Shown here piece after piece: positions 1-64,000 of a DNA stretch of 64,000 nucleotides. Source of the stretch: Halarcobacter bivalviorum (GTDB lineage Bacteria; Campylobacterota; Campylobacteria; Campylobacterales; Arcobacteraceae). A model generated the notes under the pieces. The model searched no databases. It was not told the origin of the DNA and worked only from the letters and a program-made list of their open reading frames with translations. The first letter of the stretch is position 1; each line of letters opens with the position of its first letter. The stretch spans positions 62,001 to 126,000 of the forward strand of contig NZ_CP031217.1 in assembly GCF_003346815.1 (NCBI RefSeq), given 5' to 3'. The position numbers and the translations under genes were made by a program.

Positions 1-1
1 T

Positions 2-226
2 AGCCTTGATATTTTAACTTCAGTACAAAATAGTGGGATTTGGGATTGTACTTTATGTGGAAATTGTACTTTTGTTTGTCCTCAAGGGATTGATCCTAAA
101 ATGGATATAACAAAGTTAAGAATGAAATCAGTACAAAATGGATTTGAAGATAAGAGTGTGCAAAACTTCAATAGTTTTAATAGTGGTTTTGACCCACTGG
201 GAGGTTTTAATCCCAATGGGTTTTAA
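2..226 (+). CDS. Iron-sulfur protein C-terminus (succinate dehydrogenase/fumarate reductase B-like), 5' truncated
   Basis: The window opens inside this gene; only the last 74 codons are present. They contain a CTLCGNCTFVCPQGIDP segment, a CxxCxxCxxxCP 4Fe-4S ligand set followed by QGIDP, as in the second cluster domain of succinate dehydrogenase or fumarate reductase iron-sulfur subunits of the Campylobacterota. The tail is Asn/Gly/Phe rich and ends in FNPNGF. The protein would pass electrons between a flavoprotein and a quinone-linked subunit. The upstream 2Fe-2S domain and the partner subunits lie outside the window, so the exact enzyme is inferred and another 4Fe-4S dicluster protein is possible. 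Confidence 0.6.
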   Translation, partial: SLDILTSVQNSGIWDCTLCGNCTFVCPQGIDPKMDITKLRMKSVQNGFEDKSVQNFNSFNSGFDPLGGFNPNGF

Positions 227-227
227 T

Positions 228-1319
228 TTATAGGTTATTTTGAATATATAAATAATCTGAAATTTCAGTCCACTCTCTTACTTCTTTCATATAAGCATCT
301 TGATGGTCTAAAATCTCTTTAAGCTCAGGAGATTTAGCTCCTAACTCAGCTCTAAGTTCTTTATTCGCTTCTTTCATACTAACCATAATCTCTTTTGGAA
401 AAGTTTTAATTTGTATATTAGGATACTCTTCTTTCATCTTTTTCCAAGCTTTTGCGTTTAAATCATAGTTTTGAATATACATATCATAAGCAGCAGTTCT
501 AATTGTAAGAACTAAAATCTCTTGTAAATCTTTAGGTAGTTTCTCAAAACTCTTTTTATTAATTAAAAATTGCATTTCAGAAGCTGGTTCATGCCATCCA
601 GTATAATAAAAAGGAGCAATTTTATGAAAACCCATACCAATATCCATAGAAGGTCCAACCCATTCTAAAGCATCAATATTGTTTCTATCTAAAGCAGTAT
701 AAAGTTCACCTGGAGCAATATTTGTAACTTGTACTCCCAGTTTTGCCATAATTTCACCAGCAAAACCTGGAATTCTCATCTTAAGTCCTTGAAGATCTTC
801 TAAAGAATTAATCTCTTTTTTAAACCATCCTCCCATTTGAACCCCAGTACTTCCTCCTGGGAATGATAATACACCATGTTTAGCATAAACTTTTTGCATA
901 AGTTCTAACCCACCAGCTTGATAAAACCAAGCATATTGTTCAGGTGCAGTCATACCAAAAGGCATAGAAGTAAAAGGAAGTGTAGCTAAATCTTTTCCCT
1001 TCCAATAATATGAAGCAGAATGACCCATATCATACTGACCACCTTTTACCATATCTAAAATTCCAAGTGGTGACTTATGTTTATTTGAAGCATCTACTCT
1101 AATTTTTAATCTACCATTAGAGATAGTTTCTGCATATTTAGCCATATTTTGTGCTGAATCAATTAGAGGTGTTAAAGTAGGTCCCCAAGTCGTAGCCATA
1201 GTAAGAGTATAAGTTTTAACTTGCTCTTTTTTTACTTGTGTGTTTTCTTGTTTTTTAGTATCATTACAACCAGTAAATATAAATACTAAAGATACAAAAA
1301 GAAGTGTTAACTTTTTCAT
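228..1319 (-). CDS. TRAP transporter solute-binding lipoprotein, DctP family (orphan)
   Basis: This is a 363-residue DctP-type periplasmic binding protein. The N-terminus has a signal ending in a lipobox (IFTGC), so the mature protein should be a lipoprotein with Cys18 as first residue. From about residue 40 it is closely similar throughout to the solute-binding protein at 17326-18396, sharing blocks such as TTWGPTL, GHSASYYWKGKD, LKMRIPGFAGE and IAPGELYT. Unlike that copy it has no DctQ or DctM permease genes beside it. It may serve the permease at 18.5-20.5 kb with another affinity, or act as a sensor partner. The substrate is inferred to be a small hydroxy- or keto-acid such as lactate. 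Confidence 0.88.
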   Translation of the reverse strand: MKKLTLLFVSLVFIFTGCNDTKKQENTQVKKEQVKTYTLTMATTWGPTLTPLIDSAQNMAKYAETISNGRLKIRVDASNKHKSPLGILDMVKGGQYDMGHSASYYWKGKDLATLPFTSMPFGMTAPEQYAWFYQAGGLELMQKVYAKHGVLSFPGGSTGVQMGGWFKKEINSLEDLQGLKMRIPGFAGEIMAKLGVQVTNIAPGELYTALDRNNIDALEWVGPSMDIGMGFHKIAPFYYTGWHEPASEMQFLINKKSFEKLPKDLQEILVLTIRTAAYDMYIQNYDLNAKAWKKMKEEYPNIQIKTFPKEIMVSMKEANKELRAELGAKSPELKEILDHQDAYMKEVREWTEISDYLYIQNNL

Positions 1320-1355
1320 CTTTTCCCTTTTTTGTTATTAATAGTTTTAATATAG

Positions 1356-1431
1356 TGGTGACCATGATTGGACTTGAACCAACGACAACTACGATGTCAA
1401 CGTAGTGCTCTACCAACTGAGCTACACGGTC
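1356..1431 (-). tRNA. tRNA-Val (anticodon GAC)
   Basis: Read on the minus strand the 76 bases fold into a full cloverleaf. The acceptor stem pairs GACCGTG with CATGGTC, the D stem GCTC with GAGC, the anticodon stem CTACG with CGTAG around the loop TTGACAT, and the T stem GTTGG with CCAAT around TTCAAGT. The anticodon is GAC, for valine GUC/GUU codons. The 3' CCA is encoded after discriminator A. Confidence 0.95.
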
Positions 1432-1508
1432 GAGAGAAAAGATTTTATCACAACTATAATAAATAAAAGTTATAGTTATAATAAAATAATAAGTCTAGTT
1501 TATATCTG

Positions 1509-1811
1509 TTACTTTTTGAGTTCGTGAAGTTCACTAAAAAGATAAGCTTCAACAATTTCGTCAATGCTTCTTTGTGTAGGGGCTACTAAAACAGTAATAT
1601 CATCTTGTTGGAATTGCCATACATATTCTTGGTCATTTTGTACAACTACTGTTTCAATAAAGGCATTAATATCATCTCTATCTTTATAAAATTTACAATT
1701 TTCAATTTGACCTTCATTTAATTCTATAAAAGCCCAATAAACAGTTGTATCAAGTGTAGTTAATAGTGCTTCATGTCTTCTATTAGAATCTACAGGGATT
1801 AGTAAACTCAT
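1509..1811 (-). CDS. Small conserved hypothetical protein (possible NifX-like fold)
   Basis: A 100-residue protein without signal peptide or membrane segment. It starts MSLLIPVDSN and continues with a hydrophobic strand (YWAFIELNEGQIE). This layout loosely recalls the dinitrogenase iron-molybdenum cofactor biosynthesis (NifX/NafY) domain, but I see no decisive motif and no nif genes nearby. The gene stands alone between tRNA-Val and asparagine synthase, all on the minus strand. The function is not recognised, and the fold suggestion is weak inference. Confidence 0.6.
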   Translation of the reverse strand: MSLLIPVDSNRRHEALLTTLDTTVYWAFIELNEGQIENCKFYKDRDDINAFIETVVVQNDQEYVWQFQQDDITVLVAPTQRSIDEIVEAYLFSELHELKK

Positions 1812-1907
1812 ACTAAAAATCCTTATTTTTTTCTAAATAATATTAACAGATAAATATTATTCCTTGTATTATATATTTTTCAAACTTATTAAATCTTTAC
1901 TTATTTT

Positions 1908-3686
1908 CTATAGATAAGTTTTTTTGAACCACTTTGAAAAGATAAATATAGTCCATAAATGCTGTTTAAATTTTCTTTGAGAAGAGAGAGTATATATCTG
2001 TTTTAAATACTCACTATTAAATAGGTTTGTTTCTTCATTTACTTTTAAAATAGTATCTAAAATCTCATCTTTATACTCTTCATGAATCCATTCATTAAAA
2101 GGAGAGTTAAAACCTTTTTTTGTACGATGAACAATAGTTTCAGGGATATATTTTAAAGCAATCTTTTTTAGAAGATATTTGTTTGTATCTCCTACTTTTA
2201 TTTGTGAGTCAATACTAAAGGCAAGATTAACTAATCTATAGTCTAAAAAGGGTGTTCTAACTTCCAAAGAGTTTCGCATTGAGATTCTATCAACTTTACT
2301 TAATAAAGCCTCTCCTAGCCAAATCTTTAAATCAATATAACTCATCCAATCCACAGGATCTTGTTTAGGAGTTTCAGTTTTAAAAGTAGGTACTTTTTTA
2401 AAGAGTTTTCTTTTTTGAATATCAGAATATATCTCTCCAAAAGAGTTATAGATATTTTGTTTTTTTACTACTCTTCTTAGATATTCACTCTCTTTAGTAT
2501 TATTTTGTAAAGCACCAATAATAGAGTTTAAAAATTCACTTTGTTTATTTTCTAAGCTCTTTGCAAAATCATAATAACCTAAAAACTTTGCATAGTTATC
2601 ATATCCTAAAAAAAGTTCATCACTTCCTTCTCCACTTAAAACAGTTTTTATACCTGTTTGATGAATTTTTTTTGTAAGTATATTTAGAGGAATAGCTGCA
2701 CTATCTGCATGGGGTTGTTCTAAAGCACTTAAAGTATCTTCAAAATAGTTTATAAAGTCATTTTTACTTATTTCAAGTCTTGTATGGTTTGAGTTGATAT
2801 GTTTAGCTGTAATATCTGCATAATCTAACTCACAGTAATTTTTATATTCACTGTAACCAACTGAGAAAGTATTGATTTTTTTGTTTGTAATTTTAGAATA
2901 TAAAGCAGACACAAGTGAGCTATCAACTCCACCACTAAGTAAACTTCCAACTTCAACATCAGAAACAAGTCTTGCTTCAATACTTTTGATTAAAGTCTCT
3001 TCTATTTTTTCTAGAGCTTCACTTTCATCTTTTACAGCTTTGTAGGTATTAATTTTATAGTATCTCTTCTTTTTTAAATCACTATTTTGTAAAGTAAAGT
3101 ATGTTGCTGCTTCAAGGGAGTTTATATCTTGATAGAAGGTATTAGGTGCTATTGGAACAAAGTATTGAACATATTGACTTAGAGCTACTTTATTTAGCTT
3201 TGGAGTGCTTCCAAGTAGCTTTATAATAGAATTAATTGATGAAGAGAAGATAAACTTATTGTCTTTGTGGTAGTAAAAAAATGGTTTCTTCCCATATCTA
3301 TCCCTTGCACAAAAGTATTTCTCTTTTTTTATATCATAAAGACAAAATGAGAACATTCCATTTATCTTGTTTAAGAAGTCTTCTTCATATTTTTGATATA
3401 GTCTTATTAATACTTCTGTATCTGATGAGGTTTTACACTCTAGGGCTTCTTCTTGGATTAATTCTTGATAGTTATAAATTTCTCCATTAAAAACAAGTAG
3501 AATATCATCAAAAACCATTGGTTGATTTGCTTCATTGTCTAAATCAATAATTGCAAGTCTTGTATGCCCAAACTCTTTGTCTTTTATTTTTAGTGAAGAG
3601 TTATAATCTGGACCTCTATTATTTAAGTTTTCTAATGCCTCTTTAAAATTATTTGATAAAAAATTACTTCCTAAAATACCACACAT
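1908..3686 (-). CDS. asnB: Asparagine synthase (glutamine-hydrolysing)
   Basis: The 592-residue protein has the two domains of class B asparagine synthetases. The N-terminal class II glutamine amidotransferase begins MCGILG with the nucleophile Cys2 exposed after Met removal, and contains NRGPD and FNGEIYNY. The C-terminal ATP pyrophosphatase domain carries the PP-loop SGGVDSS near residue 250 and LSGEGSDELFLGY near 350. It makes asparagine from aspartate, glutamine and ATP; members of this family also amidate surface-polysaccharide sugars. The stop lies 2 bases before the start of nothing on this strand; upstream, the AEC permease gene ends just 2 bases before this ATG, suggesting co-transcription. 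Confidence 0.93.
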   Translation of the reverse strand: MCGILGSNFLSNNFKEALENLNNRGPDYNSSLKIKDKEFGHTRLAIIDLDNEANQPMVFDDILLVFNGEIYNYQELIQEEALECKTSSDTEVLIRLYQKYEEDFLNKINGMFSFCLYDIKKEKYFCARDRYGKKPFFYYHKDNKFIFSSSINSIIKLLGSTPKLNKVALSQYVQYFVPIAPNTFYQDINSLEAATYFTLQNSDLKKKRYYKINTYKAVKDESEALEKIEETLIKSIEARLVSDVEVGSLLSGGVDSSLVSALYSKITNKKINTFSVGYSEYKNYCELDYADITAKHINSNHTRLEISKNDFINYFEDTLSALEQPHADSAAIPLNILTKKIHQTGIKTVLSGEGSDELFLGYDNYAKFLGYYDFAKSLENKQSEFLNSIIGALQNNTKESEYLRRVVKKQNIYNSFGEIYSDIQKRKLFKKVPTFKTETPKQDPVDWMSYIDLKIWLGEALLSKVDRISMRNSLEVRTPFLDYRLVNLAFSIDSQIKVGDTNKYLLKKIALKYIPETIVHRTKKGFNSPFNEWIHEEYKDEILDTILKVNEETNLFNSEYLKQIYTLSSQRKFKQHLWTIFIFSKWFKKTYL

Positions 3687-3688
3687 CT

Positions 3689-4603
3689 TTATACTCCAAA
3701 AAACTTATCGATAACGATAATATAAACAGCCATAAAGCCAATAAAACTAAGAGTACTAATAATTACTGCAAAAGTTGTATCTATAGGCTTACAATTGTAT
3801 AAAGCTGATAAATTTACATTATTAACTGCAAGGGGAACAATTAGTTCTAAAAAGATGATTGCACCAACAAAGGGATCAATTTTAAAATAAACAATTACAA
3901 ATAAACCAATTATTGGAAGTATAATATGTTTAAAAAGAGTTATATTGATTGAAAGATTCCAATTTGCACTTCTGATTCTTACTTGTGACATAAAGATACC
4001 AAATACAATTAGTTGCATAACTATTGCAGCATATGCTCCCATAGTAAAAACTTTTTCAAAGTTTTCATTTAGAGTAAAACCATAATAGTTAAATAAAAGA
4101 GCTAAAATAGCTGCATGAATAGCTGGTATTTTAAATATCTCTTTTAGTGCATCAGTGAATTTAAACTTCTCACCTGCAAAGAAGTAAACTGAAAAGATAT
4201 AGATATAAAACATATTTGCAATATTTAAAATAGAAGTATATGGAACTGAAGCTTCACCAAAAAGAGCGATTCCAAGGGGAATACCTAAGTTTCCAGTATT
4301 TCCAACTAATGATGAGGCTAAAAAGATAGAACGGTCTTGATAGTCTTTAAAGATTTTCTTTGAGTAAAAAAATGCAAAAAATAGTGTTATAAATACAGCA
4401 ACTGCATAAATTAAAGGTGAAATTATAAATTCATCATTTATAGGAGCTCTTGTTAATCCCCAAAAAATAAGTATAGGTTGTAAAAAGTATAAATTTAAAA
4501 GAACGAAACTTTTCTCTTTTACTTCATCTTTAAAAACTCTTTTAAAAATGAAACCAATAACAATAAGAATATAGATTGTTGCGACAGATAAAAGTGCGTC
4601 TAT
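3689..4603 (-). CDS. AEC-family permease with apparent AUA start codon
   Basis: The protein is a hydrophobic auxin-efflux-carrier (AEC) family permease, with about ten membrane segments and the conserved SSLVGNTGNLGIPLG segment near residues 97-111. The first ATG of the frame is at 4213 and would give only 174 residues, cutting off the first half of the fold. The frame stays open for 130 more codons, coding normal AEC sequence (IDALLSVATIYILIVIGF), with no ATG, GTG or TTG. Upstream the frame meets TAA just before an AAGGA site, and 7 bases after that GGA lies ATA at 4603-4601. Starting there gives 304 residues, the family's usual length. Substrate unknown. Confidence 0.75.
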   Translation of the reverse strand: MDALLSVATIYILIVIGFIFKRVFKDEVKEKSFVLLNLYFLQPILIFWGLTRAPINDEFIISPLIYAVAVFITLFFAFFYSKKIFKDYQDRSIFLASSLVGNTGNLGIPLGIALFGEASVPYTSILNIANMFYIYIFSVYFFAGEKFKFTDALKEIFKIPAIHAAILALLFNYYGFTLNENFEKVFTMGAYAAIVMQLIVFGIFMSQVRIRSANWNLSINITLFKHIILPIIGLFVIVYFKIDPFVGAIIFLELIVPLAVNNVNLSALYNCKPIDTTFAVIISTLSFIGFMAVYIIVIDKFFGV

Positions 4604-4661
4604 GATAAATTCCTTTTAATTAAAAAAGGAATTTTATCAAAAGAAAGTAGTCTCTTTGCTT

Positions 4662-6242
4662 TTAGCTCATGATACCTTTAATCATGAAGAAAATAGCAGC
4701 AGAAAGTAAAGCAGCAGCTGGAACAGTAATTACCCAAGCAGCAATGATTTTCTTAACAGCATCTCTTTTTACATATTTAACTTTTTTAGCTGATTTGAAA
4801 TCTCTTTTTTCTTGTTTTACTTGCTCAACTTTTTCTTCAATATTTCTATAAAGTTCAGCAATTCTAATATAGTCAGTTTTCTTTTTATCTTTTAGATTCT
4901 CTAATGATTTTAACTCATCTTCATAATCATCTAAGATTTTTTTATCTCTTTTAAATCTTTTTCTTGTATCTGCAATAAATCTTGATTCTGAAGAATCAAT
5001 CCATTCTCTTAGGAAACCTACACCAAAAACTCCACCAACAGCAATATGTGTTGAAGAAACTGGAAGTCCTAACTGAGAAGCTAGAATTACAGTAATAGCA
5101 GCAGCCATAGCAATAGAGAAAGCTCTAATTTGGTCTAATTCTGTAATTTCAGAACCAACTGTTTTAATTAACCTTGGTCCATAAAGAGCAAGACCAATAG
5201 AAATACCAATCGCTCCTACAGCCATAACCCAAAATGGAATATCAACTTTAGAAGAGATTTCACTACTCATTACAGCATCATTAATAGCTGCTAATGGTCC
5301 AATTGCATTTGCAACATCATTTGCTCCATGGGCAAATGAAAGTAAAGCAGCAGCAAAGATTAAAGGGATAGTAAATAGTGAGTTAACACCTTCTCTATCA
5401 TTTGAGATTTTTTCACTTGCTTTTATTACAAGTGGTTTTACAAAAAAGTAAACAGCAACAGCAATTGCAATACCAATTAATGAAGCTGTTAAAAAGTCAA
5501 GTTTGATTAGCTTTTTTACACCTTTTAAAATTAAATATGTAGAGAAAGCCCAAGACATTACAGCAACAAGGATAGGAACAAATTTTCTAGCTTCTTCAAG
5601 TAAATCTTTTTTAAAGATAATATTCTTTTTAATAAAGTAAAGAAAACCAGCAGCAATGATTCCTCCAAGTAGGGGAGAGATAACCCATGAAGCAGCAATT
5701 TTACCCATTGTTCCCCATGAAACAATAGCAAAACCAGCAGCAGCAATACCAGCACCCATAACTCCACCAACAATTGAGTGTGTAGTTGAAACAGGAGCAC
5801 CAATTGAAGTAGCAAAGTTAAGCCATAATGCAGCAGATAAAAGTGCAGCTGTCATAGCCCAAATAAAAATTTCTGGATTTGTAATTAAAGCAGGGTCTAT
5901 AATACCCTTTTTGATAGTTTTTACAACATCTCCACCAGCAATAAACGCGCCAGCAGCTTCAAAGATAGCAGCAATAACAATTGCCCACATTAAAGTCATA
6001 GCTTTAGATCCAACAGCTGGACCTACATTGTTTGCAACATCATTTGCACCAATATTCATTGCCATATAAGCACCAAAAACAGCACCAATGATTAAAAATG
6101 TGTTGTTAGGAACATCTCCATGTGATGTATAGCTCCATAAGAAAACTAACATAACAAATAATAAAGCTAAGGAAAACTTAGCTAATGTGGGCAGAGCCTC
6201 GTTGGTTGCCTTCTCAAACTTGTGAATGGTTTTAATATCCAA
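4662..6242 (-). CDS. Inorganic phosphate transporter, PiT family
   Basis: An integral membrane phosphate/cation symporter with the duplicated PiT signatures GANDVANNVGPAVGSKA in the first half and GANDVANAIGPLAA in the second. About ten to twelve membrane helices are interrupted near residues 430-500 by a charged, coiled-coil-like cytoplasmic loop rich in Lys and Glu, an unusual extension. I chose the TTG at 6242 because AAAAAAGGA lies 5 bases upstream, giving 526 residues starting at DIKTIHKFEK. A further TTG at 6314 would add 24 residues but has no properly spaced ribosome site. A PhoU-like partner gene is absent; the loop might take over regulation (inference). Confidence 0.9.
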   Translation of the reverse strand: MDIKTIHKFEKATNEALPTLAKFSLALLFVMLVFLWSYTSHGDVPNNTFLIIGAVFGAYMAMNIGANDVANNVGPAVGSKAMTLMWAIVIAAIFEAAGAFIAGGDVVKTIKKGIIDPALITNPEIFIWAMTAALLSAALWLNFATSIGAPVSTTHSIVGGVMGAGIAAAGFAIVSWGTMGKIAASWVISPLLGGIIAAGFLYFIKKNIIFKKDLLEEARKFVPILVAVMSWAFSTYLILKGVKKLIKLDFLTASLIGIAIAVAVYFFVKPLVIKASEKISNDREGVNSLFTIPLIFAAALLSFAHGANDVANAIGPLAAINDAVMSSEISSKVDIPFWVMAVGAIGISIGLALYGPRLIKTVGSEITELDQIRAFSIAMAAAITVILASQLGLPVSSTHIAVGGVFGVGFLREWIDSSESRFIADTRKRFKRDKKILDDYEDELKSLENLKDKKKTDYIRIAELYRNIEEKVEQVKQEKRDFKSAKKVKYVKRDAVKKIIAAWVITVPAAALLSAAIFFMIKGIMS

Positions 6243-6453
6243 AATAGTCCTTTTTTCTGTAACTTTTTTGTAACTAAAGTTTTGTAGGATTTTATAGGGT
6301 AATTCCTTACACAACCTTTAAGTAAGCTTAATCTTTATATTACTAAACTAACTAAATTATTTTATATCTCTATAATATATTCTACACTTTTTTTCAATTT
6401 TTTAATCTTTTTTAAATAGAATTATAAAAAATATCCGTATAGTAATAAAAAAC

Positions 6454-6482
6454 TTGACAAATAATACTTTTTTCTATACAAT
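6454..6482 (+). promoter_or_regulatory. Consensus sigma-70 promoter upstream of small protein gene
   Basis: TTGACA at 6454-6459 is followed after 17 bases by TACAAT at 6477-6482. A full -35 box is uncommon in Campylobacterota, where housekeeping promoters usually rely on an extended -10 and periodic A/T tracts. The start point would fall about 30 bases before the ATG at 6522, with AAAGGAG as ribosome site. Confidence 0.6.
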
Positions 6483-6521
6483 AGTAATAAAATATAGAGA
6501 AAATACATAAAGGAGTTATAA

Positions 6522-6731
6522 ATGAGTATTAAAATTTTAACTGCTAAAGAGAATCCTCATGTTGCAAAACTTAAAAATGAGTTTGATATTTTTAGAGTTT
6601 TAGATATAAAAAAAGGAAAACTTGAAATTATTGAATTTTTTAATAAAGATGGGGTTTTTAGAGGTTTTGGTAAGGATACAAAAACAGCTTTTAAAAAAGC
6701 TAAAAAAGTTTTAAAAAACTACTATAGTTAG
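6522..6731 (+). CDS. Small basic hypothetical protein
   Basis: A 69-residue, Lys-rich protein (MSIKILTAKE...), with predicted strand-strand-helix content and no signal or membrane segment. The start is secured by AAAGGAG 6 bases upstream and by the consensus promoter at 6454-6482. It is monocistronic and converges on the DEAD-box helicase gene, whose stop lies 14 bases away. The C-terminal stretch with repeated KKAKKV could bind nucleic acid, but this is a guess. I do not recognise the family. Confidence 0.65.
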   Translation: MSIKILTAKENPHVAKLKNEFDIFRVLDIKKGKLEIIEFFNKDGVFRGFGKDTKTAFKKAKKVLKNYYS

Positions 6732-6745
6732 TCACTAGAAGAAGA

Positions 6746-8185
6746 TTATCTTCTTCTAGGTCTTCTTCTAGAATCACTTCTACTATTTCTAGAGTTAGAG
6801 TTTCTATTATTATTTCTTCTTCTACCATATCCTCTAGAGTCTTTAGAGTCTCTATCGTCTTTAAGTCTTTCAAATAATCTTGTAATATCTTTTTCAGATT
6901 TACCAATATTATTGTTTCCTTTTACATATGTATCATTTGTAAGTAAAGAAGCAAGTTTATGAGCAATTGTAGATAAGTCATACTCTTCTTTCATACTCTC
7001 AACTAAATCAATTCCTGAGTCATAAACTTTTTGGTCAATGATTTTGCTTTTTAAACTATCTGTTTTCTTTTCTTTTACTGAAGCTACATTTGGAATAACT
7101 TTTGCTTCTAGTTTTCCACCAGTTGCTTTTTGAATCTTTTGTAACATTCTAAATTCATGTGGAGTAACAATAGAAACAGCTGTTCCATCTTTCCCAGCTC
7201 TTCCAGTTCTTCCAATTCTATGTACATAAGATTCTGAATCAAATGGTAAATGGTAGTTAAATACGTGAGTTACATCATTTACATCTAATCCTCTTGCTGC
7301 AACATCTGTTGCAATAAGAATCTCTAATTTTTTCTTTTTAAATGCATTAATAGCTTCTTCTCTTTGTCTTTGCTCCATATCTCCATGAAGTCCCTTTGCA
7401 GAGAACCCTTGAGAAACTAAAAAAGTAGAAAGTCTATCAACTTCTTTTTTTGTTCTACAGAAAATAATAGATTTTTCTGGGTTTTTAAAATCATAAAGTC
7501 TAATTAGTGCATCATCTCTTTCATGTTCATCAACTACATAAAATGTTTGTGTGATTTTTGAGTTTGTAATTTCTGATTTTGTAATCGTAATAAACTCAGG
7601 CTCTTTTAGAATTGATTTTGCTAATTTTTTAATTGCTTCTGGCATAGTTGCAGAGAAAAGAAGAGTTTGTCTATTCTCTGGAAGATATGTAAAGATTTCT
7701 TTAATATCATCTAAGAATCCCATATCAAGCATTTCATCTGCTTCATCAAGAACTACAAATGATGGTTTGATATTAATTTTTTGACCCTTTAGTAAATCTA
7801 AAAATCTACCAGGAGTTGCAACAATAATACCTGCATTTTCAATATGTTTTAATTGTCTTGTATATGATTGTCCACCATAAACAGTAGCAGTATTAATCCC
7901 TAAGTTTTTACCAAATCTAAAAAGTTCATCAGAAACTTGCATAGCAAGTTCTCTTGTTGGTACAATTACCACAGCTTCAACATTTCTATTACACTTCATC
8001 ATATTTATGATAGGAAGTCCAAATGCAGCAGTTTTACCAGTACCAGTGTGTGCTTGTCCTACAATATCTTTTCCGTTTAATACTACAGGGATTGCATCTC
8101 TTTGAATTGGACTTGGTTCTTTAAATCCTGCGTCATCAATTGCTTTTTGTAAGTTTTCTTTGAAATTAAATTCATTAAAAGTCAT
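6746..8185 (-). CDS. DEAD-box ATP-dependent RNA helicase
   Basis: The 479-residue protein has all core helicase motifs in order: Q motif (FKEPSPIQRDAIP), motif I AHTGTGKTAA, Ia PTRELA, DEAD as VLDEADEM, motif III SATMP, motif V ATDVAARGLD and motif VI HRIGRTGRAGK. The tail from about residue 440 is an Arg/Asn/Ser-rich low-complexity extension ending RRRPRRR, typical of RNA-binding tails in RhlE/CsdA-like enzymes. It probably unwinds rRNA or mRNA, assisting ribosome assembly or cold adaptation. It is preceded by an unusually long untranslated stretch (8186-8413). Confidence 0.93.
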   Translation of the reverse strand: MTFNEFNFKENLQKAIDDAGFKEPSPIQRDAIPVVLNGKDIVGQAHTGTGKTAAFGLPIINMMKCNRNVEAVVIVPTRELAMQVSDELFRFGKNLGINTATVYGGQSYTRQLKHIENAGIIVATPGRFLDLLKGQKINIKPSFVVLDEADEMLDMGFLDDIKEIFTYLPENRQTLLFSATMPEAIKKLAKSILKEPEFITITKSEITNSKITQTFYVVDEHERDDALIRLYDFKNPEKSIIFCRTKKEVDRLSTFLVSQGFSAKGLHGDMEQRQREEAINAFKKKKLEILIATDVAARGLDVNDVTHVFNYHLPFDSESYVHRIGRTGRAGKDGTAVSIVTPHEFRMLQKIQKATGGKLEAKVIPNVASVKEKKTDSLKSKIIDQKVYDSGIDLVESMKEEYDLSTIAHKLASLLTNDTYVKGNNNIGKSEKDITRLFERLKDDRDSKDSRGYGRRRNNNRNSNSRNSRSDSRRRPRRR

Positions 8186-8413
8186 TTATTACCTTTTGTT
8201 TAGTTTATACTTCGTAGCAGTATATTTTTTTAAACATACACTAATATAAACTTCTTCTATTTATCATAGAACTAGATTTAAAAACTTTATGCTTATTGTG
8301 ACTGAAAGCAGGGCCTTGAAATTAGAGATTCAAAGTAAAAATAGTATATATCTGTGTATAGTTTCGCGGAGTATATCCAAAAAAGTATAAATTTAAGCTG
8401 TAATAATGAAACT
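8186..8413 (-). other. Intergenic stretch / long putative leader of the helicase gene
   Basis: About 230 bases without a recognisable coding region lie between the helicase start and the accC terminator. Read on the minus strand, a TATGAT box near 8265-8275 could serve as -10, leaving about 75 leader bases with AAAAGG before the ATG. Further upstream are partly complementary TATACT/AGTATA segments. I do not recognise a known RNA here. Confidence 0.35.
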
Positions 8414-8432
8414 AAGAGGTTTTCAACCTCTT
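8414..8432 (-). terminator. Hairpin after accC
   Basis: AAGAGGT and ACCTCTT form a 7-bp stem with loop TTTCA directly after the accC stop on the minus strand. The T-tract behind it is weak, so termination may be partial. Confidence 0.5.
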
Positions 8433-8439
8433 TAGCTTC

Positions 8440-9792
8440 TTAGATGTCATCTAGACTTTTATACCCTTCAAGGTATTTTGTATCATAGTTATTAGAAAGA
8501 AAATCTTCATTTTCCATCATTTTTTTGTGGAATGGAATAGTAGTTTTAATTCCTTCTACTTCGAACTCATTTAAAGCTCTTTTCATAATATTGATAGCTT
8601 TTTCTCTATCTCTTCCCCATACGATTAATTTTCCAATCATTGAGTCATAATAAGGAGGTACTACATATCCAGCATAAACATGAGAATCAACTCTTACGTT
8701 TCTTCCTCCTGGTACAAACCATTGTTTAACTTTTCCTGGACAAGGTAAGAAAGAGTTTGGATCTTCAGCAGTAATTCTTACTTCAATAGAGTGTCCTCTA
8801 AATTTGATTGATTCTTGAGGTGGTAATTTCTCACCTTCTGCTACTTTAATCATTAATTCAATGATATCAATTCCAGAAACCATTTCTGAAACTGGGTGTT
8901 CAACTTGAAGTCTAGTATTCATTTCCATAAAGTAGATGTTTTGTTGGTCATCTGCTAAGAATTCAAATGTTCCTGCACCTTCATATTTTAAATATTTTGT
9001 AGCTTTAACTGCAACATCATGTAAATGTTTTCTTGTTTCATCATTTAATAAAATTGCAGGTGATTCTTCAATAACTTTTTGGTGTCTTCTCTGTAATGAA
9101 CAATCTCTTTCACCAATATGAATTGCATTTCCATGAGAGTCACCAACTACTTGAACTTCAATATGTCTTGGTTTATTGATAAATCTTTCTAAATACATAG
9201 TTCCATCACCAAAAGCAGCTAGAGCTTCAGAAGATGCAGCAGTGAAAAGTTGTTCAAATTTCTCTTCAGACTCAATAAGTCTCATTCCTCTTCCACCACC
9301 ACCAGCAGCAGCTTTTGCCATAATTGGGTAACCAATTTCTAATGCAACTTTTTTACCTTCTTCAACAGAATGAACAGCTCCATCAGAACCTGGTACAACT
9401 GGAACACCAGCTTTTACCATTTCTGCTTTAGCTTTAGATTTATCAGCCATTTTTTCCATTACTTCAACAGAAGGACCAATAAATTTAATATTGTGAAGTC
9501 TACAAATTTCTACAAAGTCTTGATTTTCAGAAAGGAAACCATAACCTGGGAAAATTGCATCACAACCAGTAATTTCAGCAGCAGTAATAATTGCTGGAAT
9601 ATTTAGATATGAATCAATAGATTTAACATCACCAATACAAATTGCTTCATCTGCATGTTTTAAGTATGAAGCATTTTTATCTCCTGCAGAATAAACAGCA
9701 ACAGATTTTTTACCCATTTCTCTAATAGTTCTAATAGCTCTTTGAACTATTTCACCTCTATTAGCAATTAGAATTTTTTTAATTTCAGCCAT
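8440..9792 (-). CDS. accC: Acetyl-CoA carboxylase, biotin carboxylase subunit
   Basis: The 450-residue protein matches the length of bacterial biotin carboxylases. It shows the N-terminal biotin-carboxylase fold (KILIANRGEI), the ATP-grasp glycine loop KAAAGGGGRGMR near residue 160, the catalytic segment ERDCSLQRRHQKVIEE and the metal/ATP-binding FMEMNTRLQVEHPVSE near 290. It carboxylates the biotin on AccB with bicarbonate and ATP, the first half-reaction of fatty-acid synthesis. It lies 13 bases downstream of accB, forming the accBC operon. The start MAEIKKIL follows a GAGCTC-rich weak ribosome site (AAAGAGCTC). Confidence 0.96.
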   Translation of the reverse strand: MAEIKKILIANRGEIVQRAIRTIREMGKKSVAVYSAGDKNASYLKHADEAICIGDVKSIDSYLNIPAIITAAEITGCDAIFPGYGFLSENQDFVEICRLHNIKFIGPSVEVMEKMADKSKAKAEMVKAGVPVVPGSDGAVHSVEEGKKVALEIGYPIMAKAAAGGGGRGMRLIESEEKFEQLFTAASSEALAAFGDGTMYLERFINKPRHIEVQVVGDSHGNAIHIGERDCSLQRRHQKVIEESPAILLNDETRKHLHDVAVKATKYLKYEGAGTFEFLADDQQNIYFMEMNTRLQVEHPVSEMVSGIDIIELMIKVAEGEKLPPQESIKFRGHSIEVRITAEDPNSFLPCPGKVKQWFVPGGRNVRVDSHVYAGYVVPPYYDSMIGKLIVWGRDREKAINIMKRALNEFEVEGIKTTIPFHKKMMENEDFLSNNYDTKYLEGYKSLDDI

Positions 9793-9805
9793 ATTGAGCT
9801 CTTTA

Positions 9806-10264
9806 TTATAGTTTTTCTACTACAAATAATGGCATATCGTATTCTACTGGATTTCCATTCTCAACTAAGATATCAACAATTTTACAATCAAATTCAGCTT
9901 CAACTTCATTCATAATTTTCATAGCTTCTAAAATACAAAGTGTTTGACCTTTTTTAACTGTGTCACCTTTTTTAACAAAATCAGATGCTTCTGGTGATGG
10001 AGCAGAATAGAAAGTTCCAACCATTGGAGAGTTAATTGTATCTCCAGAAATTGCAGCAGGTGCAGCTTCAGTTGTAGCAGCTACAGCAAGAGGCGCAGCA
10101 GCAACAACTGGTGCAGCAGTAGCAACAGGAGCAGAAGTTACAACAGTTCCTCCTTCAAAACCTTTTTGCATAGAAATTTCAAATTCACCTTCTTTTACTT
10201 TTAATTTACTTAATTCACTTTTATCGAAAACTCTAATTATCTCTTTAATTTCTCTGAAATCCAT
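9806..10264 (-). CDS. accB: Biotin carboxyl carrier protein of acetyl-CoA carboxylase
   Basis: The carrier subunit has a charged helix at the N-terminus ([13 protein letters not shown]), an Ala/Pro/Val-rich flexible linker near residues 45-75, and a C-terminal biotinyl domain with the attachment motif EAMKIMNE, where Lys is biotinylated by BirA. I start it at 10264 (152 residues) because AAAGG lies 6 bases upstream; an in-frame ATG at 10303 adds 13 residues but has no ribosome site. It precedes accC and shares its transcript. Confidence 0.95.
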
Positions 10265-10487
10265 GTTCAACCTTTTATAATCAAATTTTGGAAATAATAC
10301 CATAAAAAATGTTATAAAATCTTATATCAAATTTATAAATTATGCTAAAATTACCTTTTTTTTATTAAAAAGAAGGCTAAATCTAATAAAAATATAGAAA
10401 AATCTATAAAAATTTGAAGATTTTTAAAAATACAATTTTTATGCAATTTTTATGAAATTAATTGAAATAAAATGTAGGGAGAAGAAG

Positions 10488-10922
10488 ATGATTAGTGATA
10501 GAAACTTTATCAATATTGCACATGAAATTGCAAGTGCTTCTAAATGTGTATCAAAACAAGTAGGTGCAGTAATTGTAAAAGATGGAAGAATTCTTTCCAC
10601 TGGATATAATGGTACACCAACTGGTTATATAAATTGTAGTGAACATTGGAATTCAGAATATACAAAAGATCATCATGATTGGTCTAAAACATATGAGATT
10701 CATGCAGAAATGAATGCTCTAATTTGGGCAGCAAGAAAGGGAATCTCAATAGAAGATGCAACTATTTATGTAACTTTAGAACCTTGTAGTGAGTGTTCAA
10801 AAAATTTAATTGCAGCTGGAATTAAAAGAATAGTCTATGATAGAGCATATGAACATACAAATTCAGAAGTTGTTTCAAAATTTATAAAAGACAACGGTGT
10901 AATTATAGAACAAATAAAATGA
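10488..10922 (+). CDS. Deoxycytidylate (dCMP) deaminase-family protein
   Basis: A zinc-dependent cytidine/deoxycytidylate deaminase of 144 residues. The catalytic motif is HAEMNAL, with His as zinc ligand and Glu as proton shuttle, followed by PCSECSKNLI with the two Cys ligands. An extra loop containing NCSEHWN and DHHDW before the HAE motif is typical of dCMP deaminases rather than tRNA or guanine deaminases. It should turn dCMP into dUMP for dTTP synthesis. I start at 10488 (MISDRNF) after GGGAGAAG; an upstream ATG at 10452 lacks a ribosome site. Its stop overlaps the next start (ATGA). Confidence 0.85.
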   Translation: MISDRNFINIAHEIASASKCVSKQVGAVIVKDGRILSTGYNGTPTGYINCSEHWNSEYTKDHHDWSKTYEIHAEMNALIWAARKGISIEDATIYVTLEPCSECSKNLIAAGIKRIVYDRAYEHTNSEVVSKFIKDNGVIIEQIK

Positions 10923-11497
10923 TAAGTATTGATAATCATAAGTTTTATAAAAAAGCAATAGATAAATATGGGGTTAGTGCAAAGGGTGTGCATTGGCAAT
11001 CTCAATTTACTCAGTATCTAAGGTTTGAAGTCTTAAACTCTTTTATAAAAGAGCAGATAAAAGATTCAACTATCATAGATGCAGGATGTGGTTTTGCTGA
11101 GTATTTAAACTACTTAAAAAAATCAAATCTTAAACCTAAACAATATATTGGTCTTGATGTTGAACAAAAGATGATAACTTTAAGTAAAGAGAGATTTCCT
11201 AGTGAAAAATTTCTTGTAAAAGATATTTTAAAAGACTCTCTTCCTAAAGCTGACTACTATGTTTGTAGTGGAGCTATGAATATTCTTAGAAAAAAACAGA
11301 TGTTTAAATTTATACAAAACTGCTTAGAAGCTTCAACAAAAGGTTTTGTATTTAACTTCTTAAAGTCTCATACTTTGAATGATGTTGATTATAGACATAT
11401 AATTGATTTTTGCGAGGGTTTAAATAAGGAAATTGAGATAAAAGATTACTATTTAGACAATGATATGAGTATTTTTATTAAACACTTAACTAATTAG
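10919..11497 (+). CDS. Class I SAM-dependent methyltransferase
   Basis: The 192-residue protein carries the SAM-binding glycine motif IIDAGCGFAEYL near residue 55 and a following acidic strand end (IGLDVEQKM), the hallmarks of the Rossmann-fold methyltransferases. The DPPY-type motif is replaced by YYVCSGAMNIL. Its start overlaps the dCMP deaminase stop by 4 bases, so both are translationally coupled. The substrate cannot be deduced; its partner suggests nucleotide or tRNA chemistry, but that is only context. Confidence 0.75.
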   Translation: MISIDNHKFYKKAIDKYGVSAKGVHWQSQFTQYLRFEVLNSFIKEQIKDSTIIDAGCGFAEYLNYLKKSNLKPKQYIGLDVEQKMITLSKERFPSEKFLVKDILKDSLPKADYYVCSGAMNILRKKQMFKFIQNCLEASTKGFVFNFLKSHTLNDVDYRHIIDFCEGLNKEIEIKDYYLDNDMSIFIKHLTN

Positions 11498-11583
11498 TCA
11501 ACTCGAGTTTAAAATATCATAAATTTTTCATATCAAGAATATATACTTACACTATAAGGTAAAATAAAGTTAAGGATGAGGCT

Positions 11584-12327
11584 ATGAAAGTAGGATTATT
11601 TATTCCCTGTTTTATGAATGAGTTATATCCAAATAGTGCAATGGCAACACTAAGATTATTAAAGAAATTTAATCTTGATGTTGAGTACCCAATGGATCAA
11701 ACCTGTTGTGGGCAACCAATGGCAAATTCTGGTTGTTCTAAAGATATGAAAAACTTAGCATTAAGATTTGTTGAGATTTTTAAAGAGTTTGATTATATTG
11801 TTGCACCAACTGGTTCATGTGTAACGATGGTAAAAGACCATTACAAACCCTTCTTTGATGAAGATGATAAAGATTATAATAAAGTTAAAACTTCTATTTA
11901 TGAAGTGTGTGAATTTCTACATGATATTATAAAAGTAGAAAAAATAGATTCATATTTCCCTCATAAAGTTGGAGTTCATAACTCATGTCACGGGCATAGA
12001 GGTCTAAAATTAGGAAGTCCTAGTGAATTAAATATTCCTAAAAACAATAAACTAAAAAATCTACTTAGTTTAGTAGAGGGAATAGAACTTATTGAACTAA
12101 ATAGAGATGATGAATGCTGTGGTTTTGGAGGAACATTCAGTGTAACTGAAGAAGATATCTCTGTTGCAATGGGAAGAGATAGAATAAAAGACCATATAGA
12201 TTCAAATGTTGAAATTATGACAGGTGCAGATATGTCTTGTCTTATGCATATGCAAGGTTTAATCAATAGAGAAAATAAACCTTTAAAAATTATGCATATT
12301 ACAGAGATTTTAGCAGGGGAGGAATAA
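11584..12327 (+). CDS. lutA: L-lactate utilisation protein LutA (Fe-S oxidoreductase)
   Basis: A 247-residue cysteine-rich protein with two CCG domains: CCGQPMANSG near residue 41 and CCGFGGTFSV near residue 178, each with upstream Cys that ligate an iron-sulfur cluster as in heterodisulfide reductase B and glycolate oxidase F. This is the LutA/YkgE subunit of the LutABC complex that oxidises L-lactate to pyruvate and feeds the quinone pool. It starts an operon, one base before lutB, with AAGGATGAG as ribosome site. Confidence 0.93.
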   Translation: MKVGLFIPCFMNELYPNSAMATLRLLKKFNLDVEYPMDQTCCGQPMANSGCSKDMKNLALRFVEIFKEFDYIVAPTGSCVTMVKDHYKPFFDEDDKDYNKVKTSIYEVCEFLHDIIKVEKIDSYFPHKVGVHNSCHGHRGLKLGSPSELNIPKNNKLKNLLSLVEGIELIELNRDDECCGFGGTFSVTEEDISVAMGRDRIKDHIDSNVEIMTGADMSCLMHMQGLINRENKPLKIMHITEILAGEE

Positions 12328-12328
12328 C

Positions 12329-13711
12329 ATGAGTGTTTTACACAATCACCCACTAAAAGCAAAAGAGTTTGTAGCAAATGATGAAAGAATGCATTGGCAT
12401 GATCAAGCTTTATGGTTTGTAAGAGAAAAAAGGGATAGAACAACAAAAACAATTCCAGAATGGGAGCAATTAAGATATTTTGCTGACCAAATAAAAACTC
12501 ATACAATGGCAAATTTAGATAAATATCTTTTAGAGTTTGAAAAAAATGCAAATGCTAAAGGAATTAAAGTACACTTTGCAAAAGATGCACAAGAGCACAA
12601 TGAGATTGTACATAGAATTTTAAGTGAAAACAATGTAAAAAAAGTTGTTAAGTCAAAATCTATGTTAACAGAAGAGTGTCACTTAAATCCTTTCTTAGAA
12701 TCAAAAGGTATGGAAGTTGTTGATACAGATTTAGGTGAAAGAATTGTTCAACTTAGAAATGAACCACCTTCACATATCGTTCTTCCAGCAATTCACTTAA
12801 AAAAACAAGATGTTTCTGATACTTTCCATGAAAAAATGGGTACAGAAAAAGGAAATTATGACCCAACTTATTTAACAAGAGCAGCAAGAGCTGACTTAAG
12901 ACAAAAGTTTTTAGATGCAGATGCTGGTATTACAGGGGTTAACTTTGCCATTGCAAATACTGGGGGAGTTGTGGTTTGTACAAATGAAGGTAATGCAGAT
13001 ATGGGTGCTTCCTTACCAAAACTTCATATTGCCTGTATGGGAATTGAAAAAGTGATTCCAAGACTTAAAGATTTATCTGTATTTACAAGATTACTTGCAA
13101 GGTCTGCAACAGGTCAAGCTATTACTTCATATACATCTCATTTTCATGGTCCAGTAGAAGGTGGACAAATGCATATTGTAATTGTAGATAATAAAAGAAC
13201 ACCATTTTTACAATCTACAAAATATAAAAAAGCATTAAACTGTATTAGATGTGGGGCTTGTATGAATACTTGTCCTATTTATAGAAGATCTGGTGGTCAC
13301 TCTTATGATTATGTTATTCCAGGACCAATTGGTTCTACATTAGCAACTTTTAGAGACCCTAAAAAACATAAAACTCTATCTTTTGCATGTACACTTTGTG
13401 GTTCATGTTCAAATGTGTGTCCTGTAAAAATTGATTTAGACTCACAATTATATTCACATAGACAAGATTTAAGAGAGAAAAATATTATCTCTAATCAAAA
13501 AAGATTATCTATGCAGTTTGCTTCTTGGTTAATGAGTAAACCAGCACTATTTGATTTTGTTGGAAAAGTAGCAAGAAAAATAGTACCACTTTTACCAAAA
13601 GTGATGATTTATAATAGATTTAATACATGGGGAAAACAAAGAGATATCCCTGAAATGCCTAAAAAAAGTTTTAAAGAACTTTATAAAGAGGAGTTTTCAA
13701 ATGACAAGTAA
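12329..13711 (+). CDS. lutB: L-lactate utilisation protein LutB (iron-sulfur)
   Basis: The 460-residue protein has an N-terminal LUD domain (about residues 60-290) containing NFAIANTGGVV, then a two-cluster ferredoxin segment with CIRCGACMNTCP near residue 304 and CTLCGSCSNVCP near 354, and a C-terminal helical tail. It matches LutB/YkgF, the electron-transferring subunit of the L-lactate oxidising complex. It begins one base after the lutA stop and overlaps lutC by 11 bases, showing tight coupling. Confidence 0.95.
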   Translation: MSVLHNHPLKAKEFVANDERMHWHDQALWFVREKRDRTTKTIPEWEQLRYFADQIKTHTMANLDKYLLEFEKNANAKGIKVHFAKDAQEHNEIVHRILSENNVKKVVKSKSMLTEECHLNPFLESKGMEVVDTDLGERIVQLRNEPPSHIVLPAIHLKKQDVSDTFHEKMGTEKGNYDPTYLTRAARADLRQKFLDADAGITGVNFAIANTGGVVVCTNEGNADMGASLPKLHIACMGIEKVIPRLKDLSVFTRLLARSATGQAITSYTSHFHGPVEGGQMHIVIVDNKRTPFLQSTKYKKALNCIRCGACMNTCPIYRRSGGHSYDYVIPGPIGSTLATFRDPKKHKTLSFACTLCGSCSNVCPVKIDLDSQLYSHRQDLREKNIISNQKRLSMQFASWLMSKPALFDFVGKVARKIVPLLPKVMIYNRFNTWGKQRDIPEMPKKSFKELYKEEFSNDK

Positions 13712-14285
13712 AGATTTAATTTTAAATAGTATTAGAACGAATAATGTTGTGAAAGATACTCCTCTTCCAGATTATTCAAACTTTGGTCTAACTTTTGAGG
13801 ATAAATATGCTCAGTTTTCTACAATGCTTGAATCAGTTGGTGGGAAAGCACTATTTGTTAAAAAAGAGGCTTTAGATGAAACTGTAAAATCTTTGTATCC
13901 AGAAGAAAAAGTGATAGCTTCAAATGTTGAGGATTTTACTTTAGGAAACTTTGATGCAAATGAAGAAGAAGACCCTCATAATTTAAAAGATGTTGATTTA
14001 GCAGTTTTAAGAGGTGAATTTGCAGTTTCAGAAAATGGAGCTGTTTGGGTAAAAAATAAAGATAATAGACATAGAGCTTTATATTTTATTGCACAAAATA
14101 TCATTTTAGTATTAGATAAAAGTGCAATAGTAAATAATATGCATGAAGCTTATGAGTTAATATCTTTTGATGAACCATCATATGGGGCTTTTATTAGTGG
14201 TCCATCAAAAACAGCTGATATTGAACAATCATTAGTTATTGGAGCTCATGGTCCAAAATCAGGATATGTAATTTTCGTAGAATAG
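13701..14285 (+). CDS. lutC: L-lactate utilisation protein LutC
   Basis: A 194-residue LUD-domain protein, third subunit of LutABC. The C-terminal half contains AVSENGAVWV and the IGAHGPKSGYVIFVE ending typical of LutC/YkgG. It lacks iron-sulfur cysteines, as usual for this subunit. The start lies inside the end of lutB behind AAAGAGGAG. Together the three genes and the D-lactate-type dehydrogenase at 20.7 kb imply growth on both lactate enantiomers. Confidence 0.92.
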   Translation: MTSKDLILNSIRTNNVVKDTPLPDYSNFGLTFEDKYAQFSTMLESVGGKALFVKKEALDETVKSLYPEEKVIASNVEDFTLGNFDANEEEDPHNLKDVDLAVLRGEFAVSENGAVWVKNKDNRHRALYFIAQNIILVLDKSAIVNNMHEAYELISFDEPSYGAFISGPSKTADIEQSLVIGAHGPKSGYVIFVE

Positions 14286-14289
14286 TTTA

Positions 14290-14317
14290 TTATGTTATAA
14301 TTGGTAAAATAACATAA
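14290..14317 (+). promoter_or_regulatory. Inverted repeat with -10 box ahead of sensor kinase gene
   Basis: TTATGTTAT and ATAACATAA are perfect 9-bp arms around a 10-base spacer. A TATAAT hexamer (14296-14301) overlaps the left arm, and the kinase ribosome site AAGGA (14316-14320) touches the right arm. It could be an operator or an RNA hairpin that limits kinase translation. There is no T-tract behind it, so a classical terminator is unlikely. Confidence 0.5.
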
Positions 14318-14325
14318 GGATTATT

Positions 14326-16533
14326 TTGAGATTAATACTAATTTTATTTTTACTTTTTACTTCACTCTTTGCCTCTAAAGAGGTTTTGTTACTTCATTCT
14401 TACCATAAAGGTTATAAATGGAGTGATGATATCTCTTCAGAGATTGAAAAGAGATTTAAAAATGAAAAAGATATAGACCTTACAACAATTTACATGGATA
14501 CCAAACATGTAGCCTCTCCTCTTTATTTAAATAAATTAGCACAACTTTATAAAGAACAATTTTCAACAAGAGACTTTGATATCATAATTGCAAGTGACAA
14601 TAATGCCTTTGAGTTTGCAATTAGATACCATGAGTATCTTTTTAAAGATTTACCCGTTTTATTTTGTGGAATCAATAACTTTGATAGAGCTTTTCTTGGT
14701 GAAAATAATATGAAAAACTATATGAGCGGAGTTGTTGAGCAAGTAGATTTAGAAAAAAACTTTGAGCTTATTTCTAAAATACATCCCAACTTGGAGAAAC
14801 TTCTTATTATAAATGACAAATCTAAAACAGGTTTAGCTGTAAAAAGAGATTTAAGACCTGTAATTGAGAAATATTCTCAGAAGTTTAAAATAGAATATGT
14901 CGATAATTTAGATATTGATAATTTAAAAAAGAAAGTTATAAACTTAGATAAAACAAAAAGTGCTCTTTTATTTGTACTCTTATTTAAAGATAAAACAGGG
15001 AAGTTTTTTACTTATAAGCAGAGCTTTAAAAAAGTAAGAGAAGTTAGTCAAGTACCTATTTATGGACTTTGGGATTTTTATTTAGATTATGGAATGGTTG
15101 GTGGTTTATTAACTTCTGCAAAAGCTCAAGGTGAAGCTGTTGCAAATATGACAATACAAGTTTTAAATGGGAAAGATGTTAAAACTATTCCTATTATAGA
15201 AAAATCTCCAAATAGATATATCTTTGATTATAAAGAGCTAGATAGATTTGATATAAATATTGATAAGATTTTGGAAGATTATGAAGTAATAAATGAACCC
15301 CATGGTTTTTTTAGAAAATATACAAAATTAGTAGTTGTAACCCTTATAATTATAGCAATTTTATTAATTATGGTTTTTTCTATGAAAGCAAATATTCAAA
15401 GAAGAATGAGAGTAGAGAAAGATTTACAAAATAGAATTAAATTTGATAAGGTTTTATTAGATACTTTACCAAATCCAATTTATTATAAAAATAAAGATGG
15501 TAAATTTTTAGGTTGTAATAAAGCCTTCTCTGAACTTTTAAATATCCCTAAAAAAGATGTAGTAGGTAAAACAGCAAAGGATTTCTTTGCCGCTGATATT
15601 GCTGCTAGAAATGAAACAGTAGATAGAAAACTTCTTCACTCTTTAGGTACAGATACTTCTGAAGTAACTCTGCATTTAGCAGATAATCAAATGAGACATA
15701 TAATCATCAAAAAAGCAGTATATTTAAATAATGATAGCTCAATTGGTGGAATAGTATGTATTATGGATGATATTACAGAACGAATTCAGCAAAAACAGTT
15801 TTTAATTCAACAAGGTAAATTAGCTGAGATGGGAGATATGGTTGCTGCAATTGCACACCAGTGGAATGAGCCTTTAGTTGAGCTATCTGCACAAGTTCAA
15901 GATATACAAACCTCTTTTATTTTAAATGAGTTAAAAGATAGTCAAGTACAAGAGTTTGTAAATGACTCTATGGTACAAATAAAATATATGTCACAAACTT
16001 TAAGTGATTTTAGAAACTTTTTAAAACCTTCTACAAAAAAAGTATTTTTTTCTATTAAACAATCTTTTGAAGAGATTTTTGAAATTATTGGAAAACAAAT
16101 TTTCTATTCAAATATAAATATGAGAGTAAACTACAACTATAAAGAGGATGATTTAATCATTTTTGGATATGAAAATGAGTTTAAACAAGTTTTATTAAAT
16201 CTAATCAATAATGCAAAAAATAAGATTATTGATAAAAATACAAATGATAAATACAATCTTACTATAAATGTAGAAGAGTCAGAAAAGTATAATATAATAG
16301 AGATTATTGATGATGGAGGAAATATTGATTCAAATATAATAGACAAAATATTTGAACCATATTTTACAACTAAAAAGAGAGGTACGGGGTTTGGTCTTTA
16401 TATGGCAAAGGTAATAATTGAAGATAAAATGAAAGGTCATATAACAGCACAAAATAGAGATAAAAATGTAGTTTTTACAATAAAACTGCCAAAAAAAGAG
16501 GCGAAAAATGAAAATTCTACTATTAGAAGATAA
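14326..16533 (+). CDS. Hybrid-input sensor histidine kinase (ABC-type periplasmic binding domain + PAS)
   Basis: A 735-residue sensor. A Sec-type signal (residues 1-17) leads into a periplasmic domain of the ABC-transporter substrate-binding type, starting EVLLLHSYHKGYKW. One membrane helix follows near residues 334-354, then a PAS domain (about 368-485), a dimerisation helix with phospho-His in AIAHQWNEPL near 510, and an ATPase domain with N-box NLINNAKN and G-box GTGFGLYMAK. The H-box has NE where related kinases have RQ. TTG start, with AAGGA upstream. It overlaps the next regulator gene by 26 bases and lies between lutABC and the TRAP genes, suggesting that it senses lactate or a related acid. 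Confidence 0.9.
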   Translation: MRLILILFLLFTSLFASKEVLLLHSYHKGYKWSDDISSEIEKRFKNEKDIDLTTIYMDTKHVASPLYLNKLAQLYKEQFSTRDFDIIIASDNNAFEFAIRYHEYLFKDLPVLFCGINNFDRAFLGENNMKNYMSGVVEQVDLEKNFELISKIHPNLEKLLIINDKSKTGLAVKRDLRPVIEKYSQKFKIEYVDNLDIDNLKKKVINLDKTKSALLFVLLFKDKTGKFFTYKQSFKKVREVSQVPIYGLWDFYLDYGMVGGLLTSAKAQGEAVANMTIQVLNGKDVKTIPIIEKSPNRYIFDYKELDRFDINIDKILEDYEVINEPHGFFRKYTKLVVVTLIIIAILLIMVFSMKANIQRRMRVEKDLQNRIKFDKVLLDTLPNPIYYKNKDGKFLGCNKAFSELLNIPKKDVVGKTAKDFFAADIAARNETVDRKLLHSLGTDTSEVTLHLADNQMRHIIIKKAVYLNNDSSIGGIVCIMDDITERIQQKQFLIQQGKLAEMGDMVAAIAHQWNEPLVELSAQVQDIQTSFILNELKDSQVQEFVNDSMVQIKYMSQTLSDFRNFLKPSTKKVFFSIKQSFEEIFEIIGKQIFYSNINMRVNYNYKEDDLIIFGYENEFKQVLLNLINNAKNKIIDKNTNDKYNLTINVEESEKYNIIEIIDDGGNIDSNIIDKIFEPYFTTKKRGTGFGLYMAKVIIEDKMKGHITAQNRDKNVVFTIKLPKKEAKNENSTIRR

Positions 16534-17152
16534 TAAAAAATTAAATGCAACAATTAAAAAAAGACTTGAATTAAAAGGTTATAAAGTTTTTAGTTTTATA
16601 GATGGACAAGAGGCTTTAAATAGTATTGATGAAGGCTTTTCCTGTTTTATTTTAGATATAAATGTTCCAAATATAGATGGAATTAAAATCTTAAAGAAGA
16701 TAAGAAACTATTACACTGTAGTCCCTATTATTATAATTAGTGCAACAGTTGAGCTAGATATGATAAAAGAGGCTTATGATTTTGGCTGTAATGATTATTT
16801 AAAGAAACCTTTTTTCATAGATGAATTAGAAATAAAAGTAGAAAAACTTTGTCAAGTAAAAGATGAAAAAGAGTATTTTGACAAAGATTCTTACTTTGAT
16901 TATAAATCTTCAACTTTATGTATTGATAATGAAGAACAAAGACTTACAAAAAAAGAGAGATTACTTATGAATCTTTTTTTAACAAAGAAAAATCAAGTAC
17001 TAACTTATGAAGCAATTGAGAATTATGTTTGGGAAGGTTCATTTGCTTCAATTGAATCAATTAGGTCTTTAGTGAGAAGATTAAGAAAGGTTGTAAAAAA
17101 AGATTATATTCATACTGTAGTTGATACTGGATATATATTTAAAACTGACTAA
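16508..17152 (+). CDS. OmpR/PhoB-family response regulator
   Basis: The 214-residue regulator has a receiver domain with the acidic pair ED near residue 8, phospho-acceptor Asp in FILDINVPN near 52 and the conserved Lys in KKPF, then a winged-helix DNA-binding domain ending with TVVDTGYIFKTD. It overlaps its kinase gene and is followed by a terminator. The three direct repeats starting at 17151 right behind the gene are a plausible binding site, which would place the TRAP operon under its control. Confidence 0.92.
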   Translation: MKILLLEDNKKLNATIKKRLELKGYKVFSFIDGQEALNSIDEGFSCFILDINVPNIDGIKILKKIRNYYTVVPIIIISATVELDMIKEAYDFGCNDYLKKPFFIDELEIKVEKLCQVKDEKEYFDKDSYFDYKSSTLCIDNEEQRLTKKERLLMNLFLTKKNQVLTYEAIENYVWEGSFASIESIRSLVRRLRKVVKKDYIHTVVDTGYIFKTD

Positions 17153-17180
17153 ATAGTCAAAAATAGCATTAAAATAGCAA
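17151..17180 (+). promoter_or_regulatory. Triple direct repeat, candidate response-regulator site
   Basis: AAATAG occurs at 17151, 17161 and 17172 (continuing as TC, CA and CA), a 10-11 base period equal to one helix turn. Such tandem direct repeats are the usual binding pattern of OmpR-family regulators, one of which is encoded immediately upstream. The site lies about 150 bases ahead of the TRAP solute-binding gene. Confidence 0.45.
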
Positions 17181-17217
17181 TTTCTTAAAAAAACATTAAT
17201 TTAGTGAACATATGCTC

Positions 17218-17247
17218 AAAACCCTATATTTTATGGGGTTTTTTTTC
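17218..17247 (+). terminator. Intrinsic terminator after response regulator
   Basis: AAAACCC pairs with GGGTTTT around an AT-rich loop (TATATTTTATG), followed by a run of T. It separates the kinase/regulator transcript from the TRAP operon. Confidence 0.8.
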
Positions 17248-17325
17248 AAAAAAAAGAAAAAATATCATATCTTTTTCATTCCTGCTAGTTAAAATTTCCT
17301 TGAGACACAAAAAAAAGGAGATCAA

Positions 17326-18396
17326 ATGAATATGTTTGGTAAACCAACTAAACTTATTGCAGCGGCAGCACTTATCGCGGGGTTAAGTACTCAAGCTTTA
17401 GCAGAAAAAGTATATAAATGGAAACTGGCTACTACATGGGGGCCAACACTACATCCATTTATTGATGCACCAACAAACATGGCAAAAATGGTTGAAGAGA
17501 TGTCTGATGGAAGATTAATCATCAGAGTAGATGCTTCAAATAAACATAAATCTGCTTTAGGTATTTTAGATATGGTAAAGGGTGGTCAATATGACATGGG
17601 TCACTCAGCATCATATTACTGGAAAGGTAAAGATATTAATACTTTACCATTTAGTACAATGCCTTTTGGTATGACTACACCTGAACAATATGCATGGTTC
17701 TATCACGGTGGTGGTATGGATTTAATGAAAAGAGTATACAAAAAACATAAAGTATTATCTTTCCCTGGTGGAAGTTCAGGAAATCAAATGGGTGGTTGGT
17801 TTAGAAAAGAGATCAACACTGTAGATGACCTAAAAGGTCTTAAAATGAGAATTCCAGGTTTTGCTGGTGAAGTTATGGCAAAATTAGGACTTACTGTTAC
17901 TAATATTGCTCCAGGTGAATTATATACTTCTTTAGAAAGAGGTACAATTGATGCACTAGAGTGGGTTGGGCCTGGTATGGATATCAACATGGGATTCAAT
18001 AAAATTGCTCCTTATTATTATACTGGTTGGCATGAGCCAGGATTAGATTTACAATTTTTAGTAAATGAGAAAAAATTTAATAGGTTACCAAAAGACTTAC
18101 AACAAATTTTAATTACTGCAATGAGAGCTAGTGCTTATGATATGTATATTCAAAACTATCACATGAGTTCTGAAGCTTGGGCAAAAATTGAAAAAGAGTA
18201 TCCAAATATTAAAATTAAAACTTTCCCTAAAGAAGTTATGGATGCTATGAAAAAAGCAAATACTGAGTTAAGAGAAGAGATGACTAAAGGTCAACCAATG
18301 TTAAAAGAGATTTTAGACTCTCAAGAAGCTTACCAAAAGAAAGTTAGAGAGTGGACAAAAATGTCTGACTACATTTACTTAAAAGATAACTTATAA
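17326..18396 (+). CDS. TRAP transporter solute-binding protein, DctP family
   Basis: The 356-residue periplasmic binding protein has a cleavable Sec signal (cut after ALA near residue 26) rather than a lipobox. The body carries TTWGPTLHPF, the Arg-containing LKMRIPGFAGE that normally contacts the substrate carboxylate, and GTIDALEWVGP. It belongs to the TRAP branch that includes calcium-lactate and mannitol/chloroaromatic binding proteins. With DctQ and DctM downstream and Lut genes upstream, a role in lactate or similar acid uptake is likely. A hairpin after the stop may keep its mRNA level above that of the permease. AAAGGAG precedes the ATG. Confidence 0.93.
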   Translation: MNMFGKPTKLIAAAALIAGLSTQALAEKVYKWKLATTWGPTLHPFIDAPTNMAKMVEEMSDGRLIIRVDASNKHKSALGILDMVKGGQYDMGHSASYYWKGKDINTLPFSTMPFGMTTPEQYAWFYHGGGMDLMKRVYKKHKVLSFPGGSSGNQMGGWFRKEINTVDDLKGLKMRIPGFAGEVMAKLGLTVTNIAPGELYTSLERGTIDALEWVGPGMDINMGFNKIAPYYYTGWHEPGLDLQFLVNEKKFNRLPKDLQQILITAMRASAYDMYIQNYHMSSEAWAKIEKEYPNIKIKTFPKEVMDAMKKANTELREEMTKGQPMLKEILDSQEAYQKKVREWTKMSDYIYLKDNL

Positions 18397-18415
18397 TATT
18401 GTCTACATATTTAGG

Positions 18416-18434
18416 AATCCCCTCTAAGGGGATT
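18416..18434 (+). terminator. Hairpin between dctP and dctQ (partial terminator or mRNA stabiliser)
   Basis: AATCCCCT and AGGGGATT form a perfect 8-bp stem with loop CTA, 20 bases after the solute-binding gene. There is no T-tract, so read-through into the permease genes is expected. Such hairpins protect the upstream message from 3' decay and give an excess of binding protein over permease. Confidence 0.6.
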
Positions 18435-18513
18435 TCATATATAATAAGTAACATAAACATAGAACAATGAGATATTTTTATCTTACTTATTTGAACACAC
18501 CCAAAGGATTTTT

Positions 18514-19140
18514 ATGTTGTTAAAATTGGAAAAAGGGTTCAATAAATTTGCAGATTTTATTGGATTTATAACAGCAGTAGCTATGGTTCTAATGATTTTA
18601 AATGTATTTTATGATGTAGTTATGAGATACTTTTTTAAATCAGGAAGTATTGCTATGCAAGAGATGGAATGGCATCTATTTTCAGTAATTATACTTCTTG
18701 GTATTGCATATACATTAAAAGAAGATGGTCATGTTAGAGTTGACTTAGTTTATGATAGATTTAGTCCAAAAAGAAAGGCTTTAATTAATATGGTAGGGTC
18801 AGTAATATTTATTCTACCAATTGCTCTTTTAGTAGGACTTAGCTCAATTAATAATGCTTATGAAGCATATCTTTCGATGGAACAAAGTGGCGATCCAGGA
18901 GGACTTCCTTATAGATGGATTGTAAAAGCACTTATACCTTTATCATTTTTCTTACTAATTATCACAACTATTGGATTTTTTATTAGAAATCTAAATATTT
19001 ACAAAGGTTTACATCCAATGGAGGAGTATAACTTAAAAGGTGAAATTGAAAATCTAAAATGCGATTTAAGTGAGAAAAAACATCACGTAGTAGATATAGA
19101 CCCTTATGCAAATGAGGATAAAAAAGGAGAAACAAAATGA
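18514..19140 (+). CDS. TRAP transporter small permease, DctQ family
   Basis: A 208-residue membrane protein with four predicted helices. It contains the DctQ hallmarks: an amphipathic start, the stretch DVVMRYFF after helix 1, and EMEWHLFSVIILLGIAYTLKEDGHVRVD between helices. The C-terminal 40 residues are a charged cytoplasmic tail. It forms the small subunit of the sodium-driven TRAP transporter with the DctM gene, overlapping it by 4 bases (ATGA). Ribosome site AAAGGA precedes the ATG. Confidence 0.92.
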   Translation: MLLKLEKGFNKFADFIGFITAVAMVLMILNVFYDVVMRYFFKSGSIAMQEMEWHLFSVIILLGIAYTLKEDGHVRVDLVYDRFSPKRKALINMVGSVIFILPIALLVGLSSINNAYEAYLSMEQSGDPGGLPYRWIVKALIPLSFFLLIITTIGFFIRNLNIYKGLHPMEEYNLKGEIENLKCDLSEKKHHVVDIDPYANEDKKGETK

Positions 19141-20510
19141 TTGGTATAGTAATGTTCTTTACTGCATTGTTTATGCTAATCATTGGATTTCCAGTAGCAT
19201 TTACTTTTGCAGCAGTTTCAGTATTTTTTGGGATTTTTGCAGGTTTTGTAGAAATTTTCTCTTATGCAGAAGAGGGTACTGCTTTAACTCAACTTCTAGC
19301 TTCAGGATGGGCTGAAGGTATTGCAATGTTTGATTATATGCCTTTTAGAATCTACTCTATTCAGCAAAGTACTATTTTAATGGCAATTCCAATGTTTATT
19401 TTTATGGGAATTGTTTTACAAAAAACTGGACTTGCTGAAAAACTTTTAGAATCAATGGGCTTCTTATTTGGAGAGATTAGAGGTGGGGTTGCAATTTCAA
19501 CTGTATTAGTTGGTACATTATTAGCAGCTTCTACAGGTGTTGTTGGTGCTTCAGTTGTAGCAATGGGAGTTATCTCACTTCCTGTAATGCTTAAGTATAA
19601 ATATAATACTGAACTTGCAACGGGAACTATCTGTGCTTCTGGTACTTTAGGGCAAATTATTCCTCCTTCAATTGTTTTAATTATTTTAGGGGATGTTTTC
19701 CAAGTTCCAGTTGGAGACCTATTCTCATCAGCAGTTGGACCGGGTCTTGCTTTAGTTGGTGCTTATATTCTATTTATTTTAGCAGTATCATTTATTAGAA
19801 AAGATATGGCTCCTGCAATTCCAGCAGATCCAAGTAGAGGAAATAAAAAGAAACAAGTTATTAGAGCTTTAATTGATATTATTCCTTCTTTAACACTAAT
19901 TATCTTAGTTCTTGGTTCTATTTTTGAAGGTATCGCAACACCAACAGAATCAGCAGCAGTTGGATGTGTTGGTGCTATTGGTTTATCACTTTTATATAGA
20001 ACATTTACTGTGGGAATGGTAAAAGAAGCAGCTTTAGAGTCAGTTAAAATTACATCAATGGTATTTGGTATCTTAATTGGTGCAACAGCATTCTCGATGG
20101 TATTTTCATATACTGGTGGAGAAGAGGTTGTTGAGCATGCAATGACAAGTTTACCAGGTGATGATAAATGGGGATTTGTAATCTTTACAATGTTAGCAAT
20201 CTTAATTTTAGGATTCTTTATTGACTTTATTGAGATTTCATATATTATTGTTCCTATTTTAATTCCAGTTGCTGAGACTTTAGGAATTAACCCTGTATGG
20301 TTTGCGATTTTAATTGCAATGAATTTACAGACTTCATTCTTAACTCCTCCATTTGGTTTCTCCCTTTTCTATCTAAAAGGATGTGCACCAGCTGGTGTTA
20401 CAACTGCTCAGATATATAGAGGAGTATTGCCATTTATTGTCATCCAAATAATCGTATTAGGAATTGTAGCCTTCTACCCAGAAATATTTGGAATGTCTGC
20501 AGATATATAG
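19137..20510 (+). CDS. TRAP transporter large permease, DctM family
   Basis: The 457-residue protein has about twelve membrane helices and the DctM features GTLGQIIPPSIVLIILGD near residue 175 and TPPFGFSLFYLKG near 415, which form the two hairpin clamps of the transport domain. It completes the DctPQM system. The start overlaps the dctQ stop. A small 37-codon reading frame follows after 28 bases, then the FAD/Fe-S dehydrogenase, suggesting one transport-and-oxidation unit. Confidence 0.95.
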   Translation: MIGIVMFFTALFMLIIGFPVAFTFAAVSVFFGIFAGFVEIFSYAEEGTALTQLLASGWAEGIAMFDYMPFRIYSIQQSTILMAIPMFIFMGIVLQKTGLAEKLLESMGFLFGEIRGGVAISTVLVGTLLAASTGVVGASVVAMGVISLPVMLKYKYNTELATGTICASGTLGQIIPPSIVLIILGDVFQVPVGDLFSSAVGPGLALVGAYILFILAVSFIRKDMAPAIPADPSRGNKKKQVIRALIDIIPSLTLIILVLGSIFEGIATPTESAAVGCVGAIGLSLLYRTFTVGMVKEAALESVKITSMVFGILIGATAFSMVFSYTGGEEVVEHAMTSLPGDDKWGFVIFTMLAILILGFFIDFIEISYIIVPILIPVAETLGINPVWFAILIAMNLQTSFLTPPFGFSLFYLKGCAPAGVTTAQIYRGVLPFIVIQIIVLGIVAFYPEIFGMSADI

Positions 20511-20538
20511 TATAATGCTATAAAAAAAGGAGTACATT

Positions 20539-20652
20539 ATGTCTATGATTTTAAAGCTTAGTTCAAATATAGTTTTTAAAATAAAAGATAGGATGTACTC
20601 TTTTATAGATGATCCTCAACAAAGAATATACACAGTACCACGCCTTGAATAG
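20539..20652 (+). CDS. Small ORF (37 aa) between TRAP permease and dehydrogenase
   Basis: This frame, starting MSMILKLSSN and ending YTVPRLE, is preceded by AAAAAAAGGAG at the ideal distance, one of the best ribosome sites in the region. It has amphipathic sequence, no signal peptide and no cysteine. It sits between dctM and the dehydrogenase in the same direction. It may be a real small protein or a leader frame that couples translation. I do not recognise it. Confidence 0.5.
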   Translation: MSMILKLSSNIVFKIKDRMYSFIDDPQQRIYTVPRLE

Positions 20653-20696
20653 CATCTCTTTATAAATTAATAACCAAAAATTTATAAGGATAAAAC

Positions 20697-23534
20697 ATGT
20701 TAGAGGGAAAATATCAAGATTTTTACGATGAAGTATCAAAAATAATTGATACAAAAAATTTATTTACAGATAAGTTGCATACTTTAGCCTATGGAACAGA
20801 TGCATCTTTTTATAGGCTAATTCCAAAAATAGTAATCAAAACAGATAATGCAAAAGAAGTAGAAGAGATTTTAAAACTATCTAATGCCATGGAATTAAGT
20901 GTAACTTTTAGAGCTGCTGGTACTTCACTTTCTGGTCAAGCAATTAGTGATTCTATTTTAATAGTTACGTCAAGAAATTTTAGGGACTTTAGAATTTCTG
21001 AAGATAAAAGTACAATCTCATTACAACCAGCCCTTACAGGTCAAGAAGTAAATAATTTACTTGCTCCATATGGAAAAAAAATAGGACCAGACCCAGCAAG
21101 TATAAATGCTGCTATGATTGGTGGAATTGCTGCAAATAATGCCTCTGGTATGTGTTGTGGAATTTCTCAAAACTCATACAAGACTTTAAAGTCTATGAAA
21201 CTAATCTTTGCCGATGGTACAAAACTTGATACAGCAGATGAAGAGTCTAAAAAAGCTTTTAGAATTTCTCATAAAGAGTTCTTAGAAGGTTTAGAAAATA
21301 TTGCAAAAGAGACAAAAGCAGATAAAGAGTTAGCAGCTTTAATTGAAAAGAAATTTAAAATTAAAAATACATGTGGTTACTCAATAAATGCTCTTATTGA
21401 TTTTGATGATGTTTTTGAAGTTTTACAACATTTAATTATTGGAAGTGAAGGAACTTTAGCCTTTATTGAAGAGATTACTTATGAGACAGTTGAAGATTTA
21501 AAAGATAAAGCTAGTGCTTTAATTTATTTTAAAGACGTAAAAGAAGCCTGTACAGCGGTTACTAAAATAAAATTAGCAAGAGAAGCAAAAACTATTACTG
21601 TTGATGCGGTTGAACTTATGGATAGAGCAGGATTAGCAAGTATTGAAAATGACCCTGCAATGCCAGAGTATATTAAAGATTTTGATGAAAATGTAACGGC
21701 ACTTTTAATTGAAACAAGAGCAATAAATGATGAAACTTTAGATACTCAAATCAAAGAACTTGAAGAGTTACTTGAAGAGTTTGAAGTTGTAAGAGATATC
21801 TATTTTACAAAAGATGTTGCAGAATATACTCTTTATTGGAAAATTAGAAAAGGACTATTCCCCGCAGTTGGTGCTGTAAGAGAAGTAGGAACAACTGTTA
21901 TTATTGAAGATGTTGCTTATCCTATTGAAGTATTAGCCGAAGCTACTTTAGAACTACAAGCTCTGTTTAAAAAGCATGGATATAGTGAAGCCTTAATTTT
22001 TGGACATGCTTTAGAAGGAAACTTCCACTTCGTATTTACTCAAGACTTTTCAATTGAAAGTGAAGTGAAAAGATATGATGAATTTATGAATGATGTAGTT
22101 TCTTCTGTTGCAGTAAAATATCAAGGAAGTTTAAAAGCTGAACATGGTACGGGTAGAAATATGGCTGCATTTATTGAAGTAGAGTGGGGGAAAACTGCTT
22201 ATTCAATGATGAAAAGAATCAAAGAAGTATTTGATCCTAAAGGTTTATTAAATCCTGGTGTTATCATAAATGATGATGCAGAAGCACACCTTAAGAATTT
22301 AAAAGCAATGCCTGCAACAAATGAAATAGTTGACACTTGTATTGAGTGTGGTTTCTGTGAACCTACTTGTCCTTCAAATGATATTACTTTAACTCCAAGA
22401 CAAAGAATTGTTATAAATAGAGAGATTTCAAAACTTGAAAGAGAAGGAAATCTTGAAGAAGCAAAAGAGTATAAAGAGCTTTATCAATATGATGGAATAG
22501 AGACTTGTGCAACTTGTTCTTTATGTTCAACAGCATGTCCAGTTAAGATTGATACAGGAAATTTAACAAAACATTTAAGAACAGAGCAAATTACTCCAAG
22601 TGCAGATAAAATAGCCTCTTTTGTGGCTAATAACTTTTCAACAACTCTAAAAGGGATGAAAGTTGGATTAAGTGGTGCAAATTTAATGCATAAGCTTTTA
22701 GGAACACCAAGTATGAGAAGCTTTACTTCTTCTATGAGAAGTCTAAGTAAAGATAATCTTCCACAATGGAGTGCAAGTCTTCCACGAGCAACTACTATTG
22801 ATACACACTTTGAACAAAAATTAGATAGTAAAAAAGTTGTATATTTTCCTTCTTGTATTAATAGAACAATGGGAAGAGATAGTAAAACTACAGTAGAAGA
22901 AGAGTTATTTGATGTAACAGTAAAATTACTACAAAAAGCTGGTTACCAAATTCTATTTCCAGAGAATTTAGATAATTTATGTTGTGGAATGCCTTTCTCT
23001 TCAAAAGGTTTTAAAAAGCAAGCTGAACAAAAATCAAATGAGTTGGAACATGCTTTACAAGAGATTAGTCATTTTGGGGAATATCCAATCCTTTGTGATA
23101 CAAGTCCTTGTACTAAAAAAATGCTTGAGAGTTTTAATAGTAAAATGAAACTATATGAACCAATTGAGTTTACTCTTGAAGTATTAAAAGATAATTTAGA
23201 GTTTAATCAAATAGATGAGCCAATTACTATTCATACAACTTGTTCTTCAAGAAAAATGGGCTTACATGAGAAGTTTATAGAACTAGCAAAAATGTGTTCT
23301 ACTAAAGTAATAGTTCCTGAGAATGTAAAATGTTGTGGATTTGCAGGAGATAGAGGATTTAATTTTCCTGAATTAAATACTTCGGCTCTTAGATTCTTAA
23401 AAGAGGATGTAAAAGAAGCAAAATATGCTTTCTCTACTTCTAAGACTTGTGAAATAGGCTTAAGTGAGACATCGGGACTTGATTATAATTCAATTTTCTA
23501 TTTAATTGATAAGTGTACAACAACAAAAAAATAG
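20697..23534 (+). CDS. FAD-binding and Fe-S dehydrogenase, D-lactate dehydrogenase type
   Basis: A 945-residue fusion of a GlcD-like flavoprotein and a GlcF-like iron-sulfur protein. Residues about 35-270 form the PCMH-type FAD domain (FRAAGTSLSGQ), about 270-510 the FAD-linked oxidase C domain (EHGTGRNM). Two ferredoxin clusters follow: CIECGFCEPTCP near 546 and CATCSLCSTACP near 603. Two CCG domains end the protein (CCGMPF near 761, CCGFAGDRGF near 878). Such quinone-linked enzymes oxidise D-lactate or related 2-hydroxy acids. Position after the TRAP operon and the nearby LutABC support D-lactate; glycolate or 2-hydroxyglutarate remain possible. Ribosome site AAGGA precedes the ATG. Confidence 0.9.
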   Translation: MLEGKYQDFYDEVSKIIDTKNLFTDKLHTLAYGTDASFYRLIPKIVIKTDNAKEVEEILKLSNAMELSVTFRAAGTSLSGQAISDSILIVTSRNFRDFRISEDKSTISLQPALTGQEVNNLLAPYGKKIGPDPASINAAMIGGIAANNASGMCCGISQNSYKTLKSMKLIFADGTKLDTADEESKKAFRISHKEFLEGLENIAKETKADKELAALIEKKFKIKNTCGYSINALIDFDDVFEVLQHLIIGSEGTLAFIEEITYETVEDLKDKASALIYFKDVKEACTAVTKIKLAREAKTITVDAVELMDRAGLASIENDPAMPEYIKDFDENVTALLIETRAINDETLDTQIKELEELLEEFEVVRDIYFTKDVAEYTLYWKIRKGLFPAVGAVREVGTTVIIEDVAYPIEVLAEATLELQALFKKHGYSEALIFGHALEGNFHFVFTQDFSIESEVKRYDEFMNDVVSSVAVKYQGSLKAEHGTGRNMAAFIEVEWGKTAYSMMKRIKEVFDPKGLLNPGVIINDDAEAHLKNLKAMPATNEIVDTCIECGFCEPTCPSNDITLTPRQRIVINREISKLEREGNLEEAKEYKELYQYDGIETCATCSLCSTACPVKIDTGNLTKHLRTEQITPSADKIASFVANNFSTTLKGMKVGLSGANLMHKLLGTPSMRSFTSSMRSLSKDNLPQWSASLPRATTIDTHFEQKLDSKKVVYFPSCINRTMGRDSKTTVEEELFDVTVKLLQKAGYQILFPENLDNLCCGMPFSSKGFKKQAEQKSNELEHALQEISHFGEYPILCDTSPCTKKMLESFNSKMKLYEPIEFTLEVLKDNLEFNQIDEPITIHTTCSSRKMGLHEKFIELAKMCSTKVIVPENVKCCGFAGDRGFNFPELNTSALRFLKEDVKEAKYAFSTSKTCEIGLSETSGLDYNSIFYLIDKCTTTKK

Positions 23535-23550
23535 ATAATCTTTTTAGCCA

Positions 23551-23592
23551 AAACAGATATTTACTATTTATTTGGTAAAATATCTGTTTTTA
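23551..23592 (+). terminator. Intrinsic terminator after the dehydrogenase
   Basis: AAAACAGATATTTAC pairs with GTAAAATATCTGTTTT (one bulge) around an AT-rich loop, ending in a T run. It closes the lactate island. Confidence 0.75.
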
Positions 23593-23630
23593 TATCAAAT
23601 ATAAGTTTGATAGTTACAAAAAGGATTAAA

Positions 23631-24458
23631 ATGATGACTAAACTACTTCTTGTTTTCTTAACGCTAACTACAATGTCTTTTGCACAATTAGTTGATGCAA
23701 TTGCTCTAACTGTAAATGACCAACCAATTACTCTTTATGATATTGAAAAGAGGAAAGTTGAAGCTAATCTTCCAAGAGATAAAGCTGTAGCACAACTTAT
23801 TGATGAGGTTCTATTCGAACAATTAGTTGAGGAACACAATATTACAGCAGATATTTTTGATGTAAATAATTATTTAGAAAAAATTGCAGCTTCAAATGGA
23901 ATGGATTTATATACTTTTAAATCTATCGTTAAACAAAAGTATCAAGATTATAGTGCTTATGAAGAGCAAACTAGACAAATGATTATTAGACAAAAACTTA
24001 CAGATAAACTTGTAAGAGGGAATATTAAAATTGCTACAGAAGATGATTTAAAAATCTATTATGAAAATAATAAGAATCTATTTAGTACAGCTTCTACTGT
24101 AAGAGCAGTTCAATACTCTTCACCTAGTAATGAAGCTTTACAAAAAGCGATTAGAAATCCAATGGAAAATGTAAAAGATGTTAAAAAAGCTAATATTGAA
24201 TTAAATCAAGCTAATTTAAATCCTCAATTAAGATATATTTTAAATGAGACAAAAGTTAATCAATTTACTCCTGTTTTTACATCAAATAAGCAATATGTTT
24301 CTTTATTAATTTCTGAAAAAGGGAATTCTCAAACACTTGCTTTTGAAGATGTGAAAGATAGAATATTTAACATGATTATGCAAGATAGAGAAAAGAAATA
24401 TTTAAAAGACTATTTTGAAAAATTAAAACTATCTGCAGATATTAAAATAGTAAGATAA
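23631..24458 (+). CDS. Periplasmic SurA/parvulin-like peptidyl-prolyl isomerase
   Basis: The protein has a Sec signal (MMTKLLLVFLTLTTMSFA) and a helical chaperone domain beginning LVDAIALTVNDQPITLYDIEKRK, which is the SurA N-terminal pattern. A reduced C-terminal parvulin-like segment follows. It probably helps outer-membrane proteins fold in the periplasm. I start it at 23631 (275 residues) because AAAAGGATTAAA precedes that ATG; an in-frame ATG at 23607 would put the signal peptide eight residues inside. The gene lies 10 bases before gatB. Confidence 0.85.
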   Translation: MMTKLLLVFLTLTTMSFAQLVDAIALTVNDQPITLYDIEKRKVEANLPRDKAVAQLIDEVLFEQLVEEHNITADIFDVNNYLEKIAASNGMDLYTFKSIVKQKYQDYSAYEEQTRQMIIRQKLTDKLVRGNIKIATEDDLKIYYENNKNLFSTASTVRAVQYSSPSNEALQKAIRNPMENVKDVKKANIELNQANLNPQLRYILNETKVNQFTPVFTSNKQYVSLLISEKGNSQTLAFEDVKDRIFNMIMQDREKKYLKDYFEKLKLSADIKIVR

Positions 24459-24468
24459 AAGGAAATAG

Positions 24469-25896
24469 ATGTTTGAAGTAATTATTGGATTAGAAGTACA
24501 TGCCCAATTAAATACGAATAGTAAACTGTTTTGTTCTTGTGCAACAAGTTTTGGTGAAGAACCAAATACAAATGTATGTCCAACTTGTTTAGGACTTCCT
24601 GGTGCACTACCAGTTTTAAATAAAGAAGCAGTACATAAAGCAATTATGTTAGGTACTGCTTTAAAATCAAAGATTAATAAAAAATCAATCTTTAATAGAA
24701 AAAATTACTTCTATCCAGATTTACCAAATGGATACCAAATCTCTCAATTTGAAGTTCCTGTTGTAGGACTTGGAGAGTTAATAATTGATTTTGAAGATGG
24801 TAGCTCTAAAAAAATTGGTGTAACAAGAGCTCACTTAGAGAATGATGCTGGAAAAAATATTCATGCGGGAAATGTTTCTCATGTAGATTTAAACCGAGCA
24901 GGAACACCTCTTCTTGAGATTGTTTCTGAACCAGATATGAGAAGTGCAGAAGAGGCAATTTTATATCTTAAAAAACTTCACTCAATTGTTAGATACCTTG
25001 GAATCTCTGACGCTAATATGCAAGAGGGTTCTTTTAGATGTGATGTTAACGTATCTATTAGACCAAAGGGTGATGAAAAACTATATACTAGATGTGAAAT
25101 TAAAAATATGAACTCATTTAAGTTCATTGAAAAAGCAATTAAGTATGAAGTAAATAGACAAATTGAAGCGTGGGAAGATGGTGTTTATGAGCAAGAAGTT
25201 GTTCAAGAAACAAGACTTTTTGACCCAGAAAAAGGTGAGACAAGATCTATGAGAGGTAAAGAAGATGCTGCTGATTATAGATATTTCCCAGACCCAGACC
25301 TTTTACCAGTTGTTATCACTGATGAAATGATGGAAAAATATTCACAGATTCCAGAATTACCAGATGAGAAAAAAGCAAGATTTGTAAATGATTTTGGAAT
25401 CAAAGAGTATGATGCCTCAGTTATTACAGCTTCTTTAGAAACTGCTAACTTTTTTGATGAGATGATGAAAGAGGGAGTTTCTGGTAAAAATGCTGCTATT
25501 TGGTTAACTGTTGAGTTACCTGCAAGATTAACAGAGGGAATGACTTTAGAGACTTCTCCTGTTGATGCTAAAAAACTAGCAGGAGTTGTAAAAGCAATTG
25601 AGGATGGAACAATCTCTGGTAAAGCTGCAAAAGAGGTACTTGATTTCTTAATGCAAAAACCAGAAATGCAAGTAGATGCTGTAATCGAAGAATTAGGATT
25701 AAAGCAAGTATCTGATGATGGAGCTATTTTAGAAATCATTGATGGAATCTTGAGTGCAAATCAAGATAAAGTTGAAGAGTATAGAAGTGGAAAAGATAAA
25801 TTGTTTGGATTCTTTGTTGGGCAAACAATGAAAGCTTCAAAAGGTAGTGCAAATCCAGCAAAAGTAAATGAACTTTTAAAACAAAGATTAGGGTAA
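24469..25896 (+). CDS. gatB: Aspartyl/glutamyl-tRNA amidotransferase subunit B
   Basis: The 475-residue protein carries the GatB signature: [12 protein letters not shown] at the start, the zinc motif [21 protein letters not shown], and [12 protein letters not shown] near residue 265, plus the C-terminal YqeY-like helical domain. With GatA and GatC it turns Glu-tRNA(Gln) and Asp-tRNA(Asn) into the amidated forms, as needed in Campylobacterota lacking the direct synthetases. The other subunits are encoded elsewhere. AAAGGA precedes the ATG. Confidence 0.97.
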
Positions 25897-25899
25897 TTT

Positions 25900-26796
25900 A
25901 TGGCTGAAAAATCTATTGCAGTAATTGGGGCAGGTAAATGGGGACAAGCTCTTCATTTTGCTCTTAGTCAAAACCAAAAATGTTTAATAACTTCAAGAAC
26001 AAAAAGAGATATTAAAGACTTTGTAGATTTACAAACTGCCTTAGATTGTGAATATTTAGTTATAGCTATTCCGGCTCAAGAGATAAGAGAATGGTTACAA
26101 GAAAACTTTGTATTTTCAGGTCAAAAAATTCTTGTAGCAGCTAAAGGAATAGAGGCTAGCACAGGTGAATTTTTAAATGAAATCTATGAAGAGTTTGTTC
26201 CAAGTAAAAATATAGGTTTTATTTCAGGACCATCATTTGCAAGTGAAGTAATACAAGCTTTACCTGCAGGAATTGTTATTAATTCAAAATCTAAAAAACT
26301 TTATGAAAAATTTGCTCCAATGTTCCCAAGATTTTTAAAAACTTACTATTCAGATGATGTAGTAGGTGCAGAAATTTGTGGAGCTTATAAAAATGTAATT
26401 GCAATTGCTAGTGGTATTTGTCAAGGTTTAAAACTAGGGAATAATGCTAGAGCTTCACTTATCTCAAGAGGTCTTGTGGAGATGCAAAGATTTGGAAAAG
26501 AGTTTGGAGCTAAAAAAGATAGTTTTTTAGGTCTTAGTGGAGCAGGAGATCTATTTTTAACTGCAAGTAGTGAACTAAGTAGAAACTTTCGAGTAGGACT
26601 AGGACTTGCAGGTGGTAAGAAACTAGAAACTATTTTAGAAGAGCTTGGAGAAGTTGCAGAAGGTGTTAAAACTTCAGAAGCAATTTTTAAGTTATCAAAA
26701 AAATATAAAATCTATACTCCTATTGCAAAAGAGGTAAAACTTATCCTTGATGGTAAAAACCCTCATGATAGTCTTAAGGACTTACTAAGAAGTTAG
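25900..26796 (+). CDS. gpsA: Glycerol-3-phosphate dehydrogenase [NAD(P)+]
   Basis: A 298-residue enzyme with the N-terminal Rossmann motif VIGAGKWGQAL, the conserved AAKGIE and FISGPSFASEV segments, catalytic Lys in GAYKNVIAIASGI and the C-terminal LSGAGDLFLTASSELSRN. It reduces dihydroxyacetone phosphate to sn-glycerol-3-phosphate for phospholipid synthesis. It begins 3 bases after gatB, with its ribosome site inside gatB, so the two are translationally linked. Confidence 0.96.
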   Translation: MAEKSIAVIGAGKWGQALHFALSQNQKCLITSRTKRDIKDFVDLQTALDCEYLVIAIPAQEIREWLQENFVFSGQKILVAAKGIEASTGEFLNEIYEEFVPSKNIGFISGPSFASEVIQALPAGIVINSKSKKLYEKFAPMFPRFLKTYYSDDVVGAEICGAYKNVIAIASGICQGLKLGNNARASLISRGLVEMQRFGKEFGAKKDSFLGLSGAGDLFLTASSELSRNFRVGLGLAGGKKLETILEELGEVAEGVKTSEAIFKLSKKYKIYTPIAKEVKLILDGKNPHDSLKDLLRS

Positions 26797-26799
26797 AAA

Positions 26800-27492
26800 A
26801 TGAGTACAATATCATTTTTTAACCTCTCTCTTTCTTTTCTTCCTTTAATATTTATTTGGTATTTCTATTATAAATGGACAAAAGATAAAACAGATATTAT
26901 CATTGCTACTTTTAGAATGATAATTCAGCTTATAACAATCGGTTATCTTCTTGTTTTTATTTTTAAATCAAATGATATAAAAATAGGTATTTTTATTGTT
27001 TTATTTATGATTGTAGTCTCATCTTGGATTACTCTTAGAAATACAGTTAATAAAAGTTTTAATCACTATTTACAAATCTTATTAGCAGTAGCAATTTCAG
27101 GGCTTGTAAATCTTATTATAATAATAGGCTTTGTTTTAGATTTAGAGAGTTTATATGAACCAAGATATGTTATTCCTCTTGCTGGAATGGTTTTTGCAAA
27201 TACAATGAATGCTTTATCTCTAGCTGTAGAGAGATTTGAAAAAGAGATAGAAAGAACAAGTTTTGAAGAGGCAAGACAAATAGCCTTTAAAGCCTGCATG
27301 ATACCTCAAATAAACTCATTATTAGCAGTTGGATTAGTTGCTCTTCCTGGAATGATGACAGGACAAATTTTATCAGGAGTTGACCCTCTAATTGCAGTTA
27401 GGTATCAAATTATGATTATGGCAATGACCTTATCAAGTGCAGGAATTAGTGCAATTGTCTATTTTTTATTAAAAGCTAAATTATCTAAATAA
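26800..27492 (+). CDS. ABC transporter permease, FetB/UPF0014 family
   Basis: The 230-residue protein has about seven membrane helices and matches FetB-type permeases: an early TFRMIIQLITIGYLL segment, NTMNALSLAVERFE, and the conserved PGMMTGQILSGVDPLIAVRYQIMI loop region. FetAB of E. coli exports iron. No FetA-like ATPase is next to it here. It follows gpsA by 3 bases, and its last 34 bases overlap the convergent lipoprotein gene. The substrate is inferred only. Confidence 0.85.
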   Translation: MSTISFFNLSLSFLPLIFIWYFYYKWTKDKTDIIIATFRMIIQLITIGYLLVFIFKSNDIKIGIFIVLFMIVVSSWITLRNTVNKSFNHYLQILLAVAISGLVNLIIIIGFVLDLESLYEPRYVIPLAGMVFANTMNALSLAVERFEKEIERTSFEEARQIAFKACMIPQINSLLAVGLVALPGMMTGQILSGVDPLIAVRYQIMIMAMTLSSAGISAIVYFLLKAKLSK

Positions 27493-28298
27493 TTTAGAAG
27501 TAAACTTTCCCAATTATCTTCCCATCCTTTTTGATGACTAAAATCTTTGAAAATAAAATGATTTATCTTTGATGTATCCTTAAAATAAGAGTTGTATGAT
27601 TTGAAAATAGAGCTATCAATAATAGTGTCTTTTTCTCCTATTAAATGAACTTGCTTTATCTTTTGTAGTTTTTTAGCAAACTGTGGTGGATTTAAAGAAC
27701 TAGATAAAGGAGTAAGTCTATTTTTACTAGTCCAATATTTGTGGTCTAGGTTTCCTGCAACAGTTAGTAAAAAACTGATGTCATCTCTTTTTGCACTTAT
27801 TAAAGTAGCGATTGCTCCTCCTCCTGAAAAGCCTATTAGTTCAAAGTTTTTATTTTGATTTTTTTCTTTTAATAAATCTAAAATAGTTAAATATGAAGAT
27901 AAGACTTCCTTTGAAAATCGATGAGAAGTCCAATATTTTTTTTCACACTTTTTATCATTAGTATATTGGCAAGGTCTTGCTAAATAGATTTTACAAGAAT
28001 TCTTATCTTTTAAAAATAGTTTCATAGTAAGAGGGTTTATTGGAGTAGGGTTAGAAGAAATTCTTGTTTTTGTTGCCCATGCTAAACCATCTCCTTCAAT
28101 ATAAATTCTTAAGGTTTTGCAAGAAGATATCTTTTGTAAAGAGTATAATGAAAAATCATTAGTATGAATAATCTCTTTTCTTATTTGCTTATGTTCAATA
28201 AGCTTATTAGAAATCTTAATTCTCTCTTTTACACTTGGAATAGAAGTACAAGCATTAAAAAATAAAACTATAAATAAGAGTGAAAAAAACGTTTTCAT
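27459..28298 (-). CDS. Alpha/beta-hydrolase lipoprotein
   Basis: A 279-residue protein with a lipobox (LFFNAC, Cys17) and an alpha/beta-hydrolase core. The nucleophile elbow is GFSGGGA near residue 155, with a candidate acidic residue in EKDTIID near 220 and a His in FSHQKGW near 255. It is likely a membrane-tethered esterase or dienelactone-hydrolase-like enzyme of unknown substrate. Its 3' end overlaps the convergent FetB gene, and its start abuts the upstream HxlR-type regulator, so the two probably share a transcript. Confidence 0.8.
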   Translation of the reverse strand: MKTFFSLLFIVLFFNACTSIPSVKERIKISNKLIEHKQIRKEIIHTNDFSLYSLQKISSCKTLRIYIEGDGLAWATKTRISSNPTPINPLTMKLFLKDKNSCKIYLARPCQYTNDKKCEKKYWTSHRFSKEVLSSYLTILDLLKEKNQNKNFELIGFSGGGAIATLISAKRDDISFLLTVAGNLDHKYWTSKNRLTPLSSSLNPPQFAKKLQKIKQVHLIGEKDTIIDSSIFKSYNSYFKDTSKINHFIFKDFSHQKGWEDNWESLLLNYLDNLAFNKK

Positions 28299-28643
28299 TT
28301 ATTTATTAAATTTCTCTTTATGAATCTCTCCCCAAAGATAGAGTTGCTTAAGTATAGGTTTTAAACTCTCTCCATATTCAGTTAGACTATATTCTACTTT
28401 TGGAGGAACTACTGGATAGACTTTTCTATGAACAATATTATCTTTTTCTAATTCTCTTAGTTTTTGTATTAACATCTTTTCTGTAGTTCTTGGAAGAAGT
28501 TTTTGAAGTTCATTAAATCTTAGTGTATCTCGTCTTAGATACCATAAAATTAGTATTTTCCATTTACCTGCTAAAACATCAAGTGCAGTTTCTACTGGAC
28601 ATTTTTCAATATTTTCATTTAATTGTTCAATTTTTTTATTCAT
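28299..28643 (-). CDS. HxlR-family winged-helix transcriptional regulator
   Basis: A 114-residue regulator of the HxlR type. Near the N-terminus is the conserved Cys in [17 protein letters not shown], the position used for redox or electrophile sensing in HypR, YodB and related proteins. The recognition helix region is [21 protein letters not shown] and the wing contains [14 protein letters not shown] start at 28643, 8 bases after GAAGG; an upstream in-frame TTG at 28658 is less likely. It is divergent from the YhdH-type reductase gene and shares the control region at 28644-28795. Confidence 0.9.
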
Positions 28644-28664
28644 TATAAATACCTTCAAATCACT

Positions 28665-28688
28665 TAACTATCTTTTTAGATAGTACAT
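28665..28688. promoter_or_regulatory. Candidate HxlR operator, site 1
   Basis: TAACTATC and GATAGT are inverted arms around TTTTTA, followed by ACAT. The same elements TAACTAT and ATAGTACAT recur in front of the second HxlR gene and thioredoxin (30191-30206). The site lies 22 bases upstream of the regulator ATG, in the divergent promoter with the reductase gene. Confidence 0.5.
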
Positions 28689-28795
28689 TTCTTTTTAGTT
28701 AGTTCTTGTCTCTTTGTCTAATTTTAGCTAAAGTTTTAACATAAGTAAAGAAAAGAATAACTCCCTTTTTAAAGGGAAATTTAAAAGGATAAAGT

Positions 28796-29770
28796 ATGAA
28801 AGCATTTGTAGTAGAAAAGATAGAAGATAAAAAATTTTATTGTGGTGTTCAAGATATTGAAGTACCAACATTAGAAGAGAATGAAGTTTTAATAAAAGCA
28901 ACATACTCTTCTTTAAACTATAAAGATGCTCTAAGTTCAGTTGGAAATCCAGGAGTTACAAGAGTATTCCCTCATGTAACGGGAATCGATGTTGCAGGTA
29001 TTGTAGAAAAATCTACAAGTGAAAAGTTTAAAGTAGGACAAAAAGTACTTGTAACAGGTTATGATTTAGGTATGAATACTAATGGTGGACATAGTGAATA
29101 TGTAAAGGTACCAGCTTCATGGGTAGTTACAATTCCTCAAGGAATAAGTGATAAAGAGATTATGATTTATGGTACAGCAGGCTTAACAGCTGCTTTAAGT
29201 GTAAATGAACTTTTAAATAATGGTATTACAAGTGGAGAAGTACTTGTTACTGGTGCAACAGGTGGAGTAGGAAGTATTGCTGTTGCTATTTTAAGCAAAC
29301 TTGGATTTTCTGTAACTGCTATTTCTGGGAAAGAAGATAAAATTCCTTTCTTAAAAGATTTAGGAGCAAAAGAAGTAATCTTAAGAGCTGATTTTGATGT
29401 TGAAAATAAAAGACCAATGGGAAGTGAAAAATATGATGGAGTGATTGATACTGTTGGTGGGAATATTTTAGCAGAAGCTTTAAAAGTAGTAAAATATGAT
29501 GGGGTAGTAACTTGTTGTGGTTTAACTTCATCTCATGAATTGCTAACAAATGTATTTCCTTTTATTTTAAGAGGAGTAAGATTAATTGGTATTGATTCTG
29601 TTGAGTGTAAAATTGAGAAAAAAATAGCAGCTTGGGAGAAACTTGCAGGAGATTTTGCAATTGAGACTTTAGAAGAGTTAACAACTGAACTTAGTTTAGA
29701 TGATGTAAAAGAGGCTTATGAAAAACTATTAGCTGGAAAAGCAGTAGGAAGATATTTAGTAAAACTTTAA
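28796..29770 (+). CDS. YhdH/YhfP-family quinone oxidoreductase (acrylyl-CoA reductase type)
   Basis: The 324-residue protein belongs to the medium-chain dehydrogenase/reductase family without zinc ligands. It has YSSLNYKDALS near residue 40, the NADPH-binding VTGATGGVGSIAVAILSKLG near 150, and YDGVIDTVGG. Members reduce acrylyl-CoA or quinone-like electrophiles. Flanked on both sides by HxlR regulators with sensing cysteines, it fits a role in detoxifying reactive electrophiles. Ribosome site AAAAGGA precedes the ATG. Confidence 0.9.
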   Translation: MKAFVVEKIEDKKFYCGVQDIEVPTLEENEVLIKATYSSLNYKDALSSVGNPGVTRVFPHVTGIDVAGIVEKSTSEKFKVGQKVLVTGYDLGMNTNGGHSEYVKVPASWVVTIPQGISDKEIMIYGTAGLTAALSVNELLNNGITSGEVLVTGATGGVGSIAVAILSKLGFSVTAISGKEDKIPFLKDLGAKEVILRADFDVENKRPMGSEKYDGVIDTVGGNILAEALKVVKYDGVVTCCGLTSSHELLTNVFPFILRGVRLIGIDSVECKIEKKIAAWEKLAGDFAIETLEELTTELSLDDVKEAYEKLLAGKAVGRYLVKL

Positions 29771-29785
29771 TAGTAAATTGTGTGT

Positions 29786-30142
29786 TTATTCAATCACACA
29801 ATTTGCATCTTTGACTAGTTTTATATTGTGCTCTTTTGCATAATCTTTACCCCAATCATGTAGCTCTTGCAAGATAGGAATTAGTTTTTCTCCATTAGGT
29901 GTTAATTTATACTCTACTTTTGGAGGAATTACTGCATAAGCTATTCTCTCAACTATTCCAACTTCTTCTAACTCTCTTAGTTGCTGAGTTAACATTTTTT
30001 GACTGATTTCTGGAATTAATTTTCTTAGTTCACCATTTCTTTTTACACCTTTTTTTAAAGCCCAAAGAACCATTGCTTTCCATTTTCCACCTATCATTTC
30101 AGTAGCAAGTTGAAAAAAGCAGTTGTAGTGTTTTGTTTCCAT
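29786..30142 (-). CDS. HxlR-family winged-helix transcriptional regulator
   Basis: A second 118-residue HxlR regulator, related to the one at 28299-28643 (shared GGKWKAMVLW, VPPKVEYKLTPNG-type wing). It has Cys8 just before the first helix and another Cys four residues from the C-terminus (DANCVIE), so it could form an intra- or intersubunit disulfide. It is divergent from thioredoxin and convergent with the reductase gene. Control of trxA and of its own promoter through the 30167-30206 repeats is inferred. Confidence 0.88.
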   Translation of the reverse strand: METKHYNCFFQLATEMIGGKWKAMVLWALKKGVKRNGELRKLIPEISQKMLTQQLRELEEVGIVERIAYAVIPPKVEYKLTPNGEKLIPILQELHDWGKDYAKEHNIKLVKDANCVIE

Positions 30143-30166
30143 AAAAAAGCCTTTAATTTTTAATAA

Positions 30167-30206
30167 GATAGTTACCTAGAAGTGCCTATATAACTATATA
30201 GTACAT
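30167..30206. promoter_or_regulatory. Candidate HxlR operator, site 2, adjoining the trxA promoter
   Basis: GATAGTTA (30167-30174) and TAACTAT (30191-30197) are inverted arms; the second runs into ATAGTACAT (30198-30206), matching the right part of site 1. A TTGACA box at 30209-30214 directly behind it serves the thioredoxin gene, so bound regulator would touch polymerase there. Confidence 0.5.
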
Positions 30207-30269
30207 ACTTGACAATTGTTTACTATTAAGTTAATATACTAAAATTAAAATAAAAAAAAGGATAATTAA

Positions 30270-30584
30270 ATGGGTAAATATATTGAATTAACAAATGATA
30301 ATTTTGATGCAACTGTAAACGAAGGTATCTCTTTAGTAGACTTCTGGGCTCCTTGGTGTGGACCTTGTAGAATGCTTGCTCCTGTTATTGATGAATTAGC
30401 AGAAGATTTTGATGGTAAAGCTAGTATTTGTAAAGTAAATACAGATGAGCAACAAGATTTAGCAGTTAAATATGGAGTTAGATCAATTCCTACTATTTTA
30501 TTTATGAAAGATGGAGAAGTAGTTGATACTTTAGTTGGTGCACAATCAAAACAAGCATTAGCTGATAAATTAAACTCACTATAA
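30270..30584 (+). CDS. trxA: Thioredoxin
   Basis: A 104-residue thioredoxin with active site WAPWCGPCRML (Cys33-Cys36 region), cis-proline segment RSIPTILFMKDG and the family's usual length. It reduces protein disulfides in the cytoplasm using NADPH via thioredoxin reductase, which is encoded elsewhere. A TTGACA box and the HxlR-type repeats lie upstream, so redox-linked regulation is plausible. AAAAAAGGA precedes the ATG; a strong terminator follows. Confidence 0.97.
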   Translation: MGKYIELTNDNFDATVNEGISLVDFWAPWCGPCRMLAPVIDELAEDFDGKASICKVNTDEQQDLAVKYGVRSIPTILFMKDGEVVDTLVGAQSKQALADKLNSL

Positions 30585-30606
30585 TATTAAATAATAATAT
30601 TCAATC

Positions 30607-30632
30607 AAAGTAGCAGCTTCTTCTGCTACTTT
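30607..30632 (+). terminator. Intrinsic terminator after trxA
   Basis: AAAGTAGCAG pairs perfectly with CTGCTACTTT (10 bp) around CTTCTT, followed by TCCTTCCTCTTT. Confidence 0.75.
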
Positions 30633-30714
30633 CCTTCCTCTTTCAAATAATCTTCATATTTAAAATAAGTAAAATTAGATAAAATAACAAATCAAAAAAT
30701 ATTTAGGAAAATTG

Positions 30715-31947
30715 ATGCAACAATTTTTAGAAGAATCAAAAAAAGTTAGTAAAGAGATAGCTACCCTAAGTGGTGAAGTAAAAAATAGAATCTTAAACGA
30801 GATGGCAGATGCCTTACTTGAAAATTGTGATTATATTGTTGGTTGCAATGAAAAAGATATGAGTGTGGGAAGATTAGGTAATCTAGATGAAGCACTTTTA
30901 GATAGATTACTTCTTACAGGAGATAGAGTAGCTGATATGGCAAAAGCTATTAGAGAAATAGCTTCATTAAAAGAACCAGTTGGACGAACTCTTGATGGAT
31001 GGGTTACTGAAAATGGTTTAAATATTCAAAAAGTATCTATTCCTATTGGAGTAATTGGTATTATCTATGAAAGTAGACCAAATGTTACTTCAGACACAGC
31101 AGCACTTTGTTTTAAAAGTGGAAATGTATGTGTTCTAAAAGGTGGAAAAGAGGCTGAAAACTCAAATAAAGCAATTGCTGATATTTTAAGACATGTATTA
31201 GCAAAAAACAAGTTACCAGAACAAGCAATTTCACTACTTCCTGATTCAAGTAGAGAAGGTGTAGCAAACTTAATTAAACAAGATAAATATGTAGATTTAA
31301 TTGTTCCAAGAGGTGGAGAAGCTTTAATTAGATTTGTAAGTGAAAACTCTACTGTTCCTGTTGTAAAACATGATAAAGGACTTTGTCATATCTATTTAGA
31401 TAGGGATGCAAACCATCAAAAAGCTATTGAGATTGCAATAAATGCAAAATGTTCAAGACCTGGTGTTTGTAATGCAATGGAGACTTTACTTATTCATAAA
31501 GATGTTGCAGCATATATTTTACCTCCATTACATGAAGCATATGAGAGATATGGGACACAATTAAAAGGATGTGATCTTACAAGAAAGTTTATTGATATTC
31601 AATGTGCTACACATGAAGATTATGATACTGAATATTTGGCAAATAAATTAAATATTAAAGTTGTAGATAGTGTTGAAGATGCTATCTTACATATTTCAAA
31701 ATATGGGTCTGGACACTCTGAAGCAATAATTAGTGAAAACTACTCTACTGTAAATAAGTTTTTAAATGAAGTAGATGCAGCTTGTGTATATGCAAATGCA
31801 AGTACAAGATTTACTGATGGTGGTGCATTTGGACTTGGAGCTGAAGTTGGGATTTCTACAAATAAGCTTCACTCAAGAGGACCTATGGGAATAAATGATT
31901 TAACAACATTTAAATATAAAATTTATGGAAATGGTCAGGTAAGATAG
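30715..31947 (+). CDS. proA: Glutamate-5-semialdehyde dehydrogenase (gamma-glutamyl phosphate reductase)
   Basis: The 410-residue protein has the ProA aldehyde-dehydrogenase fold: GVIYESRPNVTSD near residue 108, the catalytic Cys in NAKCSRPGVCNAMETLL near 250, and a GLGAEVGISTNKLHSRGPMG ending. It reduces gamma-glutamyl phosphate to the semialdehyde in proline synthesis. proB is not adjacent. The ATG at 30715 follows AGGAAA; an in-frame TTG lies one codon earlier. The stop touches the next gene's start. Confidence 0.96.
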   Translation: MQQFLEESKKVSKEIATLSGEVKNRILNEMADALLENCDYIVGCNEKDMSVGRLGNLDEALLDRLLLTGDRVADMAKAIREIASLKEPVGRTLDGWVTENGLNIQKVSIPIGVIGIIYESRPNVTSDTAALCFKSGNVCVLKGGKEAENSNKAIADILRHVLAKNKLPEQAISLLPDSSREGVANLIKQDKYVDLIVPRGGEALIRFVSENSTVPVVKHDKGLCHIYLDRDANHQKAIEIAINAKCSRPGVCNAMETLLIHKDVAAYILPPLHEAYERYGTQLKGCDLTRKFIDIQCATHEDYDTEYLANKLNIKVVDSVEDAILHISKYGSGHSEAIISENYSTVNKFLNEVDAACVYANASTRFTDGGAFGLGAEVGISTNKLHSRGPMGINDLTTFKYKIYGNGQVR

Positions 31948-32274
31948 ATGTCAAAAAAAATTTATTGTATTGCTTCATTTAGAGCAAAAGAGGGCAAAGA
32001 GCAAGAGTTATTAGAAGTTTTACAAGCTTTAGAACCTCAAACACTTAGAGAAGATGGATGTATTCAATATATTGTTACAAAACATATAGAACATCCTAAT
32101 GCAATGGGAAAATCATTTCCTATTGTATTTAATGAAATTTGGGAGTCAAAAGAGGCTTTTGAATTACATTGTAATAAACCATACATAGCAAACTTTTTTC
32201 AAACACATTGTGTAGATGAAGATGGTTTTGTTGAAGACTTTAATGTATGTGTTTATTCTGATGAAGTAAATTAG
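31948..32274 (+). CDS. Putative quinol monooxygenase (ABM domain)
   Basis: A 108-residue antibiotic-biosynthesis-monooxygenase (ABM) domain protein with the typical dimeric ferredoxin-like fold pattern: YCIASFRAKEGKEQELLEVL, REDGCIQY, and FNEIWESKEAFELHCNKPYI near residue 70. Such proteins include YgiN-type quinol monooxygenases. It starts immediately after the proA stop and is co-transcribed. The substrate is unknown; quinone protection would fit the region's electrophile theme but is inference. Confidence 0.8.
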   Translation: MSKKIYCIASFRAKEGKEQELLEVLQALEPQTLREDGCIQYIVTKHIEHPNAMGKSFPIVFNEIWESKEAFELHCNKPYIANFFQTHCVDEDGFVEDFNVCVYSDEVN

Positions 32275-32297
32275 TTCTATCTTGAAGATAGAGCTAA
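32271..32297. terminator. Bidirectional terminator between convergent genes
   Basis: TTAGTTCTATC and GATAGAGCTAA form an imperfect 11-bp stem around TTGAA, overlapping the stop codons of both the ABM gene and the LysE gene. Confidence 0.55.
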
Positions 32298-32906
32298 TTT
32301 AACTGCAAGTGCTCCTAGTACAAAAGAAGTAAGAATATTTAAAATCTTAGAGATACTAGGATTTTCCATTAGTTTACTGCTTAACATATTTCCTGCGATT
32401 CCTATTGAAGAAAAAACAACTACGGTTAAAGCCATAAATACTAAACCTAAAATAATCATCTGCATTGGTATATTCCCAAGTTCAGGGTTTACAAACTGAG
32501 GAAGAAAAGCAAGAAAAAAGATTGAAACTTTAGGGTTTAATACATTCATAAAAAAACCTTTTATATATAGTTTTTTTAGCTCATTACTAGAGTTTTGAGC
32601 TGTTAAATCTAGTTTATCATCTCTATGTCTAAATGCTTGATATGCTATATATAATAAATATGCAGCTCCAATATATTTTACAAGATTAAAAGCTAGCTCT
32701 GAGGTTTGGAAAATTACAGAGATACCAAAAGCAGCAGCTGAGGTATGAATAATAATTCCACTACAAAGTCCAAGTGTTGTTACAATAGCAGCTTTTTTAC
32801 TTTTTGTCATACCCTGAGTTAAGACATAGATATTATCAGGTCCAGGTGCTAAACATAAAAGAAAAGAAGCAATAATAAACATATATAAAGATGTAGTATC
32901 TATCAT
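32277..32906 (-). CDS. LysE/RhtB-family amino-acid exporter
   Basis: The 209-residue membrane protein has about six helices and LysE-type motifs: FLLCLAPGPDNIYVLTQGM at the N-terminus (with the APGPD turn) and FFMNVLNPKVSIFFLAFLPQF near residue 115. Such exporters remove homoserine, lysine or related amino acids. Substrate cannot be told from sequence. It is a single gene with AAGGAG 6 bases before its ATG, divergent from ccoG. Confidence 0.9.
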   Translation of the reverse strand: MIDTTSLYMFIIASFLLCLAPGPDNIYVLTQGMTKSKKAAIVTTLGLCSGIIIHTSAAAFGISVIFQTSELAFNLVKYIGAAYLLYIAYQAFRHRDDKLDLTAQNSSNELKKLYIKGFFMNVLNPKVSIFFLAFLPQFVNPELGNIPMQMIILGLVFMALTVVVFSSIGIAGNMLSSKLMENPSISKILNILTSFVLGALAVKLALSSR

Positions 32907-33012
32907 AGTTTTCTCCTTTAAAAAAATAATTATATAAAAGTTTTTCTTTATACCACCAAATGAACACCTTTTCTTTATAGACTTTCAAATATATAACTGT
33001 AGGAGGTTTGAC

Positions 33013-34353
33013 TTGAGTTACTCAAAGAAAAGATATTTAACTTATCTTGCAATTACAATAATAGTATTTGTAATGCCATTTATAACAATTAATGGTAACC
33101 ATTTACTTCTTTTATCTTTTGATAAGATGCAATTTCACTTTTTAGGGCTTGTATATAATATGAATGAGCTTTATGTTATGCCATTCTTATTAATGCTTTT
33201 ATTTATTGGTATCTTTGCTATGACAGCTATGTTTGGTAGAGTTTGGTGTGGATGGGCCTGTCCTCAAACTATTTTTAGAGTAGTTTATAGAGATTTAATA
33301 GAATCAAAAATCTTAGGTCTTAGAAGAATTAAAAATAAACAAAAAGATATAGACTATTCAAAAACTTCAACAAAAATCAAAAAGTATATCTCTTTATTTA
33401 TTTGGGGAATTTTATCCCTTGTTGCTTCAATGAACTTCATGTGGTATTTTATTCCTCCAGCTGACTTTTTTACATATTTAATGAATCCACAAGAGCACTT
33501 CTTTATGATAATGTTTGTAATTAGTATTGCTCTATTTTTAATATATGATATTGTTTTTATGAAAGAACACTTCTGTACTTATGTATGTCCATATTCAAGA
33601 ATTCAATCGGCACTTTATGATGATGATACAAAGCAAGTAGTATATAACACAAATAGAGGTGGAACAATTTATGAAAATGGTGCAAAATCAATATTTGATG
33701 TAAAACAGTGGAGTGGAAATCAAGAGTGTACAACTTGTGAAGCTTGTGTAAAAGTATGTCCTACTCATATTGATATTAGAAAAGGGTTACAAGTTGAGTG
33801 TATCAACTGTTTAGAGTGTTCAGATGCTTGTAGTACAGTTATGGGTAAACTTGGTAAAAAATCATTAATTGATTGGGGAAGTACAAATACTGTAATCAAC
33901 AAAAGAAGGTCACCTCTTTTTGCAATGAAAAATATAGTTTATATGGTTTCTTTACTTGCTTGTATTTTATTAGCTCTGTTTTTTGCTGGAGAAAAAGAAG
34001 ATTTCTTAGTAAATGTAAATAAAACTACAAAACTATATGGGATAGAAGAGAGTACAGTTTCAAATAACTATGTACTAACAGTTCATAATACAAACAATAA
34101 AGAAAAATATACTTTTGCTATTGAAGTGCTTGACCCAAGATTTGAAGTTAAAAGATATAGAGAACTAGTTTTAGAGCCAAAACAGAGATTAAAAACTGTA
34201 TTAATTTTACAAACTACTAGAAAACTTGCCTCTACAAATAAAAAAGATACTCCTTATAAAACAAAGATTAAAATCTTTGCAAAAGAGAATAAGGATATAA
34301 GTGTTATTAGAGAGATCTCTTTTATGTATCCAAGAAGAGATTTACTTAAATAG
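33013..34353 (+). CDS. ccoG: Cytochrome c oxidase accessory protein CcoG
   Basis: A 446-residue membrane ferredoxin of the CcoG/FixG/RdxA family. It has N-terminal membrane helices, CGWACPQTIFR near residue 80 and CTYVCPYSRIQ near 195, followed by a ferredoxin-like segment with CTTCEACVKVCP and CINCLECSDAC near 240-275, another helix near 310, and an Ig-like periplasmic tail. It delivers or reduces copper for assembly of cbb3-type oxidase. It begins with TTG after GGAGG. It is a single gene here, away from ccoNOPQ. Confidence 0.93.
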   Translation: MSYSKKRYLTYLAITIIVFVMPFITINGNHLLLLSFDKMQFHFLGLVYNMNELYVMPFLLMLLFIGIFAMTAMFGRVWCGWACPQTIFRVVYRDLIESKILGLRRIKNKQKDIDYSKTSTKIKKYISLFIWGILSLVASMNFMWYFIPPADFFTYLMNPQEHFFMIMFVISIALFLIYDIVFMKEHFCTYVCPYSRIQSALYDDDTKQVVYNTNRGGTIYENGAKSIFDVKQWSGNQECTTCEACVKVCPTHIDIRKGLQVECINCLECSDACSTVMGKLGKKSLIDWGSTNTVINKRRSPLFAMKNIVYMVSLLACILLALFFAGEKEDFLVNVNKTTKLYGIEESTVSNNYVLTVHNTNNKEKYTFAIEVLDPRFEVKRYRELVLEPKQRLKTVLILQTTRKLASTNKKDTPYKTKIKIFAKENKDISVIREISFMYPRRDLLK

Positions 34354-35665
34354 TTTTTTCAAAAAGAAGGGAGAAAATTGACCCTTCTTTTTGTTTTTTA
34401 TACTCTATTTTCCCATTAAAATTTTTTTCTATAATTAACTTAGATAAATATAAACCTAAACCTGTACCTTCCTCTTTTGTAGTAAAATAAGGTTCAAACA
34501 TTTTTTCTTGAAATTTTTTATTTATTCCTTTTCCATTATCTTTGATATTTATAATAACATCAGCAGCTGTTGAGTCTACTTCTATCTCAATAAAAGGATT
34601 TTCAATATCTTTTAAAGCATCACTTGCATTTGAAACCAAAGATAAAATAACTTGTGATAACTCATTTTTACTTCCAAAGATTTTTATATTTTCATCTTTT
34701 AAAAAGTTTAGATTATATTTTATATTTCTTTTTTTCAATTCTTCATTTAAAATAGAAAGAGTATTTGAAATAGCATCTTTTACAAGAAACTCTTCTTTTT
34801 GTTTTGAAGGAGTATAAAACTCTTTAAACTCTTCAACTGTATGAGATAAAAACTCTAGTTGCTCTTTTGCTTGTGAATATTTTTTGTAAAAATACTCTTC
34901 ATTTAGTTTTTGTTGTTCAAATCTTGTTTTTAAATTTATTAAAATATATGAAAGATTATTTAAAGGTTGTCTAAATTGATGGGCAATATTTGCAAGCATT
35001 TCACCACTTTTTGCCATTTTTGATTGTTGTAAAAGCATATTTTCAAAGTTTTCATTCTTTTGTTCAAGACGATTATATCTATGTGAAACAGAAAAAGTAA
35101 ATAAAATAGCTTCAATGGCAAAAGCTACAAGCACTATGTCTAAAAAACCTTTTTGTTCATAAAAATCTTTAAAGTCAAAAACAAAAAGTGTAAAACAAAG
35201 AAAAGACCAACCAACTGTATAAATAAGTGTTGGTCCTACATTTTTAATATTAAAAATCACAGAGATAAATAAAATAGCATAGATAATTGTAAAAGGAAGA
35301 TACTCAAATAAAACATAATGATAAAAGGCAGTTAAAATTACAACATTTAAAAGCAAAGTATTTATTATTAACTCTTTATAGTTTGCAACTTTTGGTACAA
35401 ATCTTCCCTCATAAAAATTAATTGCAAAAACTAAAGCAAGTAAGGTAGCAAGTAAAAGTGAGATTTGTTCTACAAAATGAGGAATATCAAATAAAGAGCT
35501 ATAAGTTACAATATAACTAAGAGAAAAAACTTGCATAAGGCAGTATGAAATATAAAAAATCTCTTTTGAATAGATATATCTAATAAAAGTATAAACAATT
35601 GTCATAATAACAATACCAAAGGTTATTCCATAGAGTAAAATAGTATTTAAATTATCCAAGTTCAA
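34346..35665 (-). CDS. Sensor histidine kinase with seven-helix membrane input
   Basis: The 439-residue kinase begins with about seven membrane helices (residues 8-200) resembling a 7TMR-DISM module but without a large periplasmic domain. A coiled coil leads to the phospho-His box ANIAHQFRQPLNNLSYI near residue 228 and an ATPase domain with N-box LSLVSNASDAL, DNGKGI and GTGLGLYLSK. The signal is unknown. Its start overlaps the upstream regulator gene by 14 bases. The terminator of convergent ccoG lies inside its 3' end. Confidence 0.9.
   Translation of the reverse strand: MNLDNLNTILLYGITFGIVIMTIVYTFIRYIYSKEIFYISYCLMQVFSLSYIVTYSSLFDIPHFVEQISLLLATLLALVFAINFYEGRFVPKVANYKELIINTLLLNVVILTAFYHYVLFEYLPFTIIYAILFISVIFNIKNVGPTLIYTVGWSFLCFTLFVFDFKDFYEQKGFLDIVLVAFAIEAILFTFSVSHRYNRLEQKNENFENMLLQQSKMAKSGEMLANIAHQFRQPLNNLSYILINLKTRFEQQKLNEEYFYKKYSQAKEQLEFLSHTVEEFKEFYTPSKQKEEFLVKDAISNTLSILNEELKKRNIKYNLNFLKDENIKIFGSKNELSQVILSLVSNASDALKDIENPFIEIEVDSTAADVIINIKDNGKGINKKFQEKMFEPYFTTKEEGTGLGLYLSKLIIEKNFNGKIEYKKQKEGSIFSLLFEKTI
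34361..34392 (+). terminator. Strong terminator of ccoG, inside the convergent kinase gene
   Basis: AAAAAGAAGGG and CCCTTCTTTTT form a perfect 11-bp stem around AGAAAATTGA, followed by GTTTTTT. On the plus strand it ends ccoG; the sequence is also coding for the last residues of the kinase. Confidence 0.8.
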
Positions 35666-36335
35666 TTTTATAACCTGTTCCTGATAGATTTATAATCAAA
35701 TCCTTTGGTATTTTTATTTTTAAATTTTTGATAAGAGTTTTTAAAGCATCTTTACTCATTCCACTATCATACCAAACAAAATTTTCTATCTCTTCATATG
35801 TGACAAATCTATTTCTATTTTTAAGCAATAAAGAGAGTAAATCTAACTCTTTTTTTCTTAGTTTAACTATTTCCTTATTTTTAAATAGTGTTTGATTAAA
35901 ACTGTCAAAAGTTGTATTTTCATCTAGTTTTATAATATTTGAATCAGAAGTTTTTAAACTCTTTAAACATATTTCAAGAGCTTTTTTTAACTCCTCTTCA
36001 CAAATAGGTTTAGTAAGATATTTTACTAATTGTAATTCAATAGCTTCAAAAAGGTACTCTTTTGTGGAAAAAGCAGAGAGAATAATTACTTGAGTCTGTT
36101 TATCTTTTTGTCTAATTCTTTTAACAAACTCCAAACCATTTAATTTAGGCATTTGAATATCCGTAATTATGATATGAGGTTTTTGTTTTTCATAAATTTT
36201 TAAAGCACTTAAAGCATCACTTGCTTCATAAATCTCATCAAAATAGTTTTCTAGGTACTCAACCCCGTTTTCTCGGGCTATATCATCATCTTCTACATAT
36301 AATAGTTTTATATTTTTAGTATCTTTCTTTTGCAT
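35652..36335 (-). CDS. OmpR/PhoB-family response regulator
   Basis: A 227-residue regulator: receiver domain with acidic EDDD near residue 15, phospho-Asp in IIITDIQMPKLNG near 58 and Lys in KPICEEE, then a winged helix with RKKELDLLSLLLKN and the terminal GTGYKIELG. It is paired with the overlapping kinase gene downstream. It is divergent from the phosphomannomutase gene. Target genes are unknown. Confidence 0.92.
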   Translation of the reverse strand: MQKKDTKNIKLLYVEDDDIARENGVEYLENYFDEIYEASDALSALKIYEKQKPHIIITDIQMPKLNGLEFVKRIRQKDKQTQVIILSAFSTKEYLFEAIELQLVKYLTKPICEEELKKALEICLKSLKTSDSNIIKLDENTTFDSFNQTLFKNKEIVKLRKKELDLLSLLLKNRNRFVTYEEIENFVWYDSGMSKDALKTLIKNLKIKIPKDLIINLSGTGYKIELG

Positions 36336-36408
36336 ATATTATTATATCTCTTAATTTCTTTACTACTCAATAATTGCTATAATTTCCAAAATTTTTTTAA
36401 GGGTCTAT

Positions 36409-37815
36409 ATGGTAAAAAAATCAATCTTTAGAGAGTATGATATTAGGGGAATTGTAGGGAGTGAATTAAATAAAGAATCAGTAAAACTTATTGGATACTT
36501 TTTTGGTAAAAAAGTATTTGATAAATTTAAAGAGAATTCTTACATTGCAATTGGTTATGATGCAAGAACTCACTCTCCAGAACTTTTCTCATATTTAGCA
36601 AGTGGATTAAATGCTGCTGGTTGTAAAGTTCTAAATATGCAAATGGTTGCAACAGGAATAAACTATTTTGCAAACTATCAAACATTTGAAATAGAAAATA
36701 AAAAAATAACACCTTGTGCTTCAATAATGATTACAGGAAGTCATAATCCAAGTGAATATAATGGCTTTAAAATCACATTTGATAAAAAACCATTTTTTGC
36801 TGAAGAGATTTACTCTTTAGGTGATGAGATAATTGCTTCAAACATAGAAATTGAAGATAATGATAAAGCCTTTGAAATAGATGTAAAATCTTTATATATT
36901 GATTTTATGCTAAAAGAATTCTCAGCTTTAAAAGCAATGAAAGAGAAGATAATCATAGATTGTGGAAATGGTGTTGCTGATACTGTTTTAACTCAAATAC
37001 TAGATAAATTAGAATTAAACTATGAAGGTTTATATTGCAAACCAGATGGAACATTCCCTAACCATCATCCTGACCCAAGTGAAGAAAAAAATTTAAAAGA
37101 TATAAAAGAGAAGCTAAAAGGTGACTTTGAGTATGGTTTTGCCTATGATGGAGATGCAGATAGAATAGCTTTTTTAACTAAAAAACATAATGTTAAAGGT
37201 GATATTATGGCTCTTTTATTCTCTAAAAATATTGAAAATCCAGTAGTAGTTGGTGAAGTTAAATGTACACAAGTGATGTATGATTTAATAAATGAAAGAG
37301 GTTCTGCTCATATGTATAAAACAGGGCACTCAAATCTAAAAGTTAAACTAAAAGAAGTAAATGCTCATCTAGCAGCTGAGGTTTCAGGACATATTTTCTT
37401 TAATGATAGATATTATGGTTTTGATGATGCTATTTATGCAACTTTTAGAGTTTTAGAATTAATTAAAAATGGAATGGATATTGATAAAGAAGTAGAAGCT
37501 TTACCTAAAACTTTTTCAACTGAAGAGATAAAAGTAGAAACAACAGAAGAAGAGAAATTTTTATTAATAGATAAATTAAAAGAACTTCTAAAAAATCCAC
37601 CAAAAGAGTTCCCAAAAATTAGAGATATTATTGATGTTGATGGAGTAAGAGTTATTTTTGATAAAGGTTGGGGATTAGTAAGAGCTTCAAATACTACGCC
37701 AGTTCTTGTAACAAGATTTGAATCAACTGATGAAAATGAAGCAAAAGAGTATGAAAAACAATTAAATAATTTAATAAGAGAAGCAAAAAATGAACTTAGT
37801 AGCACTGCAAACTAA
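36409..37815 (+). CDS. Phosphomannomutase/phosphoglucomutase
   Basis: The 468-residue enzyme has all four alpha-D-phosphohexomutase landmarks: FREYDIRGIVG at the start, the active serine in TGSHNPSEYNGFK near residue 110, the metal loop DGDADR near 247, and the sugar-binding GEVSGH-type segment AAEVSGHIFF near 325. It interconverts mannose- or glucose-6- and 1-phosphates for surface polysaccharide synthesis. A TATAAT box lies at about 36379-36384. Its 3' end overlaps the nitrilase gene by 26 bases. Confidence 0.94.
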   Translation: MVKKSIFREYDIRGIVGSELNKESVKLIGYFFGKKVFDKFKENSYIAIGYDARTHSPELFSYLASGLNAAGCKVLNMQMVATGINYFANYQTFEIENKKITPCASIMITGSHNPSEYNGFKITFDKKPFFAEEIYSLGDEIIASNIEIEDNDKAFEIDVKSLYIDFMLKEFSALKAMKEKIIIDCGNGVADTVLTQILDKLELNYEGLYCKPDGTFPNHHPDPSEEKNLKDIKEKLKGDFEYGFAYDGDADRIAFLTKKHNVKGDIMALLFSKNIENPVVVGEVKCTQVMYDLINERGSAHMYKTGHSNLKVKLKEVNAHLAAEVSGHIFFNDRYYGFDDAIYATFRVLELIKNGMDIDKEVEALPKTFSTEEIKVETTEEEKFLLIDKLKELLKNPPKEFPKIRDIIDVDGVRVIFDKGWGLVRASNTTPVLVTRFESTDENEAKEYEKQLNNLIREAKNELSSTAN

Positions 37816-38512
37816 AACTACAGAAGACTTTAAACAAAATCTAAAAAATTTAAAAGAACTAATAAACTCTTGTGAGGAGGGTTCTTTTATTTTAGCTCCT
37901 GAAGTATGTCTTACTGGATTTGCATATGAAAGAATGGATGAAGCAGCAGAATTTGCAGAAAAAGCAATAAAAAAATTAAAAAAATATTCAGAAAATAAAA
38001 CTATAGCAATAACTCTTATTGAGAAAGAGGATATTGAGTTTTATAATACTTTATACATCTTTCATAATAAAAAAATTGTACATACTCAATCAAAACATAA
38101 GCTTTTCCCTTTAGGAGAAGAACCTGATTATTTTACAAAAGGTAAACTAGACAATATGAAAATTATTGAGATTGATGGAATAAAAGTAGCTACTCTAATT
38201 TGTTTTGAAGTACGATTTCCTAAATTTTGGTTAAAAGTATTAGGTGCAGATTTAATTTTAAATCCTTCAATGTGGGGAGTAAAAAGAAAAAATCATTTTG
38301 AAACAATGACAAAAGCTCTTGCTGTAGCAAATCAATGTTATGTATTAACAGCAAATGGGGCTGATGATAATATGGCAAAAGGTAGTGGAATAATTACTCC
38401 TTGGGGAGATGAAATAAGAGATGATTCAAAAAATAAAATAGAGCATGAGATGAATCTTTCTGAAATTAAAAAAATAAGAAAATATATCGATATAGGATTA
38501 AAGAAAAAATGA
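37790..38512 (+). CDS. Carbon-nitrogen hydrolase (nitrilase superfamily)
   Basis: A 240-residue C-N hydrolase with the Glu-Lys-Cys triad: Glu in FILAPEVCLTGF near residue 37, Lys in SKHKLFPLGEE near 102, and Cys in TLICFEVRFPKFW near 138. Such enzymes cleave omega-amides or related small amides. Start inside the mutase gene and 4-base overlap with the phosphatase gene indicate a coupled operon. The substrate is unknown; omega-amidase activity is possible. Confidence 0.88.
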   Translation: MNLVALQTKTTEDFKQNLKNLKELINSCEEGSFILAPEVCLTGFAYERMDEAAEFAEKAIKKLKKYSENKTIAITLIEKEDIEFYNTLYIFHNKKIVHTQSKHKLFPLGEEPDYFTKGKLDNMKIIEIDGIKVATLICFEVRFPKFWLKVLGADLILNPSMWGVKRKNHFETMTKALAVANQCYVLTANGADDNMAKGSGIITPWGDEIRDDSKNKIEHEMNLSEIKKIRKYIDIGLKKK

Positions 38513-38955
38513 GTAAATCAATAATTTTTGTTTGCTTAGGAAATATCTGTAGATCTCCTTTAGCAGAAGGAATTGCTAAAGATTATATAAAGAGTAAAAA
38601 TCTTGATATTTATATAGAAAGTGCTGGAACTGGAAGTTGGCATATAGGAGAAGCCCCTTGTGAAAACTCTATTAAAGTAGCAAAACAAAATGGTATTGAT
38701 ATTTCAGCACAAAGAGCAAGGCAGATAAAAACAGAAGACTTTAAAAAATTTGATTATGTAATTGGTCTTGATAATTCCAACATAGAAAACTTAAAAAAGC
38801 TTGGTTTTAAAAATGTTTTAAAACTAGGAGACTATGGTTTTAATGGAGAAGATGTTCCTGACCCATATTTTTTTGAAGGATTCGAAGGCTTTGATAAAGT
38901 CTTTTCAATGATTGATTTTTGTGTCAAAAACTTTATTGATAATTTAAAAAGTTAA
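38509..38955 (+). CDS. Low-molecular-weight protein tyrosine phosphatase
   Basis: A 148-residue phosphatase with the N-terminal P-loop VCLGNICRSPLAEG (nucleophile Cys and the CX5R pattern) and the general-acid loop DVPDPYF near residue 120. It removes phosphate from protein tyrosine, often regulating polysaccharide export, which agrees with its co-transcription with a phosphomannomutase. It ends in a perfect terminator that starts within its last codons. Confidence 0.92.
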   Translation: MSKSIIFVCLGNICRSPLAEGIAKDYIKSKNLDIYIESAGTGSWHIGEAPCENSIKVAKQNGIDISAQRARQIKTEDFKKFDYVIGLDNSNIENLKKLGFKNVLKLGDYGFNGEDVPDPYFFEGFEGFDKVFSMIDFCVKNFIDNLKS

Positions 38956-38980
38956 TTTTTTTAAAAAAATTAACTTTTTT
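38946..38980 (+). terminator. Perfect hairpin terminator after the phosphatase
   Basis: AAAAAGTTAATTTTTTT pairs with AAAAAAATTAACTTTTT, a 17-bp perfect inverted repeat with T tract. The gene's TAA lies inside the left arm. Confidence 0.85.
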
Positions 38981-39111
38981 ATACTCTCTTTTTCAATTTT
39001 TCAAAATTACAATTAAAAAAAATACCCTTACAAATACCTATAAAAAGCCACTTCTTTATTTGAAAAAATCACTTTAAGAAAACTTTCAGTTTATTTCCTT
39101 TTTTTTGGATT

Positions 39112-39117
39112 TATAAT
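39112..39117 (+). promoter_or_regulatory. -10 box for the structured-leader transcript
   Basis: TATAAT preceded by an AT-rich tract with runs of T (39090-39107), the usual Campylobacterota housekeeping pattern. A start near 39124 would give a leader of about 135 bases holding the RNA motif copy A before the ATG at 39261. Apart from the terminator and this leader, I see nothing else in 38981-39260. Confidence 0.6.
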
Positions 39118-39143
39118 TGCAAAGTAGAATAAGGAAATGTCTA

Positions 39144-39228
39144 ATATATGAAAACTCAATAAAGCATTTGGCCGTGCATTTAAAGTTTTCGCTTTTGGTG
39201 TACTTGACTTTTTCAGGTACGTGTATAT
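39144..39228 (+). ncRNA. Structured RNA motif, copy A (leader of Cys-rich protein gene)
   Basis: Helix P1 pairs GAAAACT (39150-39156) with AGTTTTC (39184-39190). Its loop holds the conserved block AAAGCATTTGGCCGTGCATT. Three bases on, TTTGGTGTACTT leads into helix P2, GTACTTGA (39200-39207) with TCAGGTAC (39213-39220). Flanking AATATAT and TGTATATT can close a basal helix, making a three-way junction. The block and helices recur at 41996-42075 with different pairing bases in P1. It lies in the leader of the gene at 39261 and lacks a T tract, so a cis-acting element is likelier than an independent sRNA. I do not recognise a known family. Confidence 0.6.
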
Positions 39229-39260
39229 TAAAAGTCTTTGTTATTTTAGGAGACGTATAA

Positions 39261-39506
39261 ATGTTTAAAAAAATTGCTATTTTAGCTTTTTTATCTCTTG
39301 CAGTATTAAATGCAAATACAGATATTGATAAAACATTAGAAGATAAATATGCTTCTTGTGAAAAACTTTATGATGATTGTCTAACTCAATGTGAAGACAA
39401 AGAGATTCCTTTTGAGAAGTGTAGTGCTCAATGTGAAACAAAATTATATAACTGTCAATCAGAAATTGAAGAGACAATAGAAGAAAAACAAGAGGCTACA
39501 AACTAA
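39261..39506 (+). CDS. Small cysteine-rich periplasmic protein
   Basis: An 81-residue protein with a Sec signal (MFKKIAILAFLSLAVLNA, cut near residue 18). The mature part has six cysteines, in the pattern YASCEKLYDDCLTQC, then EKCSAQCETKLYNC, spaced like a pair of CxxxxxxCxxxC helical hairpins that could form disulfides or bind metal. The tail is Glu/Lys rich. It has its own promoter and the structured leader copy A; AGGAGA precedes the ATG. I do not recognise the family. Similarity in spacing to twin-CX9C-like proteins is only superficial. Confidence 0.75.
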   Translation: MFKKIAILAFLSLAVLNANTDIDKTLEDKYASCEKLYDDCLTQCEDKEIPFEKCSAQCETKLYNCQSEIEETIEEKQEATN

Positions 39507-39515
39507 TAAAATTAA

Positions 39516-39548
39516 TTACCTTATTCTACACGATTTTTAATAAGGTAA
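39516..39548 (+). promoter_or_regulatory. Hairpin covering the ribosome site of the peptidase gene
   Basis: TTACCTTATT and AATAAGGTAA are perfect 10-bp arms around a 13-base loop. The right arm contains AAGG, the only ribosome site of the gene starting at 39553, so the folded RNA would block its translation. No T run follows. It may act as a translational switch, thermometer-like element or weak terminator. Confidence 0.5.
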
Positions 39549-39552
39549 TAAA

Positions 39553-40671
39553 ATGAAGTTTAGAAAGTTATCTATTCAAAAGTCTAGTGAATTAATAGAA
39601 AATATAGAGAATTTCACAGCTTTTTTAGATACGTTAAAACAGTTAATTAGAGTTCCATCTGTAATTGGATATGAACACTCATTTTTCTTATATTTAAAAA
39701 GAGAATTAGATGAGTTAGGAATAAAAACTCTATATTATGATGGGATTTTAGTTGCACAAGGAAATGAGCCAAATAGTGGAATGCTAAGTGCTCATATTGA
39801 TAGACACGGATTAGTTTGCACGGGACCAAATGAGTTTCAGTTTGCAGCGTTTCAAAGTAAAAACAGAATTGATTTAACAGGAAACTCTGTATCAGAACAG
39901 ACTTATCAAACTATTGCATCTAGGTTTATTAATCAACAAGTTCAAGCTTATGAACCTTGGTCTGGAAGTTATTTGGGAATAGGACAAATAACTGAAGTTT
40001 ATATGAATGAACAAATTAACAACTTAATGTTTAAAATAGAGGGTCTAGAACACCTTTTACCAGGAACACCAGTTGCTTTTGTTGATAAGTTAGAGATAAA
40101 TGATGAATTAATAAGCGCACAGTTAGATAACGTAATTTCTGCAGCAATAATTATTTATTTATATCAAAATGGTTACCAGGGTACAGCTTTTTTCACTGCA
40201 CAAGAAGAAGCAGGAAGAAGTTGGAGGTTTGTATATGATTGGTTTAAAAAAAATCAGATAACAACTTCAGAGTTATTGGTTTTAGATACAAGTCCATATA
40301 ACACAAGAATTGAGGCAGAACTTCAAGATGTAGTTTTAAGAAATAGAGATGCAAATGCAAGGTTTAAATCTCCATTATTAAAGCTTTTAAAGAATTTTTG
40401 TCATAAGAACAATATAGATTTTTCTTGTAAAGATAGTTTTATTCAAGAGAAAAATAAAAAGTTAAGTGCAGAGAATCTTCCATTGCTCTCTTTAGGAAGT
40501 ACAGAATTAGGAAGAATAGTAAAAGAGTCAAAAGGCTCAATACAAGGAACAACTTTACAAATTCCTACTACTGGTTACCATACAGTAGAAGAAACAGCAA
40601 CTGTAAAGTCAATTAAAAGTGTATTATATATATTAAAAAGTTTACTAATTAAGAATGAGAGTAATATATGA
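39553..40671 (+). CDS. M42-family metallopeptidase (aminopeptidase-like), partner of RimK
   Basis: The 372-residue protein has the metal-binding order of M42/M28-type peptidases: His81 and Asp83 in [10 protein letters not shown], Asp in [10 protein letters not shown] near 193, the Glu pair in TAQEEAG near 218, Asp in LVLDTSPY near 247 and His in TGYHTVEET near 352. These enzymes are cytoplasmic dinuclear-metal aminopeptidases, several of them acting on Glu or Asp. The gene overlaps rimK by 4 bases, so a link to trimming of glutamate tails is attractive but inferred. Its ribosome site is inside a hairpin (39516-39548). Confidence 0.82.
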
Positions 40672-41573
40672 AAATTGGGATTTTATCAAGAAATTCAGAG
40701 TTATATTCAACAAAAAGATTAGTTGAAGCTTGTGAGCAAAAAGGTCATACAGTAGAGATAATAGATACTCTATCTTGTTATATGAATATAACTTCTAGTA
40801 ATCCTAAAATTCACTATAAAGGTAGAATTTTAGATGAATTTGATGCAATTATTCCAAGAATTGGTTCTGATATAACTTTTTATGGAACAAGTGTAGTAAG
40901 GCAGTTTGAGATGATGGGAGTTTATACTCTTAATAAATCAATTGCAATTACAAGATCAAGGGATAAACTAAGATCAATGCAAATTCTAGCTGGACATAAT
41001 GTAAACCTACCAATTACAGGTTATGCAAGTTCTGCTGATGATATAAAAGATTTAATTGAAATGGTTGGAGGAGCTCCTTTAGTTGTAAAACTATTAGAAG
41101 GAACTCAAGGGCTAGGTGTAGTTTTAGCTGAAACAAATAAAGCAGCAGAGAGTGTTCTTGGTGCTTTTATGGAGCTAAAGGCAAATATTTTAGTTCAAGA
41201 GTATGTAAGAGAAGCACAAGGTGCTGATATTAGATGCTTTGTAATCAATGATAAAGTTGTTGCTGCAATAAAAAGGCAAGCTGCTGAAGGTGAGTTTAGG
41301 TCAAACCTTCATAGAGGTGGAACAGCAAGTTTAATTGAGATTACAAATGAAGAAAAAGGTTTAGCTATTCAAGCTGCTAAAGTTTTAGGTTTAAGTGTTG
41401 CTGGCGTTGATATTTTAAGAACTCAACATGGTCCAGCAGTAATTGAAGTAAATTCATCTCCTGGATTAGAAGGAATTGAAACAGCTTCAGGTGTTGATGT
41501 TGCATCATTAATTGTTGAATATATTGAAGCAAATTCATATAAATCAAACAAAAAAAGAAAAAATCATTTATAG
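40668..41573 (+). CDS. rimK: RimK-type ATP-grasp glutamate ligase (S6 modification family)
   Basis: A 301-residue ATP-grasp ligase matching RimK: start [21 protein letters not shown], the ATP-binding [15 protein letters not shown] near residue 143, [18 protein letters not shown] near 180, and the metal-binding [14 protein letters not shown] near 262. RimK adds glutamates to the C-terminus of ribosomal protein S6. Here it is translationally coupled to an M42 peptidase and followed after 9 bases by an NTF2-like gene. The target in this organism is not shown by the sequence. Confidence 0.92.
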
Positions 41574-41582
41574 GTAGAGGAA

Positions 41583-41990
41583 GTGAAAACAAAATCTTAT
41601 AAAACACTAGTTAAAGAGTATTATGAAGAACTTTGGAATAAACACAATAAAGAGTATATAGATAAACTTTTTCATGATGATATAGAATTTCATGGTTCTT
41701 TAAACATTGATACAAAAGGTAAAAAAGAGTTTGAAGAGTATATGGATAAAGTTATAGCAGGTATTCCAAATCTTTATCATGGTATTGAAATTATGGTTGA
41801 AGAGAATAATACAATTGCGGTAAAAGCTGTATATAATGGAACACACAAAGGCGAACTATTTGGTTTTGAAGCAACAAATAATAGAGTTAAATATAATGGT
41901 GCTTCATTTTTCAAATTTAATGAAGACAAGATAGTAAGTATTTGGGTTTTAGGTGATTTAGCAACACTTCACAAGCAGCTAAAAAAATAG
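41583..41990 (+). CDS. NTF2/SnoaL-like small protein
   Basis: A 135-residue protein with the SnoaL/NTF2-like pattern: YYEELWNKHNKEYIDKLFHDDIEFHG at the start, a middle helix, and strands KAVYNGTHKGELFGFEATNNRV ending with ISIWVLGDL-type sequence. Such folds bind small ligands or act as cyclases or isomerases. GTG start behind GAGGA with very short spacing; no other start fits. It is the last gene of the peptidase-rimK unit. Confidence 0.75.
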   Translation: MKTKSYKTLVKEYYEELWNKHNKEYIDKLFHDDIEFHGSLNIDTKGKKEFEEYMDKVIAGIPNLYHGIEIMVEENNTIAVKAVYNGTHKGELFGFEATNNRVKYNGASFFKFNEDKIVSIWVLGDLATLHKQLKK

Positions 41991-41995
41991 AGACT

Positions 41996-42075
41996 CTGAA
42001 AACTTTAAAGCATTCGGCCGTGCATTTTTATAATGGTTTTCAGAATATTTGGTGTACTCCTTTAAAAGTGAGTAT
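41996..42075 (+). ncRNA. Structured RNA motif, copy B
   Basis: P1 pairs CTGAAAAC (41996-42003) with GTTTTCAG (42036-42043); its loop has AAAGCATTCGGCCGTGCATTT, identical to copy A but for one base. After four bases TTTGGTGTACT leads into P2, TACTC with GAGTA (42070-42074), extended inside by CTTT/AAAG. Directly behind, ATACT (42081-42085) could pair with AGTAT instead of P2, a possible alternative fold. It lies between the NTF2-like gene and two small unknown genes. The two P1 helices are extended at opposite ends while preserving pairing, which supports the fold. Confidence 0.6.
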
Positions 42076-42144
42076 TTTTCATACTAACAAAAAAACTTAG
42101 GTTTTTATTAATAGTAGTAGTTTGCTTCTATTCAAGGGATAAAA

Positions 42145-42372
42145 GTGGCAAGTTATTATGATGAATTCATAGATAAATATGAGTTTGAGAATCCTTTAAA
42201 TAGGATAGTATATGAGGTTGTTGATTGTATAAAACTAAGAAAAGATTATGCAAGTGCAGCAAATTTGATTTTACAAAATAAACTTACATTAGAAGATGTA
42301 GTTTTAAGAACAGTTAGATTATCGTTTAATGACTTTATTATTCTAGCTGATACATTAATTTCAAGGAAATAA
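42145..42372 (+). CDS. Small hypothetical protein downstream of RNA motif B
   Basis: A 75-residue, all-helical looking, charged protein (ASYYDEFIDKYEFENPLNRIV...). GTG start behind AAGGGAT. It lacks signal peptide, membrane segment and cysteines apart from one (VDCIKL). It begins about 70 bases after the RNA motif and is followed 1 base later by the next small gene, so both are in one unit. Function not recognised. Confidence 0.65.
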   Translation: MASYYDEFIDKYEFENPLNRIVYEVVDCIKLRKDYASAANLILQNKLTLEDVVLRTVRLSFNDFIILADTLISRK

Positions 42373-42373
42373 A

Positions 42374-42577
42374 ATGGTTGAATCATTTATCTATGAGTTA
42401 AGAGCTAATGATGTAAAAGAAGAACATATTGAGCAAATAATGAATAGAGTGAAAAATAGGTTAACAGAAGAGAATGTAGATTCTGAACTTCAAAAGTTAG
42501 GTTATGCAAAAATTTTTACTGTAGATTATGATGATTACGATGATTTTTATAATTATGATTTAGATGATGAGTCTTAA
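42374..42577 (+). CDS. Small acidic hypothetical protein
   Basis: A 67-residue protein with two predicted helices (VKEEHIEQIMNRVKNRL) and an extremely acidic, Tyr-rich tail (DYDDYDDFYNYDLDDES). It starts one base after the previous small gene behind AAGGAAAT, giving a clear two-gene unit downstream of RNA motif B. It could be a partner or inhibitor of the first protein; no family is recognised. Confidence 0.65.
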   Translation: MVESFIYELRANDVKEEHIEQIMNRVKNRLTEENVDSELQKLGYAKIFTVDYDDYDDFYNYDLDDES

Positions 42578-42592
42578 CTCATCATCTAGAAC

Positions 42593-43006
42593 TTATCTTA
42601 TTTTAGGGTTTTTAGAAAGATTCCTAGCTTCAACTATCCAATTTTCATTTTCAATTTGATTCTCTTCAAGTTTTAAATACTGTTCTATCCACTGACAATT
42701 CTTCTTATTCCATTCTGCAATTTGATCAAAATGAAAAATCCCAATCTCATTTAATTTTACTTCAAGATTTTTATCAATACCTTCAATCTCTTGTAAAGCA
42801 TCTTTCCCCATTGGTCTTGGCGCACTTCTAATTAGAGGTTTATTGTAGATATTGCTTTGTGCCCCAACATGAGAAATGGTATTAGCACTATAGATTGAAC
42901 TTTGGTTTTTTTCACCTACAAGTTTTCCAACAATAAATCCTATAAAGAAACCTATTAAGGCTGCAATAATTAAACATAAAACAATTTGTGATGCTATTTC
43001 TACCAT
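42593..43006 (-). CDS. Membrane-anchored protein with helix-hairpin-helix-like domain
   Basis: A 137-residue protein with one N-terminal membrane helix (IVLCLIIAALIGFFIGFIVG, residues 8-27), a short linker, and a C-terminal domain with LQEIEGIDKNLEVKLNEIGI near residues 77-96. This helix-hairpin-helix-like module, ending WNKKN..EQYLKLEENQIENENWIVEA, is also seen at the ends of NuoE-like and ribosomal L21-like proteins. Role unknown. The gene follows the OmpA-family gene by one base and is likely co-transcribed with it. Confidence 0.7.
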   Translation of the reverse strand: MVEIASQIVLCLIIAALIGFFIGFIVGKLVGEKNQSSIYSANTISHVGAQSNIYNKPLIRSAPRPMGKDALQEIEGIDKNLEVKLNEIGIFHFDQIAEWNKKNCQWIEQYLKLEENQIENENWIVEARNLSKNPKIR

Positions 43007-43007
43007 A

Positions 43008-43793
43008 TTATTCCTCTACTATATTAAATTCTACTCTTCTGTTAACTCTAGAGTAACCTTCTGCATTGTTTTCAACAAGTGGAATCTCTTCTCCATATCC
43101 CCTTGCTTTGATTTTATTTTTATCAAATCCATATGCTATCATCTGTTTTTTTACTGCAACTGCTCTACCAATAGAAACACCTAAATTATATTTTTTTGTA
43201 CCTGCTGCATCTGTATGCCCAGCAATTTCAATTTTTAGATTAGGATGATTTTTTAGCATTTTAACAACAGTGCTAATAGTATTTAAACTTTTTTTACTAA
43301 TTTCATTACTAGAATTTTGAAAAACAATTGGATATTTTGTAACATAATCTCTAATTCTGATTTGAAGAAGTTGTGTATTTATAGATAACTCTTCAATTGG
43401 TTTCTCATTTCCAGTTCTTTTATATCTTTTATCAGTTGTAATTAGAGGCTCATCTTCTGTTTTTTCTTCTACTGTAGTAGAACTAGTCTCTTCTTCTTTT
43501 ATCTCTTGAGTTATCTCTTTTTGTACTTCTACTTTTTCTTCATTTAAAGTTGTTGTATCTTTAGGAGTTTCACTCTCTTCTTTTATCTCTTCAGTTACTA
43601 TTTCTTCTTGAAGAGGTTCTTCTTTTATAGTCTCTTTAATCTCTTCCTTTTCAATACTCACAATTGTATTTGAAACAGGTTCAAGTTCAACAGAACTTCT
43701 TTTAGTTAATTTTTCTAGATGGGAATTTACACATAAAACAATTAATAAAATTAAAGATAAACATAAAAAAAATATTTTTTTTGCAGGACTCAT
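43008..43793 (-). CDS. OmpA-family protein with acidic/Glu-Lys-rich spacer
   Basis: The 261-residue protein has an N-terminal membrane anchor (about residues 6-25), a long low-complexity segment of Glu, Lys, Thr and Val repeats (about 40-125) and a C-terminal OmpA/MotB peptidoglycan-binding domain with AGHTDAAGTKKYNLGVS near 192 and RVEFNIVEE at the end. It probably ties the inner membrane to the cell wall, as TolA/Pal- or MotB-like proteins do. The small HhH-like membrane protein gene follows. Confidence 0.85.
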   Translation of the reverse strand: MSPAKKIFFLCLSLILLIVLCVNSHLEKLTKRSSVELEPVSNTIVSIEKEEIKETIKEEPLQEEIVTEEIKEESETPKDTTTLNEEKVEVQKEITQEIKEEETSSTTVEEKTEDEPLITTDKRYKRTGNEKPIEELSINTQLLQIRIRDYVTKYPIVFQNSSNEISKKSLNTISTVVKMLKNHPNLKIEIAGHTDAAGTKKYNLGVSIGRAVAVKKQMIAYGFDKNKIKARGYGEEIPLVENNAEGYSRVNRRVEFNIVEE

Positions 43794-43966
43794 ACGCTAT
43801 TTTCACCCAAATTAATTTAAATTGTAATTATTTTATCTTATTTTTTATCAAAAGTTTTTGAAGTCTTCCTATTTTTTCATTATTTATCGCCGTTATTTAA
43901 TTAAAAAATCTAAGGTTTGATTATAAATAAAAGCAATATACTTTAATAAAACGCAAAGGAGTTGCT

Positions 43967-44449
43967 ATGAAAGCTTTATTTTTATTAATCTTATTGATAA
44001 GTTCTTTATTTGCTTTACCAGATGAATTTGATAGAGAAAAATATAATACAGGTGAAAAAGTTTTTGATAATAAATGTAGTGAATGTCACGAAAAATCCAT
44101 GGATATACAACTTCTAATGAAAAATTTTATTGAAGAAGATAATAAACTATTAAACTTGAAAGCTCCTACAGGAAATGAGATCTCTTTTAGGCTAAAAAGC
44201 CAAATAGGAAGTAGAGAGGATATAGAGTTTCAACTTCATGAAGCTACAGATTTTGTAAAAGATTATTTATATAACCCTGATAGGTCTAAAACAATCTGTT
44301 TAGAAGGAGTTATTAGACACTTTAAAACAATGCCAAGTATGAAAGGTAAAGTTACAGTAGAAGAGATAGAAGATGTAACTTTTTTCTTATACTTTTTAGA
44401 AGGTTTTAATGATGTAAATGAGTATTACCATAAAGAGGATGACTTTTAA
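43967..44449 (+). CDS. Periplasmic monohaem c-type cytochrome
   Basis: A 160-residue protein with a Sec signal (MKALFLLILLISSLFA) and one haem motif CSECH near residue 38. A Met in the region TMPSMKGKV near 130 could be the sixth iron ligand. It is probably an electron carrier or part of an oxidase or nitrate/sulfur respiration path. Good ribosome site AAAGGAG. It converges on a kinase gene with a 4-base overlap. The kinase-regulator pair beside it may control it. Confidence 0.85.
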   Translation: MKALFLLILLISSLFALPDEFDREKYNTGEKVFDNKCSECHEKSMDIQLLMKNFIEEDNKLLNLKAPTGNEISFRLKSQIGSREDIEFQLHEATDFVKDYLYNPDRSKTICLEGVIRHFKTMPSMKGKVTVEEIEDVTFFLYFLEGFNDVNEYYHKEDDF

Positions 44450-45621
44450 AGTTTTTCCTCTTTTGGTAATTTAAATGTAAAAATACTTCCTTGACTTTCA
44501 ACTGATTTAACATCTATTTTTATACCATAAGTTCTACAAATATGATATACAATATTTAGTCCAACTCCAAAGCCACCTTGCTCTTTTGTAGCTCTATAAT
44601 ATCTTTTAAAAATATCTTTTAATCTATCTTTTTTTATACCTATTCCACTATCTTCTACAATTAGAGTATGGTTTTTTAGTGAAACACTAATTTCTCCACC
44701 AATTTTATTGTATTTAATAGCATTTGAAACAACATTATTAAACATTCTAATAAAACTCTCTTTATCTATTTTAAAAGCAGTTCTCTCTAAATTAGAGTTG
44801 ATAGTTAATTTCTTTTTTGTGGCGAAAGCCTGAAAATATTCTAATTGTTCTTTTATAACATCATCAAGATAAATCATTGTAGGTTCATGTATTTTTTTAT
44901 TATCTTGTAAAAATAGATAAACTAAATCTTTATATATCTCTGAAATTCTTTTTGCACTTAGATTAATTCTTTGCATATTTTTTTCTGTAAGTGGAGCATC
45001 TTTTCCTGTTGACATTAAAATTGCTGTAATTGGTGTATTTAATTCATGTGTAGTATCTTTAATAAAAGTATTTAATTTTCTTCTTTCATTAATAATAGGG
45101 TCTATAAATAAGTTTGCAAGATAATATCCTACTAAAGAGATTAGTGCAAAAATCAAGATAAAATAAAAAATAATATCTTCTAATAGTTCAGTTCTAATTT
45201 TCTTAAAACTATTTTCTTGAATAGCAATATGAAAAACTCCAAGATGACCTCGTGGACTACTATCAACTAAAACATAATCCCCTTTGATTTTTTGTATAGC
45301 TTGATTTATATCTACTTTTATATCTATATTTCCTGCTAATTTAACATGATTTTTATCATATAGGGCATATTTATATTGGATACTATTTGATATTTTAGAT
45401 GTATCAATCGCAAGATTTGACATATCAGCATAGATAATATTTGCAGAAATCTTTGAAGCAATATTTTGCATATTTGAAGAGACTAAATCATAATAGAGTT
45501 TATACTCAATTTTATAAAATTGCCAAAAAATAATTGTAAGTAAGATAAAAGAAGAACCTAGATATAAACCTAAGAATCTAAAAAATGTGGTTTTTTCATT
45601 TCTTGTTAAATCTATAACCAA
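44446..45621 (-). CDS. Sensor histidine kinase (EnvZ-like topology)
   Basis: The 391-residue kinase has two membrane helices (about residues 14-35 and 148-170) enclosing a periplasmic sensor of about 110 residues, then the phospho-His box KDTTHELNTPITAIL near 192, N-box NNVVSNAIKYNK, G1 box VEDSGIGIKKD and G2 box GFGVGLNIV. It overlaps the regulator gene upstream by 26 bases. The regulator is divergent from yceI. Signal unknown. Confidence 0.92.
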   Translation of the reverse strand: MVIDLTRNEKTTFFRFLGLYLGSSFILLTIIFWQFYKIEYKLYYDLVSSNMQNIASKISANIIYADMSNLAIDTSKISNSIQYKYALYDKNHVKLAGNIDIKVDINQAIQKIKGDYVLVDSSPRGHLGVFHIAIQENSFKKIRTELLEDIIFYFILIFALISLVGYYLANLFIDPIINERRKLNTFIKDTTHELNTPITAILMSTGKDAPLTEKNMQRINLSAKRISEIYKDLVYLFLQDNKKIHEPTMIYLDDVIKEQLEYFQAFATKKKLTINSNLERTAFKIDKESFIRMFNNVVSNAIKYNKIGGEISVSLKNHTLIVEDSGIGIKKDRLKDIFKRYYRATKEQGGFGVGLNIVYHICRTYGIKIDVKSVESQGSIFTFKLPKEEKL

Positions 45622-46255
45622 CCCCTTTTATTGTTTCAATGTACTCTTCTCCTACAATTTTTCTAATATTTTTAATATAAGTTCTAATAGTTGAAGATGT
45701 AGGTGCTGATTCATATGACCAAATATTTGACGAAAGTTCATCTTGAGAAACACATCTATTTGTATTTTTTAAAAGATACTTTAAAACTTGTGCCTCTTTA
45801 AGTGGTAACTTTGTTTTAATTCCATCATAATCTATATAGTTTAGTTTTGTATTAAACTTTATATTGTCCCCAATAGTAAGTTCGTCTGTATCAAGATGTA
45901 ATAATCTTTTAATATTATTTATTCTAAGCTCTAACTCTTTAAGTTCAAAAGGTTTTTTTAAATAGTCATCTGCACCTGCATTAAAACCTTCTTCAATATC
46001 TTCAATTGAGTTTAAAGAGGTAATAAAAATAGCAGGAGTAGTAATAGACTCCTCTCTTAAACTTTTTAAAAAATCAAAACCTGTAATAGTTGGAACGTTT
46101 ACATCAAGGATAAGTAAATCAAATTGTTCATCATACATAATTTCACTTGCTTTCATCCCATCATATACACAAGTTACTTCATATCCTAAATCTTGTAAAA
46201 ATTCTTCAATTATTTCATTTAATATTAAATCATCTTCTAGTAGTAAAATTCTCAT
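45596..46255 (-). CDS. OmpR/PhoB-family response regulator
   Basis: A 219-residue regulator with receiver domain (EDD near residue 8, Asp in LLILDVNVPTITG near 52, Lys in KKPFELKE) and winged helix ending with IKGVGYRFNKK. I start at ATG 46255; a TTG two codons upstream is also in frame. There is no ribosome site, and a TATACT box ends 6 bases before the ATG, so the mRNA may be leaderless. It is divergent from yceI, and CTACACA repeats lie in the shared promoter. Confidence 0.9.
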   Translation of the reverse strand: MRILLLEDDLILNEIIEEFLQDLGYEVTCVYDGMKASEIMYDEQFDLLILDVNVPTITGFDFLKSLREESITTPAIFITSLNSIEDIEEGFNAGADDYLKKPFELKELELRINNIKRLLHLDTDELTIGDNIKFNTKLNYIDYDGIKTKLPLKEAQVLKYLLKNTNRCVSQDELSSNIWSYESAPTSSTIRTYIKNIRKIVGEEYIETIKGVGYRFNKK

Positions 46256-46288
46256 AGGCAAAGTATATCATACAATAGAGGAATAAAT

Positions 46289-46306
46289 CTACACAGGTGC
46301 TACACA
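46289..46306. promoter_or_regulatory. CTACACA direct repeat, candidate regulator site
   Basis: CTACACA occurs at 46289-46295 and 46300-46306, an 11-base period typical for tandem OmpR-family half sites. It lies in the divergent region between the response regulator and yceI, where autoregulation and control of yceI would be possible. Confidence 0.45.
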
Positions 46307-46362
46307 ATGACTTAACAAAACTTTATTAAAATTTGAATAAGAATTTCAAAAAGGGAGACAAC

Positions 46363-46941
46363 ATGAAATTATTGAGTAAAATATTATTATCATCAGCACT
46401 TGCAATGACATTAGCAAATGCTACACCACATACATTAGATAACATGCATACTGATGTAGGTTTTTCTGTAAAACATTTAATGATTACAAATGTTAAAGGT
46501 AATTTTACTGATTATGAAGGAAAAATTGACTTTGACTATAAAACTAAGACTTTTAATGCTCTTGAAGCAAAAATCAAGGCTACTTCTGTAAATACAGGAA
46601 TAGAAAAAAGAGATAACCACTTAAGAAGTGATGATTTCTTTGCTGCAACTAAATATCCAGAAATTACATTTAAAATGAAATCTTATAAAGCGGAAGCAGA
46701 TGAGGGTGTAATGACAGGTGATCTTACAATTAGAGGTATTACAAAAGAAGTAGAATTAGATGTAGAAGATATTGCTACTATTAAAGACCTTGATGGGAAT
46801 AATAGAGTAGGGTTTACTTTAGAAGGTAAAATTAATAGGATGGATTTTGACCTTAAATGGAACAAAGCCTTAGAGTTTGGTGGAGTTGCAGTAAGTGAAA
46901 CTGTAAAACTAATCATTGAAGTTCAAGCAGTAGAAAAATAA
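46363..46941 (+). CDS. YceI-family periplasmic protein
   Basis: A 192-residue secreted lipocalin-like protein. The signal is MKLLSKILLSSALAMTLANA, followed by the YceI pattern LDNMHTDVGFSVKHLMITNVKG, then FDYKTKTFNALEAKIKATSV, DDFFAATKYPEITFKM and DLTIRGITKEVEL. Family members bind polyisoprenoids in a beta barrel. I choose the ATG at 46363, 4 bases after AAAGGGAG. The divergent regulator and downstream RiPP cluster suggest an envelope-stress or metal context, but no direct evidence shows this. Confidence 0.92.
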   Translation: MKLLSKILLSSALAMTLANATPHTLDNMHTDVGFSVKHLMITNVKGNFTDYEGKIDFDYKTKTFNALEAKIKATSVNTGIEKRDNHLRSDDFFAATKYPEITFKMKSYKAEADEGVMTGDLTIRGITKEVELDVEDIATIKDLDGNNRVGFTLEGKINRMDFDLKWNKALEFGGVAVSETVKLIIEVQAVEK

Positions 46942-46976
46942 TTTTATTTTTTTAAATTATTTTAAAAATAAGTAAA

Positions 46977-46982
46977 TATAAT
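46977..46982 (+). promoter_or_regulatory. -10 box of the RiPP precursor gene
   Basis: TATAAT sits 25 bases before the precursor ATG, after an AT-only upstream tract; AAAGGGG (46996-47001 region) is the ribosome site. The precursor therefore appears to have a promoter of its own, separate from yceI. Confidence 0.55.
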
Positions 46983-47006
46983 CGTTATACTAAAAAAGGG
47001 GAAAAA

Positions 47007-47339
47007 ATGAAAAATAAAGCAAAGTTAAAATTAGCTGGTGTACTTTTAGGTGCAGCACTATCTAGTACAGGAGCATACGCAGGTAATGGAGCTTGTGGAG
47101 CTGGAAAATGTGGTGGTGGAGAAGCTAAAAAAATGGAAAAGAAAGGTGCTTGCGGAGCTGGAAAATGTGGTTCTAATGATGAGATGAAAGGTAATGCAGG
47201 TAAAAAAACTTCTGGAGCTTGTGGAGCTGGAAAATGTGGTGCAAACGACAAAGGTGAAGCAATGAAAGAACAAAACATGATGAACAAAGAAGCTAAACAA
47301 AAAGTTAAAGGTTCTTGTGGCGCTGGTAAGTGCGGGTGA
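47007..47339 (+). CDS. HvfA/bufferin-like RiPP precursor with four CGAGKCG repeats
   Basis: A 110-residue low-complexity protein. Residues 1-25 form a Sec signal (cut after AYA). The mature part carries four exact copies of CGAGKCG at residues 30-36, 49-55, 72-78 and 104-110, the last at the very C-terminus, separated by Lys/Glu/Met-rich linkers. It has eight cysteines, all in the repeats. EGKCG-type repeats in HvfA-like precursors are turned by DUF692 (MNIO) enzymes into oxidised cysteine-derived groups that bind copper. The two genes right behind are DUF692 and DUF2063 homologues, so this is very likely such a secreted metallophore-like peptide. Confidence 0.88.
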   Translation: MKNKAKLKLAGVLLGAALSSTGAYAGNGACGAGKCGGGEAKKMEKKGACGAGKCGSNDEMKGNAGKKTSGACGAGKCGANDKGEAMKEQNMMNKEAKQKVKGSCGAGKCG

Positions 47340-47353
47340 AATGGTGAAGATGG

Positions 47354-48187
47354 ATGATAAACATTAAAGGGTGTGGCTTAGGCCTAAGAAGTGATTTTTT
47401 ATTAGATGTGTCTTCTAGTGATTTCCAACCAGACTGGTGGGAAGTTACTCCTGAAAACTGGATGCATATGCCAAAGGTTTATGAAAAGGCTTTTGAAGAG
47501 GCTGTATTTTCAAGACCAACAGTTGCACACGGTTTATCTCTATCTATAGGGTCTGTTGATGGATTAAATAAAAAATTCATCAAACAGATGAAAAAATTCC
47601 TTGATAGGTATGAAATAGAGTACTATTCTGAACATCTTTCTTTCTCTTCAATGAGTGGTAAACAATCTTATGAACTATTACCTGTTCCTATGACTAAAAA
47701 AATGGTACAAATAATAAGTGATAGAGTAAAAGAAGTTGAGGATATTATTCAAAGAAATCTTATTTTAGAAAATGCTACATATTATTATGTACCATATGCT
47801 GAGATGCGTGAAGTTGACTTTATAAATGAAGTTTTAGAAAAGTCAGGTGCAAAAATGCTTCTTGATGTAAACAATGTTTTTGTAAACTCAGTAAATCACT
47901 CCTTTAAAGCAAGAACTTTTATGGATGAACTTGATATAAGTAAAGTTGCATATATGCATATGGCAGGGCATTATGATGATGAAGAATCAGGATTAAAGAT
48001 TGATTCTCATGGAATGCCAGTTGCAAGTAGAGCTTGGAAACTTTTAGAATATACTTTAAAGAAAATCAATGCTCCGGTTATGATAGAAAGAGATAATAAT
48101 ATTCCTCCTCTAAGTGAACTAGAAAAAGAGTATCTTCAAATGAGCGATATAGTAAAAGCTGTTCAACAAGGAAATAAAAGTGCCTAA
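47354..48187 (+). CDS. DUF692 multinuclear non-haem iron oxidative (MNIO) enzyme, HvfB/BufB-like
   Basis: The 277-residue protein has a TIM-barrel pattern and the metal-ligand segments of DUF692: His in VAHGLSLSIGS near residue 58, SEHLSFS near 96, LENATYYY near 137, LLDVNNVFVNSVNH near 175, HMAGHYDD near 203, DSHG near 217, and IERDNN near 241. MNIO enzymes use two or three iron ions to oxidise cysteines of precursor peptides. It begins 14 bases after the precursor stop, and its end overlaps the DUF2063 gene by 8 bases. The product chemistry here is inferred. Confidence 0.9.
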   Translation: MINIKGCGLGLRSDFLLDVSSSDFQPDWWEVTPENWMHMPKVYEKAFEEAVFSRPTVAHGLSLSIGSVDGLNKKFIKQMKKFLDRYEIEYYSEHLSFSSMSGKQSYELLPVPMTKKMVQIISDRVKEVEDIIQRNLILENATYYYVPYAEMREVDFINEVLEKSGAKMLLDVNNVFVNSVNHSFKARTFMDELDISKVAYMHMAGHYDDEESGLKIDSHGMPVASRAWKLLEYTLKKINAPVMIERDNNIPPLSELEKEYLQMSDIVKAVQQGNKSA

Positions 48188-48878
48188 GCAAGTTTTAGAA
48201 AAACAGATACAAGAAAGATTTTTAGATAATCTTTTAACACAAACTGATGAGGTAGCAAACTCTTCTGTAGCCGTGTATCAAAAGCTTGTATATCTAAGAT
48301 ATCATGAAGTTATAAAAAATAGTTTTCCTCTTTTTATGGAAGTTATTAAAGACAAGAGCTTAGAAGCTTCAATAAAAGCCTTTATGAAAAATGCACCTAA
48401 AACTCCTTTTGTATGGCAGATGGCAAATGATTATAGAAAATTTGTAAAGAAAAATAGAATTTTTGATGATAAAAAATATATCTATGAATTGCTTTATTAT
48501 GATTGGATAGAGATAGAACTTTATATGAAAGAGTATAAAGATATAAAACAAAAAAAGTTTTCATATAAAAATAGTTATAAGCTAAGTAAAAGTGCGAGAA
48601 TCAAAAGATTTAAATATGATTTAATAAATAAAGAGCTTACTTCAAAAAGAGAAAACTTTTTAGTGATTTATTATGATTTTGAAACTAATGAGGTAGTTTA
48701 TAGAGAAATAAATCCTATTATTTACTATTTATTAAAAAAATTAGATAAAAAACAAACTATTGGAAACTTATTAAAACAGCTTTGTAAAGAGAACGATATA
48801 GAGTTTAAAGAAGCAAAAAAATTATTATATGAGCCTTTATCTGAGTTAAATAGTAACGGAGTTATTTTCTTTAAATAA
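48180..48878 (+). CDS. DUF2063 partner protein of the MNIO enzyme, HvfC/BufC-like
   Basis: A 232-residue protein with the N-terminal helical DUF2063 pattern: QIQERFLDNLL, VYQKLVYLRYHEVIKNSFPLF near residues 33-53, and FVWQMANDY. The C-terminal half is basic, with a winged-helix-like segment. In HvfBC/BufBC pairs this protein binds the precursor leader and presents it to the MNIO enzyme. Its GTG start lies in the end of the MNIO gene. No DoxX-like fourth gene follows here; a two-component system does. Confidence 0.85.
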   Translation: MPKQVLEKQIQERFLDNLLTQTDEVANSSVAVYQKLVYLRYHEVIKNSFPLFMEVIKDKSLEASIKAFMKNAPKTPFVWQMANDYRKFVKKNRIFDDKKYIYELLYYDWIEIELYMKEYKDIKQKKFSYKNSYKLSKSARIKRFKYDLINKELTSKRENFLVIYYDFETNEVVYREINPIIYYLLKKLDKKQTIGNLLKQLCKENDIEFKEAKKLLYEPLSELNSNGVIFFK

Positions 48879-48928
48879 TATAAGTAATATTTATAAAAAT
48901 TTAATCCATAAGATAGTTATTATAAATT

Positions 48929-50365
48929 ATGGAAAATAAAACTTTATACTTAAAAATATTAAATAATCTTCCCGAAATAATAGTTTTAATTGTTAATGAA
49001 AATATTATAAAAAACTCTTATGGCAAAATATCTTCTTCAATAAATAATACTCAATTAAGTGAGCATTTTAGTAAAGTCACTTATAGTAAATTAATGCTCT
49101 TAAAACTAAAGAAAATTGATAGTTTAATTATTTGTTGGAATAAGAAAGATTATGAAGTCTCTTGCATCGATGAAATTTACTATTTTAAAGATATCTCCAA
49201 ATATAGAAATATGCATTTACAATTAAAGAAAAGTCTTAGTGATTTGAGATCTAAAAAAGAAGAACTCCGTGCAGTTTTTGATTTGGCAGGGAATGGTATA
49301 TCAATTTTGAATGAAGAAGGTATGTTTATTTATGCAAATAAATTTTTTCAGACAATGATGGAATATACCATGGAAGAACTATATAAAGAATCATGTATCT
49401 CTTTATCTTCTCCTGAATATGCAGAACCTAGTAGAACAGCCGTACAAAAAGCAATTGAAGAAGGAATAGTTGAACGATTTAGAAAGATATGTGTGACTAA
49501 ATCAGGGAAACAGATTAATGCTAGTATGTCTTTAAGTTATATTAAGAGCACAAATGAAATAGTAATGATTACCTCTGATATTACAGAAGATATAAAATAC
49601 CAAGATGATTTAAAAAGAAGAATAAATCAAGAAGTAAAAAAAAGAACAAAACAATATGAAATTATGTGCCATCAATCAAGACTTGCATCAATGGGTGAAA
49701 TGATTGAAGCAATTGCTCATCAATGGAGACAACCTCTAAATAGTTTAAGTATTATTATCCAAGGTTTAAGACACTTATCAAATAGTGAAAGTTTTGATTT
49801 TAAACTATTAAATGAGATTGAAAATGAAATGATTAATAAAATAAACTTTATGTCAGAAACAATTGATGATTTTAGTAACTTTTTTAGAACCTCAAAGGAA
49901 AAGAGATATTTTAATCTTTTAGATAGTATAAAAGATACAATTAGATTAGTAGATATCCAGTTAAAGAATGAAAATATTAAACTTACAATAAATATTGAAG
50001 ATGGTGTTAATTTAGAATTTTTTGGTCTAGAAAATGAATTTAGGCAAGCTTTACTAAATATTATAGATAATTCATTAGATGTTCTAGTTTCAAAGAAACA
50101 ACATAATAGTTTTATCAATATTGATATTACACAAAATGAAAATTTTATTGAACTTAATATTTCTGATAATGCTGGAGGTATCTCTAGCAAAAACTTACAA
50201 AAAATATTTAAACCTTATTTCACTACAAAAAAAGAAGGAAATGGAATAGGTTTATATATGTCCAAAATGATTATTGAACAGAATATGAAAGGAAATTTAT
50301 CTGTAAGAAATAGCCAGAATGGAGCAGTTTTTACTATTTCTTTAAAATCAAAGGAAATGAAATAA
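48929..50365 (+). CDS. Soluble PAS-domain sensor histidine kinase
   Basis: The 478-residue kinase has no membrane segment. Residues 1-100 are a possible degenerate sensor domain with several Ile/Asn-rich strands, then a PAS domain (about 108-230) with a coiled coil, the phospho-His box AIAHQWRQPLNSLS near 265, N-box NIIDNSLDV and G-box GNGIGLYMSK. It senses a cytoplasmic signal of unknown kind. It shares its end with the regulator start (ATAATG overlap) and lies 51 bases after the RiPP cluster, in the same direction. No clear ribosome site precedes the ATG. Confidence 0.88.
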   Translation: MENKTLYLKILNNLPEIIVLIVNENIIKNSYGKISSSINNTQLSEHFSKVTYSKLMLLKLKKIDSLIICWNKKDYEVSCIDEIYYFKDISKYRNMHLQLKKSLSDLRSKKEELRAVFDLAGNGISILNEEGMFIYANKFFQTMMEYTMEELYKESCISLSSPEYAEPSRTAVQKAIEEGIVERFRKICVTKSGKQINASMSLSYIKSTNEIVMITSDITEDIKYQDDLKRRINQEVKKRTKQYEIMCHQSRLASMGEMIEAIAHQWRQPLNSLSIIIQGLRHLSNSESFDFKLLNEIENEMINKINFMSETIDDFSNFFRTSKEKRYFNLLDSIKDTIRLVDIQLKNENIKLTINIEDGVNLEFFGLENEFRQALLNIIDNSLDVLVSKKQHNSFINIDITQNENFIELNISDNAGGISSKNLQKIFKPYFTTKKEGNGIGLYMSKMIIEQNMKGNLSVRNSQNGAVFTISLKSKEMK

Positions 50366-51048
50366 TGGAAAAGATACATACTAAGCTACAACCTTTAACA
50401 TTATTAATTGTTGAAGATGATGAGAGTACTTTAAAATGGTTAGAGAGAATACTTTTAATATATTTTAAAGATGTAAAAGTTGCTAATAATGCAATGGATG
50501 CTTTTGAGATATTTAAAACAGATACTATTGATATAGTAATTGCAGATATACAAATTCCAGAAGTTGATGGCTTACATCTTTTACAAAAAATTGCTATAGT
50601 TAATCCTTCTTGTATTCGAATAGTTATGACTGCTTTTAATAATCAAGTTTATTTAAATAGAGCAATTGATGCAGAAGTAGATTTTTATTTTAAAAAGCCT
50701 ATAGATATTGATGAACTATTAGTTTCTATATCATTAAGTAAAAAGAATAAAACTAAAACTATTGATAAAATAGAATTAAAAAATAATTATATGTATGACT
50801 TTATTCAAAAAGCAATCATAAATGAAGATTTAAAAATAAACTTAACAAAAAAAGAGTCTTTATTATTAGAATTTTTATATGAGAAGAAAAATTTAATTGT
50901 AAGTTTAGAGCAAATTGAAAATGTAGTTTGGAAAGAACCTGTAACAAGTGATGCAATTAGAATGGTTGTATCTAGTCTTAGAAAAAAGTTATATATGAAT
51001 GCAATTGAAAATATAAAAGGGTTTGGGTATAGACTCTCTTTAGAATAA
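50365..51048 (+). CDS. OmpR/PhoB-family response regulator
   Basis: A 227-residue regulator: EDDE near residue 17, phospho-Asp in IVIADIQIPEVDG near 60, Lys in KKPIDIDE near 109, then a winged helix with LTKKESLLLEFLYE and KGFGYRLSLE at the end. It starts at the last base of the kinase gene and ends 76 bases before the flavoprotein gene. It could control either the RiPP cluster or the flavoprotein; no operator is seen. Confidence 0.9.
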   Translation: MEKIHTKLQPLTLLIVEDDESTLKWLERILLIYFKDVKVANNAMDAFEIFKTDTIDIVIADIQIPEVDGLHLLQKIAIVNPSCIRIVMTAFNNQVYLNRAIDAEVDFYFKKPIDIDELLVSISLSKKNKTKTIDKIELKNNYMYDFIQKAIINEDLKINLTKKESLLLEFLYEKKNLIVSLEQIENVVWKEPVTSDAIRMVVSSLRKKLYMNAIENIKGFGYRLSLE

Positions 51049-51124
51049 ATCTTATGTAAATCTTATATTTCATTTATTATTTTCTTCTCTTCTTTTGTTA
51101 GACTTACTTATAAAAGGAGTTGCA

Positions 51125-52315
51125 ATGAAGAAAAAAATTCTTATTGTTGGTGGTGGTACAGCAGGTACTATGACAGCAAATAATTTAGCAAAAAAATTGA
51201 TGTATGAAATTGATAAAGATGAAGTTGAAATTACGATGATTTCAAATTCAAAATATCATTATTATAGACCAGGTGCTATGTATGTGGCTTTTCATAAAGC
51301 ATCTGGTCATGAATTTGTAAGAGAACAAAGAACTCTTTTAATGCCTGAAGTAAAATTCTTAGTAGATGAAGCTATAGAAATAGATACTAATAGTAATTAT
51401 GTAAAAGGTAAAAGTGGAACTAAATATAGTTATGACTTTGTTATTCTTGCTACTGGTTGTGAAGTAGCAGTAGATAGAATACCTGGATTAAAAGAGGGTG
51501 GGAATTGGTTCTATTCTTATGATGGAGCAAAAAAATTAGCAGAAAAGTTTGCCGAATTAAAAAAAGGAAGAGTTTTAGTAACGGTTAACTTTCCTAAAAC
51601 TCCTGATGTCCCACATCAATGTGGTATTGCCCCTATTGAAACAACAATTATGTTACATGATTATTTAAAAGAACAAGGTATAAGAGAAGATATTGAGATT
51701 ATTTATACATATCCAAAAGTAGCACAAGCAGTAACAGATGGACTTTTTCTACAAGGCCCTACATCTAAAGTTTTACCTTCAATCTTTGATGGTATAGGTG
51801 TAAAGTATAAAACAAGTTTTACATTAAATAAAGTTGATCCAGAGAAAAAAATTGCATATTCTGAAGAAGGTGAAGAGATTGAGTTTGATATATTAATGTC
51901 AACTCCTCCTTTTATTGCAACTAAGTTTATTAGAGAATCAGGTTTATCTAAAGCAGTAGATGATGAAGGGTGGTTACCAACTGATAAAAAGACTCTTAAG
52001 GTTAAAGGCTATGAGAATATTTATACTTTAGGAGATACAGTTGATTTACCAGTCTCTAAAGCAGGTGGAACAATTCATAATCAAACAGATGTTGTTGCAG
52101 ATAATATTGCTTCTGAAATAAGATATGGATATCCAACAGAAAGTTATGATGGAAAAGTTATTGCAATTGCTCAGATGGGATTGTCTTGTGGTATGCCTTT
52201 ATGGTATGACTATAAAGAAGATGTACAGCCAACACCTTGTAGTAAATTAGGTAGTTTTGTTAGAAAAGGTTTTAACATGGGTATTTATTGGGCAGCAGCT
52301 CGAGGAATGGTATAG
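51125..52315 (+). CDS. FAD-dependent NAD(P)/quinone oxidoreductase, sulfide:quinone reductase-like
   Basis: The 396-residue flavoprotein has an N-terminal FAD-binding VGGGTAGTMTANNLAKKL, a second dinucleotide-like domain, and IYTLGDTVDLPVSKAGG near residue 300. Cysteines in ATGCEV near 119, HQCGIAP near 162 and LSCGMP near 356 match the trio used by sulfide:quinone reductases to bind polysulfide. It may oxidise sulfide at the membrane with quinone as acceptor. I start at 51125, behind AAAAGGAG; an upstream in-frame start adds ten poorly supported residues. Confidence 0.85.
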   Translation: MKKKILIVGGGTAGTMTANNLAKKLMYEIDKDEVEITMISNSKYHYYRPGAMYVAFHKASGHEFVREQRTLLMPEVKFLVDEAIEIDTNSNYVKGKSGTKYSYDFVILATGCEVAVDRIPGLKEGGNWFYSYDGAKKLAEKFAELKKGRVLVTVNFPKTPDVPHQCGIAPIETTIMLHDYLKEQGIREDIEIIYTYPKVAQAVTDGLFLQGPTSKVLPSIFDGIGVKYKTSFTLNKVDPEKKIAYSEEGEEIEFDILMSTPPFIATKFIRESGLSKAVDDEGWLPTDKKTLKVKGYENIYTLGDTVDLPVSKAGGTIHNQTDVVADNIASEIRYGYPTESYDGKVIAIAQMGLSCGMPLWYDYKEDVQPTPCSKLGSFVRKGFNMGIYWAAARGMV

Positions 52316-52323
52316 GAGAAATT

Positions 52324-52677
52324 ATGAGTGAAAAAGTAGAAGTTTTAAAAACGAAAGAAATGCAAGAACTTGAAGAAAAGTTTGCAATGTTAGTTCAAAC
52401 GGGAAGAATTGATAATATTATTGATTTATTGGCAGTTGTTTCAGATAATATTGAGATGACAACAGCTCCAATGGTAGATAAAATGGTTGGAACAATTGAT
52501 AATTTAGCAACAGCAGGGTTTATTACTCAAAATGCTGTTCGATATGCAAATAGAGAAATAAAGAAAAATGAAGTACCATCTTTATTTGGATTACTTAAGT
52601 TGCTAAAAGATGAGGATACAAGAAAAGGCTTAGCTTTTGTTCTTCATTTGACAAAAGGGATTGGAAAACAAGTTTAA
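52324..52677 (+). CDS. DUF1641-domain protein
   Basis: A 117-residue helical protein with the DUF1641 pattern LATAGFITQNAVRYANREIKK and a C-terminal LKDEDTRKGLAFVLHLTKGIGKQV. These proteins often lie beside flavoprotein oxidoreductases of the SQR type and probably act as a partner subunit. I start at 52324 (behind TAGGAG, 8 bases after the flavoprotein stop); an earlier in-frame start inside the flavoprotein gene is less likely. Confidence 0.85.
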   Translation: MSEKVEVLKTKEMQELEEKFAMLVQTGRIDNIIDLLAVVSDNIEMTTAPMVDKMVGTIDNLATAGFITQNAVRYANREIKKNEVPSLFGLLKLLKDEDTRKGLAFVLHLTKGIGKQV

Positions 52678-52679
52678 GT

Positions 52680-52720
52680 ATAAATATAAACTTTCTATTT
52701 AATAGGAAGTTTATATTTAT
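52680..52720. terminator. Bidirectional terminator between DUF1641 gene and MATE gene
   Basis: ATAAATATAAACTT and AAGTTTATATTTAT form a perfect 14-bp stem, with an inner CTATT/AATAG extension. It serves both convergent genes and contains the MATE stop codon. Confidence 0.75.
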
Positions 52721-54050
52721 TTAGAAGATTCATTGTATAAAAATATGCAAAGATAGCTGCAGAATAAATCATAACAAGAACCCCCATCCAAAGATAGATA
52801 TACTCTAAAGCAAGCCAAATTACAAGTACATAAGCAATAGCATATTTAGCTATGATTTGTCTATATAAAGCTATGTATAAAATCATCTTAGGTTTTTTAA
52901 TTCCTTGTAGTGTTGACACACAAATAAATAGAATTACATAAGCATAAAAAATTAAAACTTCCACAACTAAATAATCATATCCATAAGAGATAACTTCTAA
53001 ATCTGAATCAAACTGAGAAACAATAGTTTTCCCAAAAATATATAAAAAGACTATTCCAAAGGTGGCAATTATAAAACCATATTTTAAAGCTTTATTAACT
53101 GTCTCTTGAACTCTATTATACTTTTTAGCTCCATAATTATTTGAAACAATTGATAATACAGCAGAACTAAGTCCAAGTGCAGGTAAAAGCATAATCTGTT
53201 CAACTCTAAAGCCTATACCATATCCTGCAACGGCTTTTACTCCATATAAAGATACAAAATACATTAGAATAAGTGAACCAATAGACATAATAAGCATATT
53301 CATAGAAGAGGGAATACCTTGACTTATCATCTCTTTATAGATTTTCTTATGGGGGAAGAAGTAGTTTATTTTTTCAAAGTGCACAAGTTTTGTTTCCATA
53401 ACTTTTTTAAGAAGATAAAGAGCATTTATAAGTTGTATCAAAACTGTAGAAAGGGCTATTCCTTTTATTCCCATTGCTGGAATAAATAGAAATCCATAAA
53501 TAAATAAAGGGTTTAAAACTAAGTTTGCAAAGAATCCAAAGATTAAAGTATTTCTATAAGATTTTGTATCTCCCCTTGAAACAAGTATGGCATTTAGAGC
53601 AAAATTTGTCATAAAAAAGATAGTACCAGCAAGTATTATATTTATGTAATCTAATGCCATATCCATATATGCTCCACTAGCTCCAAGTAGCATGAATAGA
53701 TAGGGAGACATTAAAAAACCAATAAGGGTTAAAACTATGGCAACAAGTTGCATAAAAAAGATTCCCTTATGAGCATATAAAGAGGCTAAAAATCTTTTTG
53801 ATTTTCCACTTGCATTTCCTATTAATGCTGTAATTGCAGAAGAAAAACCATATCCTAATCCAACTATTGTGAAAAATATCATAAATGAAAGTGAAAGTGC
53901 AGAAATAGCTTGAGTTGAAATAAGTCCAGCATAAAAAGTATCTACAACATTATACATGGTATTAAAAAACATACCAGTACTAGCTGGGATAGTAATTTGT
54001 TTTAAAAGTGTTGGAATGTCATCATTTAGTAAGTGAGCATTTGCTTTCAA
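52695..54050 (-). CDS. MATE-family multidrug efflux transporter
   Basis: The 451-residue membrane protein has twelve predicted helices in two similar halves and begins with PTLLKQITIPASTGMFFNTMYNVVDTFYAG, the usual MATE start region. The internal repeat shows in LNPLFIYGFLFIPAMGIKGIALSTVL near residue 175. It exports cationic drugs or metabolites by sodium or proton antiport. Single gene. No clear neighbour relation. Confidence 0.92.
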   Translation of the reverse strand: MKANAHLLNDDIPTLLKQITIPASTGMFFNTMYNVVDTFYAGLISTQAISALSLSFMIFFTIVGLGYGFSSAITALIGNASGKSKRFLASLYAHKGIFFMQLVAIVLTLIGFLMSPYLFMLLGASGAYMDMALDYINIILAGTIFFMTNFALNAILVSRGDTKSYRNTLIFGFFANLVLNPLFIYGFLFIPAMGIKGIALSTVLIQLINALYLLKKVMETKLVHFEKINYFFPHKKIYKEMISQGIPSSMNMLIMSIGSLILMYFVSLYGVKAVAGYGIGFRVEQIMLLPALGLSSAVLSIVSNNYGAKKYNRVQETVNKALKYGFIIATFGIVFLYIFGKTIVSQFDSDLEVISYGYDYLVVEVLIFYAYVILFICVSTLQGIKKPKMILYIALYRQIIAKYAIAYVLVIWLALEYIYLWMGVLVMIYSAAIFAYFYTMNLLNKYKLPIK

Positions 54051-54107
54051 GTTTTAGCCTATTATAATTAATAAATAATAGTATCTAAGAAAAGTTTTAA
54101 AGAGGTT

Positions 54108-54133
54108 AGAATTAAGGATTAATCCTCAATTCT
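54108..54133 (-). terminator. Inverted repeat at the end of hom
   Basis: AGAATT-A-AGGAT and ATCCT-C-AATTCT are arms interrupted by one mismatch around TA, overlapping the hom stop. No good T tract follows on the minus strand, so it may act weakly. Confidence 0.35.
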
Positions 54134-55378
54134 AATCATTACAGGCTTATCTGTTACTACACTTGTATCTTCAAGTGTTTTAAGTGCTTCATTTATATCT
54201 TTTTCAATACAAGTATGAGTTGAAAGAAGAAGATGTGCACAATTATTTTTAAGTGGCTTTTGAATCATTTTTTCAATAGAGATATTTTTATCTGCAAAGA
54301 TATTTGATACTTTTGCTAAAACACCTGCTTTATCTTCAATTTTAAGTCTTAGATAATATTTAGTTTGAATTTCTTCCTTTGGCATTAAAGTTAAGTTTTC
54401 TCCATGAGAAGACTCAAATCCAAGCATCGGAGAACCTTTTCCTCTTCTTGCAATATCAACAATATTTGCAATTACAGCTGAAGCAGTTGCATCTCCTCCT
54501 GCTCCTGGTCCATAATACATTGTCTCACCAACTTTATCACCAATAACAGAAACTCCATTCATTACTCCATCAACTTTTGCAATCATTTCATCATTTGAAA
54601 TTAAAACTGGATGAACTCTTAGTTCAATTTTAGTTCCAACTTTTTTAGCAATTGTTAAAAGTTTGATTGAATAGTTAAACTCACTTGCAAAATCAATATC
54701 CGCAGGAGCAATATTCTCAATACCTTCAATTAAAATATCTTCTGGTTTTGCATCAATTCCATATGCAATAGAACCTAAAATAAGAAGTTTGTGTGCAGCA
54801 TCAAATCCACCCACATCAAAAGTAGGGTCAGCTTCTGCATAACCTAATTCTTGTGCTTCTGCTAGAATAGTATGGTAATCTACACCTTCGTTAATCATTT
54901 TTGTAAGCATATAGTTACAAGTACCATTCATGATACCTCTAATTGATTCAATATGATTTGCTGTTAAACCATCTCTTAATGCATTAATAATTGGAATACC
55001 TCCAGCAACAGCAGCTTCATATTCAAAAGGAGTATCTCCTGCTAAATCTTGAAGTTCATATCTATGATATGCAAGAAGTGCTTTATTTGCAGTAACTACA
55101 GCTTTTCCTTTTTCTAAAGCTTTTTTTACTACTTCATAAGGCTTTTCAATTCCACCCATAAGCTCAACAATAATATCAATTGATTCATCATTTAAAATCT
55201 CATCAACATCAGTTGTTAATTTAATTGATACATTTCTTTCTTTGTTTAGATTATTTACTAAACCTATTACGGGTTCTAATTCAACACCTGCTCTTGCTGT
55301 GATAATATCTTTATTGTCTTTTAGTATATTTGCAACACTTGCACCTACTGTTCCAACACCAAGTATTCCTATTCTCAT
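54119..55378 (-). CDS. hom: Homoserine dehydrogenase
   Basis: A 419-residue enzyme with NAD(P)-binding GILGVGTVGASVANIL at the start, the active region GGIEKPYEVVKKALEKGKAVVTANKALLA, catalytic segment AAVAGGIPIINALRDGL near 142, FDVGGFDAAHK near 204, and a C-terminal ACT domain (about 345-415) for feedback by threonine. It reduces aspartate semialdehyde to homoserine. The gene follows the aminotransferase gene by 9 bases, as in Campylobacter. Confidence 0.95.
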   Translation of the reverse strand: MRIGILGVGTVGASVANILKDNKDIITARAGVELEPVIGLVNNLNKERNVSIKLTTDVDEILNDESIDIIVELMGGIEKPYEVVKKALEKGKAVVTANKALLAYHRYELQDLAGDTPFEYEAAVAGGIPIINALRDGLTANHIESIRGIMNGTCNYMLTKMINEGVDYHTILAEAQELGYAEADPTFDVGGFDAAHKLLILGSIAYGIDAKPEDILIEGIENIAPADIDFASEFNYSIKLLTIAKKVGTKIELRVHPVLISNDEMIAKVDGVMNGVSVIGDKVGETMYYGPGAGGDATASAVIANIVDIARRGKGSPMLGFESSHGENLTLMPKEEIQTKYYLRLKIEDKAGVLAKVSNIFADKNISIEKMIQKPLKNNCAHLLLSTHTCIEKDINEALKTLEDTSVVTDKPVMIRIED

Positions 55379-55387
55379 TAATTCATC

Positions 55388-56596
55388 CTATAAACTATTT
55401 AAATATTTTTTTATATTTTTTGCAGCTTGTCTAATTCTTTTTTCATTTTCAATTAAAGCAATTCTAACATATCCATCACCATAGTGACCGAATCCAACAC
55501 CTGGACTTACTGCTACTTTTGCTTCTGTTAAAAGTTGTTTAGAAAATTCCATACTTCCAAGATGTCTTGCTTTTTCTGGGATTTTAGCCCAAATAAACAT
55601 AGAAGCATTTGGAACATCCATATCCCAACCTGCATCTTTAAATGTTTCAATCATTATATCTCTTCTTTTTCTATACTTCTCAATATGTTGTTCTACACAC
55701 TCTTGAGGACCATCTAATGCTACTGTTGCAGCAACTTGAATAGGAGTAAACATTCCATAATCAAGCCAAGATTTAATTCTTTTTAATGCTCCAATTAGTT
55801 TTTCATTTCCAACCATAAAACCAACTCTCCATCCTGCCATATTATATGACTTAGAAAGAGTAAAAGACTCAACAGCTACATCAAGTGCACCTTGAGCTTG
55901 GAAAATTGATGGAGTTTTATATCCATCAAAAGTGATATCTGCATAAGCAATATCTGAGATAATATAGAATCTCTCTTTTTTAGCTAAATCAACTAATCTT
56001 TGATAAAATTCTGGTTCAACTGTTGCACAAGATGGGTTGTGTGGAAAGTTTACTAATACATATTTTACTTTTGGAATAGATTCATTTAATGTTTTTTGTA
56101 ATCTTTCAAAAAATAACTCTTCATCAACTTTAAAGTCTCTACCAAATGGTAACTCAAAATTGTGGATACCAGCACCAGCTAACATAAATGCATAAGAGTG
56201 AATTGGATAAGTTGGGTCTGGAACAACTGCCACATCTCCAACATTTACGATTGCTTGAACAAGGTGTACATATCCCTCTTTACTTCCCATTGTTGCACAA
56301 GCATGTTTATTTGGATCTAAATAGTCAACTCCATACTTTCTTTTATACCAATTACAAATTGCTAATCTTAATTTATAAATACCAGCACTTGCAGAGTAAC
56401 CATGATTTTTTGGTTTATCTGAAGTCTCTTTTAATTTATCAACTATATGTTGAGGAGCTGGACCATCTGGGTTCCCCATTGAAAAATCTATAATATCTTC
56501 TCCAGCTCTTCTTGCTTCCATCTTAATATTGTTAACTTCTGCAAACACATAGTTCGGAAGTCTTTTCATTCTTTCAAATTCTATTTCTGGAAACAT
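55388..56596 (-). CDS. PLP-dependent class I aminotransferase (AlaC/LL-DAP aminotransferase-like)
   Basis: The 402-residue protein has the fold-type I pattern: MGNPDGPAP near residue 41, YPIHSYAFMLAGAG near 125, NFPHNPSCATVEPEFY near 179, and the PLP lysine in FTLSKSYNMAGWRVGF near 240. It resembles AlaC-type glutamate-pyruvate transaminases and LL-diaminopimelate aminotransferases. Its place before hom in a gene cluster suggests a role in aspartate-family amino acids, but the substrate is not shown. Ribosome site AAGGAG precedes the ATG. Confidence 0.88.
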   Translation of the reverse strand: MFPEIEFERMKRLPNYVFAEVNNIKMEARRAGEDIIDFSMGNPDGPAPQHIVDKLKETSDKPKNHGYSASAGIYKLRLAICNWYKRKYGVDYLDPNKHACATMGSKEGYVHLVQAIVNVGDVAVVPDPTYPIHSYAFMLAGAGIHNFELPFGRDFKVDEELFFERLQKTLNESIPKVKYVLVNFPHNPSCATVEPEFYQRLVDLAKKERFYIISDIAYADITFDGYKTPSIFQAQGALDVAVESFTLSKSYNMAGWRVGFMVGNEKLIGALKRIKSWLDYGMFTPIQVAATVALDGPQECVEQHIEKYRKRRDIMIETFKDAGWDMDVPNASMFIWAKIPEKARHLGSMEFSKQLLTEAKVAVSPGVGFGHYGDGYVRIALIENEKRIRQAAKNIKKYLNSL

Positions 56597-56597
56597 C

Positions 56598-57422
56598 TTA
56601 TTTCTCCTTAATTGTTACGCTTAGACCTCGCTTGATATTAGCAAGGGTAAAAAGATCATCAATTTTAATATATTTTGTATATTGTGGAATCTCCACTTCA
56701 AGTTTTTGATGTCTTTGTTCTTTTTTTACAACATCCACAATTGTCAAGTGTCTATCATAAAATACAATATGCGGAAACCATCTATTCCCCACCTTTGAAT
56801 CAATTAGGATTTTACTCGCATTTGAAACTTTTAGAAAATAAGGTCTTAATGGTTTTTTTAAATCAATCTCTTCGCCAGTGATTAAATCCTTAGCGTCATT
56901 GAAAGTTGATAATGATGTGTCAACATCATATATCCACGATAGTTCTCCCTCTTTCTTGATATCAGTAGGTTTGCAATTATGTTTTTCAAACTCTTTTGAT
57001 AACATAAGAGGGTCAATGGCGGCCTCAGTTTTTAAGTTAATAGTCCAATTTAATTCACCCTCTTGAGTATAAGAAAGTTTTTTTGTAAAGTAATGATAAT
57101 AACCCAATGATTTTAGTGAGTCTGAAACAATTTTAAGTGATTTTATTGGGTCATGGCTAATATTAAAAGTAATTGTTAAGTCTTCTGGTTTTCCAAAGCT
57201 AAGATATAATAAACCATTTTCTTGAAGTTTGTTTAATAAATCAACATATTTTACAGTACCATTTACATCATAATAGTCACTTTTTTTAGAAAAAAGATAG
57301 TTTATTAAACCTTTGTTTTCAACAAACTTATTATTTCCAATAAGTTGAATAATCCTTTCATCAAGGCTATTTGCATTTAAAACAATAGAACATGTAAAAA
57401 TTAGTAAAAGTTTCTTTATCAT
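56598..57422 (-). CDS. Conserved hypothetical periplasmic protein
   Basis: A 274-residue protein with a Sec signal (MIKKLLLIFTCSIVLNANS) and no other membrane segment. It has a GxLYLSFGKPEDLTITF region and several repeated aromatic/charged segments; a single mature Cys (NCKP). I do not recognise a family. It is the second gene of a run rlmB-like gene, this gene, aminotransferase and hom, each separated by 1-10 bases. A GTG one codon upstream is the alternative start. Confidence 0.7.
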   Translation of the reverse strand: MIKKLLLIFTCSIVLNANSLDERIIQLIGNNKFVENKGLINYLFSKKSDYYDVNGTVKYVDLLNKLQENGLLYLSFGKPEDLTITFNISHDPIKSLKIVSDSLKSLGYYHYFTKKLSYTQEGELNWTINLKTEAAIDPLMLSKEFEKHNCKPTDIKKEGELSWIYDVDTSLSTFNDAKDLITGEEIDLKKPLRPYFLKVSNASKILIDSKVGNRWFPHIVFYDRHLTIVDVVKKEQRHQKLEVEIPQYTKYIKIDDLFTLANIKRGLSVTIKEK

Positions 57423-57432
57423 CACTCTTCTC

Positions 57433-58116
57433 TTATTTAATTAAGTTGTAAATTAATATTCCACCTGCTACAGAAACATTTAATGAATCAAAGCCATTAG
57501 ACATCTCTATAGATATTTTTTTGTCAAGTTTTTTAACTACTTTATTAGAAAGTCCAAAACCTTCACTTCCTAAAAATAGTGCAGTTTTTTCACTTTCATT
57601 TTTAAACTCTTTTAGGCTTTCTCCATCCATAGAAGCACCCATTAGAGTAAAATTATTTTGTTTTAATTCATTTAAAACATCTAAAATATTTTGTGTTTGG
57701 CAAAATGGTATATCAAATAAAGCACCACTACTTGTCCTTGCAATACCTTCATAATTTAGTTGTTTAACATTTGAAGCAATAATTGCATCAACTCCAAGTG
57801 AATAAGCAGTTCTACAAATAGCACCGATATTTCCAACATCTGTTAAGCCATCAAGCACAAGAATAAAGTTAGAGTTTTTTATCTCTTTTAAGTTTATTGT
57901 TTCAAACTCTTTAAGTTTTAAGAAGAAACCTTGATGATTCCCACCTTTTGCTAAGCTTTGTGCTTTTTTATTATCTAATTTGATAATTTTTTTATTTAGA
58001 TTTGCAAATCTTTTAAAAAGTTTTGGTTCTAGTTCTTTTGAGAACATTACCTCTTCTATGAGGTTAGGGTGTTTATCTAGTACATAAAGTACTACTTGTT
58101 TGCCGTATATAATCAT
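57433..58116 (-). CDS. SpoU-type rRNA 2'-O-ribose methyltransferase (RlmB-like)
   Basis: The 227-residue enzyme contains an N-terminal substrate domain and a SPOUT trefoil knot: LDGLTDVGNIGAICRTAYSLG near residue 90, LGSEGFGLSNKVVKK near 180, and SLNVSVAGGILIYNLIK at the end. These are the three motifs of RlmB/TrmH methylases, which modify the 23S rRNA at G2251 or tRNA at G18. It lies two bases after rsmI, with its ATG close to the rsmI stop. Confidence 0.92.
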   Translation of the reverse strand: MIIYGKQVVLYVLDKHPNLIEEVMFSKELEPKLFKRFANLNKKIIKLDNKKAQSLAKGGNHQGFFLKLKEFETINLKEIKNSNFILVLDGLTDVGNIGAICRTAYSLGVDAIIASNVKQLNYEGIARTSSGALFDIPFCQTQNILDVLNELKQNNFTLMGASMDGESLKEFKNESEKTALFLGSEGFGLSNKVVKKLDKKISIEMSNGFDSLNVSVAGGILIYNLIK

Positions 58117-58118
58117 GG

Positions 58119-58934
58119 CTAGATTTTATCTAAAAGTTGTTGATAAATCTCTTTCACACTTTTGCCTGTCATTTTAGCAAGAAGTTTTGCTTTTATTTTT
58201 GGTGCAATATCTAAAGATTCAATATCAGCAAATTCTAAATTTTCCCCTAAAGTTTGGGTAGGTTCAATAACAATAACCCATTCTCCTCTTATATTTTCTG
58301 AAAGGAATGTTTCATAGATATTTATTGCACTATCTTTAAAGCTTTTTTGATGAAGTTTTGTAAGTTCTTTTGCTAAAAAGATTGTTCGGTTTTCATCTAT
58401 ATCTTTTATCTCTTCTAAAGTCTTTAAAAGTCTATGTGGTGATTCATAAAGAATTGATAAGGTATTACTTTGCATTACCTTTGTTAGTTTTTCTCTTCGC
58501 TCTTTTCCTTTATGAGCTAAAAAACCAAAAAAAGTAAATTCAGTATTTAAAAAACCACTCATTGCAAAAGCAGTTAAAACAGCATTTGCTCCTGGTATTA
58601 CATCATAGTCTAAAGAGTTTTCTATACAATATTGAACTAGTGAAGCTCCTGGGTCTGAAACACAAGGCATTCCTGCATCACTAACATAAACAATATTTTT
58701 ATTAAAATCTTCTATAGATAAGTTTTTTAAGATTTGTTTTTCATTATGAGAATGGAAAGATTTAAAATCTTTGCAGTTAAAATCTAAGTTTTCTCTTTCA
58801 CTTAGAAGTTGAAGTAGTTTTTTGGTTACTCTTGTATCTTCGCAATAAATTAGTTCCGCCTCCAAAAGAGCAGTTATTGCTCTTTTAGAAATATCATCTA
58901 AATTCCCTATAGGAGTTGGAACTAATGTAAGCAA
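58119..58934 (-). CDS. rsmI: 16S rRNA (cytidine-1402-2'-O)-methyltransferase
   Basis: A 271-residue tetrapyrrole-methylase-fold enzyme. It has VPTPIGNLDDIS at the start, LIYCEDTRVTKKLL near 30, FHSHNE near 82, VSDAGMPCVSDPGASLV near 101, and SILYESPHRLLKTLEEI near 160, all RsmI motifs. It methylates C1402 in the ribosomal decoding centre. It lies 13 bases downstream of rpmE and starts a run of RNA-modifying and amino-acid genes. Confidence 0.96.
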   Translation of the reverse strand: MLTLVPTPIGNLDDISKRAITALLEAELIYCEDTRVTKKLLQLLSERENLDFNCKDFKSFHSHNEKQILKNLSIEDFNKNIVYVSDAGMPCVSDPGASLVQYCIENSLDYDVIPGANAVLTAFAMSGFLNTEFTFFGFLAHKGKERREKLTKVMQSNTLSILYESPHRLLKTLEEIKDIDENRTIFLAKELTKLHQKSFKDSAINIYETFLSENIRGEWVIVIEPTQTLGENLEFADIESLDIAPKIKAKLLAKMTGKSVKEIYQQLLDKI

Positions 58935-58947
58935 GTTATTGCAACAA

Positions 58948-59148
58948 TTATTTTTGTGCGTATTTAGCTTTGAATTTCTCTACTCTACCAGCAGCATCAA
59001 CGATTTTTTGCTCACCTGTGAAGAATGGGTGACAAGCAGAACAAATGTCAATTCTCATTGACTCAACGTTTGACTTAGTTTCAAATGTGTTTCCACACGC
59101 ACAACTTACTGTACAATCTTTATAATCTGGGTGAATTTCTTTTTTCAC
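58948..59148 (-). CDS. rpmE: 50S ribosomal protein L31 (zinc-binding type)
   Basis: The 66-residue protein is a C+ type L31 with ligands in [15 protein letters not shown] and [15 protein letters not shown]. It sits on the large subunit at the bridge to the small subunit. GTG start, with AAGGA 8 bases upstream. A leader of about 75 bases with a hairpin precedes the gene; a free-standing TATAAT box overlaps the miaA stop codon. Confidence 0.96.
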
Positions 59149-59237
59149 TTCAAATTTCCTTATTTTAGTTAATGTTCAATAAAAGGTCGAGTCTTTGTCG
59201 CCCTTTATTAAACTCTTGAATTTGAAGTTGGATTATA
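59149..59237 (-). promoter_or_regulatory. rpmE promoter and leader hairpin
   Basis: On the minus strand TATAAT at 59237-59232 overlaps the miaA stop. The leader has AATAAAGGG (59209-59201) pairing with CCTTTTATT (59186-59178), with inner CGA/TCG, around an A-rich loop. L31 mRNA leaders are known autoregulation sites in other phyla, so this may be an L31-binding or zinc-linked control element (inference). Confidence 0.45.
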
Positions 59238-60108
59238 GCGAAAAATACTTAATGATATCTGAATTTAAGTTTTCTATAATATTAGAAGTTTTCTCTTTAA
59301 ATTGACCCTTGTTAAAGGTATTTTGTCTTTTTGCTAATTTAGCTGTGTTTAGGGCAATTTTTTCTTCTAACTCTTTTTTTGTAAGCTTTCCATCTAAATA
59401 TTCTAAAGTTTCAATGATACCAATTGAAGCCATACAATTTGGTGCTCTTCTATATTTTTTTTCTAGATAAATTACTTCATCTATTATTCCTTCTTTCATC
59501 ATTTGAGCTGTTCTTAATTCAATTCTTTTTCTTAGCTCTTCTCTTTCCCAAACAATTTCAAAAATTTTTAAATCTTTTGCTAGAGGAATTTTAGGATTTT
59601 TTTCAAAATATTCACTTGGAGCTAGATTTGATTGTTTATAAATAGAGTAAGCTTTTTCTATTCTATATTTATCATTCTTTGCAATTTTTTCCATATAGTT
59701 TTTATCAAGAGAATGTAATAGCTCATAGGCTTCTTCTAAAGAGATATCAAGTTTTATATCTTTTTCCACACCAGTAGAAAGGCCTTCAACTAAAGCTTTT
59801 AAATAAAAACCTGTACCTCCTACGATAATAAGGTTTTTCTCTTTTTCTTTAGCATAGTTTTTTGCTTTTTTATAAGATTCAAAAAATTCAACAACATCAT
59901 ATTGCTCATTTGGATAAACTTCATCAATACCAAAATGTATAATATCCCCTCTCTCTTCTTTTGTTGGTTTGGCAGAAGCAATATCAATCTCTTTATAAAC
60001 TGATAAAGAATCAAGAGATAAAATAATTGAATTAGTTTTTGAAGCTATATCTAAAGATAAGCCAGTTTTTCCTGAGGCTGTTGAGCCAATAATTGCAAGT
60101 TCTTTCAT
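59233..60108 (-). CDS. miaA: tRNA dimethylallyltransferase
   Basis: A 291-residue enzyme with the ATP/GTP-type P-loop IIGSTASGKTGLS near the N-terminus, LSLDSLSVYKEIDIASAKPT with the general base Asp near residue 33, GGTGFYLKALVEGLS near 97, and YRRAPNCMASIGI near 225. It adds an isopentenyl group to A37 of tRNAs reading codons starting with U. Single gene beside rpmE. No abnormal feature. Confidence 0.95.
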   Translation of the reverse strand: MKELAIIGSTASGKTGLSLDIASKTNSIILSLDSLSVYKEIDIASAKPTKEERGDIIHFGIDEVYPNEQYDVVEFFESYKKAKNYAKEKEKNLIIVGGTGFYLKALVEGLSTGVEKDIKLDISLEEAYELLHSLDKNYMEKIAKNDKYRIEKAYSIYKQSNLAPSEYFEKNPKIPLAKDLKIFEIVWEREELRKRIELRTAQMMKEGIIDEVIYLEKKYRRAPNCMASIGIIETLEYLDGKLTKKELEEKIALNTAKLAKRQNTFNKGQFKEKTSNIIENLNSDIIKYFSL

Positions 60109-60177
60109 TTTGTTGTTTCATTCCTATAAATAGAAAAAGTAAAGCCTTTCTTTTTTTGCATTTTAGTATATCTCTTT

Positions 60178-61704
60178 TTAGAACTTAATTACATCATAGA
60201 TATCAGTTCTTCTGTCTTTTAGATTATTTACACTACCTAAATTATGAAGTTCTGTAAGAAGTTCAATATCTACATCGGCAATTAATATCATTTCTGTATT
60301 TGGAGTAGATTCAGCTTTTATACCATTTGCAGGGAAGGCAAAATCACAAGGAGTAAATACAGCTGATTGTGCATATTGAATATCCATATTTTCTACTTTT
60401 GGAAGATTTCCTACACAACCTGCAATTGCAACATAACACTCATTTTCAATAGCTCTTGCTTGTGCACATATTTTAACCCTTGAGTATCCATTTTGAGTAT
60501 CTGTTAAAAAAGGCACAAATAAAATATGAACTCCCTCTTTAGCAAGCAATCTTCCAAGTTCAGGAAATTCACTATCATAACAGATAAGAACACCTATTTT
60601 CCCACAATCAGTATCAAAAGCTCTAATTTCATCAGAACCTTTTAGCCCCCAAACTTTTTGTTCATCAGGGGTTACGTGCATTTTTGCATATTTTTCAATA
60701 GTACCATCTCTTTTACAAACAAAGCCTACATTATTAAGTATTCCATTTTTAAGTTCAGGCATACTTCCTGTAATAATATTAATATTATAAGCAATTGCTA
60801 ATTTTGAAAAATCTTCTTTAAATCTATTTGTGTATTTTGCAAGTTCTCTTATAGCATCGGCTTCACTTAGGTGGTTGAATTCTGCCATTAATGGAGCATT
60901 GAAAAATTCAGGGAAAAGAGCAAAATCACTTCTATATCCAGAAACAGCATCAATAAAATATTCAGCTTGTTCTATTACTTCTTCATAATTTTTGTAAAGT
61001 CTCATCTGCCATTGTATAAGACCTAATCGTATAACTTTTTTTTGAGCCATTGGTTCTATAGTAGGTTTAGAATAATAGATATTATCCCATGCTAATAAAC
61101 AAGCGTACTCTTTACTTTGAATATCTCCTTCAAGATAGTTTTTAATTACTCTTCTTACATAAAAATCATTTGATAGTTGAAAATTAAGTACTGGGTCGTA
61201 AATCTCTCTTTGTTTAACTTTTAAAATATACTCTTTTGGAGAAATTTCATTTGCATATTTTGAGTAGTTTGGAATTCTACCTCCAAATATTATTCCTTCT
61301 AAATTAAGTTCTTCACAAAGTTCTTTTCTGAAATCATATAACCTTCTTCCAAGTCTTAATCCTCTATATTTTTTATTTATAAAAATATCTATTCCATATA
61401 ACATATTTCCATTGTCATCATGTGTATTAAAAGTATAGTTTCCTGTAATTTGTTTATAGCTATGAGAATCACTAAACTTTGTATAGTCAACTATTATACA
61501 TAAAGCAAAACCAGCAAATTTGTCATCAATTTTTATAGCAACTTGACCCTTAGGAAACTTTTCTATTAATGATTCATACTCCTCTTTACTCCATGATGAA
61601 TCATCTAAATATCTATATTCATCTTCCATAAGTTTGCAGATGCTTTCATGATCCTCTTTTTTTAAATACACAAGTTCTATTTTTTCAATATGAGCACTAT
61701 CCAT
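60178..61704 (-). CDS. Fusion of GNAT acetyltransferase and C-N hydrolase
   Basis: The 508-residue protein has a GNAT domain (about residues 8-200; acetyl-CoA-binding KYRGLRLGRRLYDFRK near 112) and a nitrilase-superfamily domain (about 220-505). The nitrilase triad is visible: Glu in FALFPEFFNAPL near 265, Lys in YAKMHVTPDE near 340 and Cys in GVLICYDSEFPELG near 375. This two-domain arrangement is a known family of unknown substrate. The first domain retains the pyrophosphate-loop pattern, so both activities may be present. Confidence 0.9.
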   Translation of the reverse strand: MDSAHIEKIELVYLKKEDHESICKLMEDEYRYLDDSSWSKEEYESLIEKFPKGQVAIKIDDKFAGFALCIIVDYTKFSDSHSYKQITGNYTFNTHDDNGNMLYGIDIFINKKYRGLRLGRRLYDFRKELCEELNLEGIIFGGRIPNYSKYANEISPKEYILKVKQREIYDPVLNFQLSNDFYVRRVIKNYLEGDIQSKEYACLLAWDNIYYSKPTIEPMAQKKVIRLGLIQWQMRLYKNYEEVIEQAEYFIDAVSGYRSDFALFPEFFNAPLMAEFNHLSEADAIRELAKYTNRFKEDFSKLAIAYNINIITGSMPELKNGILNNVGFVCKRDGTIEKYAKMHVTPDEQKVWGLKGSDEIRAFDTDCGKIGVLICYDSEFPELGRLLAKEGVHILFVPFLTDTQNGYSRVKICAQARAIENECYVAIAGCVGNLPKVENMDIQYAQSAVFTPCDFAFPANGIKAESTPNTEMILIADVDIELLTELHNLGSVNNLKDRRTDIYDVIKF

Positions 61705-61807
61705 TAACTACTCCTATAAATTTAATATATAAAGATTATTATAGTATTTATTATATATATTTGCTTATGAAATATCTTTTAAATAATATATTCGATAAAA
61801 TCTGCGC

Positions 61808-62680
61808 ATGAATAAGTTAATTAAAATTATGAATGACTTCAATGAACTTGTAATGTTCAAACACTCAATTTTCTCATTGCCTTTTATTTTTATTGCAATG
61901 ATAGTAGCTTCTGTAGAGATTAATAATTCTGCATGGTTTGGATTCAAACTCTTATTATTAGGAGTATTAGCTGCAATTACAGCAAGAAACTTTGCTATGG
62001 GATTTAATAGATATATGGATAGAGATATTGATGCTTTAAATCCAAGAACTGAAAATAGACCAAATGTTGATGGAAGAGTGAGTGCCTCTCAAATGCTAAT
62101 TTTTAATATTGCAAATGCTTTAGGTTTTATCCTTGTATCATATTTTGTAAATGACTTAGCATTTTATTTATCTGTTCCAATTTTAATAATTATTGGTTCA
62201 TACTCTTATTTTAAAAGATTTTCTTATTTAGCACATGTAATTTTAGGAATCTCACTTGCTCTTGCTCCAATAGCAGGGGTTGTTGCAGTTAGTGAAACTA
62301 TTACTCTATGGTCAGTGTTATTAAGTTTAGGTGTTATGTTTTGGGTAGCTGGATTTGACCTTTTATATTCATTACAAGATATGGAAGTAGATAAAAAACT
62401 TGGATTACATTCAATTCCAAGTAAATTTGGTGCAAAAAACACAATGCTTATATCAAGAGTTTTTCATGCATTAACTGTTATTTTTTGGCTTCTATTTGCA
62501 ATAACTTCAAATAGTGGAATGTTTATTTATATAGCTGTGTTAGTTAGTGCAATAATGCTAAGTTATGAACACTATTTAGTAAATAAAGATTTTACAAAAA
62601 TTGATAAAGCCTTTTTTACAGTAAATGGTTACCTTGGAATTGTTTTTTTCTTTTTAGTTTTAGTAGATTCATTAGTATAG
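61808..62680 (+). CDS. UbiA-family prenyltransferase (menaquinone pathway, MqnP-like)
   Basis: A 290-residue membrane protein with about eight helices and both Asp-rich motifs of UbiA enzymes: NRYMDRDIDALNPRTENRP near residue 69 and DLLYSLQDMEVDKKLGLHS near 184. In Campylobacterota this enzyme usually works in the futalosine pathway for menaquinone, prenylating the ring precursor. There is no clear ribosome site at the ATG. It is followed by a GGDEF gene after 26 bases. Confidence 0.9.
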   Translation: MNKLIKIMNDFNELVMFKHSIFSLPFIFIAMIVASVEINNSAWFGFKLLLLGVLAAITARNFAMGFNRYMDRDIDALNPRTENRPNVDGRVSASQMLIFNIANALGFILVSYFVNDLAFYLSVPILIIIGSYSYFKRFSYLAHVILGISLALAPIAGVVAVSETITLWSVLLSLGVMFWVAGFDLLYSLQDMEVDKKLGLHSIPSKFGAKNTMLISRVFHALTVIFWLLFAITSNSGMFIYIAVLVSAIMLSYEHYLVNKDFTKIDKAFFTVNGYLGIVFFFLVLVDSLV

Positions 62681-62706
62681 TTTAGTTTTAAGGGTTTAAA
62701 AATAAT

Positions 62707-63519
62707 ATGGAAAATAAATTAAAAGAACTAACTTATTTAACACTAAAAACTCTAAAAAGAGAGAGTATTATTCTTCCTGATAAGTATAGTAAAACTTTTC
62801 ATAATCATGCTAAAGAACTTCAAGTTGATTTAGAAGATAAAGAGTTAATATTTAATGATTTAAAACAAGATTGTGATTCTATTGATACTGTTGTAAAAAA
62901 GACGAGTGAAAACTTAAACTCTTTACACACATCAACAAAAATGGCTCAAAAAGCAATTGTAGATAAAGATGAAAAAACTCTTAATACTATTAATGAAGAT
63001 TTAAAAAGAATGCAAAAACAAATAGACTCTTTACAAAAAGAGCTATTTTCAGATGTATTAACAAGTGCTTATAATAGAAGATGGTTTATAGATAACTATT
63101 TAGATGAAGATAAGTTTGTTCATGATGGATTTATGGCATTTATAGATTTAAATAAATTTAAAATAATAAATGATACTTATGGACATATTGTAGGAGATCA
63201 GGTTTTAAAATATCTAGTTACTTTTTTAAAAAATGAGTTAAATTATTCTGGTGTAGATATTGTAAGATATGCAGGAGATGAGTTTATTGTTTTATTTAAT
63301 AAAGATAAATGTAGTGTTTTAAATGTAGATAAAAAAGTTTTAGAAGCACAAACAAAACTTTCTGAACAAAGATTAAAATCTTCAAAAATCAAATCATTAA
63401 GATTCTCTTTTTCTTATGGAATAGTACCATTTAAAAAAGGTGATGAATTTGAAATACTTTTAGATAAAGTAGATGAATTAATGTATGAAAATAAAAAACA
63501 AAGTAGAAAAAGTAGCTAA
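62707..63519 (+). CDS. GGDEF-domain diguanylate cyclase
   Basis: The 270-residue protein is soluble. Residues about 1-110 form coiled-coil helices, then a GGDEF domain (about 112-265) with YNRRWF, FIDLNKFKIINDTYGH and VLKYL. The catalytic signature is AGDEF rather than GGDEF, a variant seen in active enzymes. No receptor domain, RxxD inhibitory site not obvious. It makes cyclic di-GMP if active. It converges on the MscS gene with a one-base gap. Confidence 0.88.
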   Translation: MENKLKELTYLTLKTLKRESIILPDKYSKTFHNHAKELQVDLEDKELIFNDLKQDCDSIDTVVKKTSENLNSLHTSTKMAQKAIVDKDEKTLNTINEDLKRMQKQIDSLQKELFSDVLTSAYNRRWFIDNYLDEDKFVHDGFMAFIDLNKFKIINDTYGHIVGDQVLKYLVTFLKNELNYSGVDIVRYAGDEFIVLFNKDKCSVLNVDKKVLEAQTKLSEQRLKSSKIKSLRFSFSYGIVPFKKGDEFEILLDKVDELMYENKKQSRKSS

Positions 63520-63520
63520 A

Positions 63521-64000
63521 CTACTTTTTCACATATAGAGTTTGTGTAGGATATGCAAATTCACAGTTGTTTTTATCAACTAAGTCACTAATTTTCATAA
63601 TCACATCCTCTTTTACTCTTAGCCACTCTTCCCAATCAGGACTTCTACTAAAACAATAAACTAAGATATTTACTGAACTATTATCAAACTCATCAATATA
63701 TACAAGAAGTGTTCTTTTTACCCCTTGTAAGTCTTCTCTTTTTGCAGCTTCAAATCTTCTTGTTCTTCCCAGTACAGAGTTGTTTTCTGTAGCTATATCT
63801 GGATGATTTAAAAGCATTTGTTTAATATCTTCTTTTAAGTTTTTAACATCTTGCATTGAACTTTCATAAGTTACACCTATTTTCATTTTAATTCTTCTAC
63901 CAATTCTTCGTTTTGAGTAGTTTTTTATATGAGTAGTAGCAAGTTCAGAGTTAGGAATAGTAATCATTGCATTATCAAAAGTTCTAACTCTAGTAGTTCT
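63521..64000 (-). CDS. MscS-family mechanosensitive channel (C-terminal part)
   Basis: Only the C-terminal domain is inside the window; the open frame runs off the right edge. It starts with RTTRVRTFDNAMITIPNSEL, the canonical beta-domain end of MscS, and continues with a 130-residue alpha/beta cytoplasmic domain with several conserved positions (RRIKMKIGVTYES, YIDEFDNSSVNI). It would form a pressure-relief pore in the inner membrane. The pore helices lie outside the window. Confidence 0.9.
   Translation of the reverse strand, partial: RTTRVRTFDNAMITIPNSELATTHIKNYSKRRIGRRIKMKIGVTYESSMQDVKNLKEDIKQMLLNHPDIATENNSVLGRTRRFEAAKREDLQGVKRTLLVYIDEFDNSSVNILVYCFSRSPDWEEWLRVKEDVIMKISDLVDKNNCEFAYPTQTLYVKK

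Follow-up and report, generated by a model that had tools for sequence, protein, structure and literature searches.

The question raised by this locus of Halarcobacter bivalviorum is what a small secreted protein with cysteine repeats, encoded beside an MNIO (DUF692) maturase, is made for, and what switches it on. The window, meaning the whole 64,000-nucleotide stretch of DNA that was analysed, comes from a complete genome of one 2.68-Mb contig (99.98% complete) whose nearest relatives are Arcobacteraceae, and which holds one MNIO gene, one DUF2063 gene and one precursor of the CGAGKCG type. The product of the gene set is very probably a periplasmic peptide with modified cysteines that binds copper and belongs to the HvfA/bufferin (captophorin) class. 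The features of the locus, in window coordinates, are listed below.

44446..45621, reverse strand: HK1, a CrdS-like sensor histidine kinase (Pfam HisKA/HATPase_c), divergent from the cluster
45596..46261, reverse strand: RR1, an OmpR-family response regulator forming a pair with HK1 (Pfam Response_reg and Trans_reg_C)
46289..46306, forward strand: candidate operator CTACACAGGTGCTACACA, an 11-bp direct repeat and the sole exact match in the genome
46327..46332, forward strand: TAAAAT, a possible -10 element 3' of the operator, suggested by a conserved block (TAaAAT) in 46 aligned boxes
46363..46941, forward strand: gene for a YceI-family periplasmic protein (PF04264, 1.4e-43)
47007..47339, forward strand: precursor peptide of 110 aa, with four CGAGKCG copies and eight cysteines
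47007..47081, forward strand: predicted Sec signal peptide, read from the sequence by eye (ending in TGAYA, before GNG)
47094..47114, forward strand: repeat 1, CGAGKCG, preceded by Ala
47151..47171, forward strand: repeat 2, CGAGKCG, preceded by Ala
47220..47240, forward strand: repeat 3, CGAGKCG, preceded by Ala
47316..47336, forward strand: repeat 4, CGAGKCG, preceded by Ser, at the C-terminus of the protein
47354..48187, forward strand: MNIO (DUF692) maturase of 277 aa (PF05114, 2.3e-86)
47390..47392, forward strand: MNIO Ser13, at the probable place of FonB Arg16, judged from the GLGxRR motif
48095..48097, forward strand: MNIO Asn248, after the catalytic Asp247, at the presumed place of FonB Phe250
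48180..48878, forward strand: PME1-type partner (DUF2063 and NGO1945_C/RRE) of 232 aa, with a GTG start

The sequence-only reading had described a secreted 110-residue protein with four exact CGAGKCG copies, the last ending the protein, followed by overlapping DUF692 and DUF2063 genes. The ORF at 47007-47339, the PF05114 and PF09836 matches and an 8-nt overlap between the MNIO and partner genes agree with this, and its placement in an HvfA/bufferin-like MNIO and DUF2063 class was borne out by domain and structure matches (3BWW and 3DEE, described below). The reading had the precursor, MNIO and partner right and overlooked three upstream elements: YceI, the operator and the two-component system. 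The YceI ATG is preceded by GGGAG, while the listed ORF begins at a TTG further upstream. Within the genus, YceI immediately precedes the precursor at most Arcobacteraceae loci, and it is probably the operon's first gene. The order precursor-MNIO-partner (A-B-C), with paired-Cys repeats, is retained in Arcobacteraceae. MNIO genes were found in 39/399 genomes of an order-level sample, in 37/104 of a family-level sample and in 15/16 within the genus.

It had also been claimed that no DoxX gene follows, which is right locally: there is no HvfX/DoxX gene at the H. bivalviorum locus, and two DoxX genes lie at other places in the genome. One of them, an orphan, just passes the HvfX-family cut-off (81.5 vs 80). 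A DoxX-like ORF is present in 30 of the fetched Campylobacterota loci (in L018 it passes NF050144, 124 vs 80). Many other Campylobacterota loci have an HvfX-type DoxX 3' of the partner, an arrangement missing from the main [S/A]CGAGKCG clade. On the 3' side of the partner gene, a second two-component pair (a PAS kinase and an OmpR-type regulator) occupies window positions 48929-51048. Such a pair also follows the partner in L006, L140, L015 and L152, with an SQR-like gene beyond it in some. The downstream SQR-like gene was considered as a selenoprotein and dropped, as the ORF stops at TAG.

The precursor passes the NCBIfam HvfA-family repeat domain model (NF050137, 21.5 bits, cut-off 19.5) and fails the HvfA equivalog (15.6, cut-off 95); it has no Pfam match to DUF2282 (Buf1). 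The MNIO scores 308 bits against the HvfB family (NF003818), below the cut-off of 360, and the partner scores 80 bits against the HvfC equivalog, below its cut-off of 142. The same product chemistry is thus not assured by these below-cut-off scores. HvfA/FonA-class captophorins carry 5-thiooxazoles on cysteines and bind copper (PMC12668002, PMC13419390, PMC12538549). AlphaFold models of the MNIO and the partner were built from alignments of related loci. The MNIO model (AF2, pLDDT 93.1) had 3BWW as its best Foldseek match (E 1.5e-21), and the metal-site and catalytic residues H59, H94, E139, D171, N173, H202, D217, H219, E245 and D247 were invariant in 51 sequences. The partner has Pfam matches above cut-off to PF09836 (1.3e-7) and PF22106 (2.5e-8). 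Its model (AF2, pLDDT 88.7) best matched 3DEE, the gonophorin partner NgoC (E 2.8e-8), with further matches to TglI (3.8e-7) and to the leader-bound TbiB1 RRE, the latter at a probability of 0.97-0.99 with a weak E of 0.17-0.28. The signal-peptide core KLKLAGxLLGAAL is kept in relatives, and the signal peptide probably doubles as a leader for the partner protein, a role that has been suggested for HvfA (PMC13419390).

The MNIO and its partner are separate genes here. A single long ORF in another genome (L135:1486-3051, G100) matches both, an apparent natural MNIO-PME1 fusion that resembles the engineered HvfBC fusion. In an Arcobacteraceae genome, the MNIO family match is limited to 112 residues (G381:C8:266692-267027) and is perhaps a remnant.

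The precursor contains four AGKCG motifs, which are Lys-Cys five-residue repeats, behind the Sec signal. If cleaved after AYA, the mature peptide would have 85 aa and, in reduced form, an average mass of 8193.3 Da. The four CGAGKCG copies are encoded by three different codon strings, which argues that the peptide was kept and that the repeats are not merely a fresh DNA duplication. Relatives carry 3-5 copies of the unit between variable spacers, so that it is not due to chance. The suggestion that two cysteines set CGAGKCG apart from EGKCG did not hold: HvfA carries three AEGKCGEGKCG motifs, so that its repeats (CGEGKCG) are also paired, and paired cysteines per repeat were rejected as a novelty (PMC13419390). 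The true differences from the HvfA repeats, as read from the sequence, are that Ala replaces Glu between the cysteines and that the Lys before the first cysteine is lost. In 31 Arcobacteraceae-clade precursors, [S/A]CGAGKCG accounts for 111 of 125 units. Throughout the clade, the first cysteine is without Lys at -1 and usually without an acidic residue at -3, while the second keeps its Lys. Arcobacteraceae outgroups (e.g., L029 and L035) retain KCGAGKCG, and the Sulfurospirillum-type precursors have the mirror form KCGAG[S/T]CG.

Precursors and enzymes are not always adjacent. An orphan 92-aa precursor (L183:5874-6152, genome G297; SCGAGKCG, SCGTGKCG and SCGAGKCG) lies behind a box and YceI with no MNIO adjacent; the sole MNIO match of that genome is elsewhere, has Arg13 and is paired with a KCGAGKCG precursor. 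In three Sulfurimonas MNIO loci (L031, L032 and L039), the box stands near -128 relative to the start of the MNIO, and the motif rule gave no precursor.

The enzyme probably differs at sites that matter for substrate choice. FonB Arg16, which governs selectivity at position 1, and Phe250 both shape substrate choice (PMC12668002). FonB numbering was mapped onto the MNIO via shared motifs, with FonB itself left out of the alignment, and on this mapping, Ser13 and Asn248 would stand at those places. Ser occupies the Arg16 place in enzymes of the [S/A]CGAGKCG clade, and in the group with KGKCG substrates, site 13 is Asp, Glu or Asn, an apparent charge swap. Among the loci fetched, ERDN is present in nearly all Campylobacterota enzymes and ERDF in most Pseudomonadota loci. 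Residue 13 was correlated with the charge at substrate position -3 (raw Spearman -0.79). Simulation on the tree supported the link (p 0.003-0.007), and phylogenetic independent contrasts did not (r -0.12, p 0.24). The covariation of site 13 with substrate charge is only suggestive, because there were few independent changes. FonBC turned over poorly when the Glu between the cysteines was changed to Ala (PMC12668002). The precursor here has Ala at that place, which an altered enzyme would account for. The natural changes at the Arg16 and Phe250 places, with matching substrate changes, provide a test of the published specificity model without mutants.

These changes bear on which cysteines would be modified. 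In each pair, thiooxazole formation may be confined to the cysteine that follows Lys, leaving the other as a free thiol and giving a mixed ligand unlike that of oxazolin. The clade-wide loss of Lys at -1, and usually of the acidic residue at -3, from the first cysteine alone points in this direction, as do the mirror-image Sulfurospirillum-type precursors. However, FonBC tolerated Ala before Cys in vitro (EAACGEGACG; PMC12668002), and the enzyme sites have changed along with the substrate, so we consider such a mixed ligand rather doubtful. It would be a sub-case of the copper-buffer explanation set out below, and the two are not exclusive.

The control region suggests what the cluster may respond to. 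A direct repeat, CTACACA-N4-CTACACA (46289-46306), lies ahead of YceI-precursor-MNIO-partner, and a third, degenerate half-site (CTTAACA) extends it to 46317. When distinct upstream regions were searched with up to 2 mismatches, the box was found in 46/68 Campylobacterota MNIO loci and in 0/43 other loci, as compared with 0.25 in shuffles. The enrichment was limited to the 4-nt spacing. The 22 Campylobacterota loci without the box include Sulfuricurvum loci and nearly all of family f4. RR1 orthologs with 82-96% identity occupy the same place in congeners, where the position of HK1 beside the cluster is also conserved, and RR1 is the likely ligand of the operator. The linkage of HK1 as one orthologous system throughout the phylum was not supported, as the Sulfurospirillum-type loci carry a different kinase branch. 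The regulated YceI module also exists alone, in an arrangement CusC-YtkA-HK1-RR1-box-YceI without precursor, MNIO or partner (L178, G132). An exact CTACACA box also lies 5' of a DsbA/thioredoxin-like gene in L184 and L185, a possible further target.

The box and the two-component system recur beside copper-efflux genes. In the H. bivalviorum genome, a paralog of HK1 (50% identical) stands beside YtkA-CusC-CusB-CusA, and the CusA of this locus passes TIGR00914 (1020 vs 701). In several congeners, Cus genes adjoin HK1-RR1-YceI-A-B-C: L167-L169 have CusA, and L170 and L171 have YtkA-CusC-CusB. HK1 and RR1 are thus of a CrdRS type, in that crdAB-czcBA-like efflux genes adjoin the paralog's locus and the system itself in congeners. 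In relatives without an MNIO, the exact box lies directly 5' of YtkA-CusC-CusB (L179 and L180, with CusA following in L179) and directly upstream of a DUF411 gene (L181). A further genome (G435; L142 and L182) has A-B-C-RR-HK-box-YtkA-CusC-CusB-CusA in one array. L170 has a copper-type P-ATPase near the cluster (604 vs 397), L157 has a copper ATPase 5' of the precursor (619 vs 397), and near the cluster of L172 lies a CueO-like oxidase whose score of 462 falls short of the cut-off of 525. Within the genus itself, no box stands 5' of YtkA in the YtkA-CusCBA efflux operon, which could reflect a division of targets once the two-component system had been duplicated. The candidate operator would tie the captophorin cluster to the copper-efflux regulon of relatives, a tie newly described here that a single protein and a single DNA fragment would suffice to test.

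The explanation that we regard as likely is an Arcobacteraceae form of captophorin cluster that makes a copper-induced periplasmic copper buffer. HK1 would sense copper in the envelope, and RR1 would bind the CTACACA direct repeat and switch on YceI, precursor, MNIO and partner. In the cytoplasm, the partner would use its RRE domain to grip the precursor around its signal peptide, and a multi-iron site in the MNIO would serve to oxidise cysteines of the CGAGKCG pairs to 5-thiooxazoles. The modified product would then be exported by Sec, the signal peptide would be cut off, and the eight-cysteine peptide would bind periplasmic Cu(I) alongside Cus-type efflux, with YceI presumably taking part in the same response. 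Several observations stand against this explanation: the scores are below the HvfA, HvfB and HvfC cut-offs, the precursor has the Ala that impaired FonBC, HvfX/DoxX is lacking at the locus, the YtkA-CusCBA operon of the genus lacks the box, a related Microbulbifer cluster was not induced by copper (PMC12538549), and the box is also present in MNIO-less genomes and near the non-copper DsbA-like genes of L184 and L185. We propose more tentatively that this is a distinct Arcobacteraceae captophorin, with a co-evolved enzyme (Ser13 and Asn248), a mixed or differently ordered ligand per [S/A]CGAGKCG pair (thiooxazole and thiol, or a defined bidentate pair), and a CrdRS-type copper box that Cus efflux has as well and that would place buffering and efflux in one regulon.

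The same cluster could also answer to a signal other than copper, HK1 and RR1 sensing nitrosative, envelope or other metal stress and the peptide buffering several soft metals or thiol stress. Nitric oxide is a further signal for the H. pylori CrdRS, and one RNA-seq study did not find crdA among the CrdRS targets (PMC9927306); the box near DsbA-like genes and the differing metals of CusA/CzcA-type pumps are compatible with such a signal. We consider it unlikely given the box directly 5' of YtkA-CusCBA and of the DUF411 gene, and the copper-type ATPases that L157 and L170 carry close to the cluster. It is very unlikely that the repeats bind metal as plain thiols in the manner of a metallothionein, with the MNIO idle or acting elsewhere: eight cysteines in an 85-aa mature region could bind Cu(I) unmodified, but precursor, MNIO and partner remain together in Arcobacteraceae loci, no catalytic residue varies, and enzyme site 13 changes with the substrate. 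Least probable is a secreted, methanobactin-like metallophore for copper uptake, for although MbnB belongs to the same enzyme superfamily, the cluster contains no receptor, importer or dedicated exporter, is linked to efflux genes and has an MNIO that fails the MbnB family model (43.7, cut-off 325). The sequence-only reading of a metallophore or metal-buffering peptide thus stands as to the buffering class, while the tie to the copper-efflux regulon makes copper sequestration more likely than uptake.

The class is known, and what is new is the altered repeat, the matching enzyme changes and the box shared with copper efflux. Together with the YceI gene and the lack of a DoxX gene at the locus, these make it a variant form. 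The literature found on the class concerns mainly Pseudomonadota, and Campylobacterota were absent from the main text where checked. Like HvfABCX/oxazolin of Haemophilus influenzae, the cluster has a Sec signal, paired-Cys repeats and an MNIO with an RRE partner, whereas that system has AEGKCGEGKCG repeats and HvfX in the operon (PMC13419390). It shares Lys-Cys repeats and an MNIO with PME1 with fontiphorin (FonABC) and gonophorin (NgoABC) (PMC12668002); unlike in fontiphorin, substrate position 1 is without Glu, and FonB Arg16 and Phe250 would be Ser and Asn. Bulbicupramide (mmrABC) of Microbulbifer is similar in its di-Cys cassettes and its MNIO and DUF2063 pair, but has EGKCG units and expression that is not copper-responsive (PMC12538549). 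The bufferins Buf1 and Buf2 are Sec-exported, MNIO-modified copper buffers (PMC12452194), as the product here is predicted to be; unlike Buf1, the precursor has no DUF2282 match. In H. pylori, CrdRS drives CrdAB-CzcBA upon copper (PMC12319023). By gene neighbourhood, and not by direct sequence comparison, the arrangement here is like that system in joining a two-component system to a small secreted protein, an outer-membrane protein, an adaptor and a heavy-metal RND pump, and differs from it in that the related system and its box adjoin an MNIO cluster.
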